Of a stretch of 64,000 nucleotides of DNA, positions 1 through 64,000 are shown in pieces; the stretch's first letter is position 1; the number at the start of each line of letters is the position of its first letter. The position numbers and the translations under genes were made by a program. The DNA is from Paracoccus aurantiacus (lineage in GTDB: Bacteria > Pseudomonadota > Alphaproteobacteria > Rhodobacterales > Rhodobacteraceae). Location of the stretch: NCBI RefSeq assembly GCF_007993065.1, contig NZ_VOPL01000009.1, positions 1 through 64,000 of the forward strand, in the 5' to 3' direction. Below the pieces are notes generated by a model that saw only the letters and a list, made by a program, of their open reading frames with translations, had not been told where the DNA came from and searched no databases.

Positions 1-257
1 GCCGCTTGCCGTTCCGCCTCGTCATTGCTGGCCCAGCGATACATGGGCAGCAGCGTGGCGATGCCGACATTGGCGTCGGACAGCGCCTTTTTGAAGCTTT
101 TCACCCGGTCGGGGAACACGCGCGGCGCCTTGAACCATTCCAGAAAGTCGGCGCGGGGGGAAAGTTCGATCCACTCATAGCCCAGTTCCGCGACCTTGGA
201 CGGCAGCTGTTCCAGCGCCAGATGGCGGTGCATGAAGGGGTCGAGCGCGATTTTCAT
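1..257 (-). CDS. Sugar phosphate isomerase/epimerase, TIM barrel (partial, 3' end outside window)
   Basis: Only the first 85 codons are present; the gene runs off the left edge. The start MKIALDPFMH and the segment with GYEWIELSPR, then LLPMYRW, are typical of the xylose-isomerase-like TIM-barrel sugar phosphate isomerase/epimerase family (AP endonuclease family 2 fold), in which a divalent metal binds at the barrel mouth. The catalytic Glu/Asp/His residues lie beyond the visible part. It is downstream of and in line with the ABC importer genes, so it probably acts on the imported sugar or cyclitol. The substrate is not known. Confidence 0.8.
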   Translation of the reverse strand, partial: MKIALDPFMHRHLALEQLPSKVAELGYEWIELSPRADFLEWFKAPRVFPDRVKSFKKALSDANVGIATLLPMYRWASNDEAERQA

Positions 258-325
258 GGGATCACCTTGAGATAAAGATTGGTTGGTCCGGTTGGGGCGC
301 AGCGCGGGCCGCGCCCCGGCTTGGA

Positions 326-1144
326 TCAGTGCTTGGCCGGCGGGGCATGGCCGTCATGGCTGGCCATATATTCCTCGACCTCTTCGCCCAGATCGGCCAG
401 CGCCTCGCCACCGGCCATCAGATCGGTGATCTCCTCGCGGGACTTTTCGCCCTTGCGGAAATCCGCGGCCAGAGCGCCCTTGATAAGCACCCCGAAATGG
501 TCGCCCACGGTCATTGCGTGCATGACCTGGTGGGTGATGAAAATCACGGCCAAACCGCGCTTGCGGGCTTCCAGAACGATCCGCAGCACGTGGGACGCCT
601 GTTTGACGCCAAGCGCGGCGGTCGGCTCGTCCAGGATCAGCACGCGGGCGCCGAAATGGACGGCGCGGGCGATGGCCAGCGACTGACGCTCGCCCCCAGA
701 CAGACCCCCGATCAGGCGGTCGCCGTCGTCGATGCGGGTGATGCCGAAATCCTGCACGGCCTTGACCGCGATCTCATTGGCTTTCTTGCGGTCATAGCGC
801 TTGAACGGACCCCAGCCCTTTGTCGGCTCGACCCCCACGAAGAAGGAGCGGCCGATCGACATCAGGGGAAAGGTGCCGCCGAACTGGTGCACCGTGGCGA
901 TGCCCATTTCCTGCGCCTCTTTCGGGCTGGAGAACTCGACCGGCTTGCCGTCGAATTTCACCGTGCCGGAGGTCGGCTTGTGAACACCTGCCAGCGTCTT
1001 GATCAGCGTGGACTTCCCGGCGCCGTTATCGCCCAGAAGGCACAGGACCTCGCCGGCATGGACGCGCAGATTGATGTTGTGCAGCACGTCAATGGGGCCA
1101 AAGGATTTATCGACATTTTCAAGTTCGATGATGGGGGTAGCCAT
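326..1144 (-). CDS. Sugar ABC transporter ATP-binding protein (CUT2, single domain)
   Basis: Cytoplasmic ATPase of a CUT2 sugar importer, 272 residues with one nucleotide-binding domain, like FrcA. Visible motifs are Walker A GDNGAGKST, Q-loop region around VHQFGG, signature LSGGERQ, Walker B LILDEPTAALG and a switch His in ITHQ. The ATG lies one base beyond the permease stop, so the two are translationally close. A single-domain ATPase (not the tandem RbsA type) suggests a homodimer in the complex. The C-terminal tail is rich in acidic residues and His. Confidence 0.92.
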   Translation of the reverse strand: MATPIIELENVDKSFGPIDVLHNINLRVHAGEVLCLLGDNGAGKSTLIKTLAGVHKPTSGTVKFDGKPVEFSSPKEAQEMGIATVHQFGGTFPLMSIGRSFFVGVEPTKGWGPFKRYDRKKANEIAVKAVQDFGITRIDDGDRLIGGLSGGERQSLAIARAVHFGARVLILDEPTAALGVKQASHVLRIVLEARKRGLAVIFITHQVMHAMTVGDHFGVLIKGALAADFRKGEKSREEITDLMAGGEALADLGEEVEEYMASHDGHAPPAKH

Positions 1145-1145
1145 G

Positions 1146-2153
1146 TCACTCTGCTCCCTTCTTTTTCTTCGGGCTGTAGTTCAGCGCCATTTTCCGGAAG
1201 GTGTTGTTCATCAGAACCGCCAGCAGCAGCATGATGCCGATGATCAGCGACGACCAGTTGCGGTCGAAATCGGTAAAGTAGATGCCCTGATTGACGATGG
1301 CGAAGGTGATCGTCCCGAAGAAGATCCCGATGATCGACCCGAACCCGCCGGTCAGCAGCACACCACCCACAACGACCGAGATGATGCAGTTGAAGATGAA
1401 GATCATCCCGCCCGAAACCTGGGCCGAGTTGAACAGGATCGCCTGACACATCCCCACGAAGGATGCGCTGGTGGCCGACAGAACGAACAGGATGATCGTC
1501 AGCCGGTCGGTCGGAATGCCCGCGTTGCGCGCACTGACCTTGTCGCCGCCCATCGCAAAGATCCAGTTGCCGAAGGGCGAGTAGTGGATAAAGAACACAT
1601 AAATCGCCGTGATCGCCAGCCACCACAGGATGATAACCTGGAAGGAATTGGCGATGAACTGACCGAACAGGAACTTGGCCCAATCCGGCGCACTGAGCGC
1701 GACCGAGGTCGTCCCCGTCAGCAGCACCGAAAAGCCCAGCGTCAGGCCCTGCACCGCAAACAGCATCCCCAGCGTCACGATCAGCGAGGGCACGGCGGTT
1801 CGCACCACCAGAAGCCCGTTGATGATGCCGACGCAGATGCCCACCGCGATAGAGCCAAGCATTCCGATCCAGATCGGCAGTTCGTAATGGCCCGACAGGA
1901 TTGCGACGGTCATCGACCCTGCCGGGATCATCGCGCCGATGGAAATGTCCAGCTCGCCCGCGATCATCAGCAACCCGATGGGCAGCGCGACGATACCAAG
2001 GTTCGCGGCGACGTTCAGCCAGCTTGCGGTGCCGGCCGGTTTCAGGAAATCGATACCACCAAAGACGACAAAGAAGATCAGAACGGCCAGAAGGCCAAGC
2101 AGCGCGCCCGCCTCGGGCCGGCGCAGAATATTGCCGAAATCAAGATTATTCAT
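1146..2153 (-). CDS. Sugar ABC transporter permease (CUT2 family)
   Basis: Inner-membrane permease, about 335 residues with many hydrophobic segments. The conserved CUT2 signature around GELDISIGAMIPAGS and the later GGVLLTGGFGS is present. I chose the ATG at 2153 (MNNLDFG) because GAGGA sits seven bases upstream; an in-frame ATG 24 bases earlier is possible. It lies between the binding-protein and ATPase genes and should form the channel of the same importer. Substrate is unknown; the neighbouring isomerase and Gfo/Idh gene fit a sugar or cyclitol. Confidence 0.9.
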   Translation of the reverse strand: MNNLDFGNILRRPEAGALLGLLAVLIFFVVFGGIDFLKPAGTASWLNVAANLGIVALPIGLLMIAGELDISIGAMIPAGSMTVAILSGHYELPIWIGMLGSIAVGICVGIINGLLVVRTAVPSLIVTLGMLFAVQGLTLGFSVLLTGTTSVALSAPDWAKFLFGQFIANSFQVIILWWLAITAIYVFFIHYSPFGNWIFAMGGDKVSARNAGIPTDRLTIILFVLSATSASFVGMCQAILFNSAQVSGGMIFIFNCIISVVVGGVLLTGGFGSIIGIFFGTITFAIVNQGIYFTDFDRNWSSLIIGIMLLLAVLMNNTFRKMALNYSPKKKKGAE

Positions 2154-2189
2154 GTCAGGGTCCTCGTTTCGTGCCATGCGGTTCCGGTC

Positions 2190-2210
2190 GCCGCGCAACA
2201 GGCGCGCGGC
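2190..2210 (-). repeat. Hairpin between binding-protein and permease genes
   Basis: GCCGCGC (2190-2196) and GCGCGGC (2204-2210) form a 7-bp GC-rich stem with a 7-base loop in the 113-base gap between the binding-protein stop and the permease start. Such hairpins often keep binding-protein mRNA more abundant than the downstream messages. That role is an inference. Confidence 0.45.
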
Positions 2211-2266
2211 GGCGATGAGCCGATCCGCGGAACACAGCCCGCGAACCGGTCAGAACATCCCTGTTG

Positions 2267-3241
2267 TCAGCGTGCGCCCTTCTCGACGCCTGCAAGCGTG
2301 GATTCGATGTTCGAGGCATCGACGATGCTTGGCCCGGTCAAAACCGGAGCGGTCGGAAGATCGGTTCCGAAATCGACATGCGCGGCTAGAAGCTGCACCG
2401 CCAGAAGCGATTGCAGATAGGGCTGCTGGTCAATGGCAAAGGTCTGGGTGCCATCCTGAATGCGCTGCAGACCGGCGGCATTGATGTCGAAGCTGCCATG
2501 CATGACGGTGCCCTGCTTGCCCGACTGCATGATGCCGCTGGCGGCCGCATCGGCATCGGTGGCGCTGATATTGATGACCCCGTTGATGTCGGGGTTCTGC
2601 AGCAGCGTCGCCTTGACCGCTTCGGCAATGGCGGTCTGATCGCCAAACGAGGATGCGGGCAGCGGAAGCTGTTCCGCAGTGCCGCCGCCCTTGGTCACGC
2701 CTTCGATGACGCCGCCGCAGCGGGCCTCCAGGTTTGCGGCACCCGGTACGGTGTTCACGCAGATCACATTGGTCGCGCCATTCTCGACGAAATATTCGCC
2801 GCCTGCGACACCCGCCACAAATTCGTCCGAGCCGACATAGTTGATCGCACCCAGTTCTTCAGCCTTCTCGGCATTGCCGGCATTCATCAGGATCACCGCG
2901 ATGCCCTGATCTATGGCAGACTTGATCGCGTCATCCTCGGCCTCGGGCACCCAGTTCGGCACGACGATTCCATCGGCGCCCTGGCTGATGGCGGTGCGGA
3001 CCAACTGCGCCGCGTCCGGGCCCAGATTGTCATAGCTTTGCAATTGCAGATAGTTGACGGTGCCGCCATTGGCCTCGATCACGTGGCGGGCATCGTCGAT
3101 GCCCTTCTTGACGCGGTTCCAGAATTCCTCATCGGCGCGACCACCAACTACGGCGATATCGGCTGCCATGGTGGCGGTGGTCGCGGCAGCGATGGCGGCG
3201 GTCGCCAGCAATGCGCGCATGCGCAATCCGTTCAGTTTCAT
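2267..3241 (-). CDS. Sugar ABC transporter substrate-binding protein
   Basis: Periplasmic binding protein, 324 residues, family Peripla_BP_4 (RbsB-like). A signal peptide is evident: MKLNGLRMRA, a hydrophobic Ala-rich stretch and a cleavage-like MAAD. The mature part begins IAVVGGRADEEFW and contains QGADGIVVPNW, typical of this fold. The start at 3241 has a strong GGGAGGA site. It is first in the leftward transporter operon and faces a LacI gene. The ligand is not readable from sequence. Confidence 0.9.
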   Translation of the reverse strand: MKLNGLRMRALLATAAIAAATTATMAADIAVVGGRADEEFWNRVKKGIDDARHVIEANGGTVNYLQLQSYDNLGPDAAQLVRTAISQGADGIVVPNWVPEAEDDAIKSAIDQGIAVILMNAGNAEKAEELGAINYVGSDEFVAGVAGGEYFVENGATNVICVNTVPGAANLEARCGGVIEGVTKGGGTAEQLPLPASSFGDQTAIAEAVKATLLQNPDINGVINISATDADAAASGIMQSGKQGTVMHGSFDINAAGLQRIQDGTQTFAIDQQPYLQSLLAVQLLAAHVDFGTDLPTAPVLTGPSIVDASNIESTLAGVEKGAR

Positions 3242-3528
3242 CGGTATCCTCCCATTGGGCCGTCCGGCTCGGCCCCTGTCCATGTGCCGGAACACCCTGC
3301 CTGACCGGCCGGCGCCTTTCATCTGCATCCCCGTCCGGGCGGCTCCTCGCCCGGCCCGGCTATGGTGGCGCATCGGGTCTTGAACATGGCTGGACTGGTG
3401 AAAAACAATCGGAGCCCGATGCGTCCCTGCCCGATCAGTCATAGCAAACTGACGCTGCGAAAGAAACAATTCTTGCGCTTTAATGATATTTATGTATCTT
3501 TTAATTTCATTCTAGATTGAGACTCATC
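3242..3528. promoter_or_regulatory. Divergent control region between importer and LacI gene
   Basis: This 287-base gap separates the leftward importer from the rightward LacI gene and must hold both promoters. The half near the regulator is AT-rich, unlike its surroundings. An imperfect palindrome, AAGAA-ACAA-TTCTT (3461-3474), is a candidate LacI-family operator. No open reading frame worth calling is present. Confidence 0.5.
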
Positions 3529-4569
3529 ATGCCCGACAAACGCCCGACAATCGCCGATCTTGCCGATGCCGCCGGTGTCAGCGTGGCCACGGTCAACCGG
3601 ATCATCGGCGGCAATGCGTCGGTCCGGCCCGCCACGATCAACCGCGTCCATGATGCGGCGGAACAGATCGGTTTCTACGGCCTTGGCGTGATCGAGGCCC
3701 GCAAGGCGGACGCCAAGCCCCAGTATCGCTTCGGCTTTCTGCTTCAGCAGTCCACGCGAGAGCTGTATCGGATGTTCGGCGATCAGATCGTCGAGGCGAC
3801 CACGCGGCGTCGCGATGAAAGGGTCGAGCCGGTGGTCGATTTCGTTGACCGGCTCGACCCGATGAACATCGCCGAGCGTCTGGATGCGCTTGGCCGCGAC
3901 TGCGATGCCGTGGCGATCATCGCGGGCGACCACCCGCTTATCAGCCAGCAGATCACCACACTTCGCGAACGGAATGTGCCGGTCGTCACCTATATCACCG
4001 ATCTCTCCGCCCCGAATCGCGCCGGATATGTCGGTCTCGATAACTGGAAGCTTGGCCGCACCGCTGCATGGTTCATCGCCCAGACCACCCACGCGCCGGG
4101 ACGGGTGGCGCTGTTCATCGGCAATCACCGCTATCAGTGTCAGGATGTGTCGGATGCCAGCTTCCGGTCATATATGCGCGAACACGCCACGCATCTGCAG
4201 GTCGAGGACAGTCGCCCGACGCATGAAGAACCCGATCAGGCCTATCAGATGGTGCACGAATTGCTGGAAACCGGCGACGATCTGCGCGGCATCTATATTG
4301 CGGGCGGTGGCATCTCTGGCGTGTTGCGGGCGCTGCGCGAGGCATCCCCCGAACGGCGCGGACAGGTGCGCATCGTCTGCCGCGACATCGGCCCCGAGAC
4401 CCGCAAGGGTCTGACCGAGGGACTTATCACCGCTGCCCTGTGCCACCCTCTGCGCCAGACCTCGGACGAGTTGATCGACACGATGATCGCGGCGCTGAAT
4501 ACGCGCGGCGCGGTTTCGGTCCGTCAACGGATCGTGCCGTTGGAGATTATCACGCCGGAAAGCGTGTGA
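3529..4569 (+). CDS. LacI-family transcriptional regulator
   Basis: DNA-binding repressor, about 346 residues. The N-terminal helix-turn-helix TIADLADAAGVSVATVNRII is followed by a periplasmic-binding-protein-like effector domain. I prefer ATG 3529 (MPDKRPT) over an in-frame TTG four codons upstream. Divergent from the CUT2 importer and next to a Gfo/Idh gene, it probably represses the importer until its sugar is present. Confidence 0.92.
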   Translation: MPDKRPTIADLADAAGVSVATVNRIIGGNASVRPATINRVHDAAEQIGFYGLGVIEARKADAKPQYRFGFLLQQSTRELYRMFGDQIVEATTRRRDERVEPVVDFVDRLDPMNIAERLDALGRDCDAVAIIAGDHPLISQQITTLRERNVPVVTYITDLSAPNRAGYVGLDNWKLGRTAAWFIAQTTHAPGRVALFIGNHRYQCQDVSDASFRSYMREHATHLQVEDSRPTHEEPDQAYQMVHELLETGDDLRGIYIAGGGISGVLRALREASPERRGQVRIVCRDIGPETRKGLTEGLITAALCHPLRQTSDELIDTMIAALNTRGAVSVRQRIVPLEIITPESV

Positions 4570-4659
4570 CCCGCTTCCCCCGGCTCGCGGCGATATGACA
4601 AGCGCCGGGCCCACAGTTGAAACCATTCGCGCGAGAACGCGCCAGAAGGAGGAAATCTT

Positions 4660-5682
4660 ATGAAAATCGGAGTTGTCGGATACGGGACCGGCGGGCGTCA
4701 TTTCCACGCGCCCTTCATCAAGGCGGCCGACGGCGTGGAACTGGCGGGCATCGTCGCCCGCGCGCCCGCGACCATCGCACGGGTGCAGGCGGACTATCCC
4801 GGCCTGCCGATCTACGCCAGCCTTGGTGACATGCTTGCATCGGGCGTCGATGCCGTGACCATCACCACCCCGCCCCAGACACGCCGCGATCTGGTGCTGG
4901 AGGCCATCGCCGCCGGCGTCCATGTCATCGCGGACAAGCCCTTTGCGCCCTCGGCCGAAGTCGGGCGCGAGATGGAGCAGGCCGCCCGCGACAAGGGCGT
5001 GACGCTTGGGGTGTTCCATAACCGGCGCTTCGACACCGATGTGCAGACGCTGAAGAAAGTGCTGGACAGTGGGCGGTTAGGCAAGCTGTGGCGCATTCAT
5101 GCGCGGATGGAACAGGACGATCCCGCGACGCTGGAGGCCGGGCCGCAGGGCGGTCTGCTGCGCGATCTGGGCAGCCATATGGTCGATCAGATCCTGTGGC
5201 TGCTTGGCCCCGCCGTTTCCGTTCACGCCCATCTGGACATGATCGACCTGCCCGAAGGTCCGACAGATGCGGGTTTCGTGATCTCGATCCGGCATCAGGG
5301 CGGCACGTTTTCGCAGCTTGTTTCCAGCAAGATCAACCATATCGACGCCAAGGAATTCGTCGTCTATGGCGATCAGGGCAGCTATCGCTCGGCCCAGACC
5401 GATGTTCAGGCGCAGGCGATCTTTGCCGACAAGCGCCCGGTCGATGATCCGGACGGCTGGGGCTACGAGGCCGAAGAACGCTGGGGCATTCTGGCCACCG
5501 CATCAGGCGCGGAGCGCGTGCCATCCGAACAGGGCCGCTATCACGACTACTACACCGGTTTCGCCCGGGCGGTCCAGGGCGGCACCCTGCCGCCGGTCAC
5601 GCCAGCCGATGCCATCGCCGTGCTGCAGGTGCTGGACGCCGCACGCCAAAGCGCCGCAGAGGGTCGCGAGATAGCGTTGTAA
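4660..5682 (+). CDS. Gfo/Idh/MocA family NAD(P)-dependent oxidoreductase
   Basis: Cytoplasmic dehydrogenase of 340 residues. The N-terminal Rossmann motif begins MKIGVVGYGTGGRH, and the family motif with the catalytic-region Lys appears as ADKPFAPS near residue 94. The C-terminal alpha/beta domain includes GGLLRDLGSHMVDQILW. A strong AGGAGGA site precedes the ATG. Members oxidise sugars or inositols, or act on their C1/C2 positions. It follows the LacI gene on the same strand. Substrate not assignable. Confidence 0.88.
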   Translation: MKIGVVGYGTGGRHFHAPFIKAADGVELAGIVARAPATIARVQADYPGLPIYASLGDMLASGVDAVTITTPPQTRRDLVLEAIAAGVHVIADKPFAPSAEVGREMEQAARDKGVTLGVFHNRRFDTDVQTLKKVLDSGRLGKLWRIHARMEQDDPATLEAGPQGGLLRDLGSHMVDQILWLLGPAVSVHAHLDMIDLPEGPTDAGFVISIRHQGGTFSQLVSSKINHIDAKEFVVYGDQGSYRSAQTDVQAQAIFADKRPVDDPDGWGYEAEERWGILATASGAERVPSEQGRYHDYYTGFARAVQGGTLPPVTPADAIAVLQVLDAARQSAAEGREIAL

Positions 5683-5751
5683 GTGAATGGGTCGGCGGCT
5701 GGTATCGCGGCTGACTCAAACCCGAATATAACAACATTAAATCACAAAATC

Positions 5752-5764
5752 ACATAAATTATGT
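5752..5764. promoter_or_regulatory. Palindromic candidate operator upstream of the DeoR gene
   Basis: ACATAA-A-TTATGT is a perfect odd palindrome in an AT-rich patch about 65 bases before the DeoR start. Position and symmetry fit an autoregulatory site for the DeoR-eryH-eryI unit. The link to that protein is an inference. Confidence 0.45.
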
Positions 5765-5828
5765 TGATATAAATACCTGTTGCGTTACAAAACCGCATTA
5801 TGAGCGCTGATTCTGATCGGAGGGGCGA

Positions 5829-6593
5829 ATGAAACGCGAGGAACGCAGGCAGTCGATCATGGATCTGCTGGTCGCGTCGCGTGCCGCCGATCTGGATGAT
5901 CTGGCCGAGCGCTTCGCCGTCTCGAAAATGACCATCCATCGCGATCTGGACGATCTTGAACAGGCCGGCCTGTTGCGGAAGGTGCGCGGCGGCGCGACGA
6001 TCGAGGCAGGAACGCAGTTTGAAAGCGATTTCCGCTTTCGCGAATTGCAGGACGGTGACGCCAAGTCGCGCATGGCCCGCGCCGCGCTGAACCTGGTCGA
6101 GCCGGGAATGACCGTAATGGTCAATGATGGCTCGATGGCGGCGCTTCTGGGCGCGAACCTTGCGGAAAAGGCGCCGCTGACTGTCATCACCAACAATGCG
6201 GCAGTCATCGACCGGCTGAAGGATGCCCCGCGCGTGACGCTGATCGCGCTTGGCGGCGTGTATAATGCCAAATTCAGCGGATTTTTCGGCGTCGTGACCG
6301 AACAGACGCTGGCACGTCTGCGGGCCGATCTGGCCTTTATTTCGACACCCGCGATTGCCGGGGTGCAGGCCTTTCACATGGATGACGCAGTTGTCGGCTC
6401 TAAACGCGCGATGATGGCGTCGTCGGGGCGGAATGTGCTGCTGGTCAATCACAGCCGGTTTGGCCGCACGGCGCTGCACGTGCTGGCGGATCTGGCAGAG
6501 TTTGATGCGATCATCACCGATGCAACGCCCGCCGCGGAAACATGCGCCGAACTCGACCGTGCACAGATCACGCTGACCATAGCCGAGGAGTAG
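5829..6593 (+). CDS. DeoR-family transcriptional regulator of the eryHI unit
   Basis: A 254-residue DeoR/GlpR-type regulator. The N-terminal HTH reads ERRQSIMDLL, then LAERFAVSKMTIHRDLDDLE, followed by the conserved VRGGA. The C-terminal DeoRC sugar-phosphate sensor domain follows. GGAGGGG lies just before the ATG. It ends four bases before eryH, so it is co-transcribed with eryH and eryI. It probably senses a tetrose or tetrulose phosphate, an inference from the partners. Confidence 0.9.
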   Translation: MKREERRQSIMDLLVASRAADLDDLAERFAVSKMTIHRDLDDLEQAGLLRKVRGGATIEAGTQFESDFRFRELQDGDAKSRMARAALNLVEPGMTVMVNDGSMAALLGANLAEKAPLTVITNNAAVIDRLKDAPRVTLIALGGVYNAKFSGFFGVVTEQTLARLRADLAFISTPAIAGVQAFHMDDAVVGSKRAMMASSGRNVLLVNHSRFGRTALHVLADLAEFDAIITDATPAAETCAELDRAQITLTIAEE

Positions 6594-6597
6594 AAGG

Positions 6598-7359
6598 ATG
6601 CCCGATATCTGGATCGGCACAAGCTGGAAGATGAACAAGACGCTGGCGCAGGCCCGCAGCTTCGCCGAGACGCTGGCCGCTTCGGACGCTACCCGCGATC
6701 CGCGCATACAGCGTTTTGTGATCCCCCCCTTTACGGCCACACGCGAGGTCAAGGACATCCTGTCCGACACCAGCGTAAAGGTTGGCGCGCAGAACATGCA
6801 TTGGGCGGATCAAGGTGCATGGACGGGCGAAATCAGCCCGGTCATGCTGGCCGATTGCGGGCTGGACATCGTGGAGCTGGGTCACAGCGAACGGCGCGAG
6901 AATTTCGGCGAGACCGATGAAACCGTTGGCCTGAAAACCGAAGCTGCAGTGCGGCACGGGTTGATCCCGCTGATCTGCATTGGCGAGACACTGACCGAAC
7001 GCGAAGCAGGTCGTGCACAGGAGGTGCTGAAGACGCAGGTCTGCGGCGCGCTTGCCAAGCTGTCGGGCGACCAGAAGGACGCGCAGATCCTGCTGGCCTA
7101 TGAACCGGTCTGGGCAATCGGGGAAAACGGCATTCCGGCAACGTCGGATTACGCCGACGCGCGCCACGCCGAAATCATCGCCGTGGCGCAGGATGTGCTG
7201 GGGCGACCAGTCCCCTGCCTTTATGGCGGCTCGGTCAATCCTGACAACTGCGAAGAACTGATCGCCTGCCCGCATATCGACGGGCTGTTTATCGGCCGCT
7301 CTGCCTGGAAGGTCGAGGGTTATCTGGACATTCTGGCGCGCTGCGCCGCAACCATCTGA
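6598..7359 (+). CDS. eryH: Triose-phosphate-isomerase-like D-3-tetrulose-4-phosphate isomerase (EryH/TpiA2)
   Basis: A 253-residue TIM-barrel paralogue of triose phosphate isomerase. N-terminal GTSWKMNKT gives the Asn/Lys pair, [13 protein letters not shown] the catalytic His, [11 protein letters not shown] the catalytic Glu and YGGSVNP the phosphate loop. Loop 6 reads [10 protein letters not shown] instead of the usual IGTGKTAT, marking the EryH/TpiA2 branch. In Brucella EryH isomerises D-3-tetrulose 4-phosphate. Position next to eryI and eryABCD supports this role over glycolytic TpiA. Confidence 0.9.
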
Positions 7360-7370
7360 AGGAGGAAGAC

Positions 7371-7832
7371 ATGAAACTGGCAATCGCAGGTGACAGCGCG
7401 GGTGAAGGTCTTGCCAAGGTGCTGGCCGACTACCTGAAGGACAAACACGACGTGGCCGAAATCAGCCGCACGGATGCGGGCCCCGATGCGTTCTATGCGA
7501 ACCTGTCGGATCGCGTCTCGAACGAGGTTCTGAACGGCACCTATGACCGCGCCATCTTGGTCTGCGGCACCGGCATCGGTGTCTGCATCGCCGCGAACAA
7601 GGTACCCGGCATACGTGCGGCGCTGACCCATGACACCTATTCGGCAGAGCGCGCGGCGCTGTCGAACAACGCCCAGATCATCACCATGGGCGCCCGCGTG
7701 ATCGGTGCCGAGGTCGCAAAGACCATCGCCGATGCGTGGTTGGCTGAAACCGAAAATTTCGACGCAGGCGGCAAGTCGGCGGGCAACGTGAATGCCATCG
7801 ACGAGGTCGGTGCGAAATACAGTAAAGGCTAG
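7371..7832 (+). CDS. eryI: RpiB-family D-erythrose-4-phosphate isomerase (EryI)
   Basis: A 153-residue RpiB/LacAB-fold isomerase. It starts [13 protein letters not shown], has the active-site Cys in [15 protein letters not shown] and then the [10 protein letters not shown] segment, as in RpiB. GGAGGAAGAC precedes the ATG, 11 bases after eryH. In Brucella the homologue, renamed EryI, makes D-erythrose 4-phosphate from the tetrulose phosphate, so erythritol carbon enters the pentose phosphate pathway. The ery context supports this over ribose 5-phosphate isomerase. Confidence 0.9.
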
Positions 7833-7944
7833 GTCCACGCACTGGCGACGCTTAAACTGCCGAATGACTCCCGCGACGGAAAATGCTTCGCGAATGCGGC
7901 CCCTGCCGCTGGTCAGTATGGCAATGGCTACGCCACGTGACCGA

Positions 7945-8901
7945 TCAGGACGGCGCGGCCAGCACCCGCGCCGTCGCCTCATCCGTGATCAGTCCGGCCA
8001 GACGCCCGCTGTTCAGGACAGCGCGGATCGCTGCATATTTCTCGGGACCGCCGGCAATGGCGACAAGGCGGCTGCCCTCTGGCCCGTCCAGATCGGCGGA
8101 GAGCGTTCGCGCACTCAGCGTGGTTTCCATCACGTTCCCGTCTGGATCAAAGAAATGGCCAAGCACCTCGCCCACCGCGCCCACGGCCTTGATCTCGGCA
8201 ATTTCATGCTGCTCGATCATCCCCGACGCCACCAGTTGCGCGCCGTGCCATACCGATCCGATGCCGGCGATTTTCAGTCCTGCGTTATTGGCCATTTCGA
8301 CGATCTCGCGCACGCCCGGCTGCTCCAGCAGGATCGCGCGGTCAGCTTCGGCATTGGCAAAGAAAGGCACGGGAAGAACCAGCGCCTGCGCGCCCGTCCT
8401 GGCGGCCAGGTCCTGCATCACATCATGCGGGTTGGCCGAATAGCTGCGTGTCAGCGCCCCCAGCAGCGAAACAAACCGAGTGCCTAACGCGTCGATGCGC
8501 GGCAGCTGATTCACCGCAGCCGCCATGGTGCGCCCGTGGCCAAGGCCGATCACCCGGTGATCGCCGCTTTCAATGGCCCGCCGCAGCAGGCCCGCCCCAG
8601 CCATGCCAAGGGCGCGCAGCGGCAGGTCTTCTTCACCCAGGTTTGGCGCAACCTCGCAGAATTCCAGGCCGTATTTGAGGCAAAGCCGGTTCTCCAGTTC
8701 GATACATTCGACAATCTCGCCATCGATCGAGACCTTGACCATCCCCTCGGCCACCGCCCGTGCGATCAGGCGGTGCGCCTTGACCGATGGCAGGCCAAGT
8801 CGCTTGGCGACCGCAGCTTGCGTCATGCCCCCGACGTAATGCAGCCATGCCGCGCGCGTCGCCAGGCTCTGTTCGGGGTCAGGAACGGTTCGTCGCGACA
8901 T
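7945..8901 (-). CDS. eryD: EryD-like SorC/DeoR-type transcriptional regulator
   Basis: A 318-residue SorC-family regulator. The N-terminal HTH includes LHYVGGMTQAAVAKRLGL then PSVKAHRLIARA, followed by a sugar-phosphate-binding domain with GLGHGRTMAAAVNQLPR. It is the last gene of the leftward eryABCD unit, 24 bases after eryC. In Brucella EryD represses the ery operon and is relieved by erythritol. It converges on eryI with a 112-base gap holding no obvious terminator. Confidence 0.9.
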   Translation of the reverse strand: MSRRTVPDPEQSLATRAAWLHYVGGMTQAAVAKRLGLPSVKAHRLIARAVAEGMVKVSIDGEIVECIELENRLCLKYGLEFCEVAPNLGEEDLPLRALGMAGAGLLRRAIESGDHRVIGLGHGRTMAAAVNQLPRIDALGTRFVSLLGALTRSYSANPHDVMQDLAARTGAQALVLPVPFFANAEADRAILLEQPGVREIVEMANNAGLKIAGIGSVWHGAQLVASGMIEQHEIAEIKAVGAVGEVLGHFFDPDGNVMETTLSARTLSADLDGPEGSRLVAIAGGPEKYAAIRAVLNSGRLAGLITDEATARVLAAPS

Positions 8902-8925
8902 TCGGGCGTCCTTTCAGCGTCGCCG

Positions 8926-9858
8926 CTAGATATTCAGCTTATCGGCCCCGGTGTCGATATGCGGTGCCCAGAAAGCCACACTTTCCGCGATCTGCGGGAT
9001 CACCTGACGGTCATTCGGCTCTCGCTCCTTGAAGCTGAGCTCAAGACAGATCTCGTTATCAACCGCGCCACCTGCGGCAAAGGCCGCCAGCAACGGTTCG
9101 GGCTGAATTCGCCCGCGCGCGTTGAACTCGGCTGTGAAGGGTCGGTGGCCACCCTTATCCATCAGCGACTGCTTGATATGGATGATCGGGCTGACCTTCG
9201 GGACGGCGCGCGCCCAGGCATAGGGATCATAGTCATCGGGGTTGTCGCTGGTCACATCCCCGTGGTCGATATCGGCCATCATCCACATCGGAATGGCCAT
9301 GTCCGCTGCCGTCAGCCGGTCTTGCAGCGCCATGCATTCCGCGATGGTTTCGCCGAACTCGCGCCCCACGCTCATCGGTTCCCAGAACACGTAATCCAGA
9401 CCTGCCGCCTTGCCGTGTTCGGCGACCTCTGCCCAGCAATCGATGGCGATCTGGATCAGTTCCTCGCGACGAGCAGGATCGTCATAATCCTGATAGGTAA
9501 AGATCGCGAACTGAGTTCCGACCGATGTGCCGCCAAGATCGGCGGTGATGTCGGCGAATGTCTTGAACCAGTCGATATAGTAGCGTCGCACGTCCGGATC
9601 GGGATGCCCGAAATGGTTCAGCCGCCCATAAGGCCCGGTCATGCCGCTGGTTACACGAACCCCGGTGCGGTTCAGTGCCGCACCCATTTGCCGCGTCATG
9701 CGACGGATGACCGGTGCGGGCCAACTGGGGTTGATAAATTCATGCGTCAGTTGCAGATCGCGCAGCCGCAGATCCCGCGCGACAGTGTCGATCAGATCGT
9801 CCGGATCGGCAAAACGATTGACCAGCGGATTGGTGTTCAGCGAAAGCGTAAGTGGCAT
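8926..9858 (-). CDS. eryC: EryC-like tetrulose-4-phosphate racemase (xylose-isomerase superfamily)
   Basis: A 310-residue TIM-barrel enzyme. Metal-ligand candidates are the Glu in YVFWEPMS, Asp/His in MMADIDHGD, and the Glu in ICLELSFKERE. Purified Brucella EryC converts L-3-tetrulose 4-phosphate to its D form, and older annotations as a dehydrogenase were wrong. It lies between eryB (9 bases upstream) and eryD, the canonical order. A very long opposite-strand open frame across this region is a GC artefact. Confidence 0.9.
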   Translation of the reverse strand: MPLTLSLNTNPLVNRFADPDDLIDTVARDLRLRDLQLTHEFINPSWPAPVIRRMTRQMGAALNRTGVRVTSGMTGPYGRLNHFGHPDPDVRRYYIDWFKTFADITADLGGTSVGTQFAIFTYQDYDDPARREELIQIAIDCWAEVAEHGKAAGLDYVFWEPMSVGREFGETIAECMALQDRLTAADMAIPMWMMADIDHGDVTSDNPDDYDPYAWARAVPKVSPIIHIKQSLMDKGGHRPFTAEFNARGRIQPEPLLAAFAAGGAVDNEICLELSFKEREPNDRQVIPQIAESVAFWAPHIDTGADKLNI

Positions 9859-9867
9859 GGCGGTTCC

Positions 9868-11397
9868 TTACGCGGCATTGGCCAGATCGGACTGATAGAA
9901 CCAGTCCGCAAAAGCCTTGCGCTGATCTTCGGTGAGGTGCAGATAATGCTTGGTCCGGCGCCACAGAATGTCTTCGGGGCGTTGCGCCCATTCCCTGGCG
10001 ACAAGATAGCGGACCTCGGCTTCGTAAAGCTGACCGCCGAAATGCTTGCCCAGCCCCTCGATGCTGGTGGCGTCGCCGACCAGATCCTTGGTTCGCGCGC
10101 CATAAAGACGCCCATAGTGGTGCACCAGCTTGCGCGGCATCCACGAATAGGTCTCGCGCAGCGTTTCCACAAAGCTTTCATAATCAGCATTCGGAATCTC
10201 ACCCCCGGGCAGCGGCGCTGTTTCGGTCCAGTCGGCCCCCATATCCGGGAATATCCCCTTCAGCTTGTGCATCCCGCGTTCCGCCAACTCGCGGAATGTG
10301 GTGATCTTGCCGCCGAAGACATTAAGCAGCGGCGCGCCGCCGCTTTCGTCCAGATCGAACACATAATCCCGCGTGACCGCCGATGGGTTGCCCTTGCCGT
10401 CATCGAACAGGGGACGCACGCCGGAAAAGGTGGTTATCACATCGTCGCGGCGCAGCTTTTCCTTGAAATAGCGGTTCACGACGCCCAGCAGATAGTCGAT
10501 CTCGGATTCGTCGGCCTTCACATCCTCGGCCTTTCCGTCATAGGCAATGTCGGTTGTGCCGATCAGTGCCTTGTCGCCCTCATACGGGTTGATGAAGATG
10601 ACGCGCTTGTCCTTGTTCTGCACGAGATAAGCGTTATTGCCCGACCAGAATTTCGGCACGATGATATGGCTGCCCTTGACCAGCCGCACCTTGCGCGCAG
10701 AATTTGCCCCGGCAACGCGGGTGATGAAGTCGCTGACCCATGGACCGGCGCAATTGACCAGACAGCGGGCGCGGAAATAGCGGGTCTCGCCGGTATTTTC
10801 GTCGCGGGTTTCGACCGTCCACGCACCATCCTCGCGCCGCGCGCTGATGCAAGGGCTGCGGGTCAGGACCTCGGCCCCGCGTTCGGCGGCATCAAGGGCA
10901 TTCAGCACTACGAGTCGCGCGTCGTCGACCCAGCAATCCGAATATTCGAAACCCTTGGTATATTTATCCAGCAGCGGCGCACCTTCAGGGTCGCGTCGCA
11001 GATCAAGGCTGCGCGTACCGGGCAGCTTCCTGCGACCGCCCAGATGGTCATAAAGGAACAGCCCGAGCCGCACCAGCCAGGCGGGCCGGTCCTCGGGGCT
11101 GTGGGGCAGCACAAAACGCATGGGCCAGATGATATGCGGCGCGGATTTCAGCAGCACCTCACGTTCGATCAGCGCCTCGCGGACCAGCCGGAATTCGTAA
11201 TATTCCAGATAGCGCAAGCCGCCATGCACCAGCTTGCCGGATCGCGAGGACGTGCCCTCGGCCAGATCGTCCTTTTCACACAGCACGACCTTCAGGCCAC
11301 GCCCTGCGGCATCCCGCGCCACCCCGGCACCATTGATGCCACCGCCGATGACGAAAAGGTCGATCATCTCGGGATCGGTTCTGGTTTCACTGTTCAT
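9868..11397 (-). CDS. eryB: EryB-like FAD-dependent erythritol-4-phosphate dehydrogenase
   Basis: A 509-residue GlpD-family flavoprotein. The FAD site is FVIGGGINGAGVARDAAGRG, followed by TSSRSGKLVHGGLRYLE, the GlpD hallmark. I start it at 11397 (MNSETRTD) after an AAAGGA site, one base beyond the eryA stop. The context assigns L-erythritol 4-phosphate oxidation to L-3-tetrulose 4-phosphate rather than glycerol 3-phosphate oxidation. Like GlpD it is expected to pass electrons to the quinone pool at the inner membrane. Confidence 0.92.
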   Translation of the reverse strand: MNSETRTDPEMIDLFVIGGGINGAGVARDAAGRGLKVVLCEKDDLAEGTSSRSGKLVHGGLRYLEYYEFRLVREALIEREVLLKSAPHIIWPMRFVLPHSPEDRPAWLVRLGLFLYDHLGGRRKLPGTRSLDLRRDPEGAPLLDKYTKGFEYSDCWVDDARLVVLNALDAAERGAEVLTRSPCISARREDGAWTVETRDENTGETRYFRARCLVNCAGPWVSDFITRVAGANSARKVRLVKGSHIIVPKFWSGNNAYLVQNKDKRVIFINPYEGDKALIGTTDIAYDGKAEDVKADESEIDYLLGVVNRYFKEKLRRDDVITTFSGVRPLFDDGKGNPSAVTRDYVFDLDESGGAPLLNVFGGKITTFRELAERGMHKLKGIFPDMGADWTETAPLPGGEIPNADYESFVETLRETYSWMPRKLVHHYGRLYGARTKDLVGDATSIEGLGKHFGGQLYEAEVRYLVAREWAQRPEDILWRRTKHYLHLTEDQRKAFADWFYQSDLANAA

Positions 11398-11398
11398 C

Positions 11399-12970
11399 TC
11401 ACTGTCCTTTCGGGAAAGCGGCGCGGGCGGCGGCAAGCGCGTCCCAGGTGGGCGGCAACGCCTGCCGCGCGGCCGAGAATGCGGGAAACAGCCGTTCATA
11501 AGCTGCAACAAGTTCGGGATCGGGATGCTCTGGCTGACCAAGCAGCGGCGTGACCCATTCGGCGATGCAGCATTGCATGTCGGGATAGGCGCCAATGGCG
11601 ACTGCGGCCATCATCGCGGCACCAGCGGCGCCGGCCTCGTCGCGGTCGGACACGCGGACGGGCGCGTTCATGCTGGCCGACAGAATGCCGCGTAACCCGG
11701 AGGAGCGCGCGGCCCCACCGGTCAGGCGCAGCTCACCCGGCAACGGTCCCATCGCGGCGTAGCAATCGCGCATCGCCATCCCCAGCCCCTCGGATACGGC
11801 GCGCACCAGATCGGGATAGCGGTGTCCCGCCGACAAGCCGGCAAATCCTGCGCGGGCATCGGCATTCACGAAGGGACCACGCTCGCCTGCATCCGAAATA
11901 TAGGGCAGATAGACGATCTGACCGGGGCGCGACTGCGCCAGCCAGCCTTCGACATGGGCGATCAGATCGCGATTTGTTACCGATTGGCCGACATCGGACA
12001 GAATGCCTGCGGCGATGCTCAGCACCCAGTCAAGGTTCAGCGTCGCGGCCATGTTGGTCTGAACCTGCGTCACGATATCGGGGATCGGCAGGCAGATGAC
12101 ATAGCCTGTGCCCTGCTCGTTCAGCCGGACATCGCCCGAGGCAACCGCGCGCATATGCACCCCGGTCGATCCGATCGTGGAGCACGCGATATCGCCGTCT
12201 GCAGGCTCATAGACGCCAGCGCCGAGCGCGGTCATGACCATATCAACGTAGCCAAGGCTGACCGGCGTTCCGGCGCGCAGACCCGTCTGGCGGGCAGCCT
12301 CTTCGGTCAGCGGATGAGTGACCTGCGTGCCATCAATGATTTCGGGCAGAAGCGCGCGGCGATGCGTCAGGCCAAGTGCGTCGATCACCGCATCATCATA
12401 TTGGCGGTCGCGGAAATTGCCGAAGGTGAAGCTCGCCTCGGAGGGGTCGGTCGCACGTATCCCCGTGAGGTTCAGATATAGCCAGTCCTTGCAATGCAAC
12501 GCCACCTGCGCCCCATCCAGCAATTCGGGCGCATGGCTATCCATATGCGCCATTTGTGTGCCCTGCTGGCAGGTATTCAGCCCGGTCCCAGTCGCCTCGA
12601 ACCTTGCACGGTTCGCAGCTTGCGCGGCAAGGCGTTCGACGGTCGGTGCGGCGCGGGCGTCCAGCCACAGCCAGGCATCGCCGACCGGGCCATCGCGCCC
12701 CACCAGCCATGTGCCATCGCCCTGCGCGGTAACGGAGAGCGCGGCCGTGCGCCCAGCCAGGTCGGGTATCTTTTTACCCAGGTCTCGCAACGCGGTCGCG
12801 CAGTCATCCCATGTGCGACGCAAGGGCTGCGTGGCCGATCCGTCCTTGCCCGAATCGTAACGGTTGGGGACCGAAGCCGCGCCGAGCTGACGCCCCGACA
12901 GATCAAATGCCACCGCCTTGACGACCGAGGTGCCCGCGTCGATTCCGATAATGATATCAGCGCTTGCCAT
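11399..12970 (-). CDS. eryA: EryA-like erythritol kinase (FGGY family)
   Basis: A 523-residue FGGY carbohydrate kinase. The N-terminal phosphate motif is IIIGIDAGTSVVKAVAFD and the C-terminal ATP-site motif is LRLTGGAARSSGLRGILS. I start at 12970 (MASADIII) because a GGGGAGA site lies about ten bases upstream and the family begins there; the frame is open for 66 more codons. It phosphorylates erythritol to L-erythritol 4-phosphate and is the first gene of eryABCD. Confidence 0.93.
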   Translation of the reverse strand: MASADIIIGIDAGTSVVKAVAFDLSGRQLGAASVPNRYDSGKDGSATQPLRRTWDDCATALRDLGKKIPDLAGRTAALSVTAQGDGTWLVGRDGPVGDAWLWLDARAAPTVERLAAQAANRARFEATGTGLNTCQQGTQMAHMDSHAPELLDGAQVALHCKDWLYLNLTGIRATDPSEASFTFGNFRDRQYDDAVIDALGLTHRRALLPEIIDGTQVTHPLTEEAARQTGLRAGTPVSLGYVDMVMTALGAGVYEPADGDIACSTIGSTGVHMRAVASGDVRLNEQGTGYVICLPIPDIVTQVQTNMAATLNLDWVLSIAAGILSDVGQSVTNRDLIAHVEGWLAQSRPGQIVYLPYISDAGERGPFVNADARAGFAGLSAGHRYPDLVRAVSEGLGMAMRDCYAAMGPLPGELRLTGGAARSSGLRGILSASMNAPVRVSDRDEAGAAGAAMMAAVAIGAYPDMQCCIAEWVTPLLGQPEHPDPELVAAYERLFPAFSAARQALPPTWDALAAARAAFPKGQ

Positions 12971-13451
12971 CACGCCATCTCCCCGCGCGCCGAGCCGTGA
13001 TCCGTTGCGTTGTGACGGTGAAACATCGTCTCCTCCCTTCGCAGCCGGAGGGCCATTTTCAGGCTTCCTGACCGCGATACCGCTGCCCGCATGCAGGCTT
13101 CGGCGAAACTCCTCGCTATTTTCATAACTCAAAAACCTGTCGTCGTGAATGAATTTTTTTACAGACACAGTAAAATATTTCAGTTATGTTGACATCAGCA
13201 GGATGGAATCGCAGAGGGAGGCGGCGCCGTCCGTACAGCATGATCGCGCCGGAACGTCAGGATGATCCGGCCGCATAACCAGCCAGAGGAGGGGCCGGAA
13301 ATGCACAAGATCCACGCCAGGGCTCTATCCCCAAGACAGCGCATAGAAAGCGTCGATAGACCCAGCATCGGGGCGCGTCGCCCCTTCGCGTAACGTCCGC
13401 GCATGACATCCGCGCCGCCCAAGCCCGTCCATTCAGATCTGAAGGCTCAGC
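12971..13451. promoter_or_regulatory. Divergent ery control region
   Basis: A 481-base gap between the leftward eryABCD and the rightward DUF2291-eryEFG unit. The part at 13140-13195 is AT-rich and holds the inverted repeat listed separately, plus a TTGACA hexamer at 13189-13194 without a convincing -10 partner. I see no credible gene; short frames here lack ribosome-binding sites and family resemblance. Confidence 0.6.
13157..13175. promoter_or_regulatory. Candidate EryD operator: inverted repeat TTTTAC-N7-GTAAAA
   Basis: TTTTAC and GTAAAA flank AGACACA. The site is about 190 bases upstream of the eryA start and 280 upstream of the DUF2291 gene, so it could control both directions. The symmetry is seen; binding by EryD is inferred from location. 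Confidence 0.5.
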
Positions 13452-14117
13452 ATGGCCCAAAGCACCACAACGACCAATCCAGCGCCCCAGGCTCCGGCCG
13501 CGTCCCGGCGCGGCCTGTTCATCAGCGTCGCGCTTGCCGCTGCCGTCCTGGTCGGCATCGCACTCGATACGACGGTTGTTCCCATCGGCTCGGACGCAGA
13601 TGTGCGCCAGCAGGCATTTTCCCCTGATACCTATGGCGAAACAGAATTTCCGCGCATCCAGAGCTTTGTGAAGGAAAAGGCCGTGGATGCCGCGACGCTG
13701 GCACCGGCTGTTCTGGCAGATAAGGATGCAGCCGCTGAGCAGTATGGCACTGCCTCGTCCACCGGCGCGATCATGTTCGTTACGCTGACCGGCACGGTGG
13801 GCGAGGCCAAGTCGGGCGTATATGAACTGGCTGCCGAAGGCGTGCCCGAAGACATCACGGTCCGCGTGCAGACCGGCCCCGCAATCAACGGCACCGATCT
13901 GCGCGACGCGCCGGGCGATATCGCCTTTGGCCAGTTCAAGAACCAGATCGAGTATCAGGATGCCGGTTCGGGCATCAACCGCGCGATGAAGACCGCTGTT
14001 CTGGACAGCATCGACACCAGCAGCCTGACCGGCCAGACAATCACCGTCACAGGCGCGTTTCGCATGATTAACCCGAAGAACTGGATGATTACACCGGTCG
14101 AGGTAGCCGTCCAATGA
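13452..14117 (+). CDS. DUF2291 family protein of the erythritol transport operon
   Basis: A 221-residue protein with one N-terminal membrane anchor after RRGLF (about residues 20-40), then an extracytoplasmic domain containing GAIMFVTLTGTVGE, an OB-fold-like DUF2291 pattern. It ends MINPKNWMITPVEVAVQ. Such genes regularly sit beside CUT2 importers, including in rhizobial ery loci, but their function is undescribed. It overlaps the ATPase gene by an ATGA junction, so the two are translationally coupled. Confidence 0.8.
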   Translation: MAQSTTTTNPAPQAPAASRRGLFISVALAAAVLVGIALDTTVVPIGSDADVRQQAFSPDTYGETEFPRIQSFVKEKAVDAATLAPAVLADKDAAAEQYGTASSTGAIMFVTLTGTVGEAKSGVYELAAEGVPEDITVRVQTGPAINGTDLRDAPGDIAFGQFKNQIEYQDAGSGINRAMKTAVLDSIDTSSLTGQTITVTGAFRMINPKNWMITPVEVAVQ

Positions 14118-15658
14118 GCGATCAAAGCCCTGTCCCCGACGGCGCACCCGACGCGCGAAAGGTCGTTCTCGCCGCCCGCAACGTTGCCAAGGCCTATGGC
14201 AATGTGCATGCGCTGAAAGGCGTGAACTTCGATATTCGCCGTGGGCAGGTCACGACACTGTTCGGCGAAAACGGCGCTGGAAAATCGACCCTGATGAAAA
14301 TCCTGTCGGGTGTGATCCAGCCCACCAGCGGTGAGATCATCCTGGACGGCAACCCGGTCGCCTTCAACAACTCGACCGAGGCGCGCGACCGCGGCATATC
14401 GATCATCCACCAAGAGCTCAGCCTCGCGCCTAATCTGTCCGTGCGCGACAATATCTTCATGGGCCGCGAGATCATGACGCCAACCGGCGTCGATTTCGCC
14501 GAGGAAGAGCGTCAGACCCGGCAGCTGATGAAGGAACTCGAGGAAGACATCGATCCGCTGACCCCGGTCGAAGAACTTCGCCTTGGCCAGCAGCAGATCG
14601 TGGAGATTGCGCGGGCGCTGTCGGTCGACAGCCGAATCCTGATTATGGACGAGCCGACCAGCGCCCTGTCGGCCAGCGAGGTCGAGGTGCTGTTCAAGGT
14701 CATCCGTGACCTGACCGAGGCAGGCGTCAGCATCGTCTATATCTCGCATCATCTGGAAGAGGCGCTGACGATTACCGACCACGCCGTCGTGCTGCGCGAC
14801 GGGAACATGACCGCCTATGCGCCGCGCGCCGAGATCGATCTGGAATGGATCGTCCGCAACATGGTGGGCGACAATTACGACCTGGGCAGCCCGCCACAAA
14901 CCGATATGGGCGCACCCGCTCTGTCGATACGCAACCTGACCCTGCCGGATCCGGCGGGTGGCTTCAATCTGGTTGACGGGTTGTCGCTGGATGTCCGTGC
15001 GGGTGAGATCGTCTGCATTTATGGCCTGATGGGCGCGGGTCGCACCGAATTGCTGGAAACCTGCGCAGGCCGTCTGCGGGCAAGCGCGGGCGAGATCGTG
15101 CTGGAGGGCAAAGAGGTATCGCATCTGTCCATCGCCGAACGCATCGCGCGCGGCCTCGCGCTGGTACCCGAAGATCGTCAGCGCGACGGTCTGGTCCAGA
15201 CGATGAGCGTCGGCGAAAACCTGTCGCTGGCCTCGATCTCCAGTTTTACCAAGGGATTGTTCACGCAGAAAAAGGCCGAACGCAGCCTGATCGATGACAG
15301 CATCCGCGAAGTCACCGTCAAGACGTCCGGCCCCTCCGCAGCCATCGGATCACTGTCCGGTGGCAATCAGCAGAAGGTAGTGATCGGCAAGATGCTGGCC
15401 ACCAAGCCCCGCGTCATCATGCTGGACGAGCCGTCGCGCGGCATCGATATCGGCGCCAAAGCCGAGGTGTTCCGCCTGCTGTCCGAGGAAGCAAAGCACG
15501 GACTGGCCGTACTTTATTCGACCTCGGAAGTCAGCGAATGCCTGTCCATCGCGCACCGGATCATCGTCATGCACAAGGGCCGGATCTCGGCCGAATTCGA
15601 TTCGACCGCCACCAAGGAAAAGATCATGGCCGCCTCGGGCGAATCCGTGGCCGCCTGA
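14114..15658 (+). CDS. eryE: Erythritol ABC transporter ATP-binding protein (tandem domains)
   Basis: A 514-residue RbsA-type tandem ATPase. Domain 1 has Walker A GENGAGKST, a degenerate signature LRLGQQQ and Walker B LIMDEPTSALS. Domain 2 has the usual degenerate Walker A GLMGAGRTE, an intact LSGGNQQ signature and IMLDEPSRGIDIG. One composite ATP site is therefore likely to be degenerate, as is normal for CUT2 proteins. It is flanked by DUF2291 and permease genes and powers erythritol uptake. The symbol follows rhizobial naming by analogy. Confidence 0.9.
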   Translation: MSDQSPVPDGAPDARKVVLAARNVAKAYGNVHALKGVNFDIRRGQVTTLFGENGAGKSTLMKILSGVIQPTSGEIILDGNPVAFNNSTEARDRGISIIHQELSLAPNLSVRDNIFMGREIMTPTGVDFAEEERQTRQLMKELEEDIDPLTPVEELRLGQQQIVEIARALSVDSRILIMDEPTSALSASEVEVLFKVIRDLTEAGVSIVYISHHLEEALTITDHAVVLRDGNMTAYAPRAEIDLEWIVRNMVGDNYDLGSPPQTDMGAPALSIRNLTLPDPAGGFNLVDGLSLDVRAGEIVCIYGLMGAGRTELLETCAGRLRASAGEIVLEGKEVSHLSIAERIARGLALVPEDRQRDGLVQTMSVGENLSLASISSFTKGLFTQKKAERSLIDDSIREVTVKTSGPSAAIGSLSGGNQQKVVIGKMLATKPRVIMLDEPSRGIDIGAKAEVFRLLSEEAKHGLAVLYSTSEVSECLSIAHRIIVMHKGRISAEFDSTATKEKIMAASGESVAA

Positions 15659-15684
15659 GTGGCGAGAGCAAAGGAACCGTTTCC

Positions 15685-16722
15685 ATGTCCACCGCAACGA
15701 CCGATATCGACAGGAAGAAATCCAACTTCAGCATTGGCAGAATGCTGTTGGAAGGGCGCGCCTTCTTTGCCCTGATAGTGATCATTGCCGTCTTTTCCTT
15801 CATGTCGCCGAACTATCTGACCGTCAGCAATCTGCTGATCATGTCCAGCCACGTGGCGATCTATGGCCTTTTGGCCATCGGCATGTTGCTGGTGATCCTG
15901 AATGGCGGCATCGACCTGTCCGTCGGCTCGACCCTTGCCCTGGCGGGTGTCTGCGCCGGGGCGATGATGCAGGGTCTCGAATTCCAGGCTTTAGGTGCGA
16001 TCTACTATTTGCCGGTATGGGCCGTCGTCGTCGTCACATGCGCGGTCGGCGCGCTGGTGGGTCTGGTGAACGGCGTCCTGATCGCGATCTTCAAGGTGCC
16101 GGCCTTCGTCGCCACGCTTGGCGTCATGTATGTGGCCCGCGGAATTGCGCTGCTGATGACCAACGGCTTGACCTATAATAACCTGTCGGGCCGTCCGGAA
16201 CTGGGCAATACCGGCTTTGACTGGCTGGGCTTCAACCGCATCGCCGGCATCCCGATCTCGGTCATCATCTTGGCGGTTGTCGCCGTGCTCGCGTGGCTGA
16301 TGCTGTCGCGCTCGGCCTTTGGGCGCTGGCTTTACGCCTCGGGCGGGAATGAGCGTGCGGCGGAACTGTCGGGGGTGCCGACGCGTCGGGTCAAGATCAC
16401 CGTCTATACTTTGTCGGGGATTCTTGCCGCGATTGCGGGTCTGGTCCTCAGTTCGCAGCTTACCTCGGCTGGCCCGACGGCAGGTACCACCTATGAGCTG
16501 ACGGCAATCGCCGCCGTCGTGATCGGTGGTGCCGCGCTGACAGGTGGTCGTGGCACCGTGGGCGGCACGATGCTTGGCGCATTCGTGATCGGCTTCCTGT
16601 CGGATGGGCTCGTGATCATCGGTGTCTCGTCCTACTGGCAGACCGTCTTTACCGGCGCCGTGATCGTTCTGGCCGTTCTGCTGAACTCGCTTCAATACGG
16701 ACGCACAGGCCGAAAGGGCTGA
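15685..16722 (+). CDS. eryF: Erythritol ABC transporter permease
   Basis: A 345-residue CUT2 inner-membrane permease. It shows the family signature LNGGIDLSVGSTLALAGV and the C-terminal GAALTGGRGTVGGTMLG, with about ten hydrophobic segments. I start at 15685 (MSTATTD) after AAAGGAACC, 26 bases beyond the ATPase stop; the frame is open upstream but that part overlaps the ATPase gene. It pairs with the tandem ATPase and with the binding protein downstream of two hairpins. Confidence 0.9.
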   Translation: MSTATTDIDRKKSNFSIGRMLLEGRAFFALIVIIAVFSFMSPNYLTVSNLLIMSSHVAIYGLLAIGMLLVILNGGIDLSVGSTLALAGVCAGAMMQGLEFQALGAIYYLPVWAVVVVTCAVGALVGLVNGVLIAIFKVPAFVATLGVMYVARGIALLMTNGLTYNNLSGRPELGNTGFDWLGFNRIAGIPISVIILAVVAVLAWLMLSRSAFGRWLYASGGNERAAELSGVPTRRVKITVYTLSGILAAIAGLVLSSQLTSAGPTAGTTYELTAIAAVVIGGAALTGGRGTVGGTMLGAFVIGFLSDGLVIIGVSSYWQTVFTGAVIVLAVLLNSLQYGRTGRKG

Positions 16723-16740
16723 GGCATCCTTCGTACTTCA

Positions 16741-16791
16741 CCGCCCGACCCGCATATGGGACGGGCGGAAAGACTGCGCCGGAAGGCGCAG
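16741..16791 (+). repeat. Two tandem hairpins between eryF and eryG
   Basis: CCGCCCG (16741-16747) pairs with CGGGCGG (16762-16768), with an inner CCC/GGG pair after one A-A mismatch. Directly after it CTGCGCC-GGAA-GGCGCAG (16774-16791) forms a 7-bp stem with a GGAA tetraloop. They fill the 96-base gap before the binding-protein gene. They probably protect or separate the abundant eryG message; no T-tract follows, so they do not look like terminators. Confidence 0.6.
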
Positions 16792-16818
16792 GTTCGTTAA
16801 CCAAGGGAGAGAAGACCA

Positions 16819-17766
16819 ATGATTAAGATGACACGCCGTATGCTTCTGGCCGCCGCTGCCGCCGCGCCATTGATGGCCGGGGCCGCGCAGGCCGAGGGGC
16901 TGATGACGATCATCGTGAACGACCCTGCGAACCCCTATTGGTTCACCGAGGGCGAGGTCGCGAAAGCCACCGCCGAGGAGTTGGGCTATACCGCCAATGT
17001 CGCGGCGCATAAGGGTGACACGAACACCGAAAGCACCCTGATCGATACAGCCATAACCAACCAGTCCGTCGCGATCATTCTCGACCCGGCCAATGCCGAT
17101 GGCTCGGTCGGCGCGGTGAAAAAGGCCGTTGATGCAGGCATCCCTGTGTTTCTGGTCAATGCCGAGATCAACCAGGAAGGTCTGGCGAAGGCACAGCTGG
17201 TGTCGAACAACGCACAGGGCGCGGCCGTTGGCGCAATGGCATGGGTCGAGGCCGTGGGCGATACCGGCCAATATGTCGAACTGTTCGGAAACCCGTCGGA
17301 TAACAACGCCCAGACCCGCTCAAACGGGTTCGAAACGGTGCTGACCCAATATCCGGACCTTGAGAAGGTGGGTCAGGAAGTCGCGAACTGGGACCGCACG
17401 CAGGGCTATCAGAAAACCCAGTCGCTGCTGCAGGCAAACCCCGACGTGATCGGCGTCATCTCGGGCAATGACGAAATGGCCCTGGGCGCGATTGCCGCCT
17501 TGAAAGAGGCCGGCAAGCTGGAGCAGGTCAAGGTCGGTGGCTTTGACGGCTCACCCGATGCGGTCGACGCCGTGAAGGCCGGAGAGATGCAGTACACGGT
17601 TCTGCAACCCGTCGCCGTCTTTTCGGAAGAAGCCGTGCGGCAGGCCGATAATTTCATCAAAAACGGGGAAACCGGCGTCGATACAGAAAAGCAACTGTTC
17701 GATTGCCTGCTGATCACGGCCGATAACGCCGATCAGTACAGCGCGCCCTTCGTGCTGGATCAGTAA
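16819..17766 (+). CDS. eryG: Erythritol ABC transporter substrate-binding protein
   Basis: A 315-residue periplasmic binding protein, Peripla_BP_4 family. It has a signal peptide (MIKMTRRMLL, an Ala-rich core and AGAAQAEG cleavage region) and a mature start LMTIIVNDPANPYWFTEGE typical of CUT2 receptors. ISGNDEMALGAIAALKEAGK is the conserved hinge region. GGGAGAGAAG precedes the ATG. It closes the transporter operon and delivers the substrate, presumably erythritol, to the permease. Confidence 0.9.
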   Translation: MIKMTRRMLLAAAAAAPLMAGAAQAEGLMTIIVNDPANPYWFTEGEVAKATAEELGYTANVAAHKGDTNTESTLIDTAITNQSVAIILDPANADGSVGAVKKAVDAGIPVFLVNAEINQEGLAKAQLVSNNAQGAAVGAMAWVEAVGDTGQYVELFGNPSDNNAQTRSNGFETVLTQYPDLEKVGQEVANWDRTQGYQKTQSLLQANPDVIGVISGNDEMALGAIAALKEAGKLEQVKVGGFDGSPDAVDAVKAGEMQYTVLQPVAVFSEEAVRQADNFIKNGETGVDTEKQLFDCLLITADNADQYSAPFVLDQ

Positions 17767-17773
17767 GAAACGA

Positions 17774-17805
17774 TCCGGGGCGCGCGTCACCAATCGCGTC
17801 CCGGA
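17774..17805 (+). terminator. Terminator-like hairpin after eryG
   Basis: TCCGGGGCGCG (17774-17784) pairs with CGCGTCCCGGA (17795-17805) with a single G-T wobble and a 10-base loop, seven bases after the eryG stop. No T-run follows, so it may be an mRNA-stabilising end or a rho-assisted terminator. Confidence 0.5.
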
Positions 17806-18060
17806 CATGATCTGACCATTGCGGATCAGGTTCGCCGCCGTGATACAATCGAGCGTTGCCGGCGCGGAGACACAGGACTTGAAGCCCGGCATTCTTCGAA
17901 TGCGCCTCTTGGTCATGCGCTGATCTTGCTCGACGTTGCCAAGGTATCTGGTCCGCACCGTTCCGATCGGACTCGGTCATCCAAACTCCGCAGCATGCGG
18001 TTGACCGCGCTGATTCCAGCAGCGTTCGCTCCGCTGCGGTCCATGACCCGCGCGCACCCG
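17806..18060 (-). pseudogene. IS6-family transposase, C-terminal remnant with frameshift
   Basis: On the minus strand, MDRSGANAAGISAVNRMLRS (from 18044) and, in another frame, RTRYLGNVEQDQRMTKRRI followed by RMPGFKSCVSAPATL (17958 leftwards) match the C-terminal half of IS6-family transposases, including the Glu of the DDE triad in VEQDQR. The two segments need a frame change near 17965-17975, and an in-frame TGA precedes the second. The N-terminal half is missing on this strand and no terminal repeat was found. Boundaries are approximate. Confidence 0.75.
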
Positions 18061-18110
18061 TGAGCTGCCATTGCGTTCATTCAGGAACACAGGAACGAGG
18101 CGGAGTGTTG

Positions 18111-18239
18111 ATGTCGTTCAAGTGTGCGCAGTTTCCGATGCATCTGATCCTGTTCGCCGTGTTTTTCTATGCCCGCTACACGATGTCGTTTCGCGGCCTT
18201 GAAGACTTCATGGCAGAGCGCGGCTTCAAGATCCGCTAA
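18111..18239 (+). pseudogene. IS6-family transposase, N-terminal remnant
   Basis: A 42-residue open frame starts MSFKCAQFPMHLILF and ends SFRGLEDFMAERGFKIR. It matches the start of IS6/IS26-type transposases (FK-x-x-x-F-x-x-x-I-I-L-x-A-V, then S-Y/F-R-x-L-E-x-x-x-A-E-R-G). It stops where the family continues into the DHTTIYRW segment. Its 3' end overlaps the end of the PfkB kinase gene on the other strand, so the junction lies there. Orientation is opposite to the C-terminal remnant next to it. Confidence 0.75.
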
Positions 18240-19215
18240 GCAGTTCCGGCCCGAGTCCGCCGGTCGCGGTCTGCGTGCCAAGGCAGGCGGCGGCAGCACG
18301 AAAGCCCAGTTCTACGGCAGCCTCTCGCGTCCATCCCATATGCAGCCCGTGGATGATGCCAGTGGCAAGAGCATCGCCTGCGCCGACCGAACTGACGATC
18401 TTTTCCGGCGGCAGCGGCGCGGGAGCAAAAACCTGCGCCACGCCATGCTCCAGCCAGATCGTGCGCGCGGGAGAATGCAGGATAACGGCACGCAGGACGC
18501 CGCCTTCGGAGAGGGCGCGGGCGGCGGCGATCATGCCAGGCTCATCCTCGGGCGCGTCGACGCGCAGGCCGGTGGCGCGGGCGGCCTCAGTCTCATTCAG
18601 GAACAGATAGTCGATCTCGGGCAGGCAACCAAAGACGGTATCGCGGAAACCCGAGCTTTGCGACGAAACCAGATCGACGCAGGTGATCATCCCGCGCGAC
18701 CGTGCATCGCCCAGTACGGAAGCGGCGCGCGGGCGGCCATCCGGACCCGGCGCGTCAAGCGTCGCCAACAGGTTCAGATAACCAAGATAGAATATCTTCA
18801 GCCCCATCCCGGCCAACCCGGCCACGTCGATCATCTGCGCATCCAGCAGGTCATTCGCGCCGGTGTGATGAAAGAAGGTCCGGCTGTCGCCCGGCACGTT
18901 CATGACATGGGTCTGCGAAGTCGTCGCCGCCGAGGTCCGCCCGATCCGCGCCGTGTCCAGCCCGGCCTCTTGCGTCAGCGCCAGCATCTCGTCGCCAAGC
19001 GAGCGCGCGCCGACCAGGCCGACCGGCACCACCGGATAGTTTGCCCCCATCGCCATCAACCCCGAGGCGACATTTGCAGGCCCACCGCCCAAGCCACTGA
19101 CCTGCTTGGTGATCTGCACGAGGTCGGATTTCGCGGGCCAGGCCGGAATGTCATGGACGATATCGAGGATCCAGTTCCCGGCGCAGGCAATCCCGCGCCG
19201 TTCGCCCGCGCTCAT
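18226..19215 (-). CDS. PfkB-family carbohydrate kinase
   Basis: A 329-residue ribokinase/PfkB-family kinase. The N-terminal GG motif is VSGLGGGPANVASGLMAMG and the C-terminal signature is VSSVGAGDALATGII with the catalytic Asp. I start at 19215 (MSAGERRG), where ATG overlaps the upstream stop as ATGA. It is the last gene of the leftward operon. Its stop codon lies within the IS6 remnant region, so the last few residues may derive from the insertion. Substrate is not clear; a ketose or ketose phosphate is plausible. Confidence 0.9.
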   Translation of the reverse strand: MSAGERRGIACAGNWILDIVHDIPAWPAKSDLVQITKQVSGLGGGPANVASGLMAMGANYPVVPVGLVGARSLGDEMLALTQEAGLDTARIGRTSAATTSQTHVMNVPGDSRTFFHHTGANDLLDAQMIDVAGLAGMGLKIFYLGYLNLLATLDAPGPDGRPRAASVLGDARSRGMITCVDLVSSQSSGFRDTVFGCLPEIDYLFLNETEAARATGLRVDAPEDEPGMIAAARALSEGGVLRAVILHSPARTIWLEHGVAQVFAPAPLPPEKIVSSVGAGDALATGIIHGLHMGWTREAAVELGFRAAAACLGTQTATGGLGPELLSGS

Positions 19216-19883
19216 TTCCCGCCCCCTTCGTTCCACAGCGGGCGATAGGCGGCCTCATCTTCCTCAACGTCCGAGAAGCGACCAATGGGTTCAAGGAAGA
19301 AATTGTCGTTGCGGTCATCATTGCACTGGCTGACCTCGGCCAGGAAGACCGGCGCATCCTCACCCCAGAAACGATGCTGCATCCCGCGCGGCACGGTGAT
19401 GCCCTGCCCCGCGTGCAACCTGTGGACGCGGCCATAAGCGGGAACTTCCTCGCCGTCGATGCGGATGATATCCCCGACCGGCTCGCCGCTAAGCGGGGTT
19501 TGAGCACCCTCGGGCGTGAATTCGACGCAGAGCGTGCCGCCGCCCCGGACGATGATATCCTCCAGCTTCATGCGGTGGGCGTGGAAGGGCGTTTCCTGCC
19601 CGACCTCGACGAAAAGCAGCTTCTCGGCATAGGGCCGCTCGCCCTGACCGTCGAAAATGCCATTGCGCGTGCAGAACAGGACCAGCCCCCGCCGCGCGAA
19701 TTCGCCCGAGCCGAAATCGGTCACATCCCAGCCGATCTGGCGATCGCGCAGCCATTCGCTGCGGGCTGCATGGGCCTTGTGGTCATCGGTGGACCAGCTT
19801 GCGAAATCGGGCATGGCCCAGCTGTGCTGCGCCAGCGTCTTTTCGGCCCTGCGAATGGCGGAGTTGATTTCGGATCGCTTCAT
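19212..19883 (-). CDS. D-lyxose ketol-isomerase family cupin protein
   Basis: A 223-residue single-domain cupin of the D-lyxose isomerase family (formerly DUF1498). The metal motif appears as PFHAHRMKLEDIIVRGGG (two His and a Glu), with a later His in PRGMQHRFWGED. Known members interconvert D-lyxose/D-xylulose and D-mannose/D-fructose. ATGA overlaps join it to both neighbours. It is likely the aldose-ketose isomerase of this operon. Confidence 0.82.
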   Translation of the reverse strand: MKRSEINSAIRRAEKTLAQHSWAMPDFASWSTDDHKAHAARSEWLRDRQIGWDVTDFGSGEFARRGLVLFCTRNGIFDGQGERPYAEKLLFVEVGQETPFHAHRMKLEDIIVRGGGTLCVEFTPEGAQTPLSGEPVGDIIRIDGEEVPAYGRVHRLHAGQGITVPRGMQHRFWGEDAPVFLAEVSQCNDDRNDNFFLEPIGRFSDVEEDEAAYRPLWNEGGGK

Positions 19884-21025
19884 TGCGGATACTCCACCTC
19901 GGTCACGCGGCCCTCTACCCCCGAGATCAGCGCAGCGGTCAGAATGGCATGATGGGCGGCGGCCTCATCCGGCGTGGCGCAATGGAAGCCATTCGCATCC
20001 CCGCCCACCAGTTCGTCTACGAATGCCGCCCACATCTGCTGGATCGCATCTGCGAACCCGAATTCGAAAATCCCGCCGGTAATCGCCGGGAAAAGCGATT
20101 GATAGCCCAGATCCTCAACCTGCCATGCCTGCGCCCCGCCGGGTTCATAGCGCATGAAGCGCCACTGGCGGGGGTTCTTGGTCGAGAATTCGGCCGAACC
20201 GCGCATCCCAAGAACCCGGATCGACCAGGTATTCGATTCCCCCGGCGCGATCCGCCAGGTCTTGAGGACCAGTGGGAATGCATCCGGCCCTTCGCCCACC
20301 ATGCCGGTGATGGTGGCATTGTCCCATGTCTCGCAAGGCACACGCCCACCCTTGCCATCGGGCCGCGTGGTCACCCGCTTAACAAGGTTCGCATTGACCG
20401 TTTTCGGCCGCCAGCCCATGCGCAGGGGCACATGGCAGACATGCATCCCCAGATCGCCCATGCAGCCATATGCGCCATTCACATCGACCATGCGCTTCCA
20501 GTTGATCACTTTGTCGGGGTTGATGTCAGAGCTGTGCAGAAACGCGCACTCGACCTCCAGAATATCGCCCAAGGCCCCTGACTTGATGAAGTCGATCACC
20601 CTTTGCGCGCCGGGATAGAAGGGCATTTCGGACGAACAGCGCACCAATTGTCCCGGCCCTTCCTTCAGCGCCGCCATGATCGTGGCGTTCTGGGCGCGGT
20701 CCATGCCGAACGGCTTTTCGCCAAGAAGCGCTTTGCCCGAGGCGATGATTTCGGGATACATATCGGCGTGCAGCACATGCGGCACGGCGCAATAGATCGC
20801 CGCGATTTCGGGATTGGCCAGCAATTCGCGGTAATCCGCCGTCTTCTGGGCGACCGAGGGCAGATGATCGGAATACCAGTCCATCAACGCGGCGTTGGTG
20901 TCACAGACCGCCACGATCTCGGGCCGGGCCTTCATATCTGTCAGATGCATCCAGCGCGCGGCAGCAGAGGCGAATTCGCGCCCCATCAATCCGCAGCCGA
21001 TGATGCCGAACCTGATGACGCGCAT
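19880..21025 (-). CDS. Gfo/Idh/MocA family oxidoreductase
   Basis: A 381-residue NAD(P)-dependent dehydrogenase. It has the Rossmann start VIRFGIIGCGLMGREFASAA, then EKPFGMDRAQN with the conserved Lys-Pro, and GCMGDLGMHVCHVPLRMGW in the substrate domain. I start at ATG 21025, overlapping the aldolase stop by one base; a GTG one codon upstream is an alternative. It could oxidise the substrate or a side-chain alcohol of the sugar used by the operon. Confidence 0.88.
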   Translation of the reverse strand: MRVIRFGIIGCGLMGREFASAAARWMHLTDMKARPEIVAVCDTNAALMDWYSDHLPSVAQKTADYRELLANPEIAAIYCAVPHVLHADMYPEIIASGKALLGEKPFGMDRAQNATIMAALKEGPGQLVRCSSEMPFYPGAQRVIDFIKSGALGDILEVECAFLHSSDINPDKVINWKRMVDVNGAYGCMGDLGMHVCHVPLRMGWRPKTVNANLVKRVTTRPDGKGGRVPCETWDNATITGMVGEGPDAFPLVLKTWRIAPGESNTWSIRVLGMRGSAEFSTKNPRQWRFMRYEPGGAQAWQVEDLGYQSLFPAITGGIFEFGFADAIQQMWAAFVDELVGGDANGFHCATPDEAAAHHAILTAALISGVEGRVTEVEYPQ

Positions 21026-21849
21026 CACCCCAGCCTTTCCAGGGCCTGATCCGCAGTAGCGCCGTCATGAACAATCGCCATCAGTGCGGCCGTCATGCCG
21101 GCAGGATTGTCGTGATGGATCACGTTGCGGCCATAAACGATACCACGCGCCCCCTGTTCCATCAGCACCTTTGTGCGCTCCAGGATCTCGCGATCCGACA
21201 CCTTGCCACCGCCACGCACCAGCACCGGCACCCCCTGGGCGATCTCGATCACGCGGTGATATTCTGTCGCGTCGTCGCAGGGATCGGCCTTGATGATATC
21301 GGCGCCGAGTTCGACCGCCTGGCGGACCAGCGGCATGATCTTGTCGAGATTGCCGTCGACCATGTAGCCACCCTTGGCATTGTCCTGCATCACCAGTGGC
21401 TCGACCATCAGGGGCATTCCGGCATCGTCGCAGGCAAGTTTCAGGCGATTCACGTTGCGCACGCAGGCTGCATAGACCTCTGGCTCATCGGGCAGCATCA
21501 GCAGGTTCACGACGGCACAGGCGGCATCCAGACGGACGGCCTGATCGACGGCGCGCTCGATCACTTCGGAAAACAGCGTGCGCGGCAGGGGCGTGCCATA
21601 GACATTGGCGATATCCGTACGCAGCACCAAAGCCGGGCGATCCTTGCCGGGTCGCGATTGCAGGATCGGCGCGGTGCCGGGCGGAAGCTGGATCGCATCG
21701 GGTTTCGCGCTTGCCACAACGTCGATCGCGTGGCGCATATCCTCGATCCCGCCGAGAAAGCTTTTCTCGTTGAACATGCCGTGGTCGATCGCCACGTCGA
21801 AGCAGTTCCCCGATACGCCGAAAAGGCGGTTCATCCGTGCTTGTTTCAT
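21025..21849 (-). CDS. Class I aldolase, DhnA/LsrF-like
   Basis: A 274-residue TIM-barrel aldolase of the DhnA family (fructose-bisphosphate aldolase class I, LsrF). The segments CFDVAIDHGMF, LGADIIKADPCDD (candidate Schiff-base Lys) and VLVRGGGKVSDREIL (phosphate-binding loop) match. GGAGGAAATT precedes the ATG. This is one of two unrelated-looking class I aldolases in the same operon, the other at 24067-24972. The natural substrate is not assignable from sequence. Confidence 0.85.
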   Translation of the reverse strand: MKQARMNRLFGVSGNCFDVAIDHGMFNEKSFLGGIEDMRHAIDVVASAKPDAIQLPPGTAPILQSRPGKDRPALVLRTDIANVYGTPLPRTLFSEVIERAVDQAVRLDAACAVVNLLMLPDEPEVYAACVRNVNRLKLACDDAGMPLMVEPLVMQDNAKGGYMVDGNLDKIMPLVRQAVELGADIIKADPCDDATEYHRVIEIAQGVPVLVRGGGKVSDREILERTKVLMEQGARGIVYGRNVIHHDNPAGMTAALMAIVHDGATADQALERLG

Positions 21850-21864
21850 AATTTCCTCCGACGT

Positions 21865-22593
21865 TCAGACTGCGGTGAAGCCGCCATCAATGGGCAGCGA
21901 AACGCCCGAGATCATCGAGGCACCATCGGACAAAAGAAAGGCGATGGGCGCGGCGATTTCGGCCTCGGTCGCCCAACGGCCAAGCGGCATCTGGCTGAGG
22001 AACGGGCCTTCGATTTCCGGCCGGCCCCAATACCAGGCCGACATCGGTGTCATCACCACGGTCGGATGCACGCCATTGACGCGTATGCCGTATTGTCCCA
22101 GTTCCAGCGCCGAAACGCGCGTAATGTTATCCAGCGCCGCCTTGGACGAGCCATAGCTGATATGGCCCTTCAACGCGACCAGTGAGGCCTGACTGGAGAC
22201 ATTCACGATCGCGCCCCCCTGCCCGAGCCGGATCATGCTGGCCGCGGCGTATTTCGTCACCAGAAGCGCGCCGCGCGCGTTTGTGGCGATGACCTTGTCG
22301 AAAACGTCGATGTCAGTGTCCATCGGGGTGGCGATCTCACCGCCGAAGCCGCCGCAATTGACCACGCCCCAAAGATCCAGACCATCCAGCGCAGCCTTCA
22401 CACTGTCCTCGCTGGTCAGATCGAAAGGCAGCGCCCGGCAGCCGGTTTCGGCGGCCAGTTCTGCCAGTTTCGCCTCGTTCTGACCCGATGCAATGACATC
22501 CGCACCACGTTCGACCAGCAAGCGCACGGTCGCGCCGCCGATCCCGCCGCTGGCCCCGGTCACTAGGATTGCGCCCTTGTCATAATCCGCCAT
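21865..22593 (-). CDS. Short-chain dehydrogenase/reductase
   Basis: A 242-residue classical SDR. It shows the cofactor motif VTGASGGIGGATVRLL, NCGG in place of the usual NNAG, and the active-site SSQAS ... YGSSK (Ser, Tyr, Lys). It ends SLPIDGGFTAV as is normal. Related proteins are carbonyl reductases and L-xylulose/sugar dehydrogenases. It sits 15 bases upstream of the DhnA aldolase gene, so it probably interconverts a polyol or ketose within the pathway. Confidence 0.88.
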   Translation of the reverse strand: MADYDKGAILVTGASGGIGGATVRLLVERGADVIASGQNEAKLAELAAETGCRALPFDLTSEDSVKAALDGLDLWGVVNCGGFGGEIATPMDTDIDVFDKVIATNARGALLVTKYAAASMIRLGQGGAIVNVSSQASLVALKGHISYGSSKAALDNITRVSALELGQYGIRVNGVHPTVVMTPMSAWYWGRPEIEGPFLSQMPLGRWATEAEIAAPIAFLLSDGASMISGVSLPIDGGFTAV

Positions 22594-22629
22594 GACTTCC
22601 CTCCTCCTTGATATTCGGCCCGGACCCGA

Positions 22630-23187
22630 TCAGGTCGATTCCAGGATCTGCAACTCCTCCCTGACCCGGCGGGCCAGATCGTCCGGCGCGCCAATCGAGC
22701 CGTCCACCTTGATGACTGTCCCCAATGCGAGCGGTCGCGCCCGGCCCGCAAGCGCAAACAGTTCATCGGCATAGCTGGCAGGCAGATGCCCCACATGTCG
22801 GCTATCCGCACGGGCGCGGTAACGCCGCGCGGCTTCCTCAGGCGGGATCGCAACCCAAACCTCGACCAAGTGCTGGATGCCGGCACGTGCCAGGTGGTCG
22901 CGCAGCACACTTTCAGGCTGAAAGCCGTGCCAGGCGTCTATCACCGGCAGGAAGTTGCCCGGCATCTCGGCAATGAGGTTGAAGATCGCATGATAGCTGG
23001 CCCGTCCGAGCTTTCGGTTATATTCGCGGTCACCAGTGCCGATCTGGGCAAACAGGCCCTCTTTCACGGTATCGAGGCAAAACGGCATGGCAGCGATGCC
23101 CTGCGCCTCCAGTCCGCGGGTCAGCTGGCGCGTCACCGTCGATTTGCCACTGGCGGGCACGCCGTTGACCAGCACCGCGCGCGTCAT
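22630..23187 (-). CDS. P-loop kinase, gluconokinase/shikimate-kinase-like
   Basis: A 185-residue P-loop NTPase beginning MTRAVLVNGVPASGKST (Walker A). A DAWHGFQPESVLRDHL segment and an Arg-rich lid (EEAARRYRARADSRH) suggest a small-molecule kinase like gluconokinase rather than a regulatory ATPase. It overlaps the ROK kinase gene by ATGA. It is one of three kinases of different folds in the operon. Substrate unknown. Confidence 0.75.
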   Translation of the reverse strand: MTRAVLVNGVPASGKSTVTRQLTRGLEAQGIAAMPFCLDTVKEGLFAQIGTGDREYNRKLGRASYHAIFNLIAEMPGNFLPVIDAWHGFQPESVLRDHLARAGIQHLVEVWVAIPPEEAARRYRARADSRHVGHLPASYADELFALAGRARPLALGTVIKVDGSIGAPDDLARRVREELQILEST

Positions 23188-24083
23188 GACACCCCCGCAT
23201 GATCTTCGCGTGCGGGCATGACCGCCAAGCCGGCCCCGATAACGCCTGCATCGTCGCCGAGCTGCGCCGCGGCAATCGGCAATCCGAACCAGCTATTTCC
23301 CTTGGGCAGTCGCGCAAGTGCTGCCGCCATTTCCGCGCCAAGCCCGCCGCCGATCACGATCAGTTTCGGGTCCGCCACGGCAACCAGCGTTTCCAGCGCC
23401 CGGCGCATCGGTTCGGCCCAATCGGCAAGGATTGCCGCCGGCACCGCCTCTCCGTTTGCGGCCCGGGCCAGAAGGTCGCCAGCCTGCGTATCTGCAGGCA
23501 GATCCTCGCCCACAATCAGTCGGCCGAGAGCGGTTCCCGAACTTTGCGTTTCGACGCATCCGCGCCGCCCGCAATTACACTCAGGTCCATCAGGCGTCAC
23601 TACGATATGACCGAACTGCCCGGCTATCCCACCGCCTTGCCACGGCCGGCCATCCATCACTGCCGCCCCGCCAATCCCTGTCCCGATAGTCACCATCAAG
23701 ATAAGGCCGCTTTTTTCGTCATGGCCGATTGCCGCTTCTGCGATAAGGGCCATTGTCGCGTCATTCGCGACCGTCACTGGCAGACCCGCCTGCGCCTCAA
23801 CCTGCGCACGCAAGTCCATCCCTGCTATATCCAGATAACCGGCAGACAGAATGCGCTGCGTCCCCGCCTCGATCCGACCAGGTATGCCGATCCCAATTGC
23901 CGTCGTCCCGGCATCGCGTAAGTCATTGATCAGCCGTAAGACCTGCGCCAGAAAACCATCTCGGTCGGGCGTCACCCGCTCAATCACGCGGGCATGTATG
24001 CGGCCATCCGCCGAAATCCGCGCCGCGCGGATCTTGGTGCCGCCCACATCCAGGCCAAGCGTGTTTTCAGGCCCTTCCCGCAT
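23184..24083 (-). CDS. ROK-family sugar kinase
   Basis: A 299-residue ROK protein without HTH domain, so a kinase rather than a repressor. The ATP motif LGLDVGGTKIRAARI lies at residues 9-23, and the zinc motif is CNCGRRGCVETQSSG after GQFGHIVVTPDGPE. I start at 24083 (MREGPENT), overlapping the upstream aldolase by 17 bases. It probably phosphorylates a hexose or ketose. Confidence 0.88.
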   Translation of the reverse strand: MREGPENTLGLDVGGTKIRAARISADGRIHARVIERVTPDRDGFLAQVLRLINDLRDAGTTAIGIGIPGRIEAGTQRILSAGYLDIAGMDLRAQVEAQAGLPVTVANDATMALIAEAAIGHDEKSGLILMVTIGTGIGGAAVMDGRPWQGGGIAGQFGHIVVTPDGPECNCGRRGCVETQSSGTALGRLIVGEDLPADTQAGDLLARAANGEAVPAAILADWAEPMRRALETLVAVADPKLIVIGGGLGAEMAAALARLPKGNSWFGLPIAAAQLGDDAGVIGAGLAVMPAREDHAGVS

Positions 24084-24972
24084 ATTGGTCCAATACGCCC
24101 TGAATTTCCCGCAGCCGCCCGCTGGCGACATTTTCCAGCTTGTCCCGCCGGACCTCCTGATCCAGCGAAATGCAGTCCTTCCACAATGCACGGCCCGCGA
24201 TGACACCGGAAGCCCCGTTTTGCATCGCCGTTTCGACCTGGCCGATGAACGTCGAATGATCGACGCCGGCAGACAGCACGGCCCAAGGGATGTCGCCGCA
24301 GATGGCCGTGATCTCGGCGCAGGCTTCGGCCGTGCCAGGATAAGGCAACTTCAGCACCTTCGCGCCCAATTCAACCGAGATACGGGCGCTTTCCACGATC
24401 AGGCCGGGGAAGGCCGCGCGGTAATCCGCGTCGCTTTCGCCCGGCAATTGATAGGTCAGTATCTCGACCACCAGCAGCAGATCCTCCCCCGCGAAGTCGG
24501 CGATGCAGTCGCGGATTATGCCCAGGTTGACCGTGTTCGCATCGGGTGTATCGGGGCGAAGATAAACCATCAGCTTCGCGCCCGTCCCGCCCAGTTCGCG
24601 AACCCGCCGCGCATCAATACCCGGCACCAGTTTCGAGATCTGATAGCCATTGGCATCGGTATCCCAGCCCGAGGCATCCAGCCCGATCAGCAGCCCGGTA
24701 TCGCGGGCCAGCACGCCGTCATCGACCACTTGCGGCACGGCGCAAACCGCATCCAGCAGCACGCAGGATGCCTTGTTCGCGAGATGCTGCACGATGCCCG
24801 CCTTGACGATGCCAAGCGTGGGCTCGTCGATGGCCTTCTGCGCCTCGGGCGTATCTGCCAGCACCTTGCGCATCCCGCCTCGCTGATCACAGGCGACGAC
24901 CATCATCAGTCCATTCTCGCCGCAGATCTGTTGATAGCCGCGCCGCTCTGCGGTGGTCATGCCCGAAGTCAT
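24067..24972 (-). CDS. Class I aldolase of the tagatose-bisphosphate/YihT (LacD) family
   Basis: A 301-residue aldolase. NGLMMVVACDQRGGMRK and GDIPWAVLSAGVDHSTFIGQ, then NGASGVIAGRALWKD, match LacD and the sulfofructose-phosphate aldolase YihT. The candidate Schiff-base Lys is in GAKVLKLPYPG. A strong GGGGAAGG site precedes ATG 24972. It is the first enzyme gene after the SorC regulator and follows a palindrome. Tagatose bisphosphate, a related ketose bisphosphate or 6-deoxy-6-sulfofructose phosphate are possible substrates; the sequence does not decide. Confidence 0.82.
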   Translation of the reverse strand: MTSGMTTAERRGYQQICGENGLMMVVACDQRGGMRKVLADTPEAQKAIDEPTLGIVKAGIVQHLANKASCVLLDAVCAVPQVVDDGVLARDTGLLIGLDASGWDTDANGYQISKLVPGIDARRVRELGGTGAKLMVYLRPDTPDANTVNLGIIRDCIADFAGEDLLLVVEILTYQLPGESDADYRAAFPGLIVESARISVELGAKVLKLPYPGTAEACAEITAICGDIPWAVLSAGVDHSTFIGQVETAMQNGASGVIAGRALWKDCISLDQEVRRDKLENVASGRLREIQGVLDQYAGRA

Positions 24973-25075
24973 CGCCTGCCTTCCCCTGTCGGAATTCCCC
25001 CAGCGGCCCTGTCGCGGCCAGCCATTGCCAGACCACGGCTAACGCCGGTTTCGCAGCATATCAACAATATTTTTC

Positions 25076-25089
25076 AGAAATATATTTCT
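25076..25089. promoter_or_regulatory. Perfect palindrome AGAAATATATTTCT, candidate SorC operator
   Basis: A 14-bp perfect palindrome in an AT-rich patch 104 bases upstream of the aldolase start. It overlaps the stop codon of the SorC regulator gene (25088-25090). Such an AT island is striking in this GC-rich DNA and probably holds an internal promoter and operator for the ten-kilobase operon. Binding by the SorC protein is inferred. Confidence 0.55.
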
Positions 25090-26032
25090 AATAACTCCGG
25101 GATGGGGCCTCCAGCAAATCCGCCATATCCTGAGCGGCACGGATATCGGTCACGAGCATATTGATGAGACCTGAACGCGCCGCCCCGAGAATCGCGCACG
25201 CCTTGTCGCGCCCGGTGGCCAGGCCGATCGACATCGGCACGCGGCGCAGCTGTTCGGCAGAGATCGACATCTGCCCCTGCTGGCCTTGCCACAGGATCTG
25301 ACGGCCTTCGAAGTCGAAATAATGGCGTGCGACATCCCCGACGACGCGACCCACATCCTCTGGTGCGAAACGCGGCGCAGCATGGCCAGACACCGCCGGA
25401 AACTGCCCGATCCCAAGCAGCGCCACATCCGCCCTGTCCCAGAGCCCGGTCAGCGCGGCAACACCCGGATCGCGGTCGAGAACCGCGCGCAGTTCCGCCG
25501 AAACTGTTGAAGGCGCGTGCAGGAACCGCGCCCCCGCACCCATCTGCTCCGCCGCGAGTCGCACGAATTCGTTGATCTGGAAATGCGCGGCCGTTTCGTC
25601 CATGCCCCCGATCACCGGGATTACCGTTCCGCCCGGCAGAGGCGGCAGACCGGTCGCGATCACCGCCTGAACCATCCGCCCCCAGCCAAGCGCCAGCACC
25701 GGGCGGCGCGGCAGGCGCGCTTCCTTCAGCAGGGACGCGAGATGGATGCTGACGGCGGCGGCGCGATCGCTTTCGACAACCCGCACCGCCTTCAGCCCAA
25801 GCCGCGCGGCCAGATCCTCGCCCAGATTGTCGGCTTCATCGGGGTCCGAAACCTGGATACGGACGATCCCTTCGTCGCGCGCCAGTGACAGCAGTCGTGA
25901 GACCGTCGCCGTCGAGACCTCCATCCGCTCGGCAACCTCGACTTGTGAATGGCCGTCAAGATAGTGCAGCCGCGCAGCCATATGCATCATGCTGCGGGTC
26001 AGCAGCTTGCCGCCGCGGGGTCGTCTGTTCAT
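25088..26032 (-). CDS. SorC-family transcriptional regulator
   Basis: A 314-residue SorC/DeoR-type sugar-binding regulator. The N-terminal HTH is LHYLDGHSQVEVAERMEVS followed by TATVSRLLSLARDEGIV; the sugar-phosphate domain carries LALGWGRMVQAVIATGLPP and GLATGRDKACAILGA. I start at 26032 (MNRRPRGG). It lies directly upstream of the leftward catabolic operon and is its probable regulator, with a phosphorylated intermediate as effector. Confidence 0.9.
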   Translation of the reverse strand: MNRRPRGGKLLTRSMMHMAARLHYLDGHSQVEVAERMEVSTATVSRLLSLARDEGIVRIQVSDPDEADNLGEDLAARLGLKAVRVVESDRAAAVSIHLASLLKEARLPRRPVLALGWGRMVQAVIATGLPPLPGGTVIPVIGGMDETAAHFQINEFVRLAAEQMGAGARFLHAPSTVSAELRAVLDRDPGVAALTGLWDRADVALLGIGQFPAVSGHAAPRFAPEDVGRVVGDVARHYFDFEGRQILWQGQQGQMSISAEQLRRVPMSIGLATGRDKACAILGAARSGLINMLVTDIRAAQDMADLLEAPSRSY

Positions 26033-26109
26033 GAGGTCGCGCCGGGATGATGTGTCATGCTCACCATTCCTGCCCGAAATCCGCCCGCCCGGCAATCTGG
26101 CAGCGTCGG

Positions 26110-27150
26110 TTACGCCGATTCGCGAAGAACCAGGCGCGCCGGTATGCGGCGGGAATCATGCGGCTCGTCCGGACGGCGCGGACGCTCGATCCGGCCAAGC
26201 AGGATGTCCACCGCCTCGCGCGCGATGCGCGGCACGTCCTGTTCGACCGTGGTCAGGCCGGGATGCAAGAACCTGGTCAAGGCGTCGTTGTCATGGCCCG
26301 CCAACCGGAAATCGCCGGCCTTGCCCTGCGGGAACAGGCCGAATTCATGCGCCGCCTTCAGCGCCCCAAGCGCCACCCGGTCATTCGCGCACAGGACACA
26401 GGCGCGGGTATGGCGCCCGGCAGCGAATTCGGCGCGCATCACCGACAGGCCGTGCGCTTCGAAATCCCAGCTATGCCCGGCAATATCGGCCGCGATGACG
26501 TGGGCCGGGCGGCCATGACGGACCATCGCGGCGCGATAGGCCTCGGTCCGTTCGACAGCGTTGATATTGACCTGCGGCATGGACAGAAAGACCGGGTCAT
26601 GGCCCGAACGGATCAGGTAATCGACCATAAGCCCGACGCTGTGTTCATTGTCATTGCCGACGAAATCGAACCCGTCCGCACTGCCCATTGCGCGCGAATC
26701 AATCAGCACCAGCGGCACATGCGCCTCTGCCCGGCGCAGCATCTCGCTATCGGAGGCGATCCCCAGAGGCGCGATCAGAATGCCGTCGACATTCATCGAG
26801 CGCAGCCTCTCAATGGCCCCGGCCTCGCGCAACGGCTCGTTATCCGAATTCTGAATGATGATCCGATAGTCACTTTGGCCGGCGGCGGCGTCGACGGCAT
26901 TGATAAGGCTGGTCTGGAAGATATCATTGAGATGCGGCACGACAACGCCGATCAGCCGCGTCCGCTTGCGGTTCAGGTTGCGGGCGAAGAAATTCGGAAC
27001 GTAATCGACGGCGCGCAGGCGTTCTTCGATCTTCAGGCGGGTGCCGCTGCGCACGCTGGCCGGGTCGTGGAAATAGCGCGACAGCGTCGGGCGCGAGATC
27101 TCGATCTCGGTGGCCAGTTCTTCCATCGTGCGGATGGTCTTCCTGCTCAT
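26110..27150 (-). CDS. LacI-family transcriptional regulator
   Basis: A 346-residue LacI-type regulator. HTH ELATEIEISRPTLSRYFHDP, then hinge ARNLNRKRTRLIGVVVPHL and an effector domain ending IPARLVLRESA. I start at 27150 (MSRKTIRT). It is the last gene of the SDR-aldolase-kinase unit, 10 bases after the FGGY kinase, and probably autoregulates that unit and the divergent importer through sites near 30.34 and 30.44 kb. Confidence 0.9.
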   Translation of the reverse strand: MSRKTIRTMEELATEIEISRPTLSRYFHDPASVRSGTRLKIEERLRAVDYVPNFFARNLNRKRTRLIGVVVPHLNDIFQTSLINAVDAAAGQSDYRIIIQNSDNEPLREAGAIERLRSMNVDGILIAPLGIASDSEMLRRAEAHVPLVLIDSRAMGSADGFDFVGNDNEHSVGLMVDYLIRSGHDPVFLSMPQVNINAVERTEAYRAAMVRHGRPAHVIAADIAGHSWDFEAHGLSVMRAEFAAGRHTRACVLCANDRVALGALKAAHEFGLFPQGKAGDFRLAGHDNDALTRFLHPGLTTVEQDVPRIAREAVDILLGRIERPRRPDEPHDSRRIPARLVLRESA

Positions 27151-27160
27151 TCCAGTCTCA

Positions 27161-28438
27161 TCATGATACTGGCCGGTCTTCCGGCCCGTCCAGCAAAGCG
27201 GCGACCTGATCGACGATGCTCTGTGCATATGTGCTCGACCGGGCCGGGAAGCGCCAGCCCTGACGCAGCGCCGCCATAAAGACCGGGTTTTTCGCAAAGG
27301 GACCTGTGACATGCAGCGGCCCGCTTGCGCCTATGGCATAAAGCCCGGCAAGCGCGTCGCGCGCCAGCAATCGGTCGACGGCGTCGGCAGCGCTTTCATC
27401 CGGACGCGTGGCCAGCCGCGCAGGAAGACAGTCACTGTCATGCAGCCCGAAGCGGCCGGTTTTGTCCTGATAAAGCGCCAATTCATCGGCCGGCCGGGCG
27501 GGCAGGTCTGTCCGCGAATGCCCGTCCAGCAAATCGGCGCGCGCCTTGCCGGCCATGATGCGGAAGTTCGGCACCAGCCGACCAAAAATATCAAGGCTTG
27601 CCATAATCCCCGGCCCCGGCGCCGGCATCTTTTCGACACCGATTGCGAAGCCGGCAAGCCATGTCCCCGTCGACATTGCCACCGAAGGCGCGCGCCTGCC
27701 CGACCCGGCATGCGGCACAAGCGCGAGGCTGCTGTCATGGGCGCCGACATGCACGCTGATCCCGTCGGGCAGACCGTAAGCGGCGGCAAGCGCGGGGCGG
27801 ATCGTTCCGGCAATGGCCGCGGCAGGCGCAATCGGCGGAAACAGACCCGACATGATCCGCGACATCGCCCCAACAGCCGGCTGCCCGGTCCGCAGCGACC
27901 ACAGATCGCTGTGGCTGGTGGCGTAGGAAATCTCGCTGAATGCATGCCCGGTCAGATACCACGTCCAGTATTGCGGCCAGAACAGCGCATGACGCGCCCG
28001 CGACAGTTCCTGCGCGTGGTGACGGGCCAGCCAGAAAAGCTGCGCGCCAAGGTTCAGCCCGCCGGGCATGCGCGGCGCGCCGGTTTCGGCGAAATCGGGG
28101 CGCTGGCGGTCATATTCCGCCGCCAGATCGTCCGGGCCGGCGTATTCGTAATCCATAACCGGCAAAGCCAACCCGACATCATCGACAACGGCCATGGTCG
28201 CGCCGTGGCCGATGATCAGGACCCGCAGCGCCGGTCGAACCCGCGCAAAATCGGCAAGCGCGCGCAGGATGAAATCGGCTATTCGGTCTGTGTCCAGATG
28301 CGGATAGGGAGGGCCGGGCAGCACGCGGTTTTCCATCGCCCTAATGTCCATCTCTTGCCGGGTGACAAGATCGGCAAGAATCGCGCGGCTGTTGGTCTTG
28401 CCGATATCGATGATGGCGATACGCTCAGCCTGTTCCAT
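27161..28438 (-). CDS. FGGY-family carbohydrate kinase (rhamnulokinase/fuculokinase-like)
   Basis: A 425-residue FGGY kinase. N-terminal AIIDIGKTNSRAILAD is the phosphate-1 motif with the GKTN variant seen in rhamnulokinase-like members; VHVGAHDSSLALVPH and MSTGTWLAGFAIG follow. It is somewhat short at the C-terminus compared with typical 480-500-residue members. It overlaps the class II aldolase gene by 14 bases, suggesting ketose phosphorylation followed by aldol cleavage. Confidence 0.85.
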   Translation of the reverse strand: MEQAERIAIIDIGKTNSRAILADLVTRQEMDIRAMENRVLPGPPYPHLDTDRIADFILRALADFARVRPALRVLIIGHGATMAVVDDVGLALPVMDYEYAGPDDLAAEYDRQRPDFAETGAPRMPGGLNLGAQLFWLARHHAQELSRARHALFWPQYWTWYLTGHAFSEISYATSHSDLWSLRTGQPAVGAMSRIMSGLFPPIAPAAAIAGTIRPALAAAYGLPDGISVHVGAHDSSLALVPHAGSGRRAPSVAMSTGTWLAGFAIGVEKMPAPGPGIMASLDIFGRLVPNFRIMAGKARADLLDGHSRTDLPARPADELALYQDKTGRFGLHDSDCLPARLATRPDESAADAVDRLLARDALAGLYAIGASGPLHVTGPFAKNPVFMAALRQGWRFPARSSTYAQSIVDQVAALLDGPEDRPVS

Positions 28439-29486
28439 CTGGCCCCCGGTTCATCGCCTGACGGTATTTCTCGGCATCCCAATTCAGCAATTCGGCGATC
28501 TCGGCCGGATCGAGGCGCCGCATCGGACCGCCGCCATTCATCACATGTCGCTTCAGCACGTGCACAAAGCCCGAAAGCAGTTCCTCTGTCCCGCGCATCG
28601 CGTCCGCGCGGATCAACGCGCCGAGGCCTTCGACCAGAACGATGGCATTCTGTGGCAGCTGTGCTTCCGCCAGCGCGCAAAGCCGTCGGGGCAGGTCGGG
28701 GCCGGGCGTCAGGATCGGGATAGATGGCCCGAAGAAAACGACGAAGTCCGGCGCGATGACACAATTCCCGGCATGCGCGCGCAGTTCGGGCCAGAACATA
28801 AGATCATTGCCGTCCGGTACCCGCGCGACCGAATAGCCGGTGCCGGCAAGCGACGGCCATGCGCCCCCGGGCGCAGCACGCCGCGAAGGGACTGGCCCGC
28901 CAAGCCGCTCTCGAACCTGCGAGAGCAGCGCCTCGGCTGCGGCAGGTGTATCGGCCTGCGCTATCAGACCATGATTGCCAAGAACGATAAGATCGGCCTC
29001 TGCCGCGCCGCTGTCGCGCAGGGCATTTGTCAGCGGAACACCCGGCTTCACATAGGGCTGCCAACGCCAGTTCAGCCCGGCCAGCCTGTCGTGCAACAGG
29101 TCGGCTGCATCGACGCGGATCGCCGCAGCGATGGTATCGACACAGTGAACATGCAGCACGCAACGCCCCGGCAACAGCGCATGAAACGGCGTCTCGACGG
29201 AAGCCCGCATCCCCGCAGGCCCGCCCGACAGCGTCGTTGCGGCGATATCGGTCTCGGCCAGTTCGCTGGCCATGACGCGCTCGCGCAGCGCCGCCAGATC
29301 GACCGGCACCATGATCGGGTGCGTATCCGCAGCGGCCAGCCAGTTGCCCGAGGCCTTGATCCACATGATCCGGCCATCTTTCAGCGAACTGTTTCCACCC
29401 GCCCCCTGAACCAGACCGATATCCAGCCCGATCCGCGCCGATACCGTCAGAAATTCCTGCCAAAGCGGGCCTTCGGGTTGCGTCAT
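28425..29486 (-). CDS. Class II aldolase/adducin-family protein (rhamnulose/fuculose-phosphate aldolase-like)
   Basis: A 353-residue protein with class II aldolase features: VQGAGGNSSLKDGRIMWIKA, zinc ligands in CVLHVHCVDTIAAAI, and a distal His in VLGNHGLIAQ. It is longer than stand-alone fuculose aldolases (about 215 residues) and resembles the N-terminal half of fused RhaD-type proteins, with the SDR encoded separately just upstream. I start at 29486 (MTQPEGPL), six bases after the SDR stop. It likely cleaves the phosphorylated ketose. Confidence 0.82.
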   Translation of the reverse strand: MTQPEGPLWQEFLTVSARIGLDIGLVQGAGGNSSLKDGRIMWIKASGNWLAAADTHPIMVPVDLAALRERVMASELAETDIAATTLSGGPAGMRASVETPFHALLPGRCVLHVHCVDTIAAAIRVDAADLLHDRLAGLNWRWQPYVKPGVPLTNALRDSGAAEADLIVLGNHGLIAQADTPAAAEALLSQVRERLGGPVPSRRAAPGGAWPSLAGTGYSVARVPDGNDLMFWPELRAHAGNCVIAPDFVVFFGPSIPILTPGPDLPRRLCALAEAQLPQNAIVLVEGLGALIRADAMRGTEELLSGFVHVLKRHVMNGGGPMRRLDPAEIAELLNWDAEKYRQAMNRGPDGTG

Positions 29487-29491
29487 ATCTG

Positions 29492-30265
29492 TCACCAGCA
29501 GGTATAACCCGCGTCGGCCGAGACGATGGCCCCGGTCATCAGGCTGGACGCGTCGGACGCCAGAAACAGCACGACCGAGGCGATTTCGTCCGGCCGACCC
29601 AGCCGGTGCATCGGCGTCATGTCCAGCCAGATCCGCTCCATCTCGGGGATGTCCTTCAGCACCCGACTGACCAGTTCCGTCTCGATCACCGTTGGCGCGA
29701 CCGCGTTGACCCGCACCCCGCGCCCGCCCCATTCGGCGGCCAGCGATTTCGTCAGATGATGCACCCCGGCCTTCGAGGCGTTGTAAAAGCTTTGTTCCTG
29801 CGGCTTGTTGACGATAATCCCCGACATCGAGCCCATATTGACGATCGACCCGCACCCGCGCTCCAGCATCCGCCGTCCGAAACTGCGCGCGCAGAAGAAG
29901 ACCCCGTCCAGATTGACCGCCATATGCCGCCGCCAGTGATCGTCGGAGCAGGTTTCGGCGGGTGTGTTCGACTGCACGATTCCGGCATTGTTGACCAGGA
30001 TATCGACGCCGCCCTCTGCTTCCAGCGATTCGGCAAGCGCCTCGACATCGGAGCTGTCCGTCACGTCCAGTCGGCGGGACATGGCCTTGCCGCCAGCCGA
30101 TATAATAGCCGCCACCTTCTGTTCGGCCGCAGGCAGATCCAGATCGGCGATCACCACCGTCGCGCCCGCCTCGGACAGGGCATCAGCACAGGCCGCTCCG
30201 ATTCCCTGCGCCGCGCCGGTAACAACCGCCAGCCGCCCCGTCAGGTCGAGTTTCTGCAAATACAT
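29492..30265 (-). CDS. Short-chain dehydrogenase/reductase
   Basis: A 257-residue classical SDR: VVTGAAQGIGAACADALSEA, DILVNNAGIV, catalytic MGSMSG ... FYNASKAG (Ser, Tyr, Lys). The start at 30265 (MYLQKLDLTG) follows a weak ribosome-binding site. It is the first gene of the leftward unit with class II aldolase and FGGY kinase. A sugar alcohol or lactaldehyde-type oxidoreduction is a reasonable guess from that context. Confidence 0.88.
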   Translation of the reverse strand: MYLQKLDLTGRLAVVTGAAQGIGAACADALSEAGATVVIADLDLPAAEQKVAAIISAGGKAMSRRLDVTDSSDVEALAESLEAEGGVDILVNNAGIVQSNTPAETCSDDHWRRHMAVNLDGVFFCARSFGRRMLERGCGSIVNMGSMSGIIVNKPQEQSFYNASKAGVHHLTKSLAAEWGGRGVRVNAVAPTVIETELVSRVLKDIPEMERIWLDMTPMHRLGRPDEIASVVLFLASDASSLMTGAIVSADAGYTCW

Positions 30266-30334
30266 CAAGCACCTCCCGATACTTCTCGCCAGCTTGCCGG
30301 CAGCCTCCACGTCGTCCGACACTCCTTCTTTTTC

Positions 30335-30348
30335 TTTACACGCGTTAA
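30335..30348. promoter_or_regulatory. Candidate LacI operator, site 1
   Basis: TTTACACGCGTTAA with a central ACGCGT, 70 bases upstream of the leftward SDR start. Preceded by TTTC it resembles site 2 on the other side of the gap (TTTC-TTTAC-N2-GCGT). Both are in the divergent region between the two halves of this sugar unit. Confidence 0.45.
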
Positions 30349-30431
30349 TTCTTGGATGGCAATGCTGCCGTTATCAGTGCCGGAGATCTGCGGCAAATCG
30401 CCCAAACAATAAATTTCTGTAAAATTTTTCT

Positions 30432-30443
30432 TTACGTGCGTAA
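30432..30443. promoter_or_regulatory. Candidate LacI operator, site 2
   Basis: TTACG-TG-CGTAA is a perfect 5-bp inverted repeat with a 2-base centre, about 90 bases upstream of the rightward SDR start. The shared flank TTTCTTTAC with site 1 suggests the same regulator, presumably the LacI protein at 26110-27150. Confidence 0.5.
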
Positions 30444-30531
30444 TGATTGATGCCAGCCTCTCATGCAAGGAAGGTCGGCGCGCGCTTTCTGGGCGTCGCA
30501 CCGGTTCAGCGGATGAACCTTGGGAGGGGTC

Positions 30532-31257
30532 ATGTCCGAGATCAGAGACAAGGTCGCGCTGATCACCGGCGCGAGTTCCGGGATCGGCCTTGCCACGGCC
30601 AAGGCGCTTGCCGCCACCGGCGCGAAGGTCGCCTTGGTTGCGCGCTCTGCCGACAAGCTGGAAGCGGCGGCGAAGGGGATCGGTCCCAGTGCCGTGGCGA
30701 TCACCGCCGATCTGACCACACCCGGTGCCTCGTCCGAGTTGCTGGACAAGGTCGCGCGAAAACTTGGCCCGGTTGACATTCTGATGGCGAATGCCGGGAT
30801 CTATCTGGCCGGCGATCTGGTCGAAAACGATCCTGAGGATATCGACCGCGTGTTGCAGACGAATATCGGGGCCGTCTTCCAGATCGTGCGCGCCGCCCTG
30901 CCCGGCATGATCGAACGCGGCAGCGGCGATATACTGATCACCAGCTCGGTCGCAGGCCATCAGGCGATCCCGTGGGAACCGGTCTATTCGGCATCCAAAC
31001 ATGCCGTGCAGTCCTTCGCGCATGGGTTACGCCAGCAGGTCGGCGCGCAGAATATCCGCGTTCAGGCCATTGCGCCCGGTATCGTGCTCAACGACCTCTG
31101 GGGCATATCCGATCCGGCCGAAATCGACGCCAAGGCAGCGACCGGCGAGGGGCTTCGCTCAGAAGACGTGGCCGATGCCGCGATGTTCATGCTTACCCGC
31201 CCGCGGAACGTGACAATTCGCGATCTGGTCATCTTGCCACGCGCGCAACCTATCTGA
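30532..31257 (+). CDS. Short-chain dehydrogenase/reductase
   Basis: A 241-residue SDR: LITGASSGIGLATAKALAAT, MANAG in place of NNAG, and catalytic SSVAG ... VYSASKHAV. The start at 30532 is set by GGGAGGGG immediately upstream; an in-frame TTG overlaps that site and is unlikely. Unlike most SDRs it lacks the C-terminal DGG motif and ends in LVILPRAQPI, as in YdfG-type reductases. It precedes the third CUT2 importer and may oxidise the imported polyol. Confidence 0.87.
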   Translation: MSEIRDKVALITGASSGIGLATAKALAATGAKVALVARSADKLEAAAKGIGPSAVAITADLTTPGASSELLDKVARKLGPVDILMANAGIYLAGDLVENDPEDIDRVLQTNIGAVFQIVRAALPGMIERGSGDILITSSVAGHQAIPWEPVYSASKHAVQSFAHGLRQQVGAQNIRVQAIAPGIVLNDLWGISDPAEIDAKAATGEGLRSEDVADAAMFMLTRPRNVTIRDLVILPRAQPI

Positions 31258-31285
31258 ACCCGGCGCCATGCCCGGACGCAGAATG

Positions 31286-31312
31286 ATCGCCGCCGGAGGA
31301 GTGAGCGGCGAT
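31286..31312 (+). repeat. Hairpin between SDR and binding-protein genes
   Basis: ATCGCCGC (31286-31293) and GCGGCGAT (31305-31312) make an 8-bp stem with an 11-base loop, 29 bases after the SDR stop. No T-run follows. It may uncouple importer expression from the SDR gene. Confidence 0.45.
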
Positions 31313-31357
31313 TGACCGAAGGCTCAAACCGAGCCGCCAGACAGGAGGAGAATATAC

Positions 31358-32332
31358 ATGAAGAAGATCATCGCGAGCATTGCCCTCGCAGCGGCCATCG
31401 GCAGCGGTTCTGCGGCCCTTGCGCAAGACGAGGATATCACCATTGCGCTGGTTCCCGGCCTGACCACTGATGCGTTCTATATCACCATGAACCGGGGCGC
31501 GCAGGTCGCCGCCGAAGCGCTCGGCATCACGGTCGAGTTTCAAGGGGCCGAGGAATTCGACCCGGTCCTGCAGACCCCGGTCCTTGACGCGGTGATCGCG
31601 CGCGGACCCGACGCGATCCTGGTCGCGCCGACCGACAGCACACAGATGATCGAGCCGCTGCGCCGTGCCTCGGATGCCGGAATTCCGATCATTACCGTCG
31701 ACACCTTCATCGACGACGGCAGCTATCAGGACGGCTCAGGCGATGGCGATTTCCCGCTGGCCTATATCGCGTCTGACAATATCGGCGGCGGACGCATGGC
31801 GGCCCGCGCCATGGCCGAGGCGATCGGGGGTGAAGGCGCGGTCTATGTGTCAAACCTGCGCCCCGGTATCTCAACCACGGATCAGCGCGAGGAAGGCTTC
31901 AAGGCCGAAATGGCCGAGAATTTCCCCGACATTCAGGTGCTCGATACCCAGTATAACGAAAACGACGCCTCGCTTGCCGCATCGCAGTTCCAGGCGGTCC
32001 TGGCGCGCAACCCCGAAGTGAAGGGTGTCTTCGGGGCCAATCTGTTCTCTGCGCTCGGCGCCGGCAATGGCGTCGAAAGCGCCGGCAAATCCGAAGATGT
32101 GACCGTGATCGCCTTCGATGCGCCCGGCTCTATCGTGAACAACATCTCTTCGGGTCTTGTCGATGCGGCCATCGCGCAGCATCCTGCCGAGATCGGCTAT
32201 TTCGGCGTCATGGCCGCCTATGCTCATCTTAAAGGCGAATCCATTCCGACCACCATCGGCACCGGCTTCACCGTGATCGACGCCGAAAATGTCGATGACG
32301 AAGCCACGCAGAAATTCATCTATTCGGAATGA
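31358..32332 (+). CDS. Sugar ABC transporter substrate-binding protein
   Basis: A 324-residue periplasmic binding protein. Signal peptide MKKIIASIALAAAIG with cleavage after ALAQ; mature start DITIALVPGLTTDAFYITMN, then GPDAILVAPTD, which is the CUT2 receptor pattern. ATGA overlap to the permease. Preceded by AGGAGGAG. The ligand is unknown; the LacI-controlled kinase and aldolase opposite suggest a ketose, deoxysugar or polyol. Confidence 0.9.
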   Translation: MKKIIASIALAAAIGSGSAALAQDEDITIALVPGLTTDAFYITMNRGAQVAAEALGITVEFQGAEEFDPVLQTPVLDAVIARGPDAILVAPTDSTQMIEPLRRASDAGIPIITVDTFIDDGSYQDGSGDGDFPLAYIASDNIGGGRMAARAMAEAIGGEGAVYVSNLRPGISTTDQREEGFKAEMAENFPDIQVLDTQYNENDASLAASQFQAVLARNPEVKGVFGANLFSALGAGNGVESAGKSEDVTVIAFDAPGSIVNNISSGLVDAAIAQHPAEIGYFGVMAAYAHLKGESIPTTIGTGFTVIDAENVDDEATQKFIYSE

Positions 32333-33342
32333 CCATGGAAAACGTGGCACAGAACAAGGGGACTTCATTCGTGAAGTCCCTGCTGAACGCCTGGTCCTGG
32401 CTGTTCCTGATCCTGATTCTGGGCTTTTTCGAAATCTACGCCCAGATCGAAACCGGCAACACCTTCCTGTTCCGGGTCTATAACCTTCAATCCATCGCCG
32501 TTGCCGCCTCGCAGATATTGCTGCTGGCACTTGGGTTAACGCTGGTCATCGTGGCCGGACATATCGACCTGTCCATCGCGTTCTCATCCGGGCTGGCATC
32601 GGTCGTGATCGCGCTTGTGATCAGGGCTGCGGGGCCGGATGCGGGCTGGATGATCGTGCTGTTGGCGACCGTCGCGGGGCTGTTGTCGGCGGCGCTTGTC
32701 GGCATCGTCAATGGCTGGCTGGTCGCCTATCTCAGCGTGCCCAGCTTCATCGGCACGCTTGGCACTTACGGGGTCGCGCGCGGTGTCGCGCTGATCATCG
32801 CGGGCGGGGCGGTCGTGTCGATCCGCAACAGCTATGCGCGGGATCTGGGCAACAGCAATATCCTGGGCTTTCCGATCCCGCTTGTCGCCGCCATGGTGCT
32901 GGCACTGGTGTGCCACTACGTGCTGAAACACACGCGTTTCGGCGCCCACACCTATGCACTCGGCGCCAACCCCGCCTCGGTCGAGCGGGCTGGCGTCGAT
33001 GTGAAACGCCACCTGATCATTCTTTTCGTGATATCCGCACTGACCGCCGGGATGGGCGGTTTGATCTATACCTTCCGCTTTTCCGCCGGGGCCGCCAACT
33101 CGGGCGAGCCGATCCTGCTTTACGCTGTGGCCGCTGTCTTCATTGGCGGCGCGTCGCTGACGGGTGGGCAAGGCACGATCACCGGCACCGTGATCGGCGC
33201 CTTCATCATCGCTGTGATCCAGTTCGGCTTGGTCTTCTCGGGCCTGCCGCCATATTGGCAATTCGTCGCCGTGGGTCTGGTCATTATCATCGCGGTTCTG
33301 GTGGATCAGTCAAAGGATCGCATCGTGGGGGGCAAGGCATGA
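32329..33342 (+). CDS. Sugar ABC transporter permease (CUT2)
   Basis: A 337-residue inner-membrane permease. Family signature VAGHIDLSIAFSSGLA and GGASLTGGQGTITGTVIG, with many hydrophobic helices. The ATG at 32329 overlaps the binding-protein stop (ATGA); a second ATG two codons later is equally usable. It overlaps the ATPase gene by another ATGA, so the three importer genes are translationally coupled. Confidence 0.9.
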   Translation: MTMENVAQNKGTSFVKSLLNAWSWLFLILILGFFEIYAQIETGNTFLFRVYNLQSIAVAASQILLLALGLTLVIVAGHIDLSIAFSSGLASVVIALVIRAAGPDAGWMIVLLATVAGLLSAALVGIVNGWLVAYLSVPSFIGTLGTYGVARGVALIIAGGAVVSIRNSYARDLGNSNILGFPIPLVAAMVLALVCHYVLKHTRFGAHTYALGANPASVERAGVDVKRHLIILFVISALTAGMGGLIYTFRFSAGAANSGEPILLYAVAAVFIGGASLTGGQGTITGTVIGAFIIAVIQFGLVFSGLPPYWQFVAVGLVIIIAVLVDQSKDRIVGGKA

Positions 33343-34079
33343 CGGCACTTCTGAAAGTCGACGGTCTCAAGAAGCGCTTCGGCGGGAACGAGGCGGTGAA
33401 GAATGTCACCTTCACCCTGAACGAAGGCGAGTGCGTCGTGCTGGCCGGCGATAACGGCGCGGGAAAGTCCACCGTCATCAAGATGATCTCGGGCGTCTAT
33501 CAGCCGACCGAGGGCGCCGTCTATCTGCGCGACGAAAAGCTGACCGGCAGAAGCCCCGAGGCCGTTCGCAGCGCCGGGATAGAGACGATCTATCAGGACC
33601 TCGCCTTGGCCGATAATCTCGATCCGGGGCTGAACCTGTATCTCGGGCGCGAACGGGTGGTGAAGAGATTGGGCCTGCCCTTCCTCGACCGCAAGACCAT
33701 GCGCAATGATGCCGTCGAGGTAATGAAAAGCCTGGGTATTGTCGTGCCCGACCCTGCAGCGCCAGTGCGAGAGATGTCGGGCGGGCAGCGTCAGGCGATC
33801 GCTATTGCCCGTGCAATTCACTGGCAGGCCCGGCTGGTCATCATGGACGAGCCGACCGCTGCGCTTGGCGTACCCGAGCAGCGAGAGGTCATGGCGCTGA
33901 TCCACAGGCTGAAGGCAAAAGGGGTCGGGATCATCCTGATCTCGCATAACCTGCCCGATATCTTTGCCGCCGCCGACCGCATCATCGTGCTGGCCCGCGG
34001 GGTGGTCGCCGGCGAACGCCGCCCGGCCGAGACCAATGACGAGGAAATCGTTCGCATGATGATGGGCGCGACGCTTTAG
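33339..34079 (+). CDS. Sugar ABC transporter ATP-binding protein (single domain)
   Basis: A 246-residue ATPase: Walker A AGDNGAGKST, signature MSGGQRQA, Walker B LVIMDEPTAALG, switch His in ISHN. Like the first importer in this window it is a single-domain CUT2 ATPase, unlike the tandem ATPase of the erythritol system. It ends the importer operon; the DhaK-DhaL kinase follows after a 227-base gap. Confidence 0.9.
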   Translation: MTALLKVDGLKKRFGGNEAVKNVTFTLNEGECVVLAGDNGAGKSTVIKMISGVYQPTEGAVYLRDEKLTGRSPEAVRSAGIETIYQDLALADNLDPGLNLYLGRERVVKRLGLPFLDRKTMRNDAVEVMKSLGIVVPDPAAPVREMSGGQRQAIAIARAIHWQARLVIMDEPTAALGVPEQREVMALIHRLKAKGVGIILISHNLPDIFAAADRIIVLARGVVAGERRPAETNDEEIVRMMMGATL

Positions 34080-34104
34080 CGCCTGTCTCTCGCCATGTGC
34101 AAAA

Positions 34105-34190
34105 GGGATTTGTCGTAAACTTCTGCGCCAGGGACAATCAGCCGGGCCACGACACGGTCTGTCCAACCACAGAAGTTTGCGACGGAACCC
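34105..34190. mobile_element. Short element with IS6-like terminal inverted repeats (MITE-like)
   Basis: The ends GGGATTTGTCGTAAACTTCTG's first 14 matching bases GTCGTAAACTTCTG (34112-34125) and CAGAAGTTTGCGAC (34170-34183) are inverted with one mismatch; extended to 21 bases per arm (34105-34125, 34170-34190) 17 match. The outer end GGGTTCCGTCGCAAA resembles IS6-family ends. The 44-base interior codes for nothing. No 8-bp target duplication is visible, so it may be an old deletion derivative. Confidence 0.45.
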
Positions 34191-34306
34191 GCGCTTGCCG
34201 CAATCGGCCATTTGATACGACGACACCGCATGCGACTTGCGTGATGCGGAATTGGCAAATCAGGCCCATTACAGCAAGATCGCACTGACAAGCGAAAGGA
34301 TCTGCC

Positions 34307-36067
34307 ATGGCCCGGACGAAGAAACTGATCAACCATCCCGATGATGTCATCAGCGATCTTGTCGCGGGCCTGATCGCCGCGCATTCCGGTGAACTGCAGG
34401 TGTCGGGCGATACGGGCCGGGCAATTGTTGCGACAAATGGGCCGCGCGCGGGCAAGGTCGGTGTCGTCATAGGCGGCGGTTCAGGGCATGAGCCTGCCTT
34501 TGTCGGCTATGTCGGGCGCGGACTGGCAGACGCCGTGGCAATCGGGAATGTCTTCGCCTCGCCCGCGCCGAACCAGATTGCCGACGCCGCGCGCGCGGCC
34601 AATGGCGGGGCTGGCGTCATTTTTCTTTACGGAAATTATACTGGCGATGTGATGAATTTCACCATGGCCGCCGAGATGCTGGAGGCCGAGGGTGTGCCGA
34701 TCCGTCAGGTTCAGGTGACGGACGATGTGCTGTCCGCCCCCATCGACAAGCGATCCGAAAGGCGTGGCATTGCCGGTGATGTCTTTGTCTTCAAGGTCGC
34801 GGGCGCCGCCGCAGATCAGGGCCATTCGCTTGACCGCGTCGAGGCGCTGACGCGCAAGGCCAATGCGGCAATCTTTTCCGCAGCCGTCGCGCTTGGTCCC
34901 TGCTCGTTGCCGCAAACCGGCAAGCCGAATTTCCAGCTCGGCGATGACGAGATGGAAATCGGCATGGGCCTGCATGGCGAACCAGGTGTTCGGCGCGAAA
35001 AGCTGGCGAATGCCGATATTGTCGTCGATGACCTGATGGCCAGCATTCTGGCGGATGCGGACCTGACGGCAGGGGATCGCGTGGCCGTCATGGTCAACGG
35101 GCTGGGCGCGACCTCGCATCTGGAGCTTTACATCCTGTTCAAGCGCGTCAGCGAAATCCTCTCGGATCAGGGTGTCGAGCTGGTCCGGGCATGGGTCGGA
35201 GAATATGCGACCTCGCTTGAAATGGCAGGGGCGTCGATCACGGTGATGGCGCTGGATGACGAACTGGCGGAGCTGCTGTTTCATCCCTGCCATAGTCCTG
35301 CGTTTCATGAGGGCGCGCCTGTCGCAGTCACTGGCAGTGCAGCAGGGCCTGTCGTTGCGGCCAGAACCCAGCCTCGACCGACAACTGACGCCCCATCGGA
35401 AACTGTCCTGAAATCCGGTGGGCCGATCAGCGCCACGATCTTTCGCGACATGATGCGTCATGCCGGTCTGGCGATTATCGAGAAAGCAGATTGGCTGTCC
35501 GATCTGGACGGGCAAATCGGTGACGGCGATCACGGCGTCAGCATGGCACAGGGCTGGCGGGCAGTTCTGCACGCGCTGGATGATGCGCCGACCGATGAAA
35601 CGATTTCACAGACGTGCGGCAGGATGGGCAGCGCCTTTCTGGATGCGGTCGGCGCGTCCTCCGGGCCGCTTTATGCGACGGCATTCCAGTATGCCGGTCA
35701 TGCGGTGGCGGACAGACTGGATCTTGATGCTCCGGCGCTGGCAGCGCTTATCGCCGCCGCAGCCGACGGAATTACCACGCGGGGCGGCGCGGTCATCGGC
35801 GACAAGACCATGGCAGATGCGTGGATACCGGCAGCCGATGTCGCACGGCAGAATGCCGATACCGACGTCGTCCGGTTGATGCAGGCGGTAGCAAAAGCTG
35901 CCGAAGCCGGGATGAATGCAACCGCGGATCTTGAGGCCAGGAAAGGGCGCGCCGCCAAGCTGGGAAAACGCAGTCTTGGCCATGTTGATCCGGGCGCTGC
36001 TTCCGCATTTCTTCTGTTGAGCGGAATGAGAACCTATCTGGCGCGCGATCATCTCGGGCTGAAGTGA
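34307..36067 (+). CDS. Dihydroxyacetone-kinase-family protein (DhaK-DhaL fusion)
   Basis: A 586-residue ATP-dependent DAK-type kinase. The DhaK domain has GGGSGHEPAFVGYVGRG and EIGMGLHGEPGVRREKL with the covalent-binding His. The DhaL domain, from about residue 370, has DLDGQIGDGDHGVSM with the Mg-ADP Asp cluster and VGASSGPLYATAF. Known substrates of this family are dihydroxyacetone, D- or L-erythrulose, and others. An erythrulose kinase role (DerK/LerK type) would feed the ery pathway; dihydroxyacetone remains possible. GAAAGGA precedes ATG. Confidence 0.88.
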   Translation: MARTKKLINHPDDVISDLVAGLIAAHSGELQVSGDTGRAIVATNGPRAGKVGVVIGGGSGHEPAFVGYVGRGLADAVAIGNVFASPAPNQIADAARAANGGAGVIFLYGNYTGDVMNFTMAAEMLEAEGVPIRQVQVTDDVLSAPIDKRSERRGIAGDVFVFKVAGAAADQGHSLDRVEALTRKANAAIFSAAVALGPCSLPQTGKPNFQLGDDEMEIGMGLHGEPGVRREKLANADIVVDDLMASILADADLTAGDRVAVMVNGLGATSHLELYILFKRVSEILSDQGVELVRAWVGEYATSLEMAGASITVMALDDELAELLFHPCHSPAFHEGAPVAVTGSAAGPVVAARTQPRPTTDAPSETVLKSGGPISATIFRDMMRHAGLAIIEKADWLSDLDGQIGDGDHGVSMAQGWRAVLHALDDAPTDETISQTCGRMGSAFLDAVGASSGPLYATAFQYAGHAVADRLDLDAPALAALIAAAADGITTRGGAVIGDKTMADAWIPAADVARQNADTDVVRLMQAVAKAAEAGMNATADLEARKGRAAKLGKRSLGHVDPGAASAFLLLSGMRTYLARDHLGLK

Positions 36068-36128
36068 CCTGCCACAGGGTTTTCCGCGTCTGCCCGGACT
36101 GACGTGCAGATCATCGGCGCTGTCCTGA

Positions 36129-37240
<1,112 letters not shown>

Positions 37241-37274
37241 GAAAACCGCATTATCTTATCGTCAGGACCGATCA

Positions 37275-38168
37275 ATGCCGCGACGCGCCTTTAACGACCT
37301 TTATGCCTTCACCGCCGTGGCCGAAGAGCGCAGCTTTACCCGCGCCGCCGCACGGCTTGGGATCTCGCAATCGACGCTCAGCCAGACGGTGCGCAATCTG
37401 GAGGAAGTGCTGGATGTGCGGCTGCTGACCCGTTCCACCCGCAGCGTGGCGCTGACGGAAGCCGGCGCGCAACTGCTGGAAACGCTGGGGCCGGGTTTTG
37501 CGCAGATGGAAAACGCGCTGGATGCGCTTGGCGATCTGACCGACCGGCCACGCGGCACGATCCGCATCAGTGCGGGCGAACACGCTGCGGTGTCCGTTCT
37601 ACAGCCCGGACTGTCCCGGTTTCTGGCCGAATACCCGGACATTCGTGTCGAAATTGCGGTCAGCAATGCCCTGATCGATATCGTGGCGGATGGGCTCGAT
37701 GCAGGCGTTCGCATGGGCGACACACTGGCGCAGGACATGATCGCCATGAGGATCAGCCCGGATATCCGGTTCGCAATCGCCGCGTCGCCGGAATATCTTA
37801 AGGGCCGGTCTGCGGTTTCGGCGCCACAGGATCTGACCCAGCACCGATGCATCATGACCCGGATGCCGACCCATGGCGATATTCTGGTCTGGGAGCTTGA
37901 GCGTGGCACGCAAGAGGCGCGGGTGAAGATCGAAGGGCCGCTTGTCGTCTCGACCATCGCCCTGCGCGTGAATGCAGCTTTGGACGGGGTCGGGATCGTC
38001 TTCATGCCCGAAGATCAGCTTGAGCCACATATCAGCGCAGGTCGCCTGAGGCCGGTTCTGAAGGACTGGTGGCCCACTTACGAGGGCTATCACCTTTACT
38101 ATCCCAGCCGCCGCCAGCCCACGCCCGCCTTCCGGCTGCTTCTGGAGGCATTGCGCTGGCGAGGTTGA
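37275..38168 (+). CDS. LysR-family transcriptional regulator
   Basis: A 297-residue LTTR. HTH segment FTRAAARLGISQSTLSQTVRNLEE is followed by the family's RLLTRSTRSVALTEAG, then a substrate-binding domain. It closely follows the AKR-regulator type found beside AKR/flavodoxin clusters. Divergent from one AKR gene and convergent with the other. It probably activates the genes preceded by the CTAATC motif. Confidence 0.92.
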   Translation: MPRRAFNDLYAFTAVAEERSFTRAAARLGISQSTLSQTVRNLEEVLDVRLLTRSTRSVALTEAGAQLLETLGPGFAQMENALDALGDLTDRPRGTIRISAGEHAAVSVLQPGLSRFLAEYPDIRVEIAVSNALIDIVADGLDAGVRMGDTLAQDMIAMRISPDIRFAIAASPEYLKGRSAVSAPQDLTQHRCIMTRMPTHGDILVWELERGTQEARVKIEGPLVVSTIALRVNAALDGVGIVFMPEDQLEPHISAGRLRPVLKDWWPTYEGYHLYYPSRRQPTPAFRLLLEALRWRG

Positions 38169-38171
38169 AAA

Positions 38172-38194
38172 AAGGGGCGGTCAGGCCGCCCCTT
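38172..38194 (-). terminator. Rho-independent terminator of the Tat-AKR gene
   Basis: AAGGGGCGG-TCAGG-CCGCCCCTT is a perfect 9-bp stem with a 5-base loop between the convergent LysR and AKR genes. On the minus strand it is followed by a T-run (complement of the A-run at 38168-38173), so it terminates the leftward AKR transcript; it could also stop LysR transcription. Confidence 0.8.
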
Positions 38195-38198
38195 CCGA

Positions 38199-39359
<1,161 letters not shown>

Positions 39360-39375
39360 GACAATTCCTCTCGCA

Positions 39376-40428
39376 TTATTGGTTCAGGTTTTTCGCGTCC
39401 AGCCAGCCCGCGATGTGATCGGCGATCTGGCCATTGTTCAGGTCCGACATCAGGAAATGCGTGCCGCCGGTGATGCCTTCTTCCGGCAGATGAACCAGTG
39501 TCGCATCGCCGCCGCGTTCATTAATTGCATCGACCCAGAGCCGCGCCATATCCAGCCGCACGCGCCAATTGTCCTTGCCGCGTTCCTCGGTCGGTTCATC
39601 GGGGATATTGTCGCCGTAATAGATCACGATGGGGATTTCGGTGAGCCGCACGAAATCCTCGGCCGGGATCGGCTCGGCCTCCAGCGTTCCTGCCGCACTG
39701 GGCATGGCTTCAGGCATCGCATCTTCGGGGAAGACGAAGCCGCTGCCCGGTTCCAGTGCGACAATCCCCTTCACATCCGGGTTCCGGATCGCGGTCAGCC
39801 ATCCGGGGCCGCCTGCCTGCGAATGCGTGACCAGCACCGCCGGTCCGATCCGGTCAATCAAGGCCGAGGTCGCATCGGCCAGAATGGCGGGGTCATATGG
39901 CCCTGTATTCGGCGTGACCGAACGGAAGAACTGGTTCAGCGTTTCCTCTGACTGATCGACCTGCACGCCCTCGAAATACTCGGGCCATTGACCAAAGCGG
40001 AACTGGTCGAAGAACAGCTGGTCGTAGGGCGTCGGCTCGATGCTCGCAGCCTCGGTGCTGTTGCCCGCGCGCCCACGGCGGGCCTGATCGATCACATAGG
40101 TCGTGTAGCCCCGGCGCAGGAACATGGTCTGAAACCCCTCGCGCCCGTCCGAGGTCGTCTCCCAACTGCGGCCCGACTGATAGGCGCCGTGCCAGAAGAC
40201 CAGCGGCAGCGGATTGGCGTCCTGCGGCACCTGATAGAAGGCATAAAGATGATTGCCGTGGAATGTCTGCCCGGCCTCGGTCGGGGCGTTGTTGTCATAT
40301 TCGCCGGGAGTCTCAATGACCGTGCCGCCTGCGGCAAAGCTGCCCTGATCGACGATGGTCAGCGGCTCAAACGCGGCGGCTGGCAGGGCGAAGGCGGTGG
40401 CGAGGGTGAATGCGTAAATGCGATCCAT
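39376..40428 (-). CDS. Secreted alpha/beta hydrolase (esterase-like)
   Basis: A 350-residue hydrolase. It has a Sec signal peptide (MDRIYAFTLATAFALPAAA), an oxyanion-type LPLVFWHGAYQSG, the nucleophile elbow VTHSQAGG (Ser) and a C-terminal EGITGGTHFL His. CCGGAGGAAG precedes ATG 40428. Its promoter contains the CTAATCAAACAA element. Probably an ester or lactone hydrolase in the periplasm, acting with the exported AKR. Substrate unknown. Confidence 0.83.
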   Translation of the reverse strand: MDRIYAFTLATAFALPAAAFEPLTIVDQGSFAAGGTVIETPGEYDNNAPTEAGQTFHGNHLYAFYQVPQDANPLPLVFWHGAYQSGRSWETTSDGREGFQTMFLRRGYTTYVIDQARRGRAGNSTEAASIEPTPYDQLFFDQFRFGQWPEYFEGVQVDQSEETLNQFFRSVTPNTGPYDPAILADATSALIDRIGPAVLVTHSQAGGPGWLTAIRNPDVKGIVALEPGSGFVFPEDAMPEAMPSAAGTLEAEPIPAEDFVRLTEIPIVIYYGDNIPDEPTEERGKDNWRVRLDMARLWVDAINERGGDATLVHLPEEGITGGTHFLMSDLNNGQIADHIAGWLDAKNLNQ

Positions 40429-40473
40429 GATCTTCCTCCGGTTGCGGTTGCATTGAAGGTAGCGGCAGGCGTT

Positions 40474-40485
40474 TTGTTTGATTAG
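40474..40485 (-). promoter_or_regulatory. CTAATCAAACAA motif, hydrolase-AKR promoter
   Basis: CTAATCAAACAA reads leftwards from 40485, 46 bases before the hydrolase ATG. An identical 12-mer faces the other way at 40579-40590 upstream of the flavodoxin gene. A candidate LysR site. Confidence 0.6.
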
Positions 40486-40578
40486 CCGATATCTCCCGAT
40501 AGGGTTCATTGACGTTTTCGATAAATTAAGACGGGCGATTTATCCGGATAGCCAATGAAGCCAATCGGATATTTGTGC

Positions 40579-40590
40579 CTAATCAAACAA
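40579..40590 (+). promoter_or_regulatory. CTAATCAAACAA motif, flavodoxin promoter
   Basis: The same 12-mer, followed at normal spacing by a TTATCTT -10-like sequence (from 40611). The two inverted copies are separated by 93 bases in the divergent gap. Confidence 0.6.
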
Positions 40591-40659
40591 TCTGACGGCG
40601 TTATCTTGATCTGCGAAGGGCAGCGAAACTGCTGGCCCATGGATCAAGGGGAGACCGTC

Positions 40660-41229
40660 ATGACCAATGGCATCAACCGCCGCGATACCTTCAAGGCAGC
40701 CCTGCTGCCTTTTGTGGCTGCACAACTGGCCGCGAAGCCTGCCGCGGCGCAGACGGGCGGCGGCAGCGTCGTCGTTTACCTGTCCCGCTCGGGCAATACG
40801 CGGGTTCTGGCGGGCGCGCTGTCGCGCCGCTTCAACGCCGATCTGTTCGAGCTGCGCCCGCGCGACCCTTGGCCCGCGGATTATGACGAGATGGTTGATT
40901 GGGCATCTGCCATGCGAGAACAGGGCAACAATGTGCCGCTGGCCGAAGACCTGCCGGGCATCGACGGCTACGACACCGTGTTCCAGTGCCATCCGATCTG
41001 GGGGATGGATCTGCCCGCCGTGACGGCCAGCTTTCTGCAAAGCCATGACCTTTCGGGCAAGACCGTCATCCCGATCATTACCCATGGCGGCTATGGCACC
41101 GGCGACGCGGTCGCAACCGCGCAATCGCTGGCCCCGAATGCCAGGTTCACCGAAGCTTTCGTGCTGGAATGCAATCAGGAACGCGACGATATGGCCAGTC
41201 TGAACGCCTGGCTGGACGAAAGCCTTTGA
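40660..41229 (+). CDS. Flavodoxin-family protein with Tat-type signal
   Basis: A 189-residue flavodoxin-like protein. N-terminal NRRDTFKAALLPFVAAQLAA and AAAQ is a twin-arginine-like signal. The mature part has the FMN phosphate loop VVYLSRSGNTRVLAG and HPIWGMDLPA plus THGGYGTGDA around the isoalloxazine ring. I start at ATG 40660 after AAGGGGAG. Exported flavodoxins are rare; it may relay electrons to the other periplasmic enzymes of the cluster. Confidence 0.85.
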   Translation: MTNGINRRDTFKAALLPFVAAQLAAKPAAAQTGGGSVVVYLSRSGNTRVLAGALSRRFNADLFELRPRDPWPADYDEMVDWASAMREQGNNVPLAEDLPGIDGYDTVFQCHPIWGMDLPAVTASFLQSHDLSGKTVIPIITHGGYGTGDAVATAQSLAPNARFTEAFVLECNQERDDMASLNAWLDESL

Positions 41230-41243
41230 CGCGAGGATCTACC

Positions 41244-41993
41244 ATGACGTCTGCCAAACCCATCCTGCTGTCTGTCGGCGCGACCGGCAGCATCGGCACC
41301 CATGTCATCCGCGCCGCGCAAAAGCACGGCTTCCATGTCCGTGCCCTTGTCCGCAGCCCCAAAACCGCCAAGCTGCCGCCCGAGATCGAGATCGTGGAAG
41401 GCGATCTGACCCGGCCCGAAACGCTGAAGGCTGCTGTGGGCGGGGCGGATTACATCACCTTCACCCACGGCACGCATGGCGGCCAGCAGAATGCCGAGGC
41501 CGTCGATTATGGTGGCGTGCGCAATATCCTTGCGGCCCTGAACGGTGCCCGACCGCGTGTCTCGCTGATGACCGCCATCGGCACTACCGACCGCAAGGGC
41601 GCGCATGACTGGAAGCGCCGGGGCGAGCGGCTGATCCGCGCCAGTGGGCTGGATTACACCATTATCCGCCCCGGCTGGTTCGATTATAACGAGGCCTCAC
41701 AGCGCAGGCTGGTCATGCCGCAAGGCGACGTGCCGGTCACCGGCGCACCAGCCGATGGGGTGATCGCGCGGGATCAGCTGGGTGACGTGCTGGTGCGCAG
41801 CCTTACGTCGGACGCGGCACGCAACAAGACCTTCGCACTGCTGGCCGAAGAGGGCGAGGAGCAGCCTGATCTGGACGTCGTCTTTGCTGGACTTCACCCG
41901 GACGTGCCGGGCGAGCCTGACGGTTACGGCGATCCGCACAACATGCCGCTCGATGATGAGCCTGCCGATATCCGCGCCGCGATGAAGGCCTGA
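41244..41993 (+). CDS. NAD(P)-binding atypical SDR (NmrA/YwnB-like)
   Basis: A 249-residue extended/atypical SDR with SVGATGSIGTHVIRAAQ cofactor motif, LTAIGTTDRKG and YTIIRPGWFDYNE. It has no classical YxxxK pair and no signal peptide, so it is cytoplasmic. Starts 14 bases after the flavodoxin stop. Related proteins are NADPH-sensing regulators or quinone/flavin reductases. Role here unclear. Confidence 0.8.
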   Translation: MTSAKPILLSVGATGSIGTHVIRAAQKHGFHVRALVRSPKTAKLPPEIEIVEGDLTRPETLKAAVGGADYITFTHGTHGGQQNAEAVDYGGVRNILAALNGARPRVSLMTAIGTTDRKGAHDWKRRGERLIRASGLDYTIIRPGWFDYNEASQRRLVMPQGDVPVTGAPADGVIARDQLGDVLVRSLTSDAARNKTFALLAEEGEEQPDLDVVFAGLHPDVPGEPDGYGDPHNMPLDDEPADIRAAMKA

Positions 41994-42040
41994 CATCCCA
42001 TTCATCGAGAATACCGATAAGCCCAAGCGCTTTTCCCTGA

Positions 42041-42052
42041 CTAATCCGATTG
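42041..42052 (+). promoter_or_regulatory. CTAATC motif, cytochrome P460-like promoter
   Basis: CTAATCCGATTG, followed 16 bases later by CTTATCTTG, mirrors the layout before the flavodoxin gene. It is 48 bases from the cytochrome ATG. Confidence 0.5.
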
Positions 42053-42099
42053 GCCGGGTGGGCTTATCTTGCCGTCAACCGAACAGGAGACGCATTGCC

Positions 42100-42555
42100 A
42101 TGAAGATTTTTCAGGCCATTCTGCCAGCTGCCCTGACGCTGGGGCTGACCCATGCCGCATTGGCCGAGCCGAACCGAGTCGAGTTCCCGGACAATCTGGG
42201 TGAATTGGCGCTTTATACGACCGTGGCGCGCGGCGACATCTTCGAGAATGTCTATACGTCGCAAGAGGCTCTCGATGCGATCCAGCAGAACGATGAGCCT
42301 CCCTATGGCACGCAGATTGTGCTGGAGATTTTCCGCGACGACGCGTTGTGGCGCTATTTCGTCATGCAGAATGGCGAGGGCTGGGGCGACGAATATGACG
42401 AAACCACCCGCACCGGCGACTGGCAGTTCCAGTGGTACTGGCCAGATGGCACCATCAACACGGAGGAGAACACCGAACGCTGCCGCGCCTGCCACCAGTC
42501 GCGCGAGGGTCGCAGCTACATGTTCACCTATAACGATGCGCGGAGGTTTGAATGA
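42100..42555 (+). CDS. Cytochrome P460-like periplasmic heme protein
   Basis: A 151-residue protein with signal peptide (MKIFQAILPAALTLGLTHAALA) and a C-terminal heme-c motif CRACH in ERCRACHQSREGRSYMF. Aromatic-rich YWPDG before it and the length fit the cytochrome P460 fold, which handles small nitrogen compounds in some bacteria. It overlaps the DUF4405 gene by ATGA. Whether it has P460-type activity is not established. Confidence 0.75.
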   Translation: MKIFQAILPAALTLGLTHAALAEPNRVEFPDNLGELALYTTVARGDIFENVYTSQEALDAIQQNDEPPYGTQIVLEIFRDDALWRYFVMQNGEGWGDEYDETTRTGDWQFQWYWPDGTINTEENTERCRACHQSREGRSYMFTYNDARRFE

Positions 42556-43256
42556 CACGACCCTCGCTGAAATCGCCGCTGGCGCGGCTGGTGCTGGATG
42601 GTGGCGCAACCGCGCTGCTGGTCCTGGCGTTGGCCTATTGGTGGCTGGGAAACCTGACACATGAAATCGCCGGAACGGCGCTGTTCGTGCTGATTGGGCG
42701 GCATCTGGTCAATAACAGCTATTGGTGGCGCAATCTGCGCAAAGGCCGTTATGACCTGCGCCGCCGGGTCGGGCTGGTGCTGAACCTTGGGCTGGCTGCC
42801 GCGATGACAGTGTCGCTGATGACCAGTTTTGCCATTTCGCGCGATATCTTTGGCTGGCTGCCTTTGCCCGACAGCTACACCATCAGCGAGATCCACCTGT
42901 TCGCCGCCTATTGGGTCATGGCGATTGTCGGGCTGCATATCGGGCTGAACTGGAACCGTGTTTCTGCCTTGCTGCGCAATCTAGGGCTGCGCGCTCCGGT
43001 CTGGCGCTGGATCGGTTGGGGGCTTGGCATTGTGCTGGCGGCGCTTGGCCTGCGCAGCGCGGCGGTAATGGATCTTTGGACGCGTCTGCGCTTCGATTAC
43101 AGCCTCGTCATGTGGGATTTCAACGAACAAGCGACGGCATTCTTCGGCCACTGGTTGGCGATCATCGCGCTGTTCGCATTCGCGATGCATCTTGCGCTGC
43201 TGGCCTTGGATCGGCTGCCCCGATTCCGCACCGCGCGGCCGGTCGAAGGCGGCTGA
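42552..43256 (+). CDS. DUF4405-family integral membrane protein (cytochrome b-like)
   Basis: A 234-residue membrane protein with about five or six helices. Conserved His residues occur in helices (NLTHEIAG, LIGRHLVNN, EIHLFAAYW, LHIGLNWN, FFGHWLA), consistent with a b-type heme scaffold as in DUF4405/cytochrome b561-like proteins. Translationally coupled to the P460-like gene, so it may be its electron donor or acceptor at the inner membrane. Confidence 0.78.
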   Translation: MTRPSLKSPLARLVLDGGATALLVLALAYWWLGNLTHEIAGTALFVLIGRHLVNNSYWWRNLRKGRYDLRRRVGLVLNLGLAAAMTVSLMTSFAISRDIFGWLPLPDSYTISEIHLFAAYWVMAIVGLHIGLNWNRVSALLRNLGLRAPVWRWIGWGLGIVLAALGLRSAAVMDLWTRLRFDYSLVMWDFNEQATAFFGHWLAIIALFAFAMHLALLALDRLPRFRTARPVEGG

Positions 43257-43282
43257 TCCGACCGAGGGAAAGGAATGTCAGT

Positions 43283-43399
43283 ATGAACAACCCATTCAAC
43301 GCAAAACTGCCCAGACGCGCTGCCGTCGCGCTGAATTTCATCGCTGGCACGCTAACCGCTGCTCAACAGCCTTTCGAGCCAGATCGGAGCACAATATGA
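43283..43399 (+). CDS. Small hypothetical protein
   Basis: A 38-residue frame starting MNNPFNAKLPRRAAVALNF. It has a possible ribosome-binding site (GAAAGGAA) and overlaps the hydrolase start by ATGA, which supports translation as a leader. The KLPRRAAVAL segment looks like the beginning of an export signal, so it may be the stump of a lost gene. Weakly supported. Confidence 0.3.
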   Translation: MNNPFNAKLPRRAAVALNFIAGTLTAAQQPFEPDRSTI

Positions 43400-44313
43400 A
43401 CGCCATGACCAGCACTACCCCATCTGCGACCCTCATGGGGGAGGACACCATCGCCGACCTGCTGCGGCATCCGGCGCTACAAGGCTTCGCTGAACACCTG
43501 CTGCCATGGGCGGATCGGAATTATGACCAATCCATGCCGCTGTCGCAACTTGGTCAGCTGCTGCCCTATCACAGCGAGGTGCGACCGGATGCCTTGCTGA
43601 GTGGCATCAACCGCGTCATCGCCGATGCCGGCTCCGGCAAGCCGGTCTTTCATGATATCTATTCCGCCGAGGAACGCCGCGCCAACCCTTCGCTGGAGGA
43701 AGTGGGCCTATTCTTCTTTGCCGCTGACCCTGGCGCGCCTTTCGCCATCATCGCGCCAGGCGGCGGCTTCACCTATGTCGGCGCGATCCACGAGGGCTTT
43801 CCCTGTGCACAAGAGATCAACGCCAAGGGACTGAACGCTTTCGTCCTGACCTATCGCACCGGCCAGGGCGGTCAGATCGCAACGCAGGATATGGCCCGCG
43901 CGGTGGATTATGTGATGGATCATGCAACGGAATTGCAGGTCGCGACCGAGGGATATTCGCTCTGGGGCAGTTCCGCCGGCGCCCGCATGGCGGCCTATAT
44001 CGGCAGCCATGGACCCGACGCATTCGGCGCCCGCAGCACCGCGCGTCCGGCCGCGGTCATCATCGCCTATACCTCTCACAACGATACCGGTCGAAAAGAG
44101 CCGCCGACCTATATCGTCGTCGGTGGCCGAGATGGCATCGCTCCGCCGCGCAATATGCAGGCCCGCGCTGCGCGCTTGCGGGATATGGGGGCAGAGGTCG
44201 CGATGACAGTCTTCCCCAATCTCGGCCACGGCTTCGGGACCGGCGCCGGAACGGAGGCTGCGGGGTGGGTTGGAGATGCGGTGAGGTTCTGGAAAGAGCA
44301 GGTTGCACAATAG
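43396..44313 (+). CDS. Alpha/beta hydrolase (BD-FAE/esterase-lipase type)
   Basis: A 305-residue hydrolase without signal peptide. Oxyanion-region FAIIAPGGGFTYVGAIHEG (HGGG-like with PGGG), nucleophile YSLWGSSAGARMA, acid near VVGGRDGIAPP and His in NLGHGFGTG. I start at 43396, overlapping the small frame; an ATG three codons later is possible. It is the last gene of the redox cluster. Substrate unknown. Confidence 0.83.
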   Translation: MNAMTSTTPSATLMGEDTIADLLRHPALQGFAEHLLPWADRNYDQSMPLSQLGQLLPYHSEVRPDALLSGINRVIADAGSGKPVFHDIYSAEERRANPSLEEVGLFFFAADPGAPFAIIAPGGGFTYVGAIHEGFPCAQEINAKGLNAFVLTYRTGQGGQIATQDMARAVDYVMDHATELQVATEGYSLWGSSAGARMAAYIGSHGPDAFGARSTARPAAVIIAYTSHNDTGRKEPPTYIVVGGRDGIAPPRNMQARAARLRDMGAEVAMTVFPNLGHGFGTGAGTEAAGWVGDAVRFWKEQVAQ

Positions 44314-44434
44314 CAAAGCGCACTCACGCACTTCACGAGACACTCGGTCGTCAGCCACACGGGACGCAGCTCGGTTTCTGTCCCCCAGATGGATAGGGGA
44401 TACACGAACCCAGTCTGTTATTTCTACCTCGTCC

Positions 44435-44456
44435 GATTGAAGCGCAAGATTCGGAG
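44435..44456 (+). promoter_or_regulatory. Ada-box element 1 (before the Cys-motif gene and alkB)
   Basis: GATTGAAGCGCAA followed by GATTCGGAG. It nearly matches the E. coli ada site (AAT-N6-GCAA) and agrees with element 3 at 14 of 22 bases, all of GCAAG and CGGAG included. A CATTCT -10-like hexamer starts 22 bases downstream (44479). It ends 52 bases before the ATG. Confidence 0.7.
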
Positions 44457-44508
44457 TGGCGTCTGAGCACCACTGCGCCATTCTTGCGCCTGCAAAAAGG
44501 AGCAACGA

Positions 44509-45120
44509 ATGCCGCTGCAAAACCGTGTCACCCCGTTTGGCGAAATTGTCGCCGCGGATGCGCGGGGTATGTTCACGGGCAATCGCGGCATTCTCCACGC
44601 ACCCCAGGGGCAGCGCTTGGCCAATAGGCGATGGACAAGCAAGGCGTGGCTGATCTGTCGTTGCGATTACAAGGGTCGTCGGCGCGAGGTGATGACAGGC
44701 CGAAAATGGACTGAGTTGTTCTTTCTGGATGAGGCGACCGCGCTTGCGGCGGGTCATCGCCCCTGTTTCCGGTGCCGCAGAGACGCCGCCCTGCGATACC
44801 GCTACAGTTGGCAGAACGCACCTTCGGCCAAGGCGATGGATACCGCCCTGCACTCACAGCGATTGCACGGACGCGACAAACGGTTGCATCCTCTGCCATC
44901 GGGGTCACTGCCTGTCGGCGTGATGGCGGCTGCCGGGCCTACGGCGTGGCTCTGGGCCGGACACTGGCTGAAATGGTCGCATACCGGATACATGGCGGGA
45001 AAGCCGCCCGGACTTGACGGACTGCTGACACCGCCGTCAAGCTACGACGCGCTGAAAGCCGGGTATCGTCCGACGCTCCACCCATCCGCAGTTGTGAAAG
45101 GGACCAGCAATGACCAGTGA
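44509..45120 (+). CDS. Uncharacterised protein with Ada-like Cys motif, upstream of alkB
   Basis: A 203-residue protein of unknown function. FFLDEATALAAGHRPCFRC (residues 71-89) parallels the Ada zinc region of the neighbouring ada gene, AFYDAPKDAEAAGFRPCMRC. With C50 and C52 it could form a four-Cys zinc site (C50, C52, C86, C89). AAAAGGAGCAACGA precedes the ATG. It overlaps alkB by 11 bases and shares its Ada-box promoter, so a role in alkylation damage is likely. Biochemistry is unknown. Confidence 0.8.
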   Translation: MPLQNRVTPFGEIVAADARGMFTGNRGILHAPQGQRLANRRWTSKAWLICRCDYKGRRREVMTGRKWTELFFLDEATALAAGHRPCFRCRRDAALRYRYSWQNAPSAKAMDTALHSQRLHGRDKRLHPLPSGSLPVGVMAAAGPTAWLWAGHWLKWSHTGYMAGKPPGLDGLLTPPSSYDALKAGYRPTLHPSAVVKGTSNDQ

Positions 45121-45763
45121 TCTTTTCGCCGGGCTCGAGCCGAAGCAAAGCGCGCAGGAGAATATGGCAAAGGGCGCTATCCTTCTGCGCGGGCAGGCCG
45201 TGGCGCGGGCGGATGACCTTCTGGCCGCGATTGGTAAGGTTTCGGCGGCCTCGCCGTTTCGCAATATGGTGACGCCCGGCGGGCATGTGATGTCGGTCGC
45301 GATGACCAATTGCGGACAGGCCGGCTGGGTTACGGACCGCAGCGGCTATCGCTATGACGGCATCGACCCGCAGACCGGGCAGCTCTTGCCCGAGATGCCC
45401 GAAAGCCTCCTGACGGTCGCGACCGAAGCCGCGACGAAGGCGGGCTATCCCGATTTTCGTCCCGATGCCTGCCTGATCAACCGCTATGAACCGGGCGCGC
45501 GGCTGTCGCTGCATCAAGACAGAAATGAGCGGGACATGGCCAATCCGATTGTGTCGGTTTCGCTTGGCCTGCCCGCGACATTCCAGTTCGGCGGGCTGAA
45601 GCGGAACGATCCGGTGAAGAAATACGCGCTGCTGCATGGCGATGTCGCGGTCTGGGGCGGGCCGTCGCGACTTTGCTATCATGGGGTGATGATGCTGAAG
45701 GATGGTGAGCATCCTGTGGTCGGGCGCATGCGGCTGAACCTGACCTTTCGCGGTGCCTTGTGA
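45110..45763 (+). CDS. alkB: AlkB DNA dealkylating dioxygenase
   Basis: A 217-residue Fe(II)/2-oxoglutarate dioxygenase that reverses 1-methyladenine and 3-methylcytosine. The iron triad is H135 and D137 in LSLHQDRNERD and H191 in LCYHGV; 2OG-binding arginines are R208 and R214 in RMRLNLTFR. These residues are spaced as in E. coli AlkB. It overlaps the upstream gene by 11 bases and is co-transcribed with it. Confidence 0.95.
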   Translation: MTSDLFAGLEPKQSAQENMAKGAILLRGQAVARADDLLAAIGKVSAASPFRNMVTPGGHVMSVAMTNCGQAGWVTDRSGYRYDGIDPQTGQLLPEMPESLLTVATEAATKAGYPDFRPDACLINRYEPGARLSLHQDRNERDMANPIVSVSLGLPATFQFGGLKRNDPVKKYALLHGDVAVWGGPSRLCYHGVMMLKDGEHPVVGRMRLNLTFRGAL

Positions 45764-45772
45764 AATCGCCAA

Positions 45773-45794
45773 TATTTGAGGGCAAGGATCGGAG
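45773..45794 (+). promoter_or_regulatory. Ada-box element 2 (before SDR)
   Basis: TATTTGAGGGCAA followed by GGATCGGAG, 17 of 22 bases identical to elements 3 and 4. A GACACT -10-like hexamer lies 20 bases downstream. It sits 10 bases after the alkB stop and 91 bases before the SDR start. Confidence 0.65.
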
Positions 45795-45885
45795 TGTTCC
45801 GCTGCACGATTGCTGACACTTCAAGAGGCGGCAATGCGCGAAACATCAGGCGCTGCCGCAACTGAAAGTATGACAGAGGTGTCAA

Positions 45886-46635
45886 ATGGGTATTCTTGAA
45901 AACAAGGTCGCAATCGTCACAGGAGCGTCGTCAGGTATAGGCAGGGAAATCGCGCGTTTGTTCGCGTCGGAAGGTGCGGCGGTCGTGGTGACGGCACGCC
46001 GCGAGAAGGAACTCGGCAAACTTGTCAATGAGCTTTCCCAACAGGGTGGAAAGGCAGCTTTCGTCGCAGGTGATGTGACTGATGAAACACTGCATCAGCG
46101 GGTGGTCGAGATGGCACTTGCAGAGTTCGGCGGGCTGGACATCGCCGTAAACAACGCTGGGACCGTGGGTCCATACAAAGCGCTGGCGGAGGTGACCCTG
46201 CAAGAATGGCAAGAGCCTTTGTCCGTCAACCTCACGGGTGCGTTTCTTGGCGCGAGGCATCAGATCCCGGCGATGTTGCCGCGCGGCGGTGGGGCCATCG
46301 TGTTCACGTCGAGCTTCGTCGGCAACAGCGCGGGTCTGCCGGGGATGGCTGCATATGGTGCCTCTAAGGCCGGTCTGATGGGGCTCGTGCGGGGAATCGC
46401 CGCCGACTACGCAGCTGACGGAATTCGCGCCAATGCCTTGATGCCGGGCGGGACCGATACAGATGCGGCAGGCGACGATGCTCAGAAGGAATGGGCCGCA
46501 GGGCTTCATGCGATGAAGCGTATTGCTGATCCTCAGGAAATCGCAAAGGCCGCGCTTTTCCTTGCCAGCCCGATGGCGAGTTTTGTGACGGGAACCGCAT
46601 TGTTTGCCGATGGCGGCAACTCTGCGACAAAATAG
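45886..46635 (+). CDS. Short-chain dehydrogenase in the Ada regulon
   Basis: A 249-residue classical SDR: VTGASSGIGREIARLFASEG, DIAVNNAGTVG, catalytic FTSSFVG ... AAYGASKAG, and ALFADGGNSATK at the end. Its promoter carries an Ada-box-like element, so it should respond to alkylating agents. Possible tasks are detoxifying an aldehyde released by dealkylation or the alkylating agent itself. Formaldehyde is not a usual SDR substrate, so this is open. Confidence 0.88.
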   Translation: MGILENKVAIVTGASSGIGREIARLFASEGAAVVVTARREKELGKLVNELSQQGGKAAFVAGDVTDETLHQRVVEMALAEFGGLDIAVNNAGTVGPYKALAEVTLQEWQEPLSVNLTGAFLGARHQIPAMLPRGGGAIVFTSSFVGNSAGLPGMAAYGASKAGLMGLVRGIAADYAADGIRANALMPGGTDTDAAGDDAQKEWAAGLHAMKRIADPQEIAKAALFLASPMASFVTGTALFADGGNSATK

Positions 46636-46658
46636 ACGGCACATTGTCCGAGCATGCA

Positions 46659-46702
46659 GCAGACCGGGTTGCCGGTCTGCCGACGTCAAAGTGCGTCGGC
46701 AG
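46659..46702 (+). terminator. Two overlapping hairpins after the SDR gene
   Basis: GCAGACCGG-GTTG-CCGGTCTGC (46659-46680) and CTGCCGACG-N8-CGTCGGCAG (46677-46702) are both perfect 9-bp stems, sharing CTGC, so only one can form fully. CTTTTA follows 13 bases later. Likely the SDR terminator. Confidence 0.65.
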
Positions 46703-46749
46703 ATCGACAGACCTCTTTTAGTGCGTATGGGCATCCACTTGCCGCCGAG

Positions 46750-46771
46750 AATTTGAAAGCAAGGCGCGGAG
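46750..46771 (+). promoter_or_regulatory. Ada-box element 3 (ada promoter)
   Basis: AATTTGAAAGCAA followed by GGCGCGGAG. AAT-N6-GCAA is exactly the half-site known for methylated E. coli Ada. TATATT (46793-46798) lies 21 bases downstream as -10, placing CGGAG in the -35 region. It is 22/22 identical to element 4. Confidence 0.85.
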
Positions 46772-46830
46772 TGAGGCGCGGCGAAAGCGCCCTATATTGA
46801 GCTCAACAGCCAACGAACCGAGTAACCACG

Positions 46831-47895
46831 ATGACCAAGAATGAAACCCAGACCGAACAGGACCCGCGCTGGCAAAGCGTGGTGGAGCGGGATACGGGCG
46901 CGGATGGCAGCTTTGTCTTTGCCGTCAAAACCACCGGCATCTATTGCCGTCCGTCCTGCCCCTCGCGCCGTGCCAAGCCGGCCAATGTCGCCTTCTATGA
47001 CGCACCGAAGGATGCGGAGGCTGCCGGTTTCCGCCCCTGCATGCGCTGCAATCCCAAGGGGCAATCGGCCGCACAAGCCAATGCCGAAATCATTGCCGAG
47101 GCCTGCCGGATCATCGTGGCCTCGGACGACATGCCAAAGCTGGATGATCTCGCCGCAAAGGTGGGCTTCAGCAGCCATTACTTTCACCGCCAGTTCAAGG
47201 CGATCACCGGGCTGACCCCCCGCGAATGGGGCGCTGCGCATCGCGCGCAGAAGGTCCGCGCTGAACTGCAGGATAAGGAAAATACCGTGACCGAAGCGAT
47301 TTACGACGCCGGGTTCAACGCGAACAGCCGGTTTTACGCGATATCGAACAAGGTGCTGGGCATGACGCCCACGGCCTTCCGTCAGGGTGGCAAGGATACC
47401 GATATCCGCTTTGCCCTAGGCAAAAGCGCGCTCGGCGCGATCCTTGTGGCCGAGAGCGACAAGGGCATCTGTGCCATTGCATTGGGGGACGATCCCGAAA
47501 CCCTGGTCAACGAGTTGCAGGACCGCTTTCCGAAGGCCAATCTGATCGGCGGCGATGCGGCGTTCGATGCCCGCGTCGCGCAGGTTGTCGGCTTTGTTGA
47601 GGCCCCGCAGATCGGGCTGGACCTTCCCCTGGACATTCGCGGCACGGCGTTCCAGCAACGCGTTTGGCAGGCTTTGCGCGACATCCCCGTGGGAGAGACT
47701 GTCAGCTATACCGAGATCGCCCGCCAGATCGGCGCGCCGAAATCGGTCCGCGCCGTGGCCGGGGCCTGCGCTGCCAACAAGCTCGCCGTGGCGATCCCGT
47801 GTCACCGCGTCGTGCGCGCCGATGGCGATCTGTCCGGCTATCGCTGGGGGATCGAACGCAAACGCGCCCTGCTGGAAAAGGAGGCCGCAGCATGA
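46831..47895 (+). CDS. ada: Ada bifunctional transcriptional activator / O6-alkylguanine-DNA alkyltransferase
   Basis: A 354-residue full Ada. The N-terminal zinc domain has C39, C43, C70 and C73 (GIYCRPSCPS and FRPCMRC), where C39 takes methyl from phosphotriesters. An AraC-type HTH follows (LAAKVGFSSHYFHRQFKAITG), then the alkyltransferase domain with active Cys 324 in AIPCHRVVRADG. It activates its own promoter through element 3 and presumably the three others. ATGA overlap to the 2OG oxygenase gene. Confidence 0.95.
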   Translation: MTKNETQTEQDPRWQSVVERDTGADGSFVFAVKTTGIYCRPSCPSRRAKPANVAFYDAPKDAEAAGFRPCMRCNPKGQSAAQANAEIIAEACRIIVASDDMPKLDDLAAKVGFSSHYFHRQFKAITGLTPREWGAAHRAQKVRAELQDKENTVTEAIYDAGFNANSRFYAISNKVLGMTPTAFRQGGKDTDIRFALGKSALGAILVAESDKGICAIALGDDPETLVNELQDRFPKANLIGGDAAFDARVAQVVGFVEAPQIGLDLPLDIRGTAFQQRVWQALRDIPVGETVSYTEIARQIGAPKSVRAVAGACAANKLAVAIPCHRVVRADGDLSGYRWGIERKRALLEKEAAA

Positions 47896-48641
47896 ATGCC
47901 GTCACTGATTTCATCCCCGCCGCGCAGGTCGTGAAATCGGCAGAGCAGCGCCTTGCCGGATATGACTGGGCCGCCTTCGCCGATGAAATGAACTGCTTCG
48001 GCTGCGCCACCCTGAAAGGCGTTCTGTCACCGGAGGAGTGCCGCGATCTCGCGGCGCTTTACCCGCAAGAGAAGCATTTCCGCAGCCATATCCACATGGC
48101 GCGGCACGGTTTCGGAAAGGGCGAATACCGCTATTTCAAATACCCGCTGCCGGACCTGCTGGGCGGTTTGCGCACAGCGCTCTGGCCGAAACTGGCCGGG
48201 GTCGCGAACAGCTGGAACGAACGGATGGGGATCGATCAGCGCTATCCCGAGGCGCATGCCGATTTCCTGCGCCAATGCCACGAGGCCGGGCAGAAACGCC
48301 CAACGCCCTTGCTGCTGCAATATGTCACAGGCGACTTCAACTGCCTGCATCAGGACCTTTACGGCGATCTTGCCTTTCCGATCCAGGTTGCGTTCCTGCT
48401 GTCCGAACCGGGCCGCGATTTCACCGGCGGTGAGTTCGTCCTGACCGAACAACGCCCCCGCATGCAAAGCCGCGCCGAGGTCGTGCCGCTGAAGCAAGGC
48501 GATGCCGTCGCCTTCGCGGTCCATAACCGCCCGGTTCAGGGCAGCCGCGGCAATTACCGCGTCAACCTGCGCCACGGCGTCAGCCGCGTCCGCAGCGGTC
48601 AGCGCCACACCGTCGGGATCATCTTTCACGACGCAAAGTGA
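47892..48641 (+). CDS. 2OG-Fe(II) oxygenase co-transcribed with ada
   Basis: A 249-residue dioxygenase. Iron ligands: H153 and D155 in NCLHQDLYGD and probably H228 in NLRHGV; a 2OG-binding Arg follows in RSGQRHTVGIIF. The family (often annotated prolyl-hydroxylase-like) commonly follows ada in alphaproteobacteria, yet its substrate is undetermined. Coupling by ATGA to ada and location in the Ada regulon suggest repair of alkylated nucleic acid, distinct from AlkB. Confidence 0.85.
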   Translation: MNAVTDFIPAAQVVKSAEQRLAGYDWAAFADEMNCFGCATLKGVLSPEECRDLAALYPQEKHFRSHIHMARHGFGKGEYRYFKYPLPDLLGGLRTALWPKLAGVANSWNERMGIDQRYPEAHADFLRQCHEAGQKRPTPLLLQYVTGDFNCLHQDLYGDLAFPIQVAFLLSEPGRDFTGGEFVLTEQRPRMQSRAEVVPLKQGDAVAFAVHNRPVQGSRGNYRVNLRHGVSRVRSGQRHTVGIIFHDAK

Positions 48642-48658
48642 TCCGCGGATCATCCGAA

Positions 48659-48700
48659 GCCCGGCGCGCGCGGTCGATTGATCGCGGGCGCCGGGCGTTT
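48659..48700 (+). terminator. Rho-independent terminator of ada-oxygenase operon
   Basis: GCCCGGCGC (48659-48667) pairs with GCGCCGGGC (48688-48696), followed by GTTTTG. Just before it a perfect palindrome TGATCCGCGGATCA (48639-48652) overlaps the stop codon. Confidence 0.8.
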
Positions 48701-48725
48701 TGATTCTTGTCTGGGGCAATGTCCG

Positions 48726-48747
48726 AATTTGAAAGCAAGGCGCGGAG
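48726..48747 (+). promoter_or_regulatory. Ada-box element 4 (ogt promoter)
   Basis: AATTTGAAAGCAA followed by GGCGCGGAG, identical over 22 bases to element 3 while the flanks differ. TATGTT (48770-48775) lies 22 bases downstream. It ends 56 bases before the ogt ATG. Confidence 0.85.
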
Positions 48748-48803
48748 CGTCACAAACGAAGACACGGACTATGTTCAAGGTAACTGAAAAAGGAGCGGAG
48801 ATC

Positions 48804-49322
48804 ATGTCCGAACAAATCTCATACGCATGGGGCGAAAGCTCGCTTGGCGGGTTCATCGTGGTCTCGTCGTCAGCCGGTATCGTCGCCTTCGAATTCGCGG
48901 ACAATCGCAAAGCAATATTGGACGCCCTCATGCAAAGGCTTCCCAATGCTCGCTTGAAAGAGGATCAAAGCGGTCTCGCTGATCTCATCGAGAAGCTTTC
49001 AGACGTCGTCGATCATCCGGAGTCTGGCGCGTACATACCTCTTGACCCGCAGGGCTCTGACTATGAGCGCCAAGTCTGGCAGATGCTACGTGACATTCCC
49101 GCCGGTGAGACGACGAATTACGGCGCAATCGCAGCCCAGCTGGGCACAAGGGACGCACGCGACGTTACAGCAGCCATCGCCGCGAACGGTATCGCCATCC
49201 TGATCCCCTGCCATCGCGTGATCAAGAAAGACGGTAAGATTTCCGGGTATCGCTGGGGATATCGGCGCAAGCGGACATTGCTGGAAAGGGAAAAGCTGGC
49301 GGAACCGGACCAATCGATTTGA
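48804..49322 (+). CDS. ogt: Methylated-DNA-protein-cysteine methyltransferase (Ogt)
   Basis: A 172-residue stand-alone alkyltransferase. Active Cys 136 is in LIPCHRVIKKDG, preceded by AGETTNYGAIAAQLGT with the conserved helix and followed by SGYRWGYRRKR. I start at 48804 (MSEQISYAW) after AAAAAGGAGCGGAGA; an upstream ATG at 48771 would overlap the -10. It transfers O6-methyl groups from guanine to itself and duplicates the C-terminal activity of Ada under the same control element. Confidence 0.92.
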   Translation: MSEQISYAWGESSLGGFIVVSSSAGIVAFEFADNRKAILDALMQRLPNARLKEDQSGLADLIEKLSDVVDHPESGAYIPLDPQGSDYERQVWQMLRDIPAGETTNYGAIAAQLGTRDARDVTAAIAANGIAILIPCHRVIKKDGKISGYRWGYRRKRTLLEREKLAEPDQSI

Positions 49323-49507
49323 GATACCTCGCAGAGATCTGCCTCGCGAGCATACGCTACCAGTCAAATTTCGGTTCCCGGTCCCAGCATGCGCGCGGCT
49401 GTCGGGGCGGTCAGGCTCGGCGTTCAGCGTCGGCAGGCGCGCCGCAGCACTGACGATGCGATTTCCTGCAATCGACAGGCGGATTTCGGTTCGTCGCCGG
49501 TGTCCCC

Positions 49508-49529
49508 TCGCCGGATTACTGGCCGGCGA
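49508..49529. terminator. Hairpin in the gap after ogt
   Basis: TCGCCGG-N8-CCGGCGA between the convergent ogt and tannase-like genes. It lacks a T-run on either strand. The rest of the 233-base gap (49323-49555) holds a short frame without family resemblance that I do not call. Confidence 0.4.
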
Positions 49530-49555
49530 AGGTCGTGGCTAGAAAAGTCGGCCCA

Positions 49556-51115
49556 CTATTCCGCGCAGATGAAGCTCTGCCCGCTGGCATCCGGCTGCGC
49601 ATAGGCTGGAAAGGCGCAAAGCGGGCGTTCCGTGTCCTCGCCGCCATCCGGAATAGAGGCCGGGACAATCTCTGGCGCGGTGCCGTTCTCCACCCACTCG
49701 ACCAGAGGTGCCAGGCCGTCAAAGCTGACCGGACCGGCGCCGCCGCTGCAATGATGCATCCCCGGCACCAGAAAAACGCGCGAAAATTCTTCTGCCTCCG
49801 CGTTCGCCTGCGTGAACGGACCCTGATACCAGTTCAGGAAATGCCTCACCGAAAATGCCGGATCGGCATTGCCATGCCACCAAAGGATCTTACCGCCGTT
49901 ATCGCGGAACGCCTGATAATCGGTGCTGGTCGCAGCAAAGACCGGCGCGTTTTCCATCAGGAAATCGCGGTCATCGATATCGAAACTCATAGCATCGAAG
50001 TCCGGGCGCGGCGGGGTAGCCCCCACGGTCCGCATCCAGCCCTGAGAGAAGCTGAAGCCACGCGCGTTCGGTTCTGCTCCGGTCGCGTCGCCCAGCATCC
50101 AGGCACGCATACCGTCTGGCCCGTCCATATTCGCCAGCGGCCAGCCGGTATAGATGACCTCTCCGCTGCTGTCGCTTGGACCGGCCTGGATCTTCTGCAG
50201 TGCGGTGACCTGTTCCGGGCTGAGGCAGCTGTCGGTTTCCTCGGCTTCGCATTGAAGGATTGCGGGGTCGAAATTGCAATCGACGGGGCGAAAGATATTT
50301 CCGTCCTCTGCCCCGTCATCGGCATCGCAGGCGGCAAGTGCCGCTTCTGTCACCAGTTTAAGCTCGGCATCGCTGAAGGCTTGCGAAACGATAGGGTTGC
50401 CTGCCGCGTCAGCCGGGGCGGCATCCATTAGTGCGCGGGTGTTCCAGTTCCAGGCAATGATCGAGGGCGTCAGATCGAACGCCGGGGCACCGGACAATAC
50501 ACCGTCGAATTCCATCGGCGTACGGAGCGCCGCAACCATGCCCTGCCTGCCACCGTTGGAGCAGCCCATGAAATAGGAATGATGCGGGTCCTGTCCGTAG
50601 TAGCGCGCCAACAGCGATTTGGCACGTTCGGTCACCAGCCGGACAGAATTATATCCGTTATCCTCGCGCGCCTTCATGTCGATCCCAAACCAGCCATCGG
50701 TCGCGGAATCGCCGCTGTGGCCTGCATCGGTCGCCACCACCGCAAAGCCGCGCGCGAGCGCTGTATCACCGGGCTTCGTACGGTCGATGATTCCCTCTGC
50801 CGGGCGTATCGACCCATCCCATCCGCCGCCGCCCTGAAACAAAAAGCGGCCGGACCAGTTGGCCGGCATCCGCAGTTCAAATCCCGTGCCATAAGTTCGC
50901 TGACCCGCCCCAACGCGAGGCTCAATCACGCCCTGAACAAGACAGTAAGCGGGCTGACCGTCGGAGGCCGGCATATCCTCGGCGCGTGACACGATCGTAT
51001 CGAAGGCCGCAACCCCGGCCAGATCGGCGCAGGCACTGGCGGGCGGAATATCCTGCGCAAGTGCTGGTGCCATCGCAAGCGCGATAAAGGCCGCGCCAAG
51101 ATAGTAACTCTGCAT
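49556..51115 (-). CDS. Tannase/feruloyl-esterase family hydrolase
   Basis: A 519-residue secreted hydrolase. Signal peptide MQSYYLGAAFIALAMAPALA; nucleophile motif FMGCSNGGRQGM (Ser), and C-terminal His in VPGMHHCSGGAG, the tannase-family triad. Paired Cys (for example those around the nucleophile and His) fit the family disulphide. AGGGAGGG precedes ATG. It is last in the TRAP-CoA operon and probably releases an aromatic acid from an ester outside the cell or in the periplasm. Confidence 0.88.
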   Translation of the reverse strand: MQSYYLGAAFIALAMAPALAQDIPPASACADLAGVAAFDTIVSRAEDMPASDGQPAYCLVQGVIEPRVGAGQRTYGTGFELRMPANWSGRFLFQGGGGWDGSIRPAEGIIDRTKPGDTALARGFAVVATDAGHSGDSATDGWFGIDMKAREDNGYNSVRLVTERAKSLLARYYGQDPHHSYFMGCSNGGRQGMVAALRTPMEFDGVLSGAPAFDLTPSIIAWNWNTRALMDAAPADAAGNPIVSQAFSDAELKLVTEAALAACDADDGAEDGNIFRPVDCNFDPAILQCEAEETDSCLSPEQVTALQKIQAGPSDSSGEVIYTGWPLANMDGPDGMRAWMLGDATGAEPNARGFSFSQGWMRTVGATPPRPDFDAMSFDIDDRDFLMENAPVFAATSTDYQAFRDNGGKILWWHGNADPAFSVRHFLNWYQGPFTQANAEAEEFSRVFLVPGMHHCSGGAGPVSFDGLAPLVEWVENGTAPEIVPASIPDGGEDTERPLCAFPAYAQPDASGQSFICAE

Positions 51116-51139
51116 CTTAAACCCTCCCTTTAAGAAACT

Positions 51140-52432
51140 TCATCCCATCGTCCGGGGCAGCCACAGCGTCAGTGCCGGCAGCGCCACAAGGACGACCAGT
51201 CGGACGATATCCGCCACGACAAAGGGCATGACGCCCCTGAAAATAGTTGTCAGCTTCGCGTCCCGGATTACCGCGTTGATCACAAAAACATTCATGCCGA
51301 TCGGCGGCGTGATCAGGCCCAACTCAACCGTCATCACCACGATTATGCCGAACCAGATCGGGTCGAAACCAAGCTGGGTGACGACCGGAAACACAATGGG
51401 CACCAGAAGGATGATCATCGCCATCGCATCCAGGATACAGCCCATCGCAAGAAAGAAGATCAGGATCAGCGCCAGCGTCGGGTAAGCGCCCAGGTCAAGC
51501 CCCGTCAGCCAGGCGGTGATCTTCTGCGGGGCCTGGGTGACAGCGAGAAAATAGCTGAACAGCATCGCTCCGATGAGGATCGTGTAGATCGCAACGGCTG
51601 TGCGCAGCGCCTCGACCAGCGAGGCGCGGGTTTCACGCCATCCCAGCCGTCCGCGCAGCGCACCAATCAGCCAGGTCAGGAAAGCGCCGGCTGCCGCAGC
51701 CTCGGTCGGGGTGACGACCCCAATGTAAATGCCGCCGATAATGGCGATGAACAGCAGCATCACCGGCCAGATGCCACGCAGCGCGCGCATCCTTTCGGCG
51801 ATACCGATCTTTTCGCCGGGGGAGGCATCGCGCGCCATGAACATCACGACGCCCATATATATCAACACCGCAATCAGTCCGGGGACGACGCCCGCGATGA
51901 AAAGTTGTCCGACATCCTGTTCGGTAATATAGGCGTAGATCGCCAATACCACCGATGGCGGGATCAGGATACCAAGCGTGCCGCCCCCCGCAATCACGCC
52001 CGTGGCCAGCGTGTCGGGATATCCCGCCTTGCGCATTTCCGGCAGAGCAACCTTGCTCATCGTGGCGGCGGTGGCGACGGATGATCCCGAAATCGCGGCA
52101 AAGCCCGAGCAAGCGGCGATGGTGGCAAGTGCCAACCCGCCCCGCAAATGCCCGAGCCAGGCGCGCCCTGCGCCGAACAGCTCGGACGAGATGCCTGACC
52201 GGGTCGCGAAAACCCCCATCAGGATGAACATCGGGATCAGTGAGGTGTTGTAGTCGGTGATCGTGCGCAGGGGCGAAATGGCAAGCTGGTTCAGCGCCGG
52301 GCCCCAGCCGGTTATCTGGGCGAAGCCCGCGATGCCGACGATGCCCATGGCGATGCCCACCGGCACACGAATGGCCATCAGTCCGAAAAGCGCAACAAAG
52401 CCAGCGATGGCGACGAGATCGGATTCACTCAT
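51140..52432 (-). CDS. TRAP transporter large permease (DctM)
   Basis: A 430-residue membrane protein with about a dozen hydrophobic segments. RVPVGIAMGIVGI, ISGSSVATAATMSKVALPEM and GTLGILIPPSVVLAIYAYIT are DctM hallmarks. I start at 52432 (MSESDLVA), overlapping the DctQ gene by 8 bases; this ATG fits the family. It is the ion-driven channel subunit for an organic acid. Confidence 0.92.
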   Translation of the reverse strand: MSESDLVAIAGFVALFGLMAIRVPVGIAMGIVGIAGFAQITGWGPALNQLAISPLRTITDYNTSLIPMFILMGVFATRSGISSELFGAGRAWLGHLRGGLALATIAACSGFAAISGSSVATAATMSKVALPEMRKAGYPDTLATGVIAGGGTLGILIPPSVVLAIYAYITEQDVGQLFIAGVVPGLIAVLIYMGVVMFMARDASPGEKIGIAERMRALRGIWPVMLLFIAIIGGIYIGVVTPTEAAAAGAFLTWLIGALRGRLGWRETRASLVEALRTAVAIYTILIGAMLFSYFLAVTQAPQKITAWLTGLDLGAYPTLALILIFFLAMGCILDAMAMIILLVPIVFPVVTQLGFDPIWFGIIVVMTVELGLITPPIGMNVFVINAVIRDAKLTTIFRGVMPFVVADIVRLVVLVALPALTLWLPRTMG

Positions 52433-52943
52433 AGACGTCGTCCTCGGGGTCATTGCGCTGAAGGGGGCCGCCGCTGATCATCAGGATCAGCCCGGCCAGC
52501 GTCGTCAGCACGGCTGCCGCGACACCCAGCCAGATACCGCCGATAAAGGGCCAGACAGGAAAGCGAAGATCCGACGTCGCCTCGGTCGAGTTGTACGCGC
52601 TGATCACCCTGTCAAACAGCTTCCATGCGAGGGCGAACGTGAATATCAGCAGGATGGCCTGAGCAATCACTTCCAGCGCGCGGCGCGGACGCTCGGGCAG
52701 TGCCTCGACAAGCAGGTCAACGCAGATATGGCCGCCCCGATAGCCGAGCACCGCATACCCCCAAGCAATCGCAAGCCCCAGAAGAAGGCGCGAAATATCA
52801 AATGCGTCAGGGATCGGCGCAGAAAACAGATAGCGCCCGAGTGCCGACACGAAAATCAGGATTGTCACCACCGCAAGGCAGATCGCAGCGACGGTTTCGA
52901 CAATACTCGCAAAGCGTCGTAGCAACTGATTCAAGCCTGACAT
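52425..52943 (-). CDS. TRAP transporter small permease (DctQ)
   Basis: A 172-residue four-helix membrane protein. ILIFVSALGRYLFSAPIPDAF and LGYRGGHICVDLLVEALP fit the DctQ pattern. It lies between the large permease and the receptor, as usual. It stabilises the membrane complex with DctM. Confidence 0.9.
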   Translation of the reverse strand: MSGLNQLLRRFASIVETVAAICLAVVTILIFVSALGRYLFSAPIPDAFDISRLLLGLAIAWGYAVLGYRGGHICVDLLVEALPERPRRALEVIAQAILLIFTFALAWKLFDRVISAYNSTEATSDLRFPVWPFIGGIWLGVAAAVLTTLAGLILMISGGPLQRNDPEDDVYE

Positions 52944-53007
52944 GACTACATTCCTTTGCTTGAAAACAGCGCGTCATGCGGAACATGCCCGCCTGACGCG
53001 CGAGCGC

Positions 53008-54024
53008 TCAGTTCTCAAACAGCGCGCCGGCGGCCGACATATGATCGACAAAGCTCTGTTCGATAGCCGCGGGATCCGCGCCTTTGGCGCTCACCTGCTG
53101 CCGCCATTGATCCATCAGCGGCGCGGTGGCATCCTGCCAGGCCGTGATATCCTCTGGCGTCGGCTCATAGACGGTATGGCTGGAATCGCTCAGCATCTTC
53201 TCGCGACCGGATTCTTCCCGTTCGGCCCAGCCAGAAGCAAGCCTTTCCGCCCATTCCGAGGTGCAATGCGCGTCGATCACTGCACGCTCGTCCTCGGGCA
53301 TGCCGTCATAGCGGGCCTGATTCATCGCCATTACGAACACCGTGGTATAGAGAGGGAAGTCTATGTGATATTTCGTCTCGGCATCGATCCCGAACAGATA
53401 GATACTGTCCCAAGGAAAAATGATGCCCTCAGCCGCGCCGCGTGCAATCACCTCACGCGCTTCCGGGGCCGGCACCTGAACACTGGCGCCACCCAACATC
53501 GCAACCATCGACGCCATCGTCGCCTGAGCGGGCCTGATATTCTTCCCGTTGAGATCGCCGGGCAGCCGGACTTCTTCAACCGTATGGAGCGTGCCGGGGT
53601 CTTGCATGAAGGCCATGCAGACCTTCACATCGGGCATCTCTTCCGCGGCATATTGCTGATACCAGTCGTTGAACGCGGCAGAACCCGATTTGGCCTGTGT
53701 TACCTTGAAGGGATGTTCGGCCAGCGAGATGATCGGGAAACGACCCGGCTGATAGCTGGGCGCGACATAGGTCACGTCGGCAATGCCGTCGCGGGCGATG
53801 TCATAGTGATCGGTGGCAGAGCCAAGCTGCTGCGCCGGGAATATCTGGAAGGTGATCTTGCCATCCGAGGCCTCACCAATCGATTCGATCCAGGGCTCGA
53901 AGCCGGTCGTCTGCAAGGCGTGCTGAGGCGGCAACCAATGGGAAAGTCGCAATTCGGTGTCGGCTTGTGCGGCCCCCGCTGCCAGCGACAACGCGATGAT
54001 CGGGGTCAGTTTGCTGATATTCAT
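53008..54024 (-). CDS. TRAP transporter solute receptor (DctP)
   Basis: A 338-residue periplasmic receptor with signal peptide (MNISKLTPIIALSLAAGAAQA). Mature LRLSHWLPPQHAL, GKITFQIFPAQQLGSATDHYD and the ligand Arg region around PGDLNGKNIRPAQA fit the DctP family. It probably binds an aromatic carboxylate, given the tannase and CoA-ligase genes. Ligand identity is inferred. Confidence 0.9.
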   Translation of the reverse strand: MNISKLTPIIALSLAAGAAQADTELRLSHWLPPQHALQTTGFEPWIESIGEASDGKITFQIFPAQQLGSATDHYDIARDGIADVTYVAPSYQPGRFPIISLAEHPFKVTQAKSGSAAFNDWYQQYAAEEMPDVKVCMAFMQDPGTLHTVEEVRLPGDLNGKNIRPAQATMASMVAMLGGASVQVPAPEAREVIARGAAEGIIFPWDSIYLFGIDAETKYHIDFPLYTTVFVMAMNQARYDGMPEDERAVIDAHCTSEWAERLASGWAEREESGREKMLSDSSHTVYEPTPEDITAWQDATAPLMDQWRQQVSAKGADPAAIEQSFVDHMSAAGALFEN

Positions 54025-54048
54025 AAGTTCTCCTCCCTGAGAATGGGT

Positions 54049-54951
54049 CTAGGTTTTCAGGTCGATCCCCACGCTTTGGCGAAGGGATTCAAAGCTGTCA
54101 GTCCAAGTTCGGGCGATCCCTTCGGCGCTCCACCCGCCGTCGGAATGCCGGATGTCGATTTCCTGCGGATGCGACCAGATCGACAGTCGATCACCACCTA
54201 TACCCAGGCATTGCCCTGTGATCGCGCGCCCTTCGTCCGAGGCCAGGAACACCGCAAGCGGCGCCACATCCTCCGGCGCACCAAGCCCCAGTTCATGCCG
54301 GAGTCGGTGCGGGATCGGCTCGCCGCGTTCGGCAGCCTCGACTGCCTCGCCAAGGCCGGGAATGGTGGCGACCATGCGGGTCAGCGCGGTCGGCACAATG
54401 GCATTGACGCTGACATCCGCGCGGGCAAGTTCCATTGACCAGGTTCGCGCGAGTGCCGCCACGCCTGCCTTGGCGGCTGCATAGGCGGTCTGACCGACAT
54501 TTCCCCGCTGTCCGGCCACAGAGGACACCAGAACGATAGCCCCGCCATGTCCCGCCTGCCGGAAATATCGTGCGGCGGCCCGACCACAGGTCATGGCACC
54601 GCGCAGATGGGTGCGGATGACCAGATCGAAATCGTCGTCCTCGACCTTCCACAGAATTGCATCCCGCAGCACGCCGGCATTGGCGACGAACGTGTCCATC
54701 CGCCCGAATTCGCGGATCGCGGTATCGACGCAAAGCTGGGCCGACGTGTCGTCCCCGATGGCGGCAACGGCTGCGGCTGCACTGCCGCCTGCGGCACGGA
54801 TATCCGACAATACCGCGCCCGCGACATCTTCCGAGACATCGTTCACCACCACCGCCGCGCCTGCCTGCGCCATATCAAGCGCAATCGCCCGCCCGATCCC
54901 GCGGCCTGCGCCAGTGACGACAACGACCTGCTCTTTCAACGAAATCACCAC
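54049..54951 (-). CDS. Short-chain dehydrogenase, 3-hydroxyacyl-CoA dehydrogenase-like
   Basis: A roughly 300-residue SDR. VVVTGAGRGIGRAIALDMAQ, FVANAGVLRD, catalytic VSSVAGQRG ... AYAAAKAG. No ATG is available; I use GTG 54951 because AGGGGA lies about eight bases upstream, but GTG at 54957 (overlapping the hydratase stop) or 54948 are alternatives. The longer C-terminus is of the MaoC-associated SDR type. It probably oxidises the 3-hydroxyacyl-CoA made by the hydratase. Confidence 0.82.
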   Translation of the reverse strand: MVISLKEQVVVVTGAGRGIGRAIALDMAQAGAAVVVNDVSEDVAGAVLSDIRAAGGSAAAAVAAIGDDTSAQLCVDTAIREFGRMDTFVANAGVLRDAILWKVEDDDFDLVIRTHLRGAMTCGRAAARYFRQAGHGGAIVLVSSVAGQRGNVGQTAYAAAKAGVAALARTWSMELARADVSVNAIVPTALTRMVATIPGLGEAVEAAERGEPIPHRLRHELGLGAPEDVAPLAVFLASDEGRAITGQCLGIGGDRLSIWSHPQEIDIRHSDGGWSAEGIARTWTDSFESLRQSVGIDLKT

Positions 54952-54953
54952 GC

Positions 54954-55772
54954 TCACTTTCCCCTGAACACGGCCGGACGCTTTTCCATGAAGGCACGAG
55001 GCCCTTCGCGCGCGTCCTCTGAGGCCATCACACGCGCCTTCGCCGCATCTTCCAGCGCATAGCCCTCCTGCAAGGTTCGCCCACTGGCGGCGAGCACGGT
55101 TTTCTTCACCTCCTGAACCGCAATCGGGCCGTTCGCGGCGATTTTGCGGGCCAGGTCCCACGCCGTATCCATCAGCGCGTCCTGCGGCACGATGCGATTG
55201 ATCAGCCCGGCCTCGCGCGCTGCTTCTGCCGAGAGCGGCTGGCCGACCAGAAGCATCTCCATCGCCAGGCAATAGGGCACCTGACGCGGAAGCCGAACAA
55301 GTGCGCCTGCGAATGGGATCAGCCCACGCCGGACCTCTGGAAGCGCAAAGGTCGCATGCTCAGCTGCGATGCGGATATCGGTCGCGAGCACTGTTTCCAT
55401 GCCTCCTGCCATGCAGTGACCGTTGATCGCCGCGATAATCGGCTTGTTCAGTTCAAAGTCCCGCAGAGCCGAACGCGACATGATCTCGGGATCATCCAGC
55501 AGCCGCCGGTCCCATTGATCCTGCGGCGCCCTGGCCCCCGTCATCAGCGGCAATGTCAGTGCAAGATCGCCGCCCGAACAGAAGGCCTTGTCGCCGGTGC
55601 CCGTCAGGATCGCGACGCGCAGGGCATCGTCATCCGCGAAATCTGTCAGCGCATCGGCCAGTCGACAGGCGACCTCGGGACTGATGGCATTCCGCGCGTC
55701 AGGGCGGTTGATGCGCAGCAATGCCACGCCATCGTGTTTTTCATAGATCAGCGGCAGGTCAGACGCGTTCAT
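54954..55772 (-). CDS. Enoyl-CoA hydratase/isomerase family protein
   Basis: A 272-residue crotonase-fold enzyme. FCSGGDLALT and NGHCMAGGMETVLATDIRIAA form the oxyanion hole; LPEVRRGLIPFAGALVRL and a Glu/Asp further on complete the pattern. ATGA overlap with the ligase gene. With the SDR it would carry out side-chain beta-oxidation or retro-aldol shortening of an aromatic or branched acyl-CoA. Confidence 0.88.
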   Translation of the reverse strand: MNASDLPLIYEKHDGVALLRINRPDARNAISPEVACRLADALTDFADDDALRVAILTGTGDKAFCSGGDLALTLPLMTGARAPQDQWDRRLLDDPEIMSRSALRDFELNKPIIAAINGHCMAGGMETVLATDIRIAAEHATFALPEVRRGLIPFAGALVRLPRQVPYCLAMEMLLVGQPLSAEAAREAGLINRIVPQDALMDTAWDLARKIAANGPIAVQEVKKTVLAASGRTLQEGYALEDAAKARVMASEDAREGPRAFMEKRPAVFRGK

Positions 55773-57457
55773 CCCCCCTCCTTCGCCATTTCGGCGGCCA
55801 TGTCGCGCAGTGCGAATTTCTGGATCTTGCCATTCGCGGTCATCGGGAAAGCTTCGACGATGCGGACATATTTGGGCATCTTGTGACGCGCGATGTTGGC
55901 GCGGCAGTAATCCTGCAATTCTTTCTGGGTCAGGTTTGCGCCATCCTTCGGCAGTACGAATGCAAAGACCTCTTCACCCAGATCGGCATCGGGAACGCCA
56001 ACCACCTGCGCCTGCGAAACCGCGTCATGCGTCAGCAGAAAATCTTCGACCTCGACAGGAAAGACATTCTCGCCCCCGCGAATGATCATATCCTTCAGGC
56101 GCCCGACAACGGACAGATGCCCTTGTCGGTCGAGCACCGCCAGATCACCGGAATGCAGCCATCCATCCGCGTCGATCGCCTCTGCGGTCTTGTCGGGCAT
56201 GTCGTAATAACCCTTGGTAACAAGATAGCCGCGAATGCAAAGCTCCCCTTTTTCGCCCCATTCGCATGGTTGGCTTGTCTCTGGGTTGATGACGCGAATT
56301 TCGGTATGGGGCAGCGGCGTGCCTGCAGTAGATATCTGGACCTCAAACGGGTCGTCATAGTTGGTGACGGTAATGATGGGGCTGCATTCGGTCATCCCCA
56401 TTATGATCATCGGATCGGCGCCTGTCGCCTCTTTCAGTTGCCGCATAAGGCTTGGCGGGATTGATGTGCCGCCAGCATTCGCCAGCCGCAGGCTGTCTGT
56501 CCGGCGGTCCTGAAAGTCCGGGTGGTGCAGCATCCGGCTATACATCGTGGGAACACCGTTGATGATCGTCGCCGCATGCTTTTCCCAAAGTGCCAGCATC
56601 TTTTCGGGATCGAATGCGTCCATGGTGACCAGACAGCCGCCCGCCGCCAGCATCCCGATCACATTGCAGACGCATCCGGCCGTATGGAAAAACGGCATCG
56701 CGCTCAGCATTACGTCATCGGCCCGAAATCCTGCCCGCTCGCCCATGAGACGGGCATTATTTATGGTGCTGTGATGGGTCAGCATCGCCCCTTTGGGCCT
56801 GCCCGTCGTGCCGCTGGTATACTGGATCTGCATGACGTCATGGGGGCTGACGAGCCGCTGACGCGCCGCCAGCGCGCTTTCGCTGACATGCCGCGCAAGA
56901 TCTGTCAGGGCGTCGAACGGAAGCGCGATGCCCTTCGCATCGCCGATGACCGCAAGCCCGCGAAGCTTCGGGTAGACCTCGCTGGATACCGCACCCTCCC
57001 TGACGTCTGATCCCGCAAGCATATCAGTCAGCATTTCGACGATACTCATCTTGCGATAGCGCTCGGCGAAAATCAGGTGAGTGGCCTGACCCTGACGCAG
57101 CAAATAATCCAATTCGATAGAATGAAACGCAGGATTTACGGTGATAAGAACCGCGCCGATCTTCGCCAGCGCATATTCCAGCAGCACCCATTCCTGTCTG
57201 TTCGGGGACATGACCGCAACATGATCGCCCTTATCCACGCCCCACCCCATAAGGCCGCGCGCAAGGTTGTCTGCAGCTGATTTCAGGTCACGATACGTCC
57301 ACGACGCGCAGATATCGCGGTCGAAATCATAGGTGATGACTGCGGGCCGATCAGAATACCGTGTCGCCTGATCGTCCAGCAATTGACCGAGGGTCACGTC
57401 CAGCAACGCCGGCTCTGAACCTGTCACTGGCCAATATGCATCGTCTCGCGACGTCAT
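55769..57457 (-). CDS. AMP-forming acyl/aryl-CoA ligase
   Basis: A 562-residue ANL-superfamily ligase. The P-loop is QIQYTSGTTGRPKGA, A5 region is MGMTECSP, A7/A8 are LHSGDLAVLD and GRLKDMIIRGGENVFPVEVE, and the C-terminal Lys is in TANGKIQKF. ATG 57457 is preferred over the adjacent GTG 57460; GGGAGGC precedes. It activates the imported acid. First gene of the leftward operon, opposite MarR. Confidence 0.92.
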   Translation of the reverse strand: MTSRDDAYWPVTGSEPALLDVTLGQLLDDQATRYSDRPAVITYDFDRDICASWTYRDLKSAADNLARGLMGWGVDKGDHVAVMSPNRQEWVLLEYALAKIGAVLITVNPAFHSIELDYLLRQGQATHLIFAERYRKMSIVEMLTDMLAGSDVREGAVSSEVYPKLRGLAVIGDAKGIALPFDALTDLARHVSESALAARQRLVSPHDVMQIQYTSGTTGRPKGAMLTHHSTINNARLMGERAGFRADDVMLSAMPFFHTAGCVCNVIGMLAAGGCLVTMDAFDPEKMLALWEKHAATIINGVPTMYSRMLHHPDFQDRRTDSLRLANAGGTSIPPSLMRQLKEATGADPMIIMGMTECSPIITVTNYDDPFEVQISTAGTPLPHTEIRVINPETSQPCEWGEKGELCIRGYLVTKGYYDMPDKTAEAIDADGWLHSGDLAVLDRQGHLSVVGRLKDMIIRGGENVFPVEVEDFLLTHDAVSQAQVVGVPDADLGEEVFAFVLPKDGANLTQKELQDYCRANIARHKMPKYVRIVEAFPMTANGKIQKFALRDMAAEMAKEGG

Positions 57458-57542
57458 CACGCTGCCTCCCTCTGGCCAGATCGCTTGCTCCGCCTCCTCA
57501 GGCAGGGCAAATTAAAGCGATCACACGATTCGATTGCGATTA

Positions 57543-57572
57543 GTTCGACTTCGAATAATATTCGCATCGAAC
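57543..57572. promoter_or_regulatory. Nested 30-bp palindrome, candidate MarR operator
   Basis: Outer arms GTTCGA and TCGAAC enclose an inner CGAAT-AAT-ATTCG. It lies 16 bases before the MarR ATG and 85 bases before the ligase start, so binding would block both promoters. Confidence 0.7.
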
Positions 57573-57588
57573 ATTCGGTCAAGAAAAA

Positions 57589-58089
57589 ATGAGGCCCGAC
57601 TTGCCGGAAGACCGCACCACAGCGACGCAGAATGACGAAGACGGCTTTCTGTCAGCTACCGCTCTGGATCAGTCGCTTGGCTATAAATTGCGTCTTGCTC
57701 AGATACTTGCCTATCGAAGTTTTGAAGAGCAGATGACCGACTACGGGGTCGCGCCGCGATATCTGGGGCTACTGGGGATCGTAGCCGAAAACCCCGGCCA
57801 AGCGCAGAACCGCTTGGCTGACTCAATCGGCCTGCAGAAATCCAGCCTGGTAACGATTCTCGATCGACTGGAGAAGGACGGCATCCTTGAACGGCGCGCT
57901 TCAGCGCAAGACCGGCGCGCGAAGACAGTCTGGCTGACGAACAAGGGCGAGCAAGTCGTGGCAGAGTTGTTCCTGCATGCCAGGGATCATGAAGCAAGGA
58001 TGGCCGCCGGCATTGACGACCACCTGCTGGCCGACGTCGTGGCAGCCCTTGATGTCATGATCGCCAACCTTCGCGGCTTGTCTGATTGA
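57589..58089 (+). CDS. MarR-family transcriptional regulator
   Basis: A 166-residue winged-helix protein: NPGQAQNRLADSIGLQKSSLV, TILDRLEKDGILERR and the wing RASAQDRRAKTVWLT. Divergent from the CoA-ligase operon, it most likely represses that operon and itself, with the aromatic acid or its CoA ester as effector. The 206 bases after it up to the next gene hold nothing recognisable. Confidence 0.92.
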   Translation: MRPDLPEDRTTATQNDEDGFLSATALDQSLGYKLRLAQILAYRSFEEQMTDYGVAPRYLGLLGIVAENPGQAQNRLADSIGLQKSSLVTILDRLEKDGILERRASAQDRRAKTVWLTNKGEQVVAELFLHARDHEARMAAGIDDHLLADVVAALDVMIANLRGLSD

Positions 58090-58295
58090 AGCATTGGATC
58101 GTCACGACAGGATGCAACCTACAGCTTCAATCGCACATTTGACTGAAACGCCGACTTCAGGCTGAACATATGCGCTGCGGGGATCGAGTTCACACTTCTT
58201 CAACACACGCCGCGTTCTCTTGCTCGCGCGGCCGGAATACCCGCACAGCCCGATCCATCCCTCGCTCTGCGTCACCCTAGGAAAGGAAGAACAGA

Positions 58296-59318
58296 ATGTA
58301 TGCAACCGTCATGCACGGCCCCGGCGATGTTCGCTATGAGCAGGTCGAAGACCCGAAGATCCTGAAACCCACAGACGCAATCATCAAGCTTGCTGCCACG
58401 TGCATCTGCGGATCGGATCTGTGGCCCTATCGTGGCCTGTCCGATCAGGATGGGCCCGCGCATATGGGCCATGAATATTGCGGCACCGTGGTCGAGGTCG
58501 GCAGCGAGGTCCGCAACATCAAGCCCGGACAGTTCGTCGTCGGCAGCTTCATTCTGTCCGACAATACCTGCCCGCATTGCGACTTCGGCTTCCAGTCCTC
58601 CTGTGTGCAGCGCGAGTTCATGACCGGCGCGCAGGCCCCCTATGCCCGCGTGCCACTGGCCGACGGGACATTGGTCGCGACGAACGAAATTCCTGATGCC
58701 GATATGATCCCGCACATGCTGGCGACCTCCGACGTGCTGGGCACGGGCTGGTATGCCGCCGATGCCTCGCAGGTCCGCGAAGGGGGCACCGCAGTCGTCG
58801 TCGGCGACGGCGCTGTCGGGCTGATGGGCGTGCTGGCCGCATCCCAGATGGGTGCGGGGCGGGTTATTGTCATGTCCCGCCACAAGGACCGCCAAAAGCT
58901 GGCGCTGGAATATGGTGCCACCGACATCGTCGAAGAACGCGGCGAGGATGGCATTGGCCGGATCATGGACCTGACCAACGGCGTCGGGGCGGAATCGGTG
59001 CTGGAATGCGTAGGGATGGAGGAATCCATGCACCAGGCCATGGGCGTCTGCCGTCCCGGTGGCACCATCGGCTATGTCGGCGTTCCGCATGGCGTCAGCT
59101 TCGACGGGCAGCAATTGTTCTTCGGGCAGAAGCGGATGCTGGGCGGCCCCGCACCTGTGCGCCGCTTCTTGCCCGACCTCATGGATCGCGTGCTGGCCGG
59201 AAAGATCGAGCCCGGCAAGGTATTCGATCTGGTGCTGCCGATCGCCGAAGTGGCAGAGGGTTACAAGGCAATGGACGAACGTCGCGCCATCAAGACCATG
59301 CTGCGGGTCGAGGAATAA
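58296..59318 (+). CDS. Zinc-dependent alcohol dehydrogenase (MDR family)
   Basis: A 340-residue medium-chain dehydrogenase. Catalytic zinc ligands: Cys in CICGSDLWPY and GHEYCGTVVEVG. The structural-zinc lobe is reduced (CPHCDFGFQSSC), with three Cys in place of the usual four. Rossmann motif VVVGDGAVGLMGVLAA. Preceded by GGAAAGGAAG. It is followed 11 bases later by an SDR gene. Substrate unknown. Confidence 0.88.
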   Translation: MYATVMHGPGDVRYEQVEDPKILKPTDAIIKLAATCICGSDLWPYRGLSDQDGPAHMGHEYCGTVVEVGSEVRNIKPGQFVVGSFILSDNTCPHCDFGFQSSCVQREFMTGAQAPYARVPLADGTLVATNEIPDADMIPHMLATSDVLGTGWYAADASQVREGGTAVVVGDGAVGLMGVLAASQMGAGRVIVMSRHKDRQKLALEYGATDIVEERGEDGIGRIMDLTNGVGAESVLECVGMEESMHQAMGVCRPGGTIGYVGVPHGVSFDGQQLFFGQKRMLGGPAPVRRFLPDLMDRVLAGKIEPGKVFDLVLPIAEVAEGYKAMDERRAIKTMLRVEE

Positions 59319-59329
59319 GGAGAAATGCG

Positions 59330-60154
59330 ATGACCGATGTCACCGTCGTCGTCGGTGCTGGCTCGATCGGGCAGGCCATTGCCCGCCGGGTCAGCAGCGG
59401 CCGCCATATGGTGCTGGCCGATCTGAAGCAGGAAAACGCCGACAAGGCCGCCGAGGCGCTCGAACTCGCGGGGTTCGAAAACACCGCCACGACCGTTGAC
59501 GTATCCGACCGCAAGTCGGTGCAGGAACTGGTCAAGCTCGCTAGCGGTATCGGTGATGTGAAGGCGCTGATTCAAGCTGCGGGTGTGTCGCCAAGTCAGG
59601 CATCTGCCGAGACGATCCTGAAGGTCGATCTTTACGGCACCTCGATGCTGCTTGAGGAGTTCGGCACGGCAATCGCACCGGGCGGATCGGGCATCGTGAT
59701 CTCGTCACAGTCGGGCTATCGGATGCCCGCGCTGACGGCAGAACAGGACGAACAACTGGCCACAAAGCCGGCCGAAGAACTGCTGGAACTTGATTTCGTC
59801 AAAGCTATCGATGACACACTTCTGGCATATCAAATGTCGAAGCGCTGCAATTCCCTTCGCGTCCGGGGCGAGGCGATCAACTGGGGCAAGCATGGCGCAC
59901 GGATCAACGCGATCAGCCCCGGCATCATCATCACCCCTCTGGCACATGACGAACTGAACGGCGAGCGCGCTGATTTCTACCGCGACATGCTGGCAAAAAT
60001 GCCCGCAGGCCGCGCCGGCACCCCGGATGAGATCGCGGCACTTGCGGCGCTGATCATGGGACCGGAAGGCGGCTATATCACCGGCAGCGACTTCCTGATC
60101 GACGGCGGCGCGACCGCCAATTTCTTCTATGGACCTGACGCGAAGAGGTCATGA
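59330..60154 (+). CDS. Short-chain dehydrogenase/reductase
   Basis: A 274-residue SDR with an atypical glycine motif VVVGAGSIGQAIARR in place of TGxxxGxG, and AAGVSP in place of NNAG. SSQSG then YQMSKRC provide Ser, Tyr and Lys, with an unusually long insertion between them (about 50 residues), as in some 3-alpha-hydroxysteroid dehydrogenase-like SDRs. Start at 59330 after AAGGAGAAA. Co-transcribed with the alcohol dehydrogenase. Confidence 0.87.
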   Translation: MTDVTVVVGAGSIGQAIARRVSSGRHMVLADLKQENADKAAEALELAGFENTATTVDVSDRKSVQELVKLASGIGDVKALIQAAGVSPSQASAETILKVDLYGTSMLLEEFGTAIAPGGSGIVISSQSGYRMPALTAEQDEQLATKPAEELLELDFVKAIDDTLLAYQMSKRCNSLRVRGEAINWGKHGARINAISPGIIITPLAHDELNGERADFYRDMLAKMPAGRAGTPDEIAALAALIMGPEGGYITGSDFLIDGGATANFFYGPDAKRS

Positions 60155-60243
60155 CCGGCACACCAAGCCGCGGTCACGCCTGACCTGTCCCCGGAGCTTT
60201 GGCCCCCGTCGATCAGCGTCCTCCGCTATCTGCTGACGGTGCA

Positions 60244-60276
60244 GATGCCCCCGAGGTCTAAGCGCCCGGGGGCATC
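60244..60276. terminator. Hairpin between convergent SDR and TonB receptor genes
   Basis: GATGCCCCCG (60244-60253) and CGGGGGCATC (60267-60276) form a perfect 10-bp stem with a 13-base loop. It ends five bases from the receptor stop. No T-run; likely a bidirectional transcript end. Confidence 0.65.
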
Positions 60277-60281
60277 AAGGT

Positions 60282-62282
60282 TCAGAAGTCCATATTCAGT
60301 CCCAGTGTCACGGTCCGGCCCGGCGCATAAAGCGGCTGGACGTCGCGTGGGCTGTATTGGACGTAGCTGGAGCGCTCGTAATAGGTCTTGTCAAACAGGT
60401 TATCGACACCCAGACGAACGACCACGTTCTGATGGCTTTCGGGTCGCCATTCTGCATAGGTGTTCACGACACCATAACCTGCATGATCCGAGAACCCGGC
60501 TTCGGTCAGGTAATCGCCGTCCAGACGGTCGGCCAGTTCCAGCGTGCCGCCCACACGCAGATTATACTGCGGAATGTCCTGGTCGACGAACAGCGATGCG
60601 ACAGTGCCGATCGGCATGGCATCGCCGCCACTGGGCAGCGCGTCCTCGCCGTCATACTCGACATTCGCCTTCGTCACGCTGGCGCCGACGCGGCCGCTGC
60701 CCCAGCTATAGTTGCCCTGAAGGGTAAAACCGCGGCTGCGATATTCCTCGGCATTGTCCAATGTGTAGCTGTCATCGCTTTCGCGGTAATAGCTGTTCGC
60801 GAGGTTCTTCAATCGCGTGTCGAAGAAAGTCAGGTTGCCCGTCCAATCGCCCTGCGTCGCGTTCAGACCCAATTTGTAGTTGCGCGCGGTCGCCGGCTCG
60901 TAATCAGACGCGACGGCCATGCTGCTGTCGCGGGCGTGGAGATAGCCATATTCACCCAGGTCAAAGCCCATCCAGGTATGCGAGGCACCGGCAAAGACCT
61001 CGTATCCGGGCGCGAATTCGTAAGAAATCGTGCCGTTCACGCTGGCGCCGGTATCCGAGTGGCGTTCGCTGTTCCAGTCAGTAAAGCGCTGGTGATCCAG
61101 ACGCGCACCGGTGGAAATGTCGATGCCATTGTCGAATTCGAAGCGGCCCTGAACAAAGGCTCCGACCTGCATCGTTTCCAGATTGTGGACGGGCGCATCG
61201 GTGTCGCCGTAATTGTCGATGTGATAATCGTCATAGGCCCAGTCGATTCCGGCGGTCACGCTGCCCGGTCCGACCTCGAATCGATTCTGAACAAGGCCGC
61301 CGACTGTTTCGGCCTTCATCCTGAAATCGCCGCGCGCGGCATCCTCAATGTAATCCGGCCGGTCGTAATTGTTCCGGCTGGCATAGATCATCACCTCGGG
61401 ATCCCACAGCGCTGTGGGCGAAACCTCGGTATATTTCAGGCTGATGGTGTTGCGCGTAACTTTCAGCGGGAAAACCTCCTTGGTCTGCCCGACATCCATG
61501 TTCATCCGGGTCACGCGATCAGCGCTGTCCTTGTTATATTCGTAGGACAGTTCGACGCGGTGCCCCTCGAATTCATAACCCGTCTTCAGCAGCGCACCAC
61601 TTGTGGCCGGCTTGCTGCCCACGACCTCGTAGCCATCGCCGTTTTCGTAATTGTCGCCGTCTGCGCGATGCAGCATCACGAACCAGTCGACGTTCTCATA
61701 AACGCCGTATCCCGCCAGATTCGCCGTCAACCCCCGCCCGTTCGAGCCATAGGACAGCCCGATCCGACCGCCCTTGCTGCGCCCATCGGTCAGCAGATCG
61801 CGTGCGCCAAGCGTTTCATAGCGAACCGCGCCTGCGCCAGCACCAAAGCCGGCATCGGCAGCCGCGGCACCGGACTCGACCTCGACCCGCTTCAGGAAGG
61901 CCGGGTCGATGACGTTCGATCCGCTGTGGTGCCAATTATCCTTGAACTGCGGCACGCCGTCGACCGACACCGCGAGGCTTGATTGTTCCAGACCAAAGAC
62001 GTGAATCCTCTTGGACGGCCCCGCACCGCCCGACACGCTGACAGAGGCATCGCGGGCGAAAAGCTCTGACGCATCGGCGGGCTGCATGTCTGCGATATCC
62101 TGCTCGGTCACGACCGAGCCGCCTGTCGCCTCGACATTTTCCTGACCATCCGCGACCAGCGTGATCGGGTCCAGCATGATCGTCCCGGTGGGCAGCGGAT
62201 CGGCCAGATCCTGTGCATGGGACGCAGCCGCGATCGCGAGCATCGATGCGCCAGCGAGCAGCAGGGAAGTTGGGTTGAGCAT
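60282..62282 (-). CDS. TonB-dependent outer-membrane receptor (siderophore type)
   Basis: A 666-residue outer-membrane receptor. Signal peptide MLNPTSLLLAGASMLAIAAA to HAQ; plug domain with TEQDIADMQPADASELF and LKRVEVESGAAA; beta barrel ending in the C-terminal Phe of LGLNMDF, as needed for outer-membrane insertion. I start at 62282. A Fur-like box lies about 50 bases upstream. Divergent from isochorismate synthase, so uptake of a catecholate iron complex is likely; heme is an alternative. Confidence 0.88.
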   Translation of the reverse strand: MLNPTSLLLAGASMLAIAAASHAQDLADPLPTGTIMLDPITLVADGQENVEATGGSVVTEQDIADMQPADASELFARDASVSVSGGAGPSKRIHVFGLEQSSLAVSVDGVPQFKDNWHHSGSNVIDPAFLKRVEVESGAAAADAGFGAGAGAVRYETLGARDLLTDGRSKGGRIGLSYGSNGRGLTANLAGYGVYENVDWFVMLHRADGDNYENGDGYEVVGSKPATSGALLKTGYEFEGHRVELSYEYNKDSADRVTRMNMDVGQTKEVFPLKVTRNTISLKYTEVSPTALWDPEVMIYASRNNYDRPDYIEDAARGDFRMKAETVGGLVQNRFEVGPGSVTAGIDWAYDDYHIDNYGDTDAPVHNLETMQVGAFVQGRFEFDNGIDISTGARLDHQRFTDWNSERHSDTGASVNGTISYEFAPGYEVFAGASHTWMGFDLGEYGYLHARDSSMAVASDYEPATARNYKLGLNATQGDWTGNLTFFDTRLKNLANSYYRESDDSYTLDNAEEYRSRGFTLQGNYSWGSGRVGASVTKANVEYDGEDALPSGGDAMPIGTVASLFVDQDIPQYNLRVGGTLELADRLDGDYLTEAGFSDHAGYGVVNTYAEWRPESHQNVVVRLGVDNLFDKTYYERSSYVQYSPRDVQPLYAPGRTVTLGLNMDF

Positions 62283-62702
62283 CAATGATATCCTTCGTTT
62301 TCGTTGCCCGAAGAGCATGTCGCAGCGCAACAAATGATTCTCAACTGTTTTTATCAGGTATTAATTTCACATGGGTATCGGTGTGACAAAACGGTCAATC
62401 GTTGGGGCTCTCCGGCAGCGGCACGACGGCAATTTATCTGAATTTAATTAGTTATATCAATATTTTGGGAAGATTCGCCGCCGCCGCAAAACGGCTGCGG
62501 CACTTTTCAAAAAATCATCGTCAGAGCTAAATCCTGACTTTTTTAATTGACTATATCCCGGCAACCAAGCTATTGCGCGGGCGAGTTGCGCGCAGCCTTG
62601 GTCCCTCTTGTCCTGAACGCAACTCGGCACCCGCCAGCAAGGCATCAGCCAGCCGTTAAGGCCGCAAGCGTTTCAGTCCATTTCAAAGCCGAAGGATTTC
62701 GC
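62283..62702. promoter_or_regulatory. Divergent iron-regulated control region
   Basis: A 420-base gap between the receptor and isochorismate synthase genes. It is AT-rich from 62330 to 62560 and has a Fur-like site near the receptor. A hairpin candidate GCCGC-N9-GCGGC lies around 62480-62500. I see no gene in it; the frame upstream of the synthase start lacks a ribosome-binding site. Confidence 0.55.
62333..62343 (-). promoter_or_regulatory. Fur-box-like site
   Basis: On the minus strand TGAGAATCATT matches 10 of 11 core bases of the Fur consensus (TGATAATCATT). Located 51 bases before the receptor ATG. Fits iron repression of the receptor. Confidence 0.6.
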
Positions 62703-63875
62703 ATGATGATGCCATCAGGCGTTGCAGAGCATATTGCCGCTTCGAAACCTGCCGAGGGCGAGTTCGCATTTACCGGACCTCGGGGCGCCGTTCGATCCGC
62801 GGGACGAACCGCTCCGGTCGCGTCCGGGACGCAGGACTCACTGGATGAGCGCATTGCGCGCGCGTTCCGTCATGCAGGACCGCGCGCCATTATCGGCGGC
62901 GCCCTGCCGTTCAGCCGGCATCAGGCCGACCATCTCTGGTGCGCGGAAGGCGGTTCAACCATGGTCCACGCTGCCGTCGGGGCGGGTCCTATCGCCACGA
63001 CGCTGCGAATGAATGCCGCCCCGTCGCCGCGGGATTATGCAGGATCGGTGGCGAAGGCGCTTGAGCTGATACGTCAGGATGCCGCCCATCAGGATGGTCT
63101 GCGCAAGATCGTGCTGGCCCGGACATTGGCGGTCAGCGCGTCGGACCCGATTTCAATTGCAGGCCTTATGAGCCGCCTGGCCGACGATGACAGCGTCACC
63201 GCATTTCAGGTCGCCCTGCCGGGCAACGGACCTTCGCCGCGCCACCTTGTCGGCGCGACGCCCGAACTGCTCATCGAAAAGCGGGGGCGTGCGATCCTGT
63301 CAAACCCGCTGGCCGGCTCGATCCGGCGCTGCGCCGGCCCTGCCGAGGACGCGCAGGCCTGCGGCGAACTCGCGCGATCAGACAAGGACCGGCGTGAACA
63401 TGCGATGGTCGTGGAATATATCTTGGATCAGCTTTCGCCCTGGTGCCGGCGACTGGGTAGCCCCGAGGGCACGCGTCTGACCTCGACGCGCAGCATGTGG
63501 CATCTGCATACCCGCATCGTCGGAGAACTTCTCGACGACAGCGTCCCGGTTCCCGTGTTGGCGGCGGCCTTGCATCCGACACCCGCGGTCTGCGGCCTGC
63601 CCTGTCAGCGTGCGGCGGATCTGATCAGCCAACTGGAGCCTGTCGCCCGCGATTTCTATGCCGGAGCGGTGGGCTGGTGCGACAACAGGGGCGATGGCGC
63701 TTGGTATGTCGCAATCCGCTGCGCCGATATCTGCGGCCGGGAGGCGAGGCTATATGCCGGTGCCGGCATCGTCGAAGGCTCTGACCCGATGATCGAGGCC
63801 GCCGAGACAGGCAGCAAATTCGCCGCAATGCTGGCGGCTCTGGGGCTGCCCGCCGATGCCGCACTTACTGACTGA
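62703..63875 (+). CDS. Isochorismate synthase (DhbC/EntC family)
   Basis: A 390-residue chorismate-utilising enzyme. KIVLARTLAVSA, VGATPELLIEKRGRAILSNPLAGS, SDKDRREHAMVVEYILDQL and HPTPAVCGLP are the MST-family motifs; AGAGIVEGSDP ends the active site. Start at 62703 after GAAGGA. It makes isochorismate from chorismate, the first step to 2,3-dihydroxybenzoate for catecholate siderophores. The isochorismatase gene follows 19 bases later. Confidence 0.9.
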   Translation: MMMPSGVAEHIAASKPAEGEFAFTGPRGAVRSAGRTAPVASGTQDSLDERIARAFRHAGPRAIIGGALPFSRHQADHLWCAEGGSTMVHAAVGAGPIATTLRMNAAPSPRDYAGSVAKALELIRQDAAHQDGLRKIVLARTLAVSASDPISIAGLMSRLADDDSVTAFQVALPGNGPSPRHLVGATPELLIEKRGRAILSNPLAGSIRRCAGPAEDAQACGELARSDKDRREHAMVVEYILDQLSPWCRRLGSPEGTRLTSTRSMWHLHTRIVGELLDDSVPVPVLAAALHPTPAVCGLPCQRAADLISQLEPVARDFYAGAVGWCDNRGDGAWYVAIRCADICGREARLYAGAGIVEGSDPMIEAAETGSKFAAMLAALGLPADAALTD

Positions 63876-63894
63876 TCCCGAACAGAGAACGAAT

Positions 63895-64000
63895 ATGACC
63901 CTGCCGCAGATTTCCTCCTATGAACCGCCGCGTCTGACAGAAATTCCGCCATCCCGCGCCGATTGGCAGTTCCGACCGGATCGGGCGGCCCTGCTGGTCC
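63895..64000 (+). CDS. Isochorismatase (partial, 5' end only)
   Basis: The first 35 codons are present. MTLPQISSYEPP and SRADWQFRPDRAALLV match the start of EntB/DhbB/VibB isochorismatases (IPxxxxY, then VDWxxxPxRAxLLIHDMQ). It should hydrolyse isochorismate to 2,3-dihydro-2,3-dihydroxybenzoate. Whether a carrier-protein domain follows is not visible. Confidence 0.75.
   Translation, partial: MTLPQISSYEPPRLTEIPPSRADWQFRPDRAALLV

Follow-up and report, generated by a model that had tools for sequence, protein, structure and literature searches.

The textbook example of a transcription factor activated by methylation is Ada of Escherichia coli, whose operator consists of an A-box (AAT), a spacer of six bases (N6), and a B-box (GCAA), with ada, alkA, alkB, and aidB making up the regulon. 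In E. coli ada, the -10 element lies farther from the B-box than 34–35 bases. The Ada–DNA complexes with solved structures were made with E. coli fragments too short to include the second helix-turn-helix (HTH). Another AraC-type system with which Ada can be compared is MarA, whose marbox consensus is read as two half-sites. This consensus is given as gcactaattgctaaa (PMC5684230). For Cada2 of Caulobacter, a regulator with no Zn domain, Kamat et al. (2024; PMC10957082) described a B-box together with a CGG X-box, setting it apart from Ada of the E. coli type.

The window analysed here, a 64-kb stretch of the Paracoccus aurantiacus genome taken as a whole, contains four elements of this general kind, each in front of a unit transcribed in the same direction. 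Distances to -10-like hexamers are manual counts that start at the G of GCAA, and bit scores of operators refer to the external matrix described below.

44435–44456, + strand: Ada operator 1 (A-box GAT, B-box GCAAG, X-box CGGAG), GATTGAAGCGCAAGATTCGGAG, assigned to gene1-alkB; 22.4 bits; in the same place in genomes G036 and G089
44479–44484, + strand: -10-like CATTCT of gene1-alkB, at +35, where 57/68 ada promoters also have theirs
44509–45120, + strand: gene1, unnamed, 203 aa, with an RPCxRC stretch resembling the Ada Zn domain
45110–45763, + strand: alkB, overlapping gene1; NCBIfam NF011930, 341.9 bits (cut-off 267)
45773–45794, + strand: Ada operator 2, TATTTGAGGGCAAGGATCGGAG, assigned to the SDR gene; 25.2 bits; boxes precede some SDR homologues elsewhere
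45886–46635, + strand: SDR oxidoreductase, PRK07478 family; NF005681, 373.6 bits (cut-off 267)
46750–46771, + strand: Ada operator 3, AATTTGAAAGCAAGGCGCGGAG, assigned to ada-oxygenase; 34.6 bits; kept before ada in relatives
46793–46798, + strand: -10-like TATATT of ada, at +34
46831–47895, + strand: ada, with Zn domain, two-HTH AraC domain, and methyltransferase domain (Pfam; NCBIfam NF011964)
47892–48641, + strand: 2OG-Fe(II) oxygenase (Oxygenase-NA), its start overlapping the ada stop; PF09859, 290.6 bits
48726–48747, + strand: Ada operator 4, AATTTGAAAGCAAGGCGCGGAG, assigned to ogt; 36.0 bits
48770–48775, + strand: -10-like TATGTT of ogt, at +35, overlying the ATG at 48771
48804–49322, + strand: ogt-like methyltransferase, 172 aa; PF01035, E 3.6e-29, scanned from the longer start at 48771

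A sequence-only reading of the window had described these elements as a local set of Ada-box promoters, and direct reading of the sequence together with the external matrix found all four at the positions it gave. Operators 3 and 4 agree at all 22 bases within different flanks, operators 1 and 2 have 14/22 and 17/22 bases in common with them, and GCAAG and CGGAG stand at one spacing throughout, all as had been claimed; the pair GCAAGNNNCGGAG is perfect only at these four sites of the window, and with one mismatch it is not distinctive (10 matches against 7.9 expected). The external matrix, with 27 columns built from 64 ada promoters and none from Paracoccus, ranked the four elements as the four best positions of the whole window, followed by a next score of 6.5 bits; the maximum was 7.7 bits in the reversed window and 14.5 bits among 40 simulated 64-kb strands. 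The -10-like hexamer expected downstream of every element was present at +33 to +35, the SDR promoter having only a weak one, GACACT at +33. Because TATGTT covers the ATG at 48771, the ogt start at 48804 is inferred to be the likelier one. The identity of operators 3 and 4 could also point to a duplication that happened locally and recently, or to a mobile repeat, without regulatory meaning, but their flanks differ, G036 and G089 show the same arrangement of four sites with a different gene behind site 2, and the presence of the element before ada far outside the genus contradicts this explanation, which can be practically dismissed.

In sequence, the operators answer to the description of the E. 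coli type (A-box AAT, six bases, GCAA), and one of them precedes an ada gene encoding Zn, AraC-type, and methyltransferase domains. The textbook AAT-N6-GCAA site is literal only in operators 3 and 4, while operators 1 and 2 carry the A-box variants GAT and TAT. The A-box, spacing, B-box, and regulator architecture are shared with E. coli, as are ada, alkB, and, in relatives, an AlkA-type gene, whereas an X-box stands here where E. coli K-12 ada has GTTGG, the -10 is only 34–35 bases from the B-box, each unit has an operator of its own, and SDR, oxygenase, and ogt genes are added. The Ada boxes of Pseudomonas putida alkA and gcdH are similar in their A-box (AAT/ATT) and B-box (GCAA) but differ in that no X-box is described in the part of the source available (PMC3788762). 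With the Cada2-like promoters read here, the present operators share the GCAAG-N3-CGG register and the -10 at +35, and all four satisfy the B-box and X-box definition of Cada2 sites (GCAA and CGG at fixed spacing); they do not fit its remaining terms (no A-box, and a regulator without a Zn domain but with RLHD), since an A-box is present, the X-box continues AGTGY rather than GCGG, and Paracoccus Ada retains the Zn domain and has RFY in place of RLHD.

The absence of the element upstream of orthologues would have counted against the sequence-only reading, and this did not occur. Among the 80 nearest ada loci, which by record title come from several phyla, the element lies directly before ada in 77, and in the remaining three it precedes a co-directional gene located before ada. 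When these loci were anchored on the A-box and B-box only, the bases that followed were C (96%), G (97%), G (99%), A (81%), G (93%), T (86%), and G (97%), which places an X-box CGGAGTGY in fixed register with its first base 8 after the B-box G; the -10 appeared as T at +35 (81%), A at +36 (93%), and T at +40 (77%), and the flanks mostly carried <0.2 bits. The sampled Zn-domain Adas thus mostly have, as far as promoter sequences can tell, a three-part A-B-X operator, because CGG at the X-box spacing of Cada2 follows their A- and B-boxes. The suggestion that CGGAG extends the known Ada site is judged to be right, although the extension is not wholly unknown, because the CGG in it had already been described in 2024 as the X-box of Cada2, another Ada-type regulator (PMC10957082). 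No report of an X-box for Zn-domain Ada promoters came up in searches of the open-licence PMC literature, which is not proof of absence. An exact pattern searched blind in 208 Alphaproteobacteria, this genome among them, gave six matches (none in the control): three lie here, and the remaining three precede ada, an ogt-type gene, and a GST gene.

Conservation of this kind would also be seen if Ada read only the A- and B-boxes, as in E. coli, and CGGAGTGY were a core-promoter (-35/sigma-factor) element travelling along with them. CGGAGTGY does abut the -35 position, and T13 and G14 are inferred to fall on the TTG that a -35 would have with a 17-bp spacer. The T-G could be a -35 remnant; the best conserved bases, CGG, are nevertheless 2–4 bases upstream of that hexamer. 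In Caulobacteraceae, the Cada2-like promoters have no A-box and show the same B-X spacing for 22/22 RLHD proteins, with the -10 at +35 in 19/22, and a shared -35 does not explain their CGG, because they continue GCGG and not AGTG; GCAA-N4-CGG was absent from the promoters of a Bradyrhizobium Cada2-like RLHD protein (L193) and an RLYD protein (L385). Scrambling of the whole B-box and X-box, or replacement of the X-box by an A-box, stops the Cada2 reporter (PMC10957082). The core-promoter explanation is accordingly regarded as unlikely, and a three-part operator read by Ada remains preferred.

The likely reader of the X-box is the second HTH of the AraC-type domain. Pfam HTH_18 covers residues 107–185 of Ada and with them both HTHs (the Zn domain scores 105.6 bits with PF02805), and Arg167-Phe168-Tyr169 (RFY) in HTH2 is invariant across 24 sequences. 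Arg167 aligns with the arginine of Cada2 RLHD, which is essential, with R114A abolishing function (PMC10957082). An X-box at ≥4/5 was found for 106/124 Adas with this arginine and for 6/70 without it, after removal of 16 duplicate genes, L147, L181, L340, and L346 among them, and exclusion of 25/219 rows lacking an A/B anchor. The exceptions are 18 Adas with the arginine and an X-box at <4/5 (among them L196, L343, L353, and L405) and six with the X-box and no arginine (L201, L312, L316, L323, L326, and L336); 72/74 Adas without the arginine come from enterobacterial samples. The trees contain only 6–7 changes of the arginine and 3–6 independent pairs, and a paired phylogenetic test, run once without 8 duplicate enterobacterial loci and once without these, 3 Paracoccus duplicates, and L403, is therefore without power; the Arg167–X-box contact is inferred, and the independent losses are too few for proof. 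Structure prediction effectively did not model HTH2, because pLDDT is <50 over residues 145–176, and a Foldseek search with the model returned the Ada and methyltransferase structures already known, with AraC-type domains as weak matches.

Two-HTH recognition is compatible with the site, in which both half-sites stand about one turn apart for a protein with both HTHs. MarA likewise has an AraC-type domain with two HTHs and a half-site GCA first, with the second ~10 bases on, although its regulon and trigger are unrelated and its second half-site differs. A second, unidentified regulator binding CGGAG beside Ada is conceivable, since composite sites are common and nothing here demonstrates that Ada touches CGGAG. 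It is nevertheless very improbable given that the spacing is fixed across loci of several phyla and that, by our own comparison, the site overlays two half-sites of an AraC-type domain as in MarA; in Paracoccus, moreover, all 23 genomes with the exact element are among the 37/125 having a type-1 ada match. Of the full-length type-1 ada genes of this genus, 33/36 have the element at ≥14 bits; those of G014, G039, and G042 have no good box, and that of G070 reaches 16 bits though without CGGAG. A paralogous Ada, 32–38% identical, occurs in 95/125 Paracoccus genomes at E 1e-40, in 12 of them beside the type-1 ada, and the nine paralogues examined (L204–L211, L220) carry SGFR at HTH2 without any such box (best -2.9 bits).

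Regulon membership is unevenly supported. The same operator before alkylation-repair genes, as expected of an Ada regulon, is found for ada-oxygenase, ogt, and gene1-alkB, and boxes in other genomes back the membership of the oxygenase, ogt, and an AlkA-type glycosylase, which has an operator in G036 and G089. Boxes precede homologues of the ada, ogt, and SDR units elsewhere, for SDR only in a minority of homologues and some lineages: no box was found in 18/25, three of which are 65–66% identical. For gene1-alkB, two close relatives, G036 (P. isoporae, L020) and G089, were the only other genomes in which the box was observed, and none of 21 more distant gene1 homologues scored had one. For gene1 itself, PF02805 (E 7e-4) falls short of the family cut-off and the best PDB match is N-Ada (E 0.045); a structure model (pLDDT 32) was useless for judging it as a folded relative of the Ada Zn domain. 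No report of an SDR under Ada control came up in the searches of the open-licence PMC literature, which again does not prove absence. In the whole genome of 3,785,048 bases, ATTNNANNGCAAGNNNCGGAG, a pattern derived from the four sites themselves, matches exactly only at these sites. One mismatch adds two matches (L005 and L006; reversed-pattern control 0), both rejected for lying inside frames that from their sequence resemble P-type ATPases, and two mismatches give 19 matches, which are regarded as noise because the control gives 12. L015 (25.5 bits) was rejected as lying within an acyl-CoA-ligase-like frame, so named from its sequence, and L009 (18.9 bits) for want of a convincing gene downstream, so that no additional member was accepted among the scored matches with one or two mismatches (L005–L019) in this pattern search, which did not include a genome-wide matrix scan.

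The interpretation first made from the sequence is thus largely supported and can be taken further, with co-induction by methylating agents remaining a prediction. On the observed sites, geometry, conservation, and gene company, it is very probable that the four elements are three-part A-B-X activator sites for the neighbouring Ada and co-activate the four units, although binding and expression data are lacking. The Zn domain, which takes the methyl group from damaged DNA, would bind the A-box (AAT or a variant), the first HTH of the AraC-type domain would read the B-box GCAAG, and the second HTH, with Arg167, would read the X-box CGGAGTGY abutting the -35 region. Methylated Ada would then bind and recruit RNA polymerase to the -10, whose distance is fixed, and ada-oxygenase, ogt, gene1-alkB, and SDR would be switched on together; binding, methyl dependence, and activation are inferred here.

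We incline, with only modest assurance, to a joint reading in which the A-B-X operator, read by three DNA-binding modules, is general for Zn-domain Adas, the E. coli form is derived through loss of the HTH2 arginine and the X-box, Cada2 represents the same B-X core minus the A-module, and the complete-form regulon reaches beyond DNA repair to detoxification by adding SDR, GST, flavin reductase, and SnoaL-like proteins. Should most Adas turn out to read a third box, the E. coli model would be an incomplete guide to the family, and the division made in the literature into "Ada: A+B" and "Cada2: B+X" would merge into one scheme. The sharp 27-base matrix would also allow alkylation regulons to be predicted across many bacteria, together with enzymes not linked to alkylation defence in the literature examined, such as this SDR family (PRK07478).

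Four Ada-box-type elements, taken in the sequence-only reading as defining a local alkylation-response regulon, have the following arrangement:

44435-44456: operator 1, before gene1 (44509-45120; unnamed, 203 aa), which overlaps alkB
45773-45794: operator 2, before the SDR gene (PRK07478 family), downstream of gene1-alkB
46750-46771: operator 3, before ada and the gene for an Oxygenase-NA protein, the start of which overlaps ada
48726-48747: operator 4, before an ogt-like methyltransferase gene, downstream of ada-oxygenase, with a likelier start at 48804

Direct reading of the sequence bears out all four positions, and the identity counts of 14/22 and 17/22 were exact on recount. The first ATG at which ogt could start (48771) lies within its -10, and 48804 is therefore inferred to be the better start. 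The only perfect ATTNNANNGCAAGNNNCGGAG matches in the 3,785,048-base genome are these four elements; because this pattern was derived from the sites themselves, an independent test was made with an external matrix of 64 ada promoters, Paracoccus excluded. Its top four window scores are the four elements (36.0, 34.6, 25.2, and 22.4 bits), followed by 6.5 bits for the next-best site, with 7.7 bits in the reversed window and a maximum of 14.5 over 40 simulated strands. The two pentamers alone (GCAAG and CGGAG, one mismatch allowed) are not distinctive in the window (10 found vs 7.9 expected).

Absence of the element upstream of orthologues would have counted against the regulon; upstream of ada, the element is conserved well beyond Paracoccus. 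The sample comprised the best 80 of at least 581 confirmed relatives (Ada identity 58-94%), assigned by record title to Alpha-, Beta-, and Gammaproteobacteria, Corallococcus, Acidobacteria, Nitrospiria, and Verrucomicrobiaceae, although several titles are those of MAGs and possibly wrong. When these relatives were searched with the four-site matrix, the best 350-base block of the locus lay directly before ada in 69/80. Anchoring on the A-box (AAT or variant) and B-box (GCAAG) only, so that the X-box (CGGAGTGY) was not built in, gave 70 sites, spread over 69 loci (of the two in L031, one is clearly spurious), and no anchor in 11/80. The anchored sites share the register GCAAG, 3 free bases, CGGAGTGY, 19 free bases, and TAnnnT, with C 96, G 97, G 99, A 81, G 93, T 86, and G 97% in the X-box and, counted from the G of GCAA, T 81% at +35, A 93% at +36, and T 77% at +40 in the -10; the surroundings mostly carry <0.2 bits per position. 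When 68 of the promoters were used to build a 27-column matrix, it found 110 sites of at least 14 bits on both strands of 964,729 bases, vs 0 in reversed sequences, and placed a site of at least 18 bits before ada in 77/80 loci; these loci are the nearest relatives of the window's Ada, and the training promoters were drawn from among them. In L056, L076, and L082, the site stands before an oxygenase, SDR, or SnoaL-like gene preceding ada on the same strand, the L056 oxygenase appearing as two pieces in different frames. A blind, exact RATTNNANNGCAAGNNNCGGAGYG search of 208 Alphaproteobacteria, own genome included, gave 6 matches in 4 genomes (reversed pattern, 0): three in the window, where element 2 was missed as it does not fit the R, and one each before ada, an ogt-type gene, and a glutathione S-transferase gene. 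The last (L411, 802-1437, minus strand) has a perfect Ada operator sequence with TATGGT at +34.

Within Paracoccus, 36 of 125 genomes carry a full-length Ada of the window's kind (type-1), and G022 has a fragmentary match. The element reaches at least 14 bits in 33 of the 36 and is absent at that threshold from G014, G039, and G042; in G070 it scores 16 bits but lacks CGGAG. All 23 genomes with the exact element fall among the 37 with a type-1 match (hypergeometric 8e-16, uncorrected for kinship). A second Ada, 32-38% identical to type-1, occurs in 95/125 genomes and is mostly an alternative to it, 12 genomes having both; no such box was found in any of 9 examined. One of these second Adas (L204, G000:C12:268359-269336; 35% identical) has a different HTH2, with SGFR, and lacks the box.

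Predicted membership of the regulon varies among genomes. In the 80 loci, 34 further sites reach at least 13 bits, some with no convincing gene behind. Sites among them precede genes for Oxygenase-NA (L059, L072, L056), ogt-type proteins (L084, L046, L087, L075, L065, L071, L061, L020), SDRs (L096 and L076, with 70% and 57% identity to that of the window), HhH glycosylases (L020, L023), PEP mutase (L020), flavin reductase (L043), and gene1 (L020). Near ada in alphaproteobacterial loci, sites also precede SnoaL-like (L082, L075, L061, L051) and TMEM175-like genes (L061, L051). Pfam scans cover the glycosylase and PEP mutase of L020, the TMEM175-like gene of L061, and the genes of L096, L082, L043, and L076; the remaining names come from sequence or tblastn. 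The ada of L020 (G036:C29, P. isoporae) is identical to that of G036, and G036 and G089 (L161) keep the window's layout but have PEP mutase instead of SDR behind site 2. In both, a divergent AlkA-type (HhH-GPD) glycosylase gene with its own Ada box lies back to back with operator 1. The inclusion of the SDR as a regulon unit holds only in part: among 25 homologues examined class-wide besides the window's own, 4 have a box of at least 14 bits and 3 more one of 8.9-12.9 (∼0.03 expected at 8 bits by hand calculation from the reversed control), but 18 have none. In G056, a box with two mismatches goes with an SDR of 53% identity. Because only a minority of homologues have a box, the SDR is a predicted regulon member in some lineages only. 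For gene1, no box precedes any of 21 homologues with upstream DNA (the 22nd upstream stretch was too short); a homologue lies beside alkB in L281, L284, and L061 and beside an ada-type gene in L297. The gene1 stretch FFLDEATALAAGHRPCFRC also occurs in the Ada Zn domain (AFYDAPKDAEAAGFRPCMRC in the window's Ada), and since RPCxxC recurs among the examined homologues, gene1 may be a stand-alone relative of that metal domain.

The X-box can be compared with the site of Cada2, a Caulobacter Ada-type regulator without the Zn domain. From ChIP-seq, Kamat et al. (2024; PMC10957082) report that it binds GCAA plus CGG, the latter termed the X-box by these authors, and no A-box; they ascribe X-box binding to a unique RLHD motif, the Arg114 of which is essential. 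They also report that wherever an organism of their set carries an Ada of the E. coli kind, the E. coli features are present. GCAA-N4-CGG lies upstream of 22/22 RLHD proteins of Caulobacteraceae (consensus GCAAGAA.CGGGCGG; 3/23 sequences match in the reversed control), with the -10 at +35 in 19/22 and no A-box, and is missing from L193 (RLHD, Bradyrhizobium) and L385 (RLYD). The Ada promoters share this B-X-(-10) frame in register (-10 at +35 in 57/68). On alignment evidence, the RLHD Arg is not unique to Cada2, because it aligns with Arg167 of the window's Ada within the RFY of HTH2 (R167, F168, and Y169 are invariant across 24 Adas). The Ada-DNA complexes 1zgw and 1u8b align only to residues 6-140 and 10-140 of the window's Ada, and these solved structures therefore leave out HTH2. 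By our own comparison, B and X sit roughly where the two half-sites of the marbox (consensus gcactaattgctaaa; PMC5684230) lie.

At ada of E. coli K-12 the sequence is AATTAAAGCGCAAGATTGTTGG, in which the X-box is missing, and the protein has SSYYR where the window's Ada has SRFYA. With the X-box scored present at 4/5 or better, Enterobacterales-centred searches (93 rows, 7 without anchor) gave an X-box for 12/17 Adas with Arg vs 6/69 without (Fisher 5e-7), and once these rows had been pooled with those from the 80 loci, from Paracoccus, and from a class-wide sample of Gammaproteobacteria and cleared of duplicates, the counts were 106/124 vs 6/70; L406, from the class-wide sample, has neither. 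The coupling remains suggestive and not proven, because Arg changes only 6-7 times on the trees and the 3-6 independent pairs are too few for a paired test to reach significance. Enterobacteriaceae ada promoters such as L227, L230, L232, L236-L238, L240, and L243 carry GCAAGATTGCGGGTTT, with CGG one base off the X-box position; this may be an X-box that has decayed or changed its spacing.

In E. coli, Ada becomes able to bind once a methyl group has been passed to its Zn domain (PMC4437013), and the same step most likely would allow the window's Ada to bind its operators. By inference, the Zn domain would contact A, HTH1 would contact B, and HTH2 would contact X, which would bring Ada up to the -35 region, the -10 of the promoter being at fixed phase. 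The A-box, the B-box, and, for Cada2, CGG were already known. As far as the literature searches made here show, the three-part operator, with CGGAGTGY as its longer X-box, of Adas that have the Zn domain, the absence of this operator in most examined relatives of E. coli, the SDR as a recurrent member, and the operator frame common to Zn-domain Adas and Cada2 are new.
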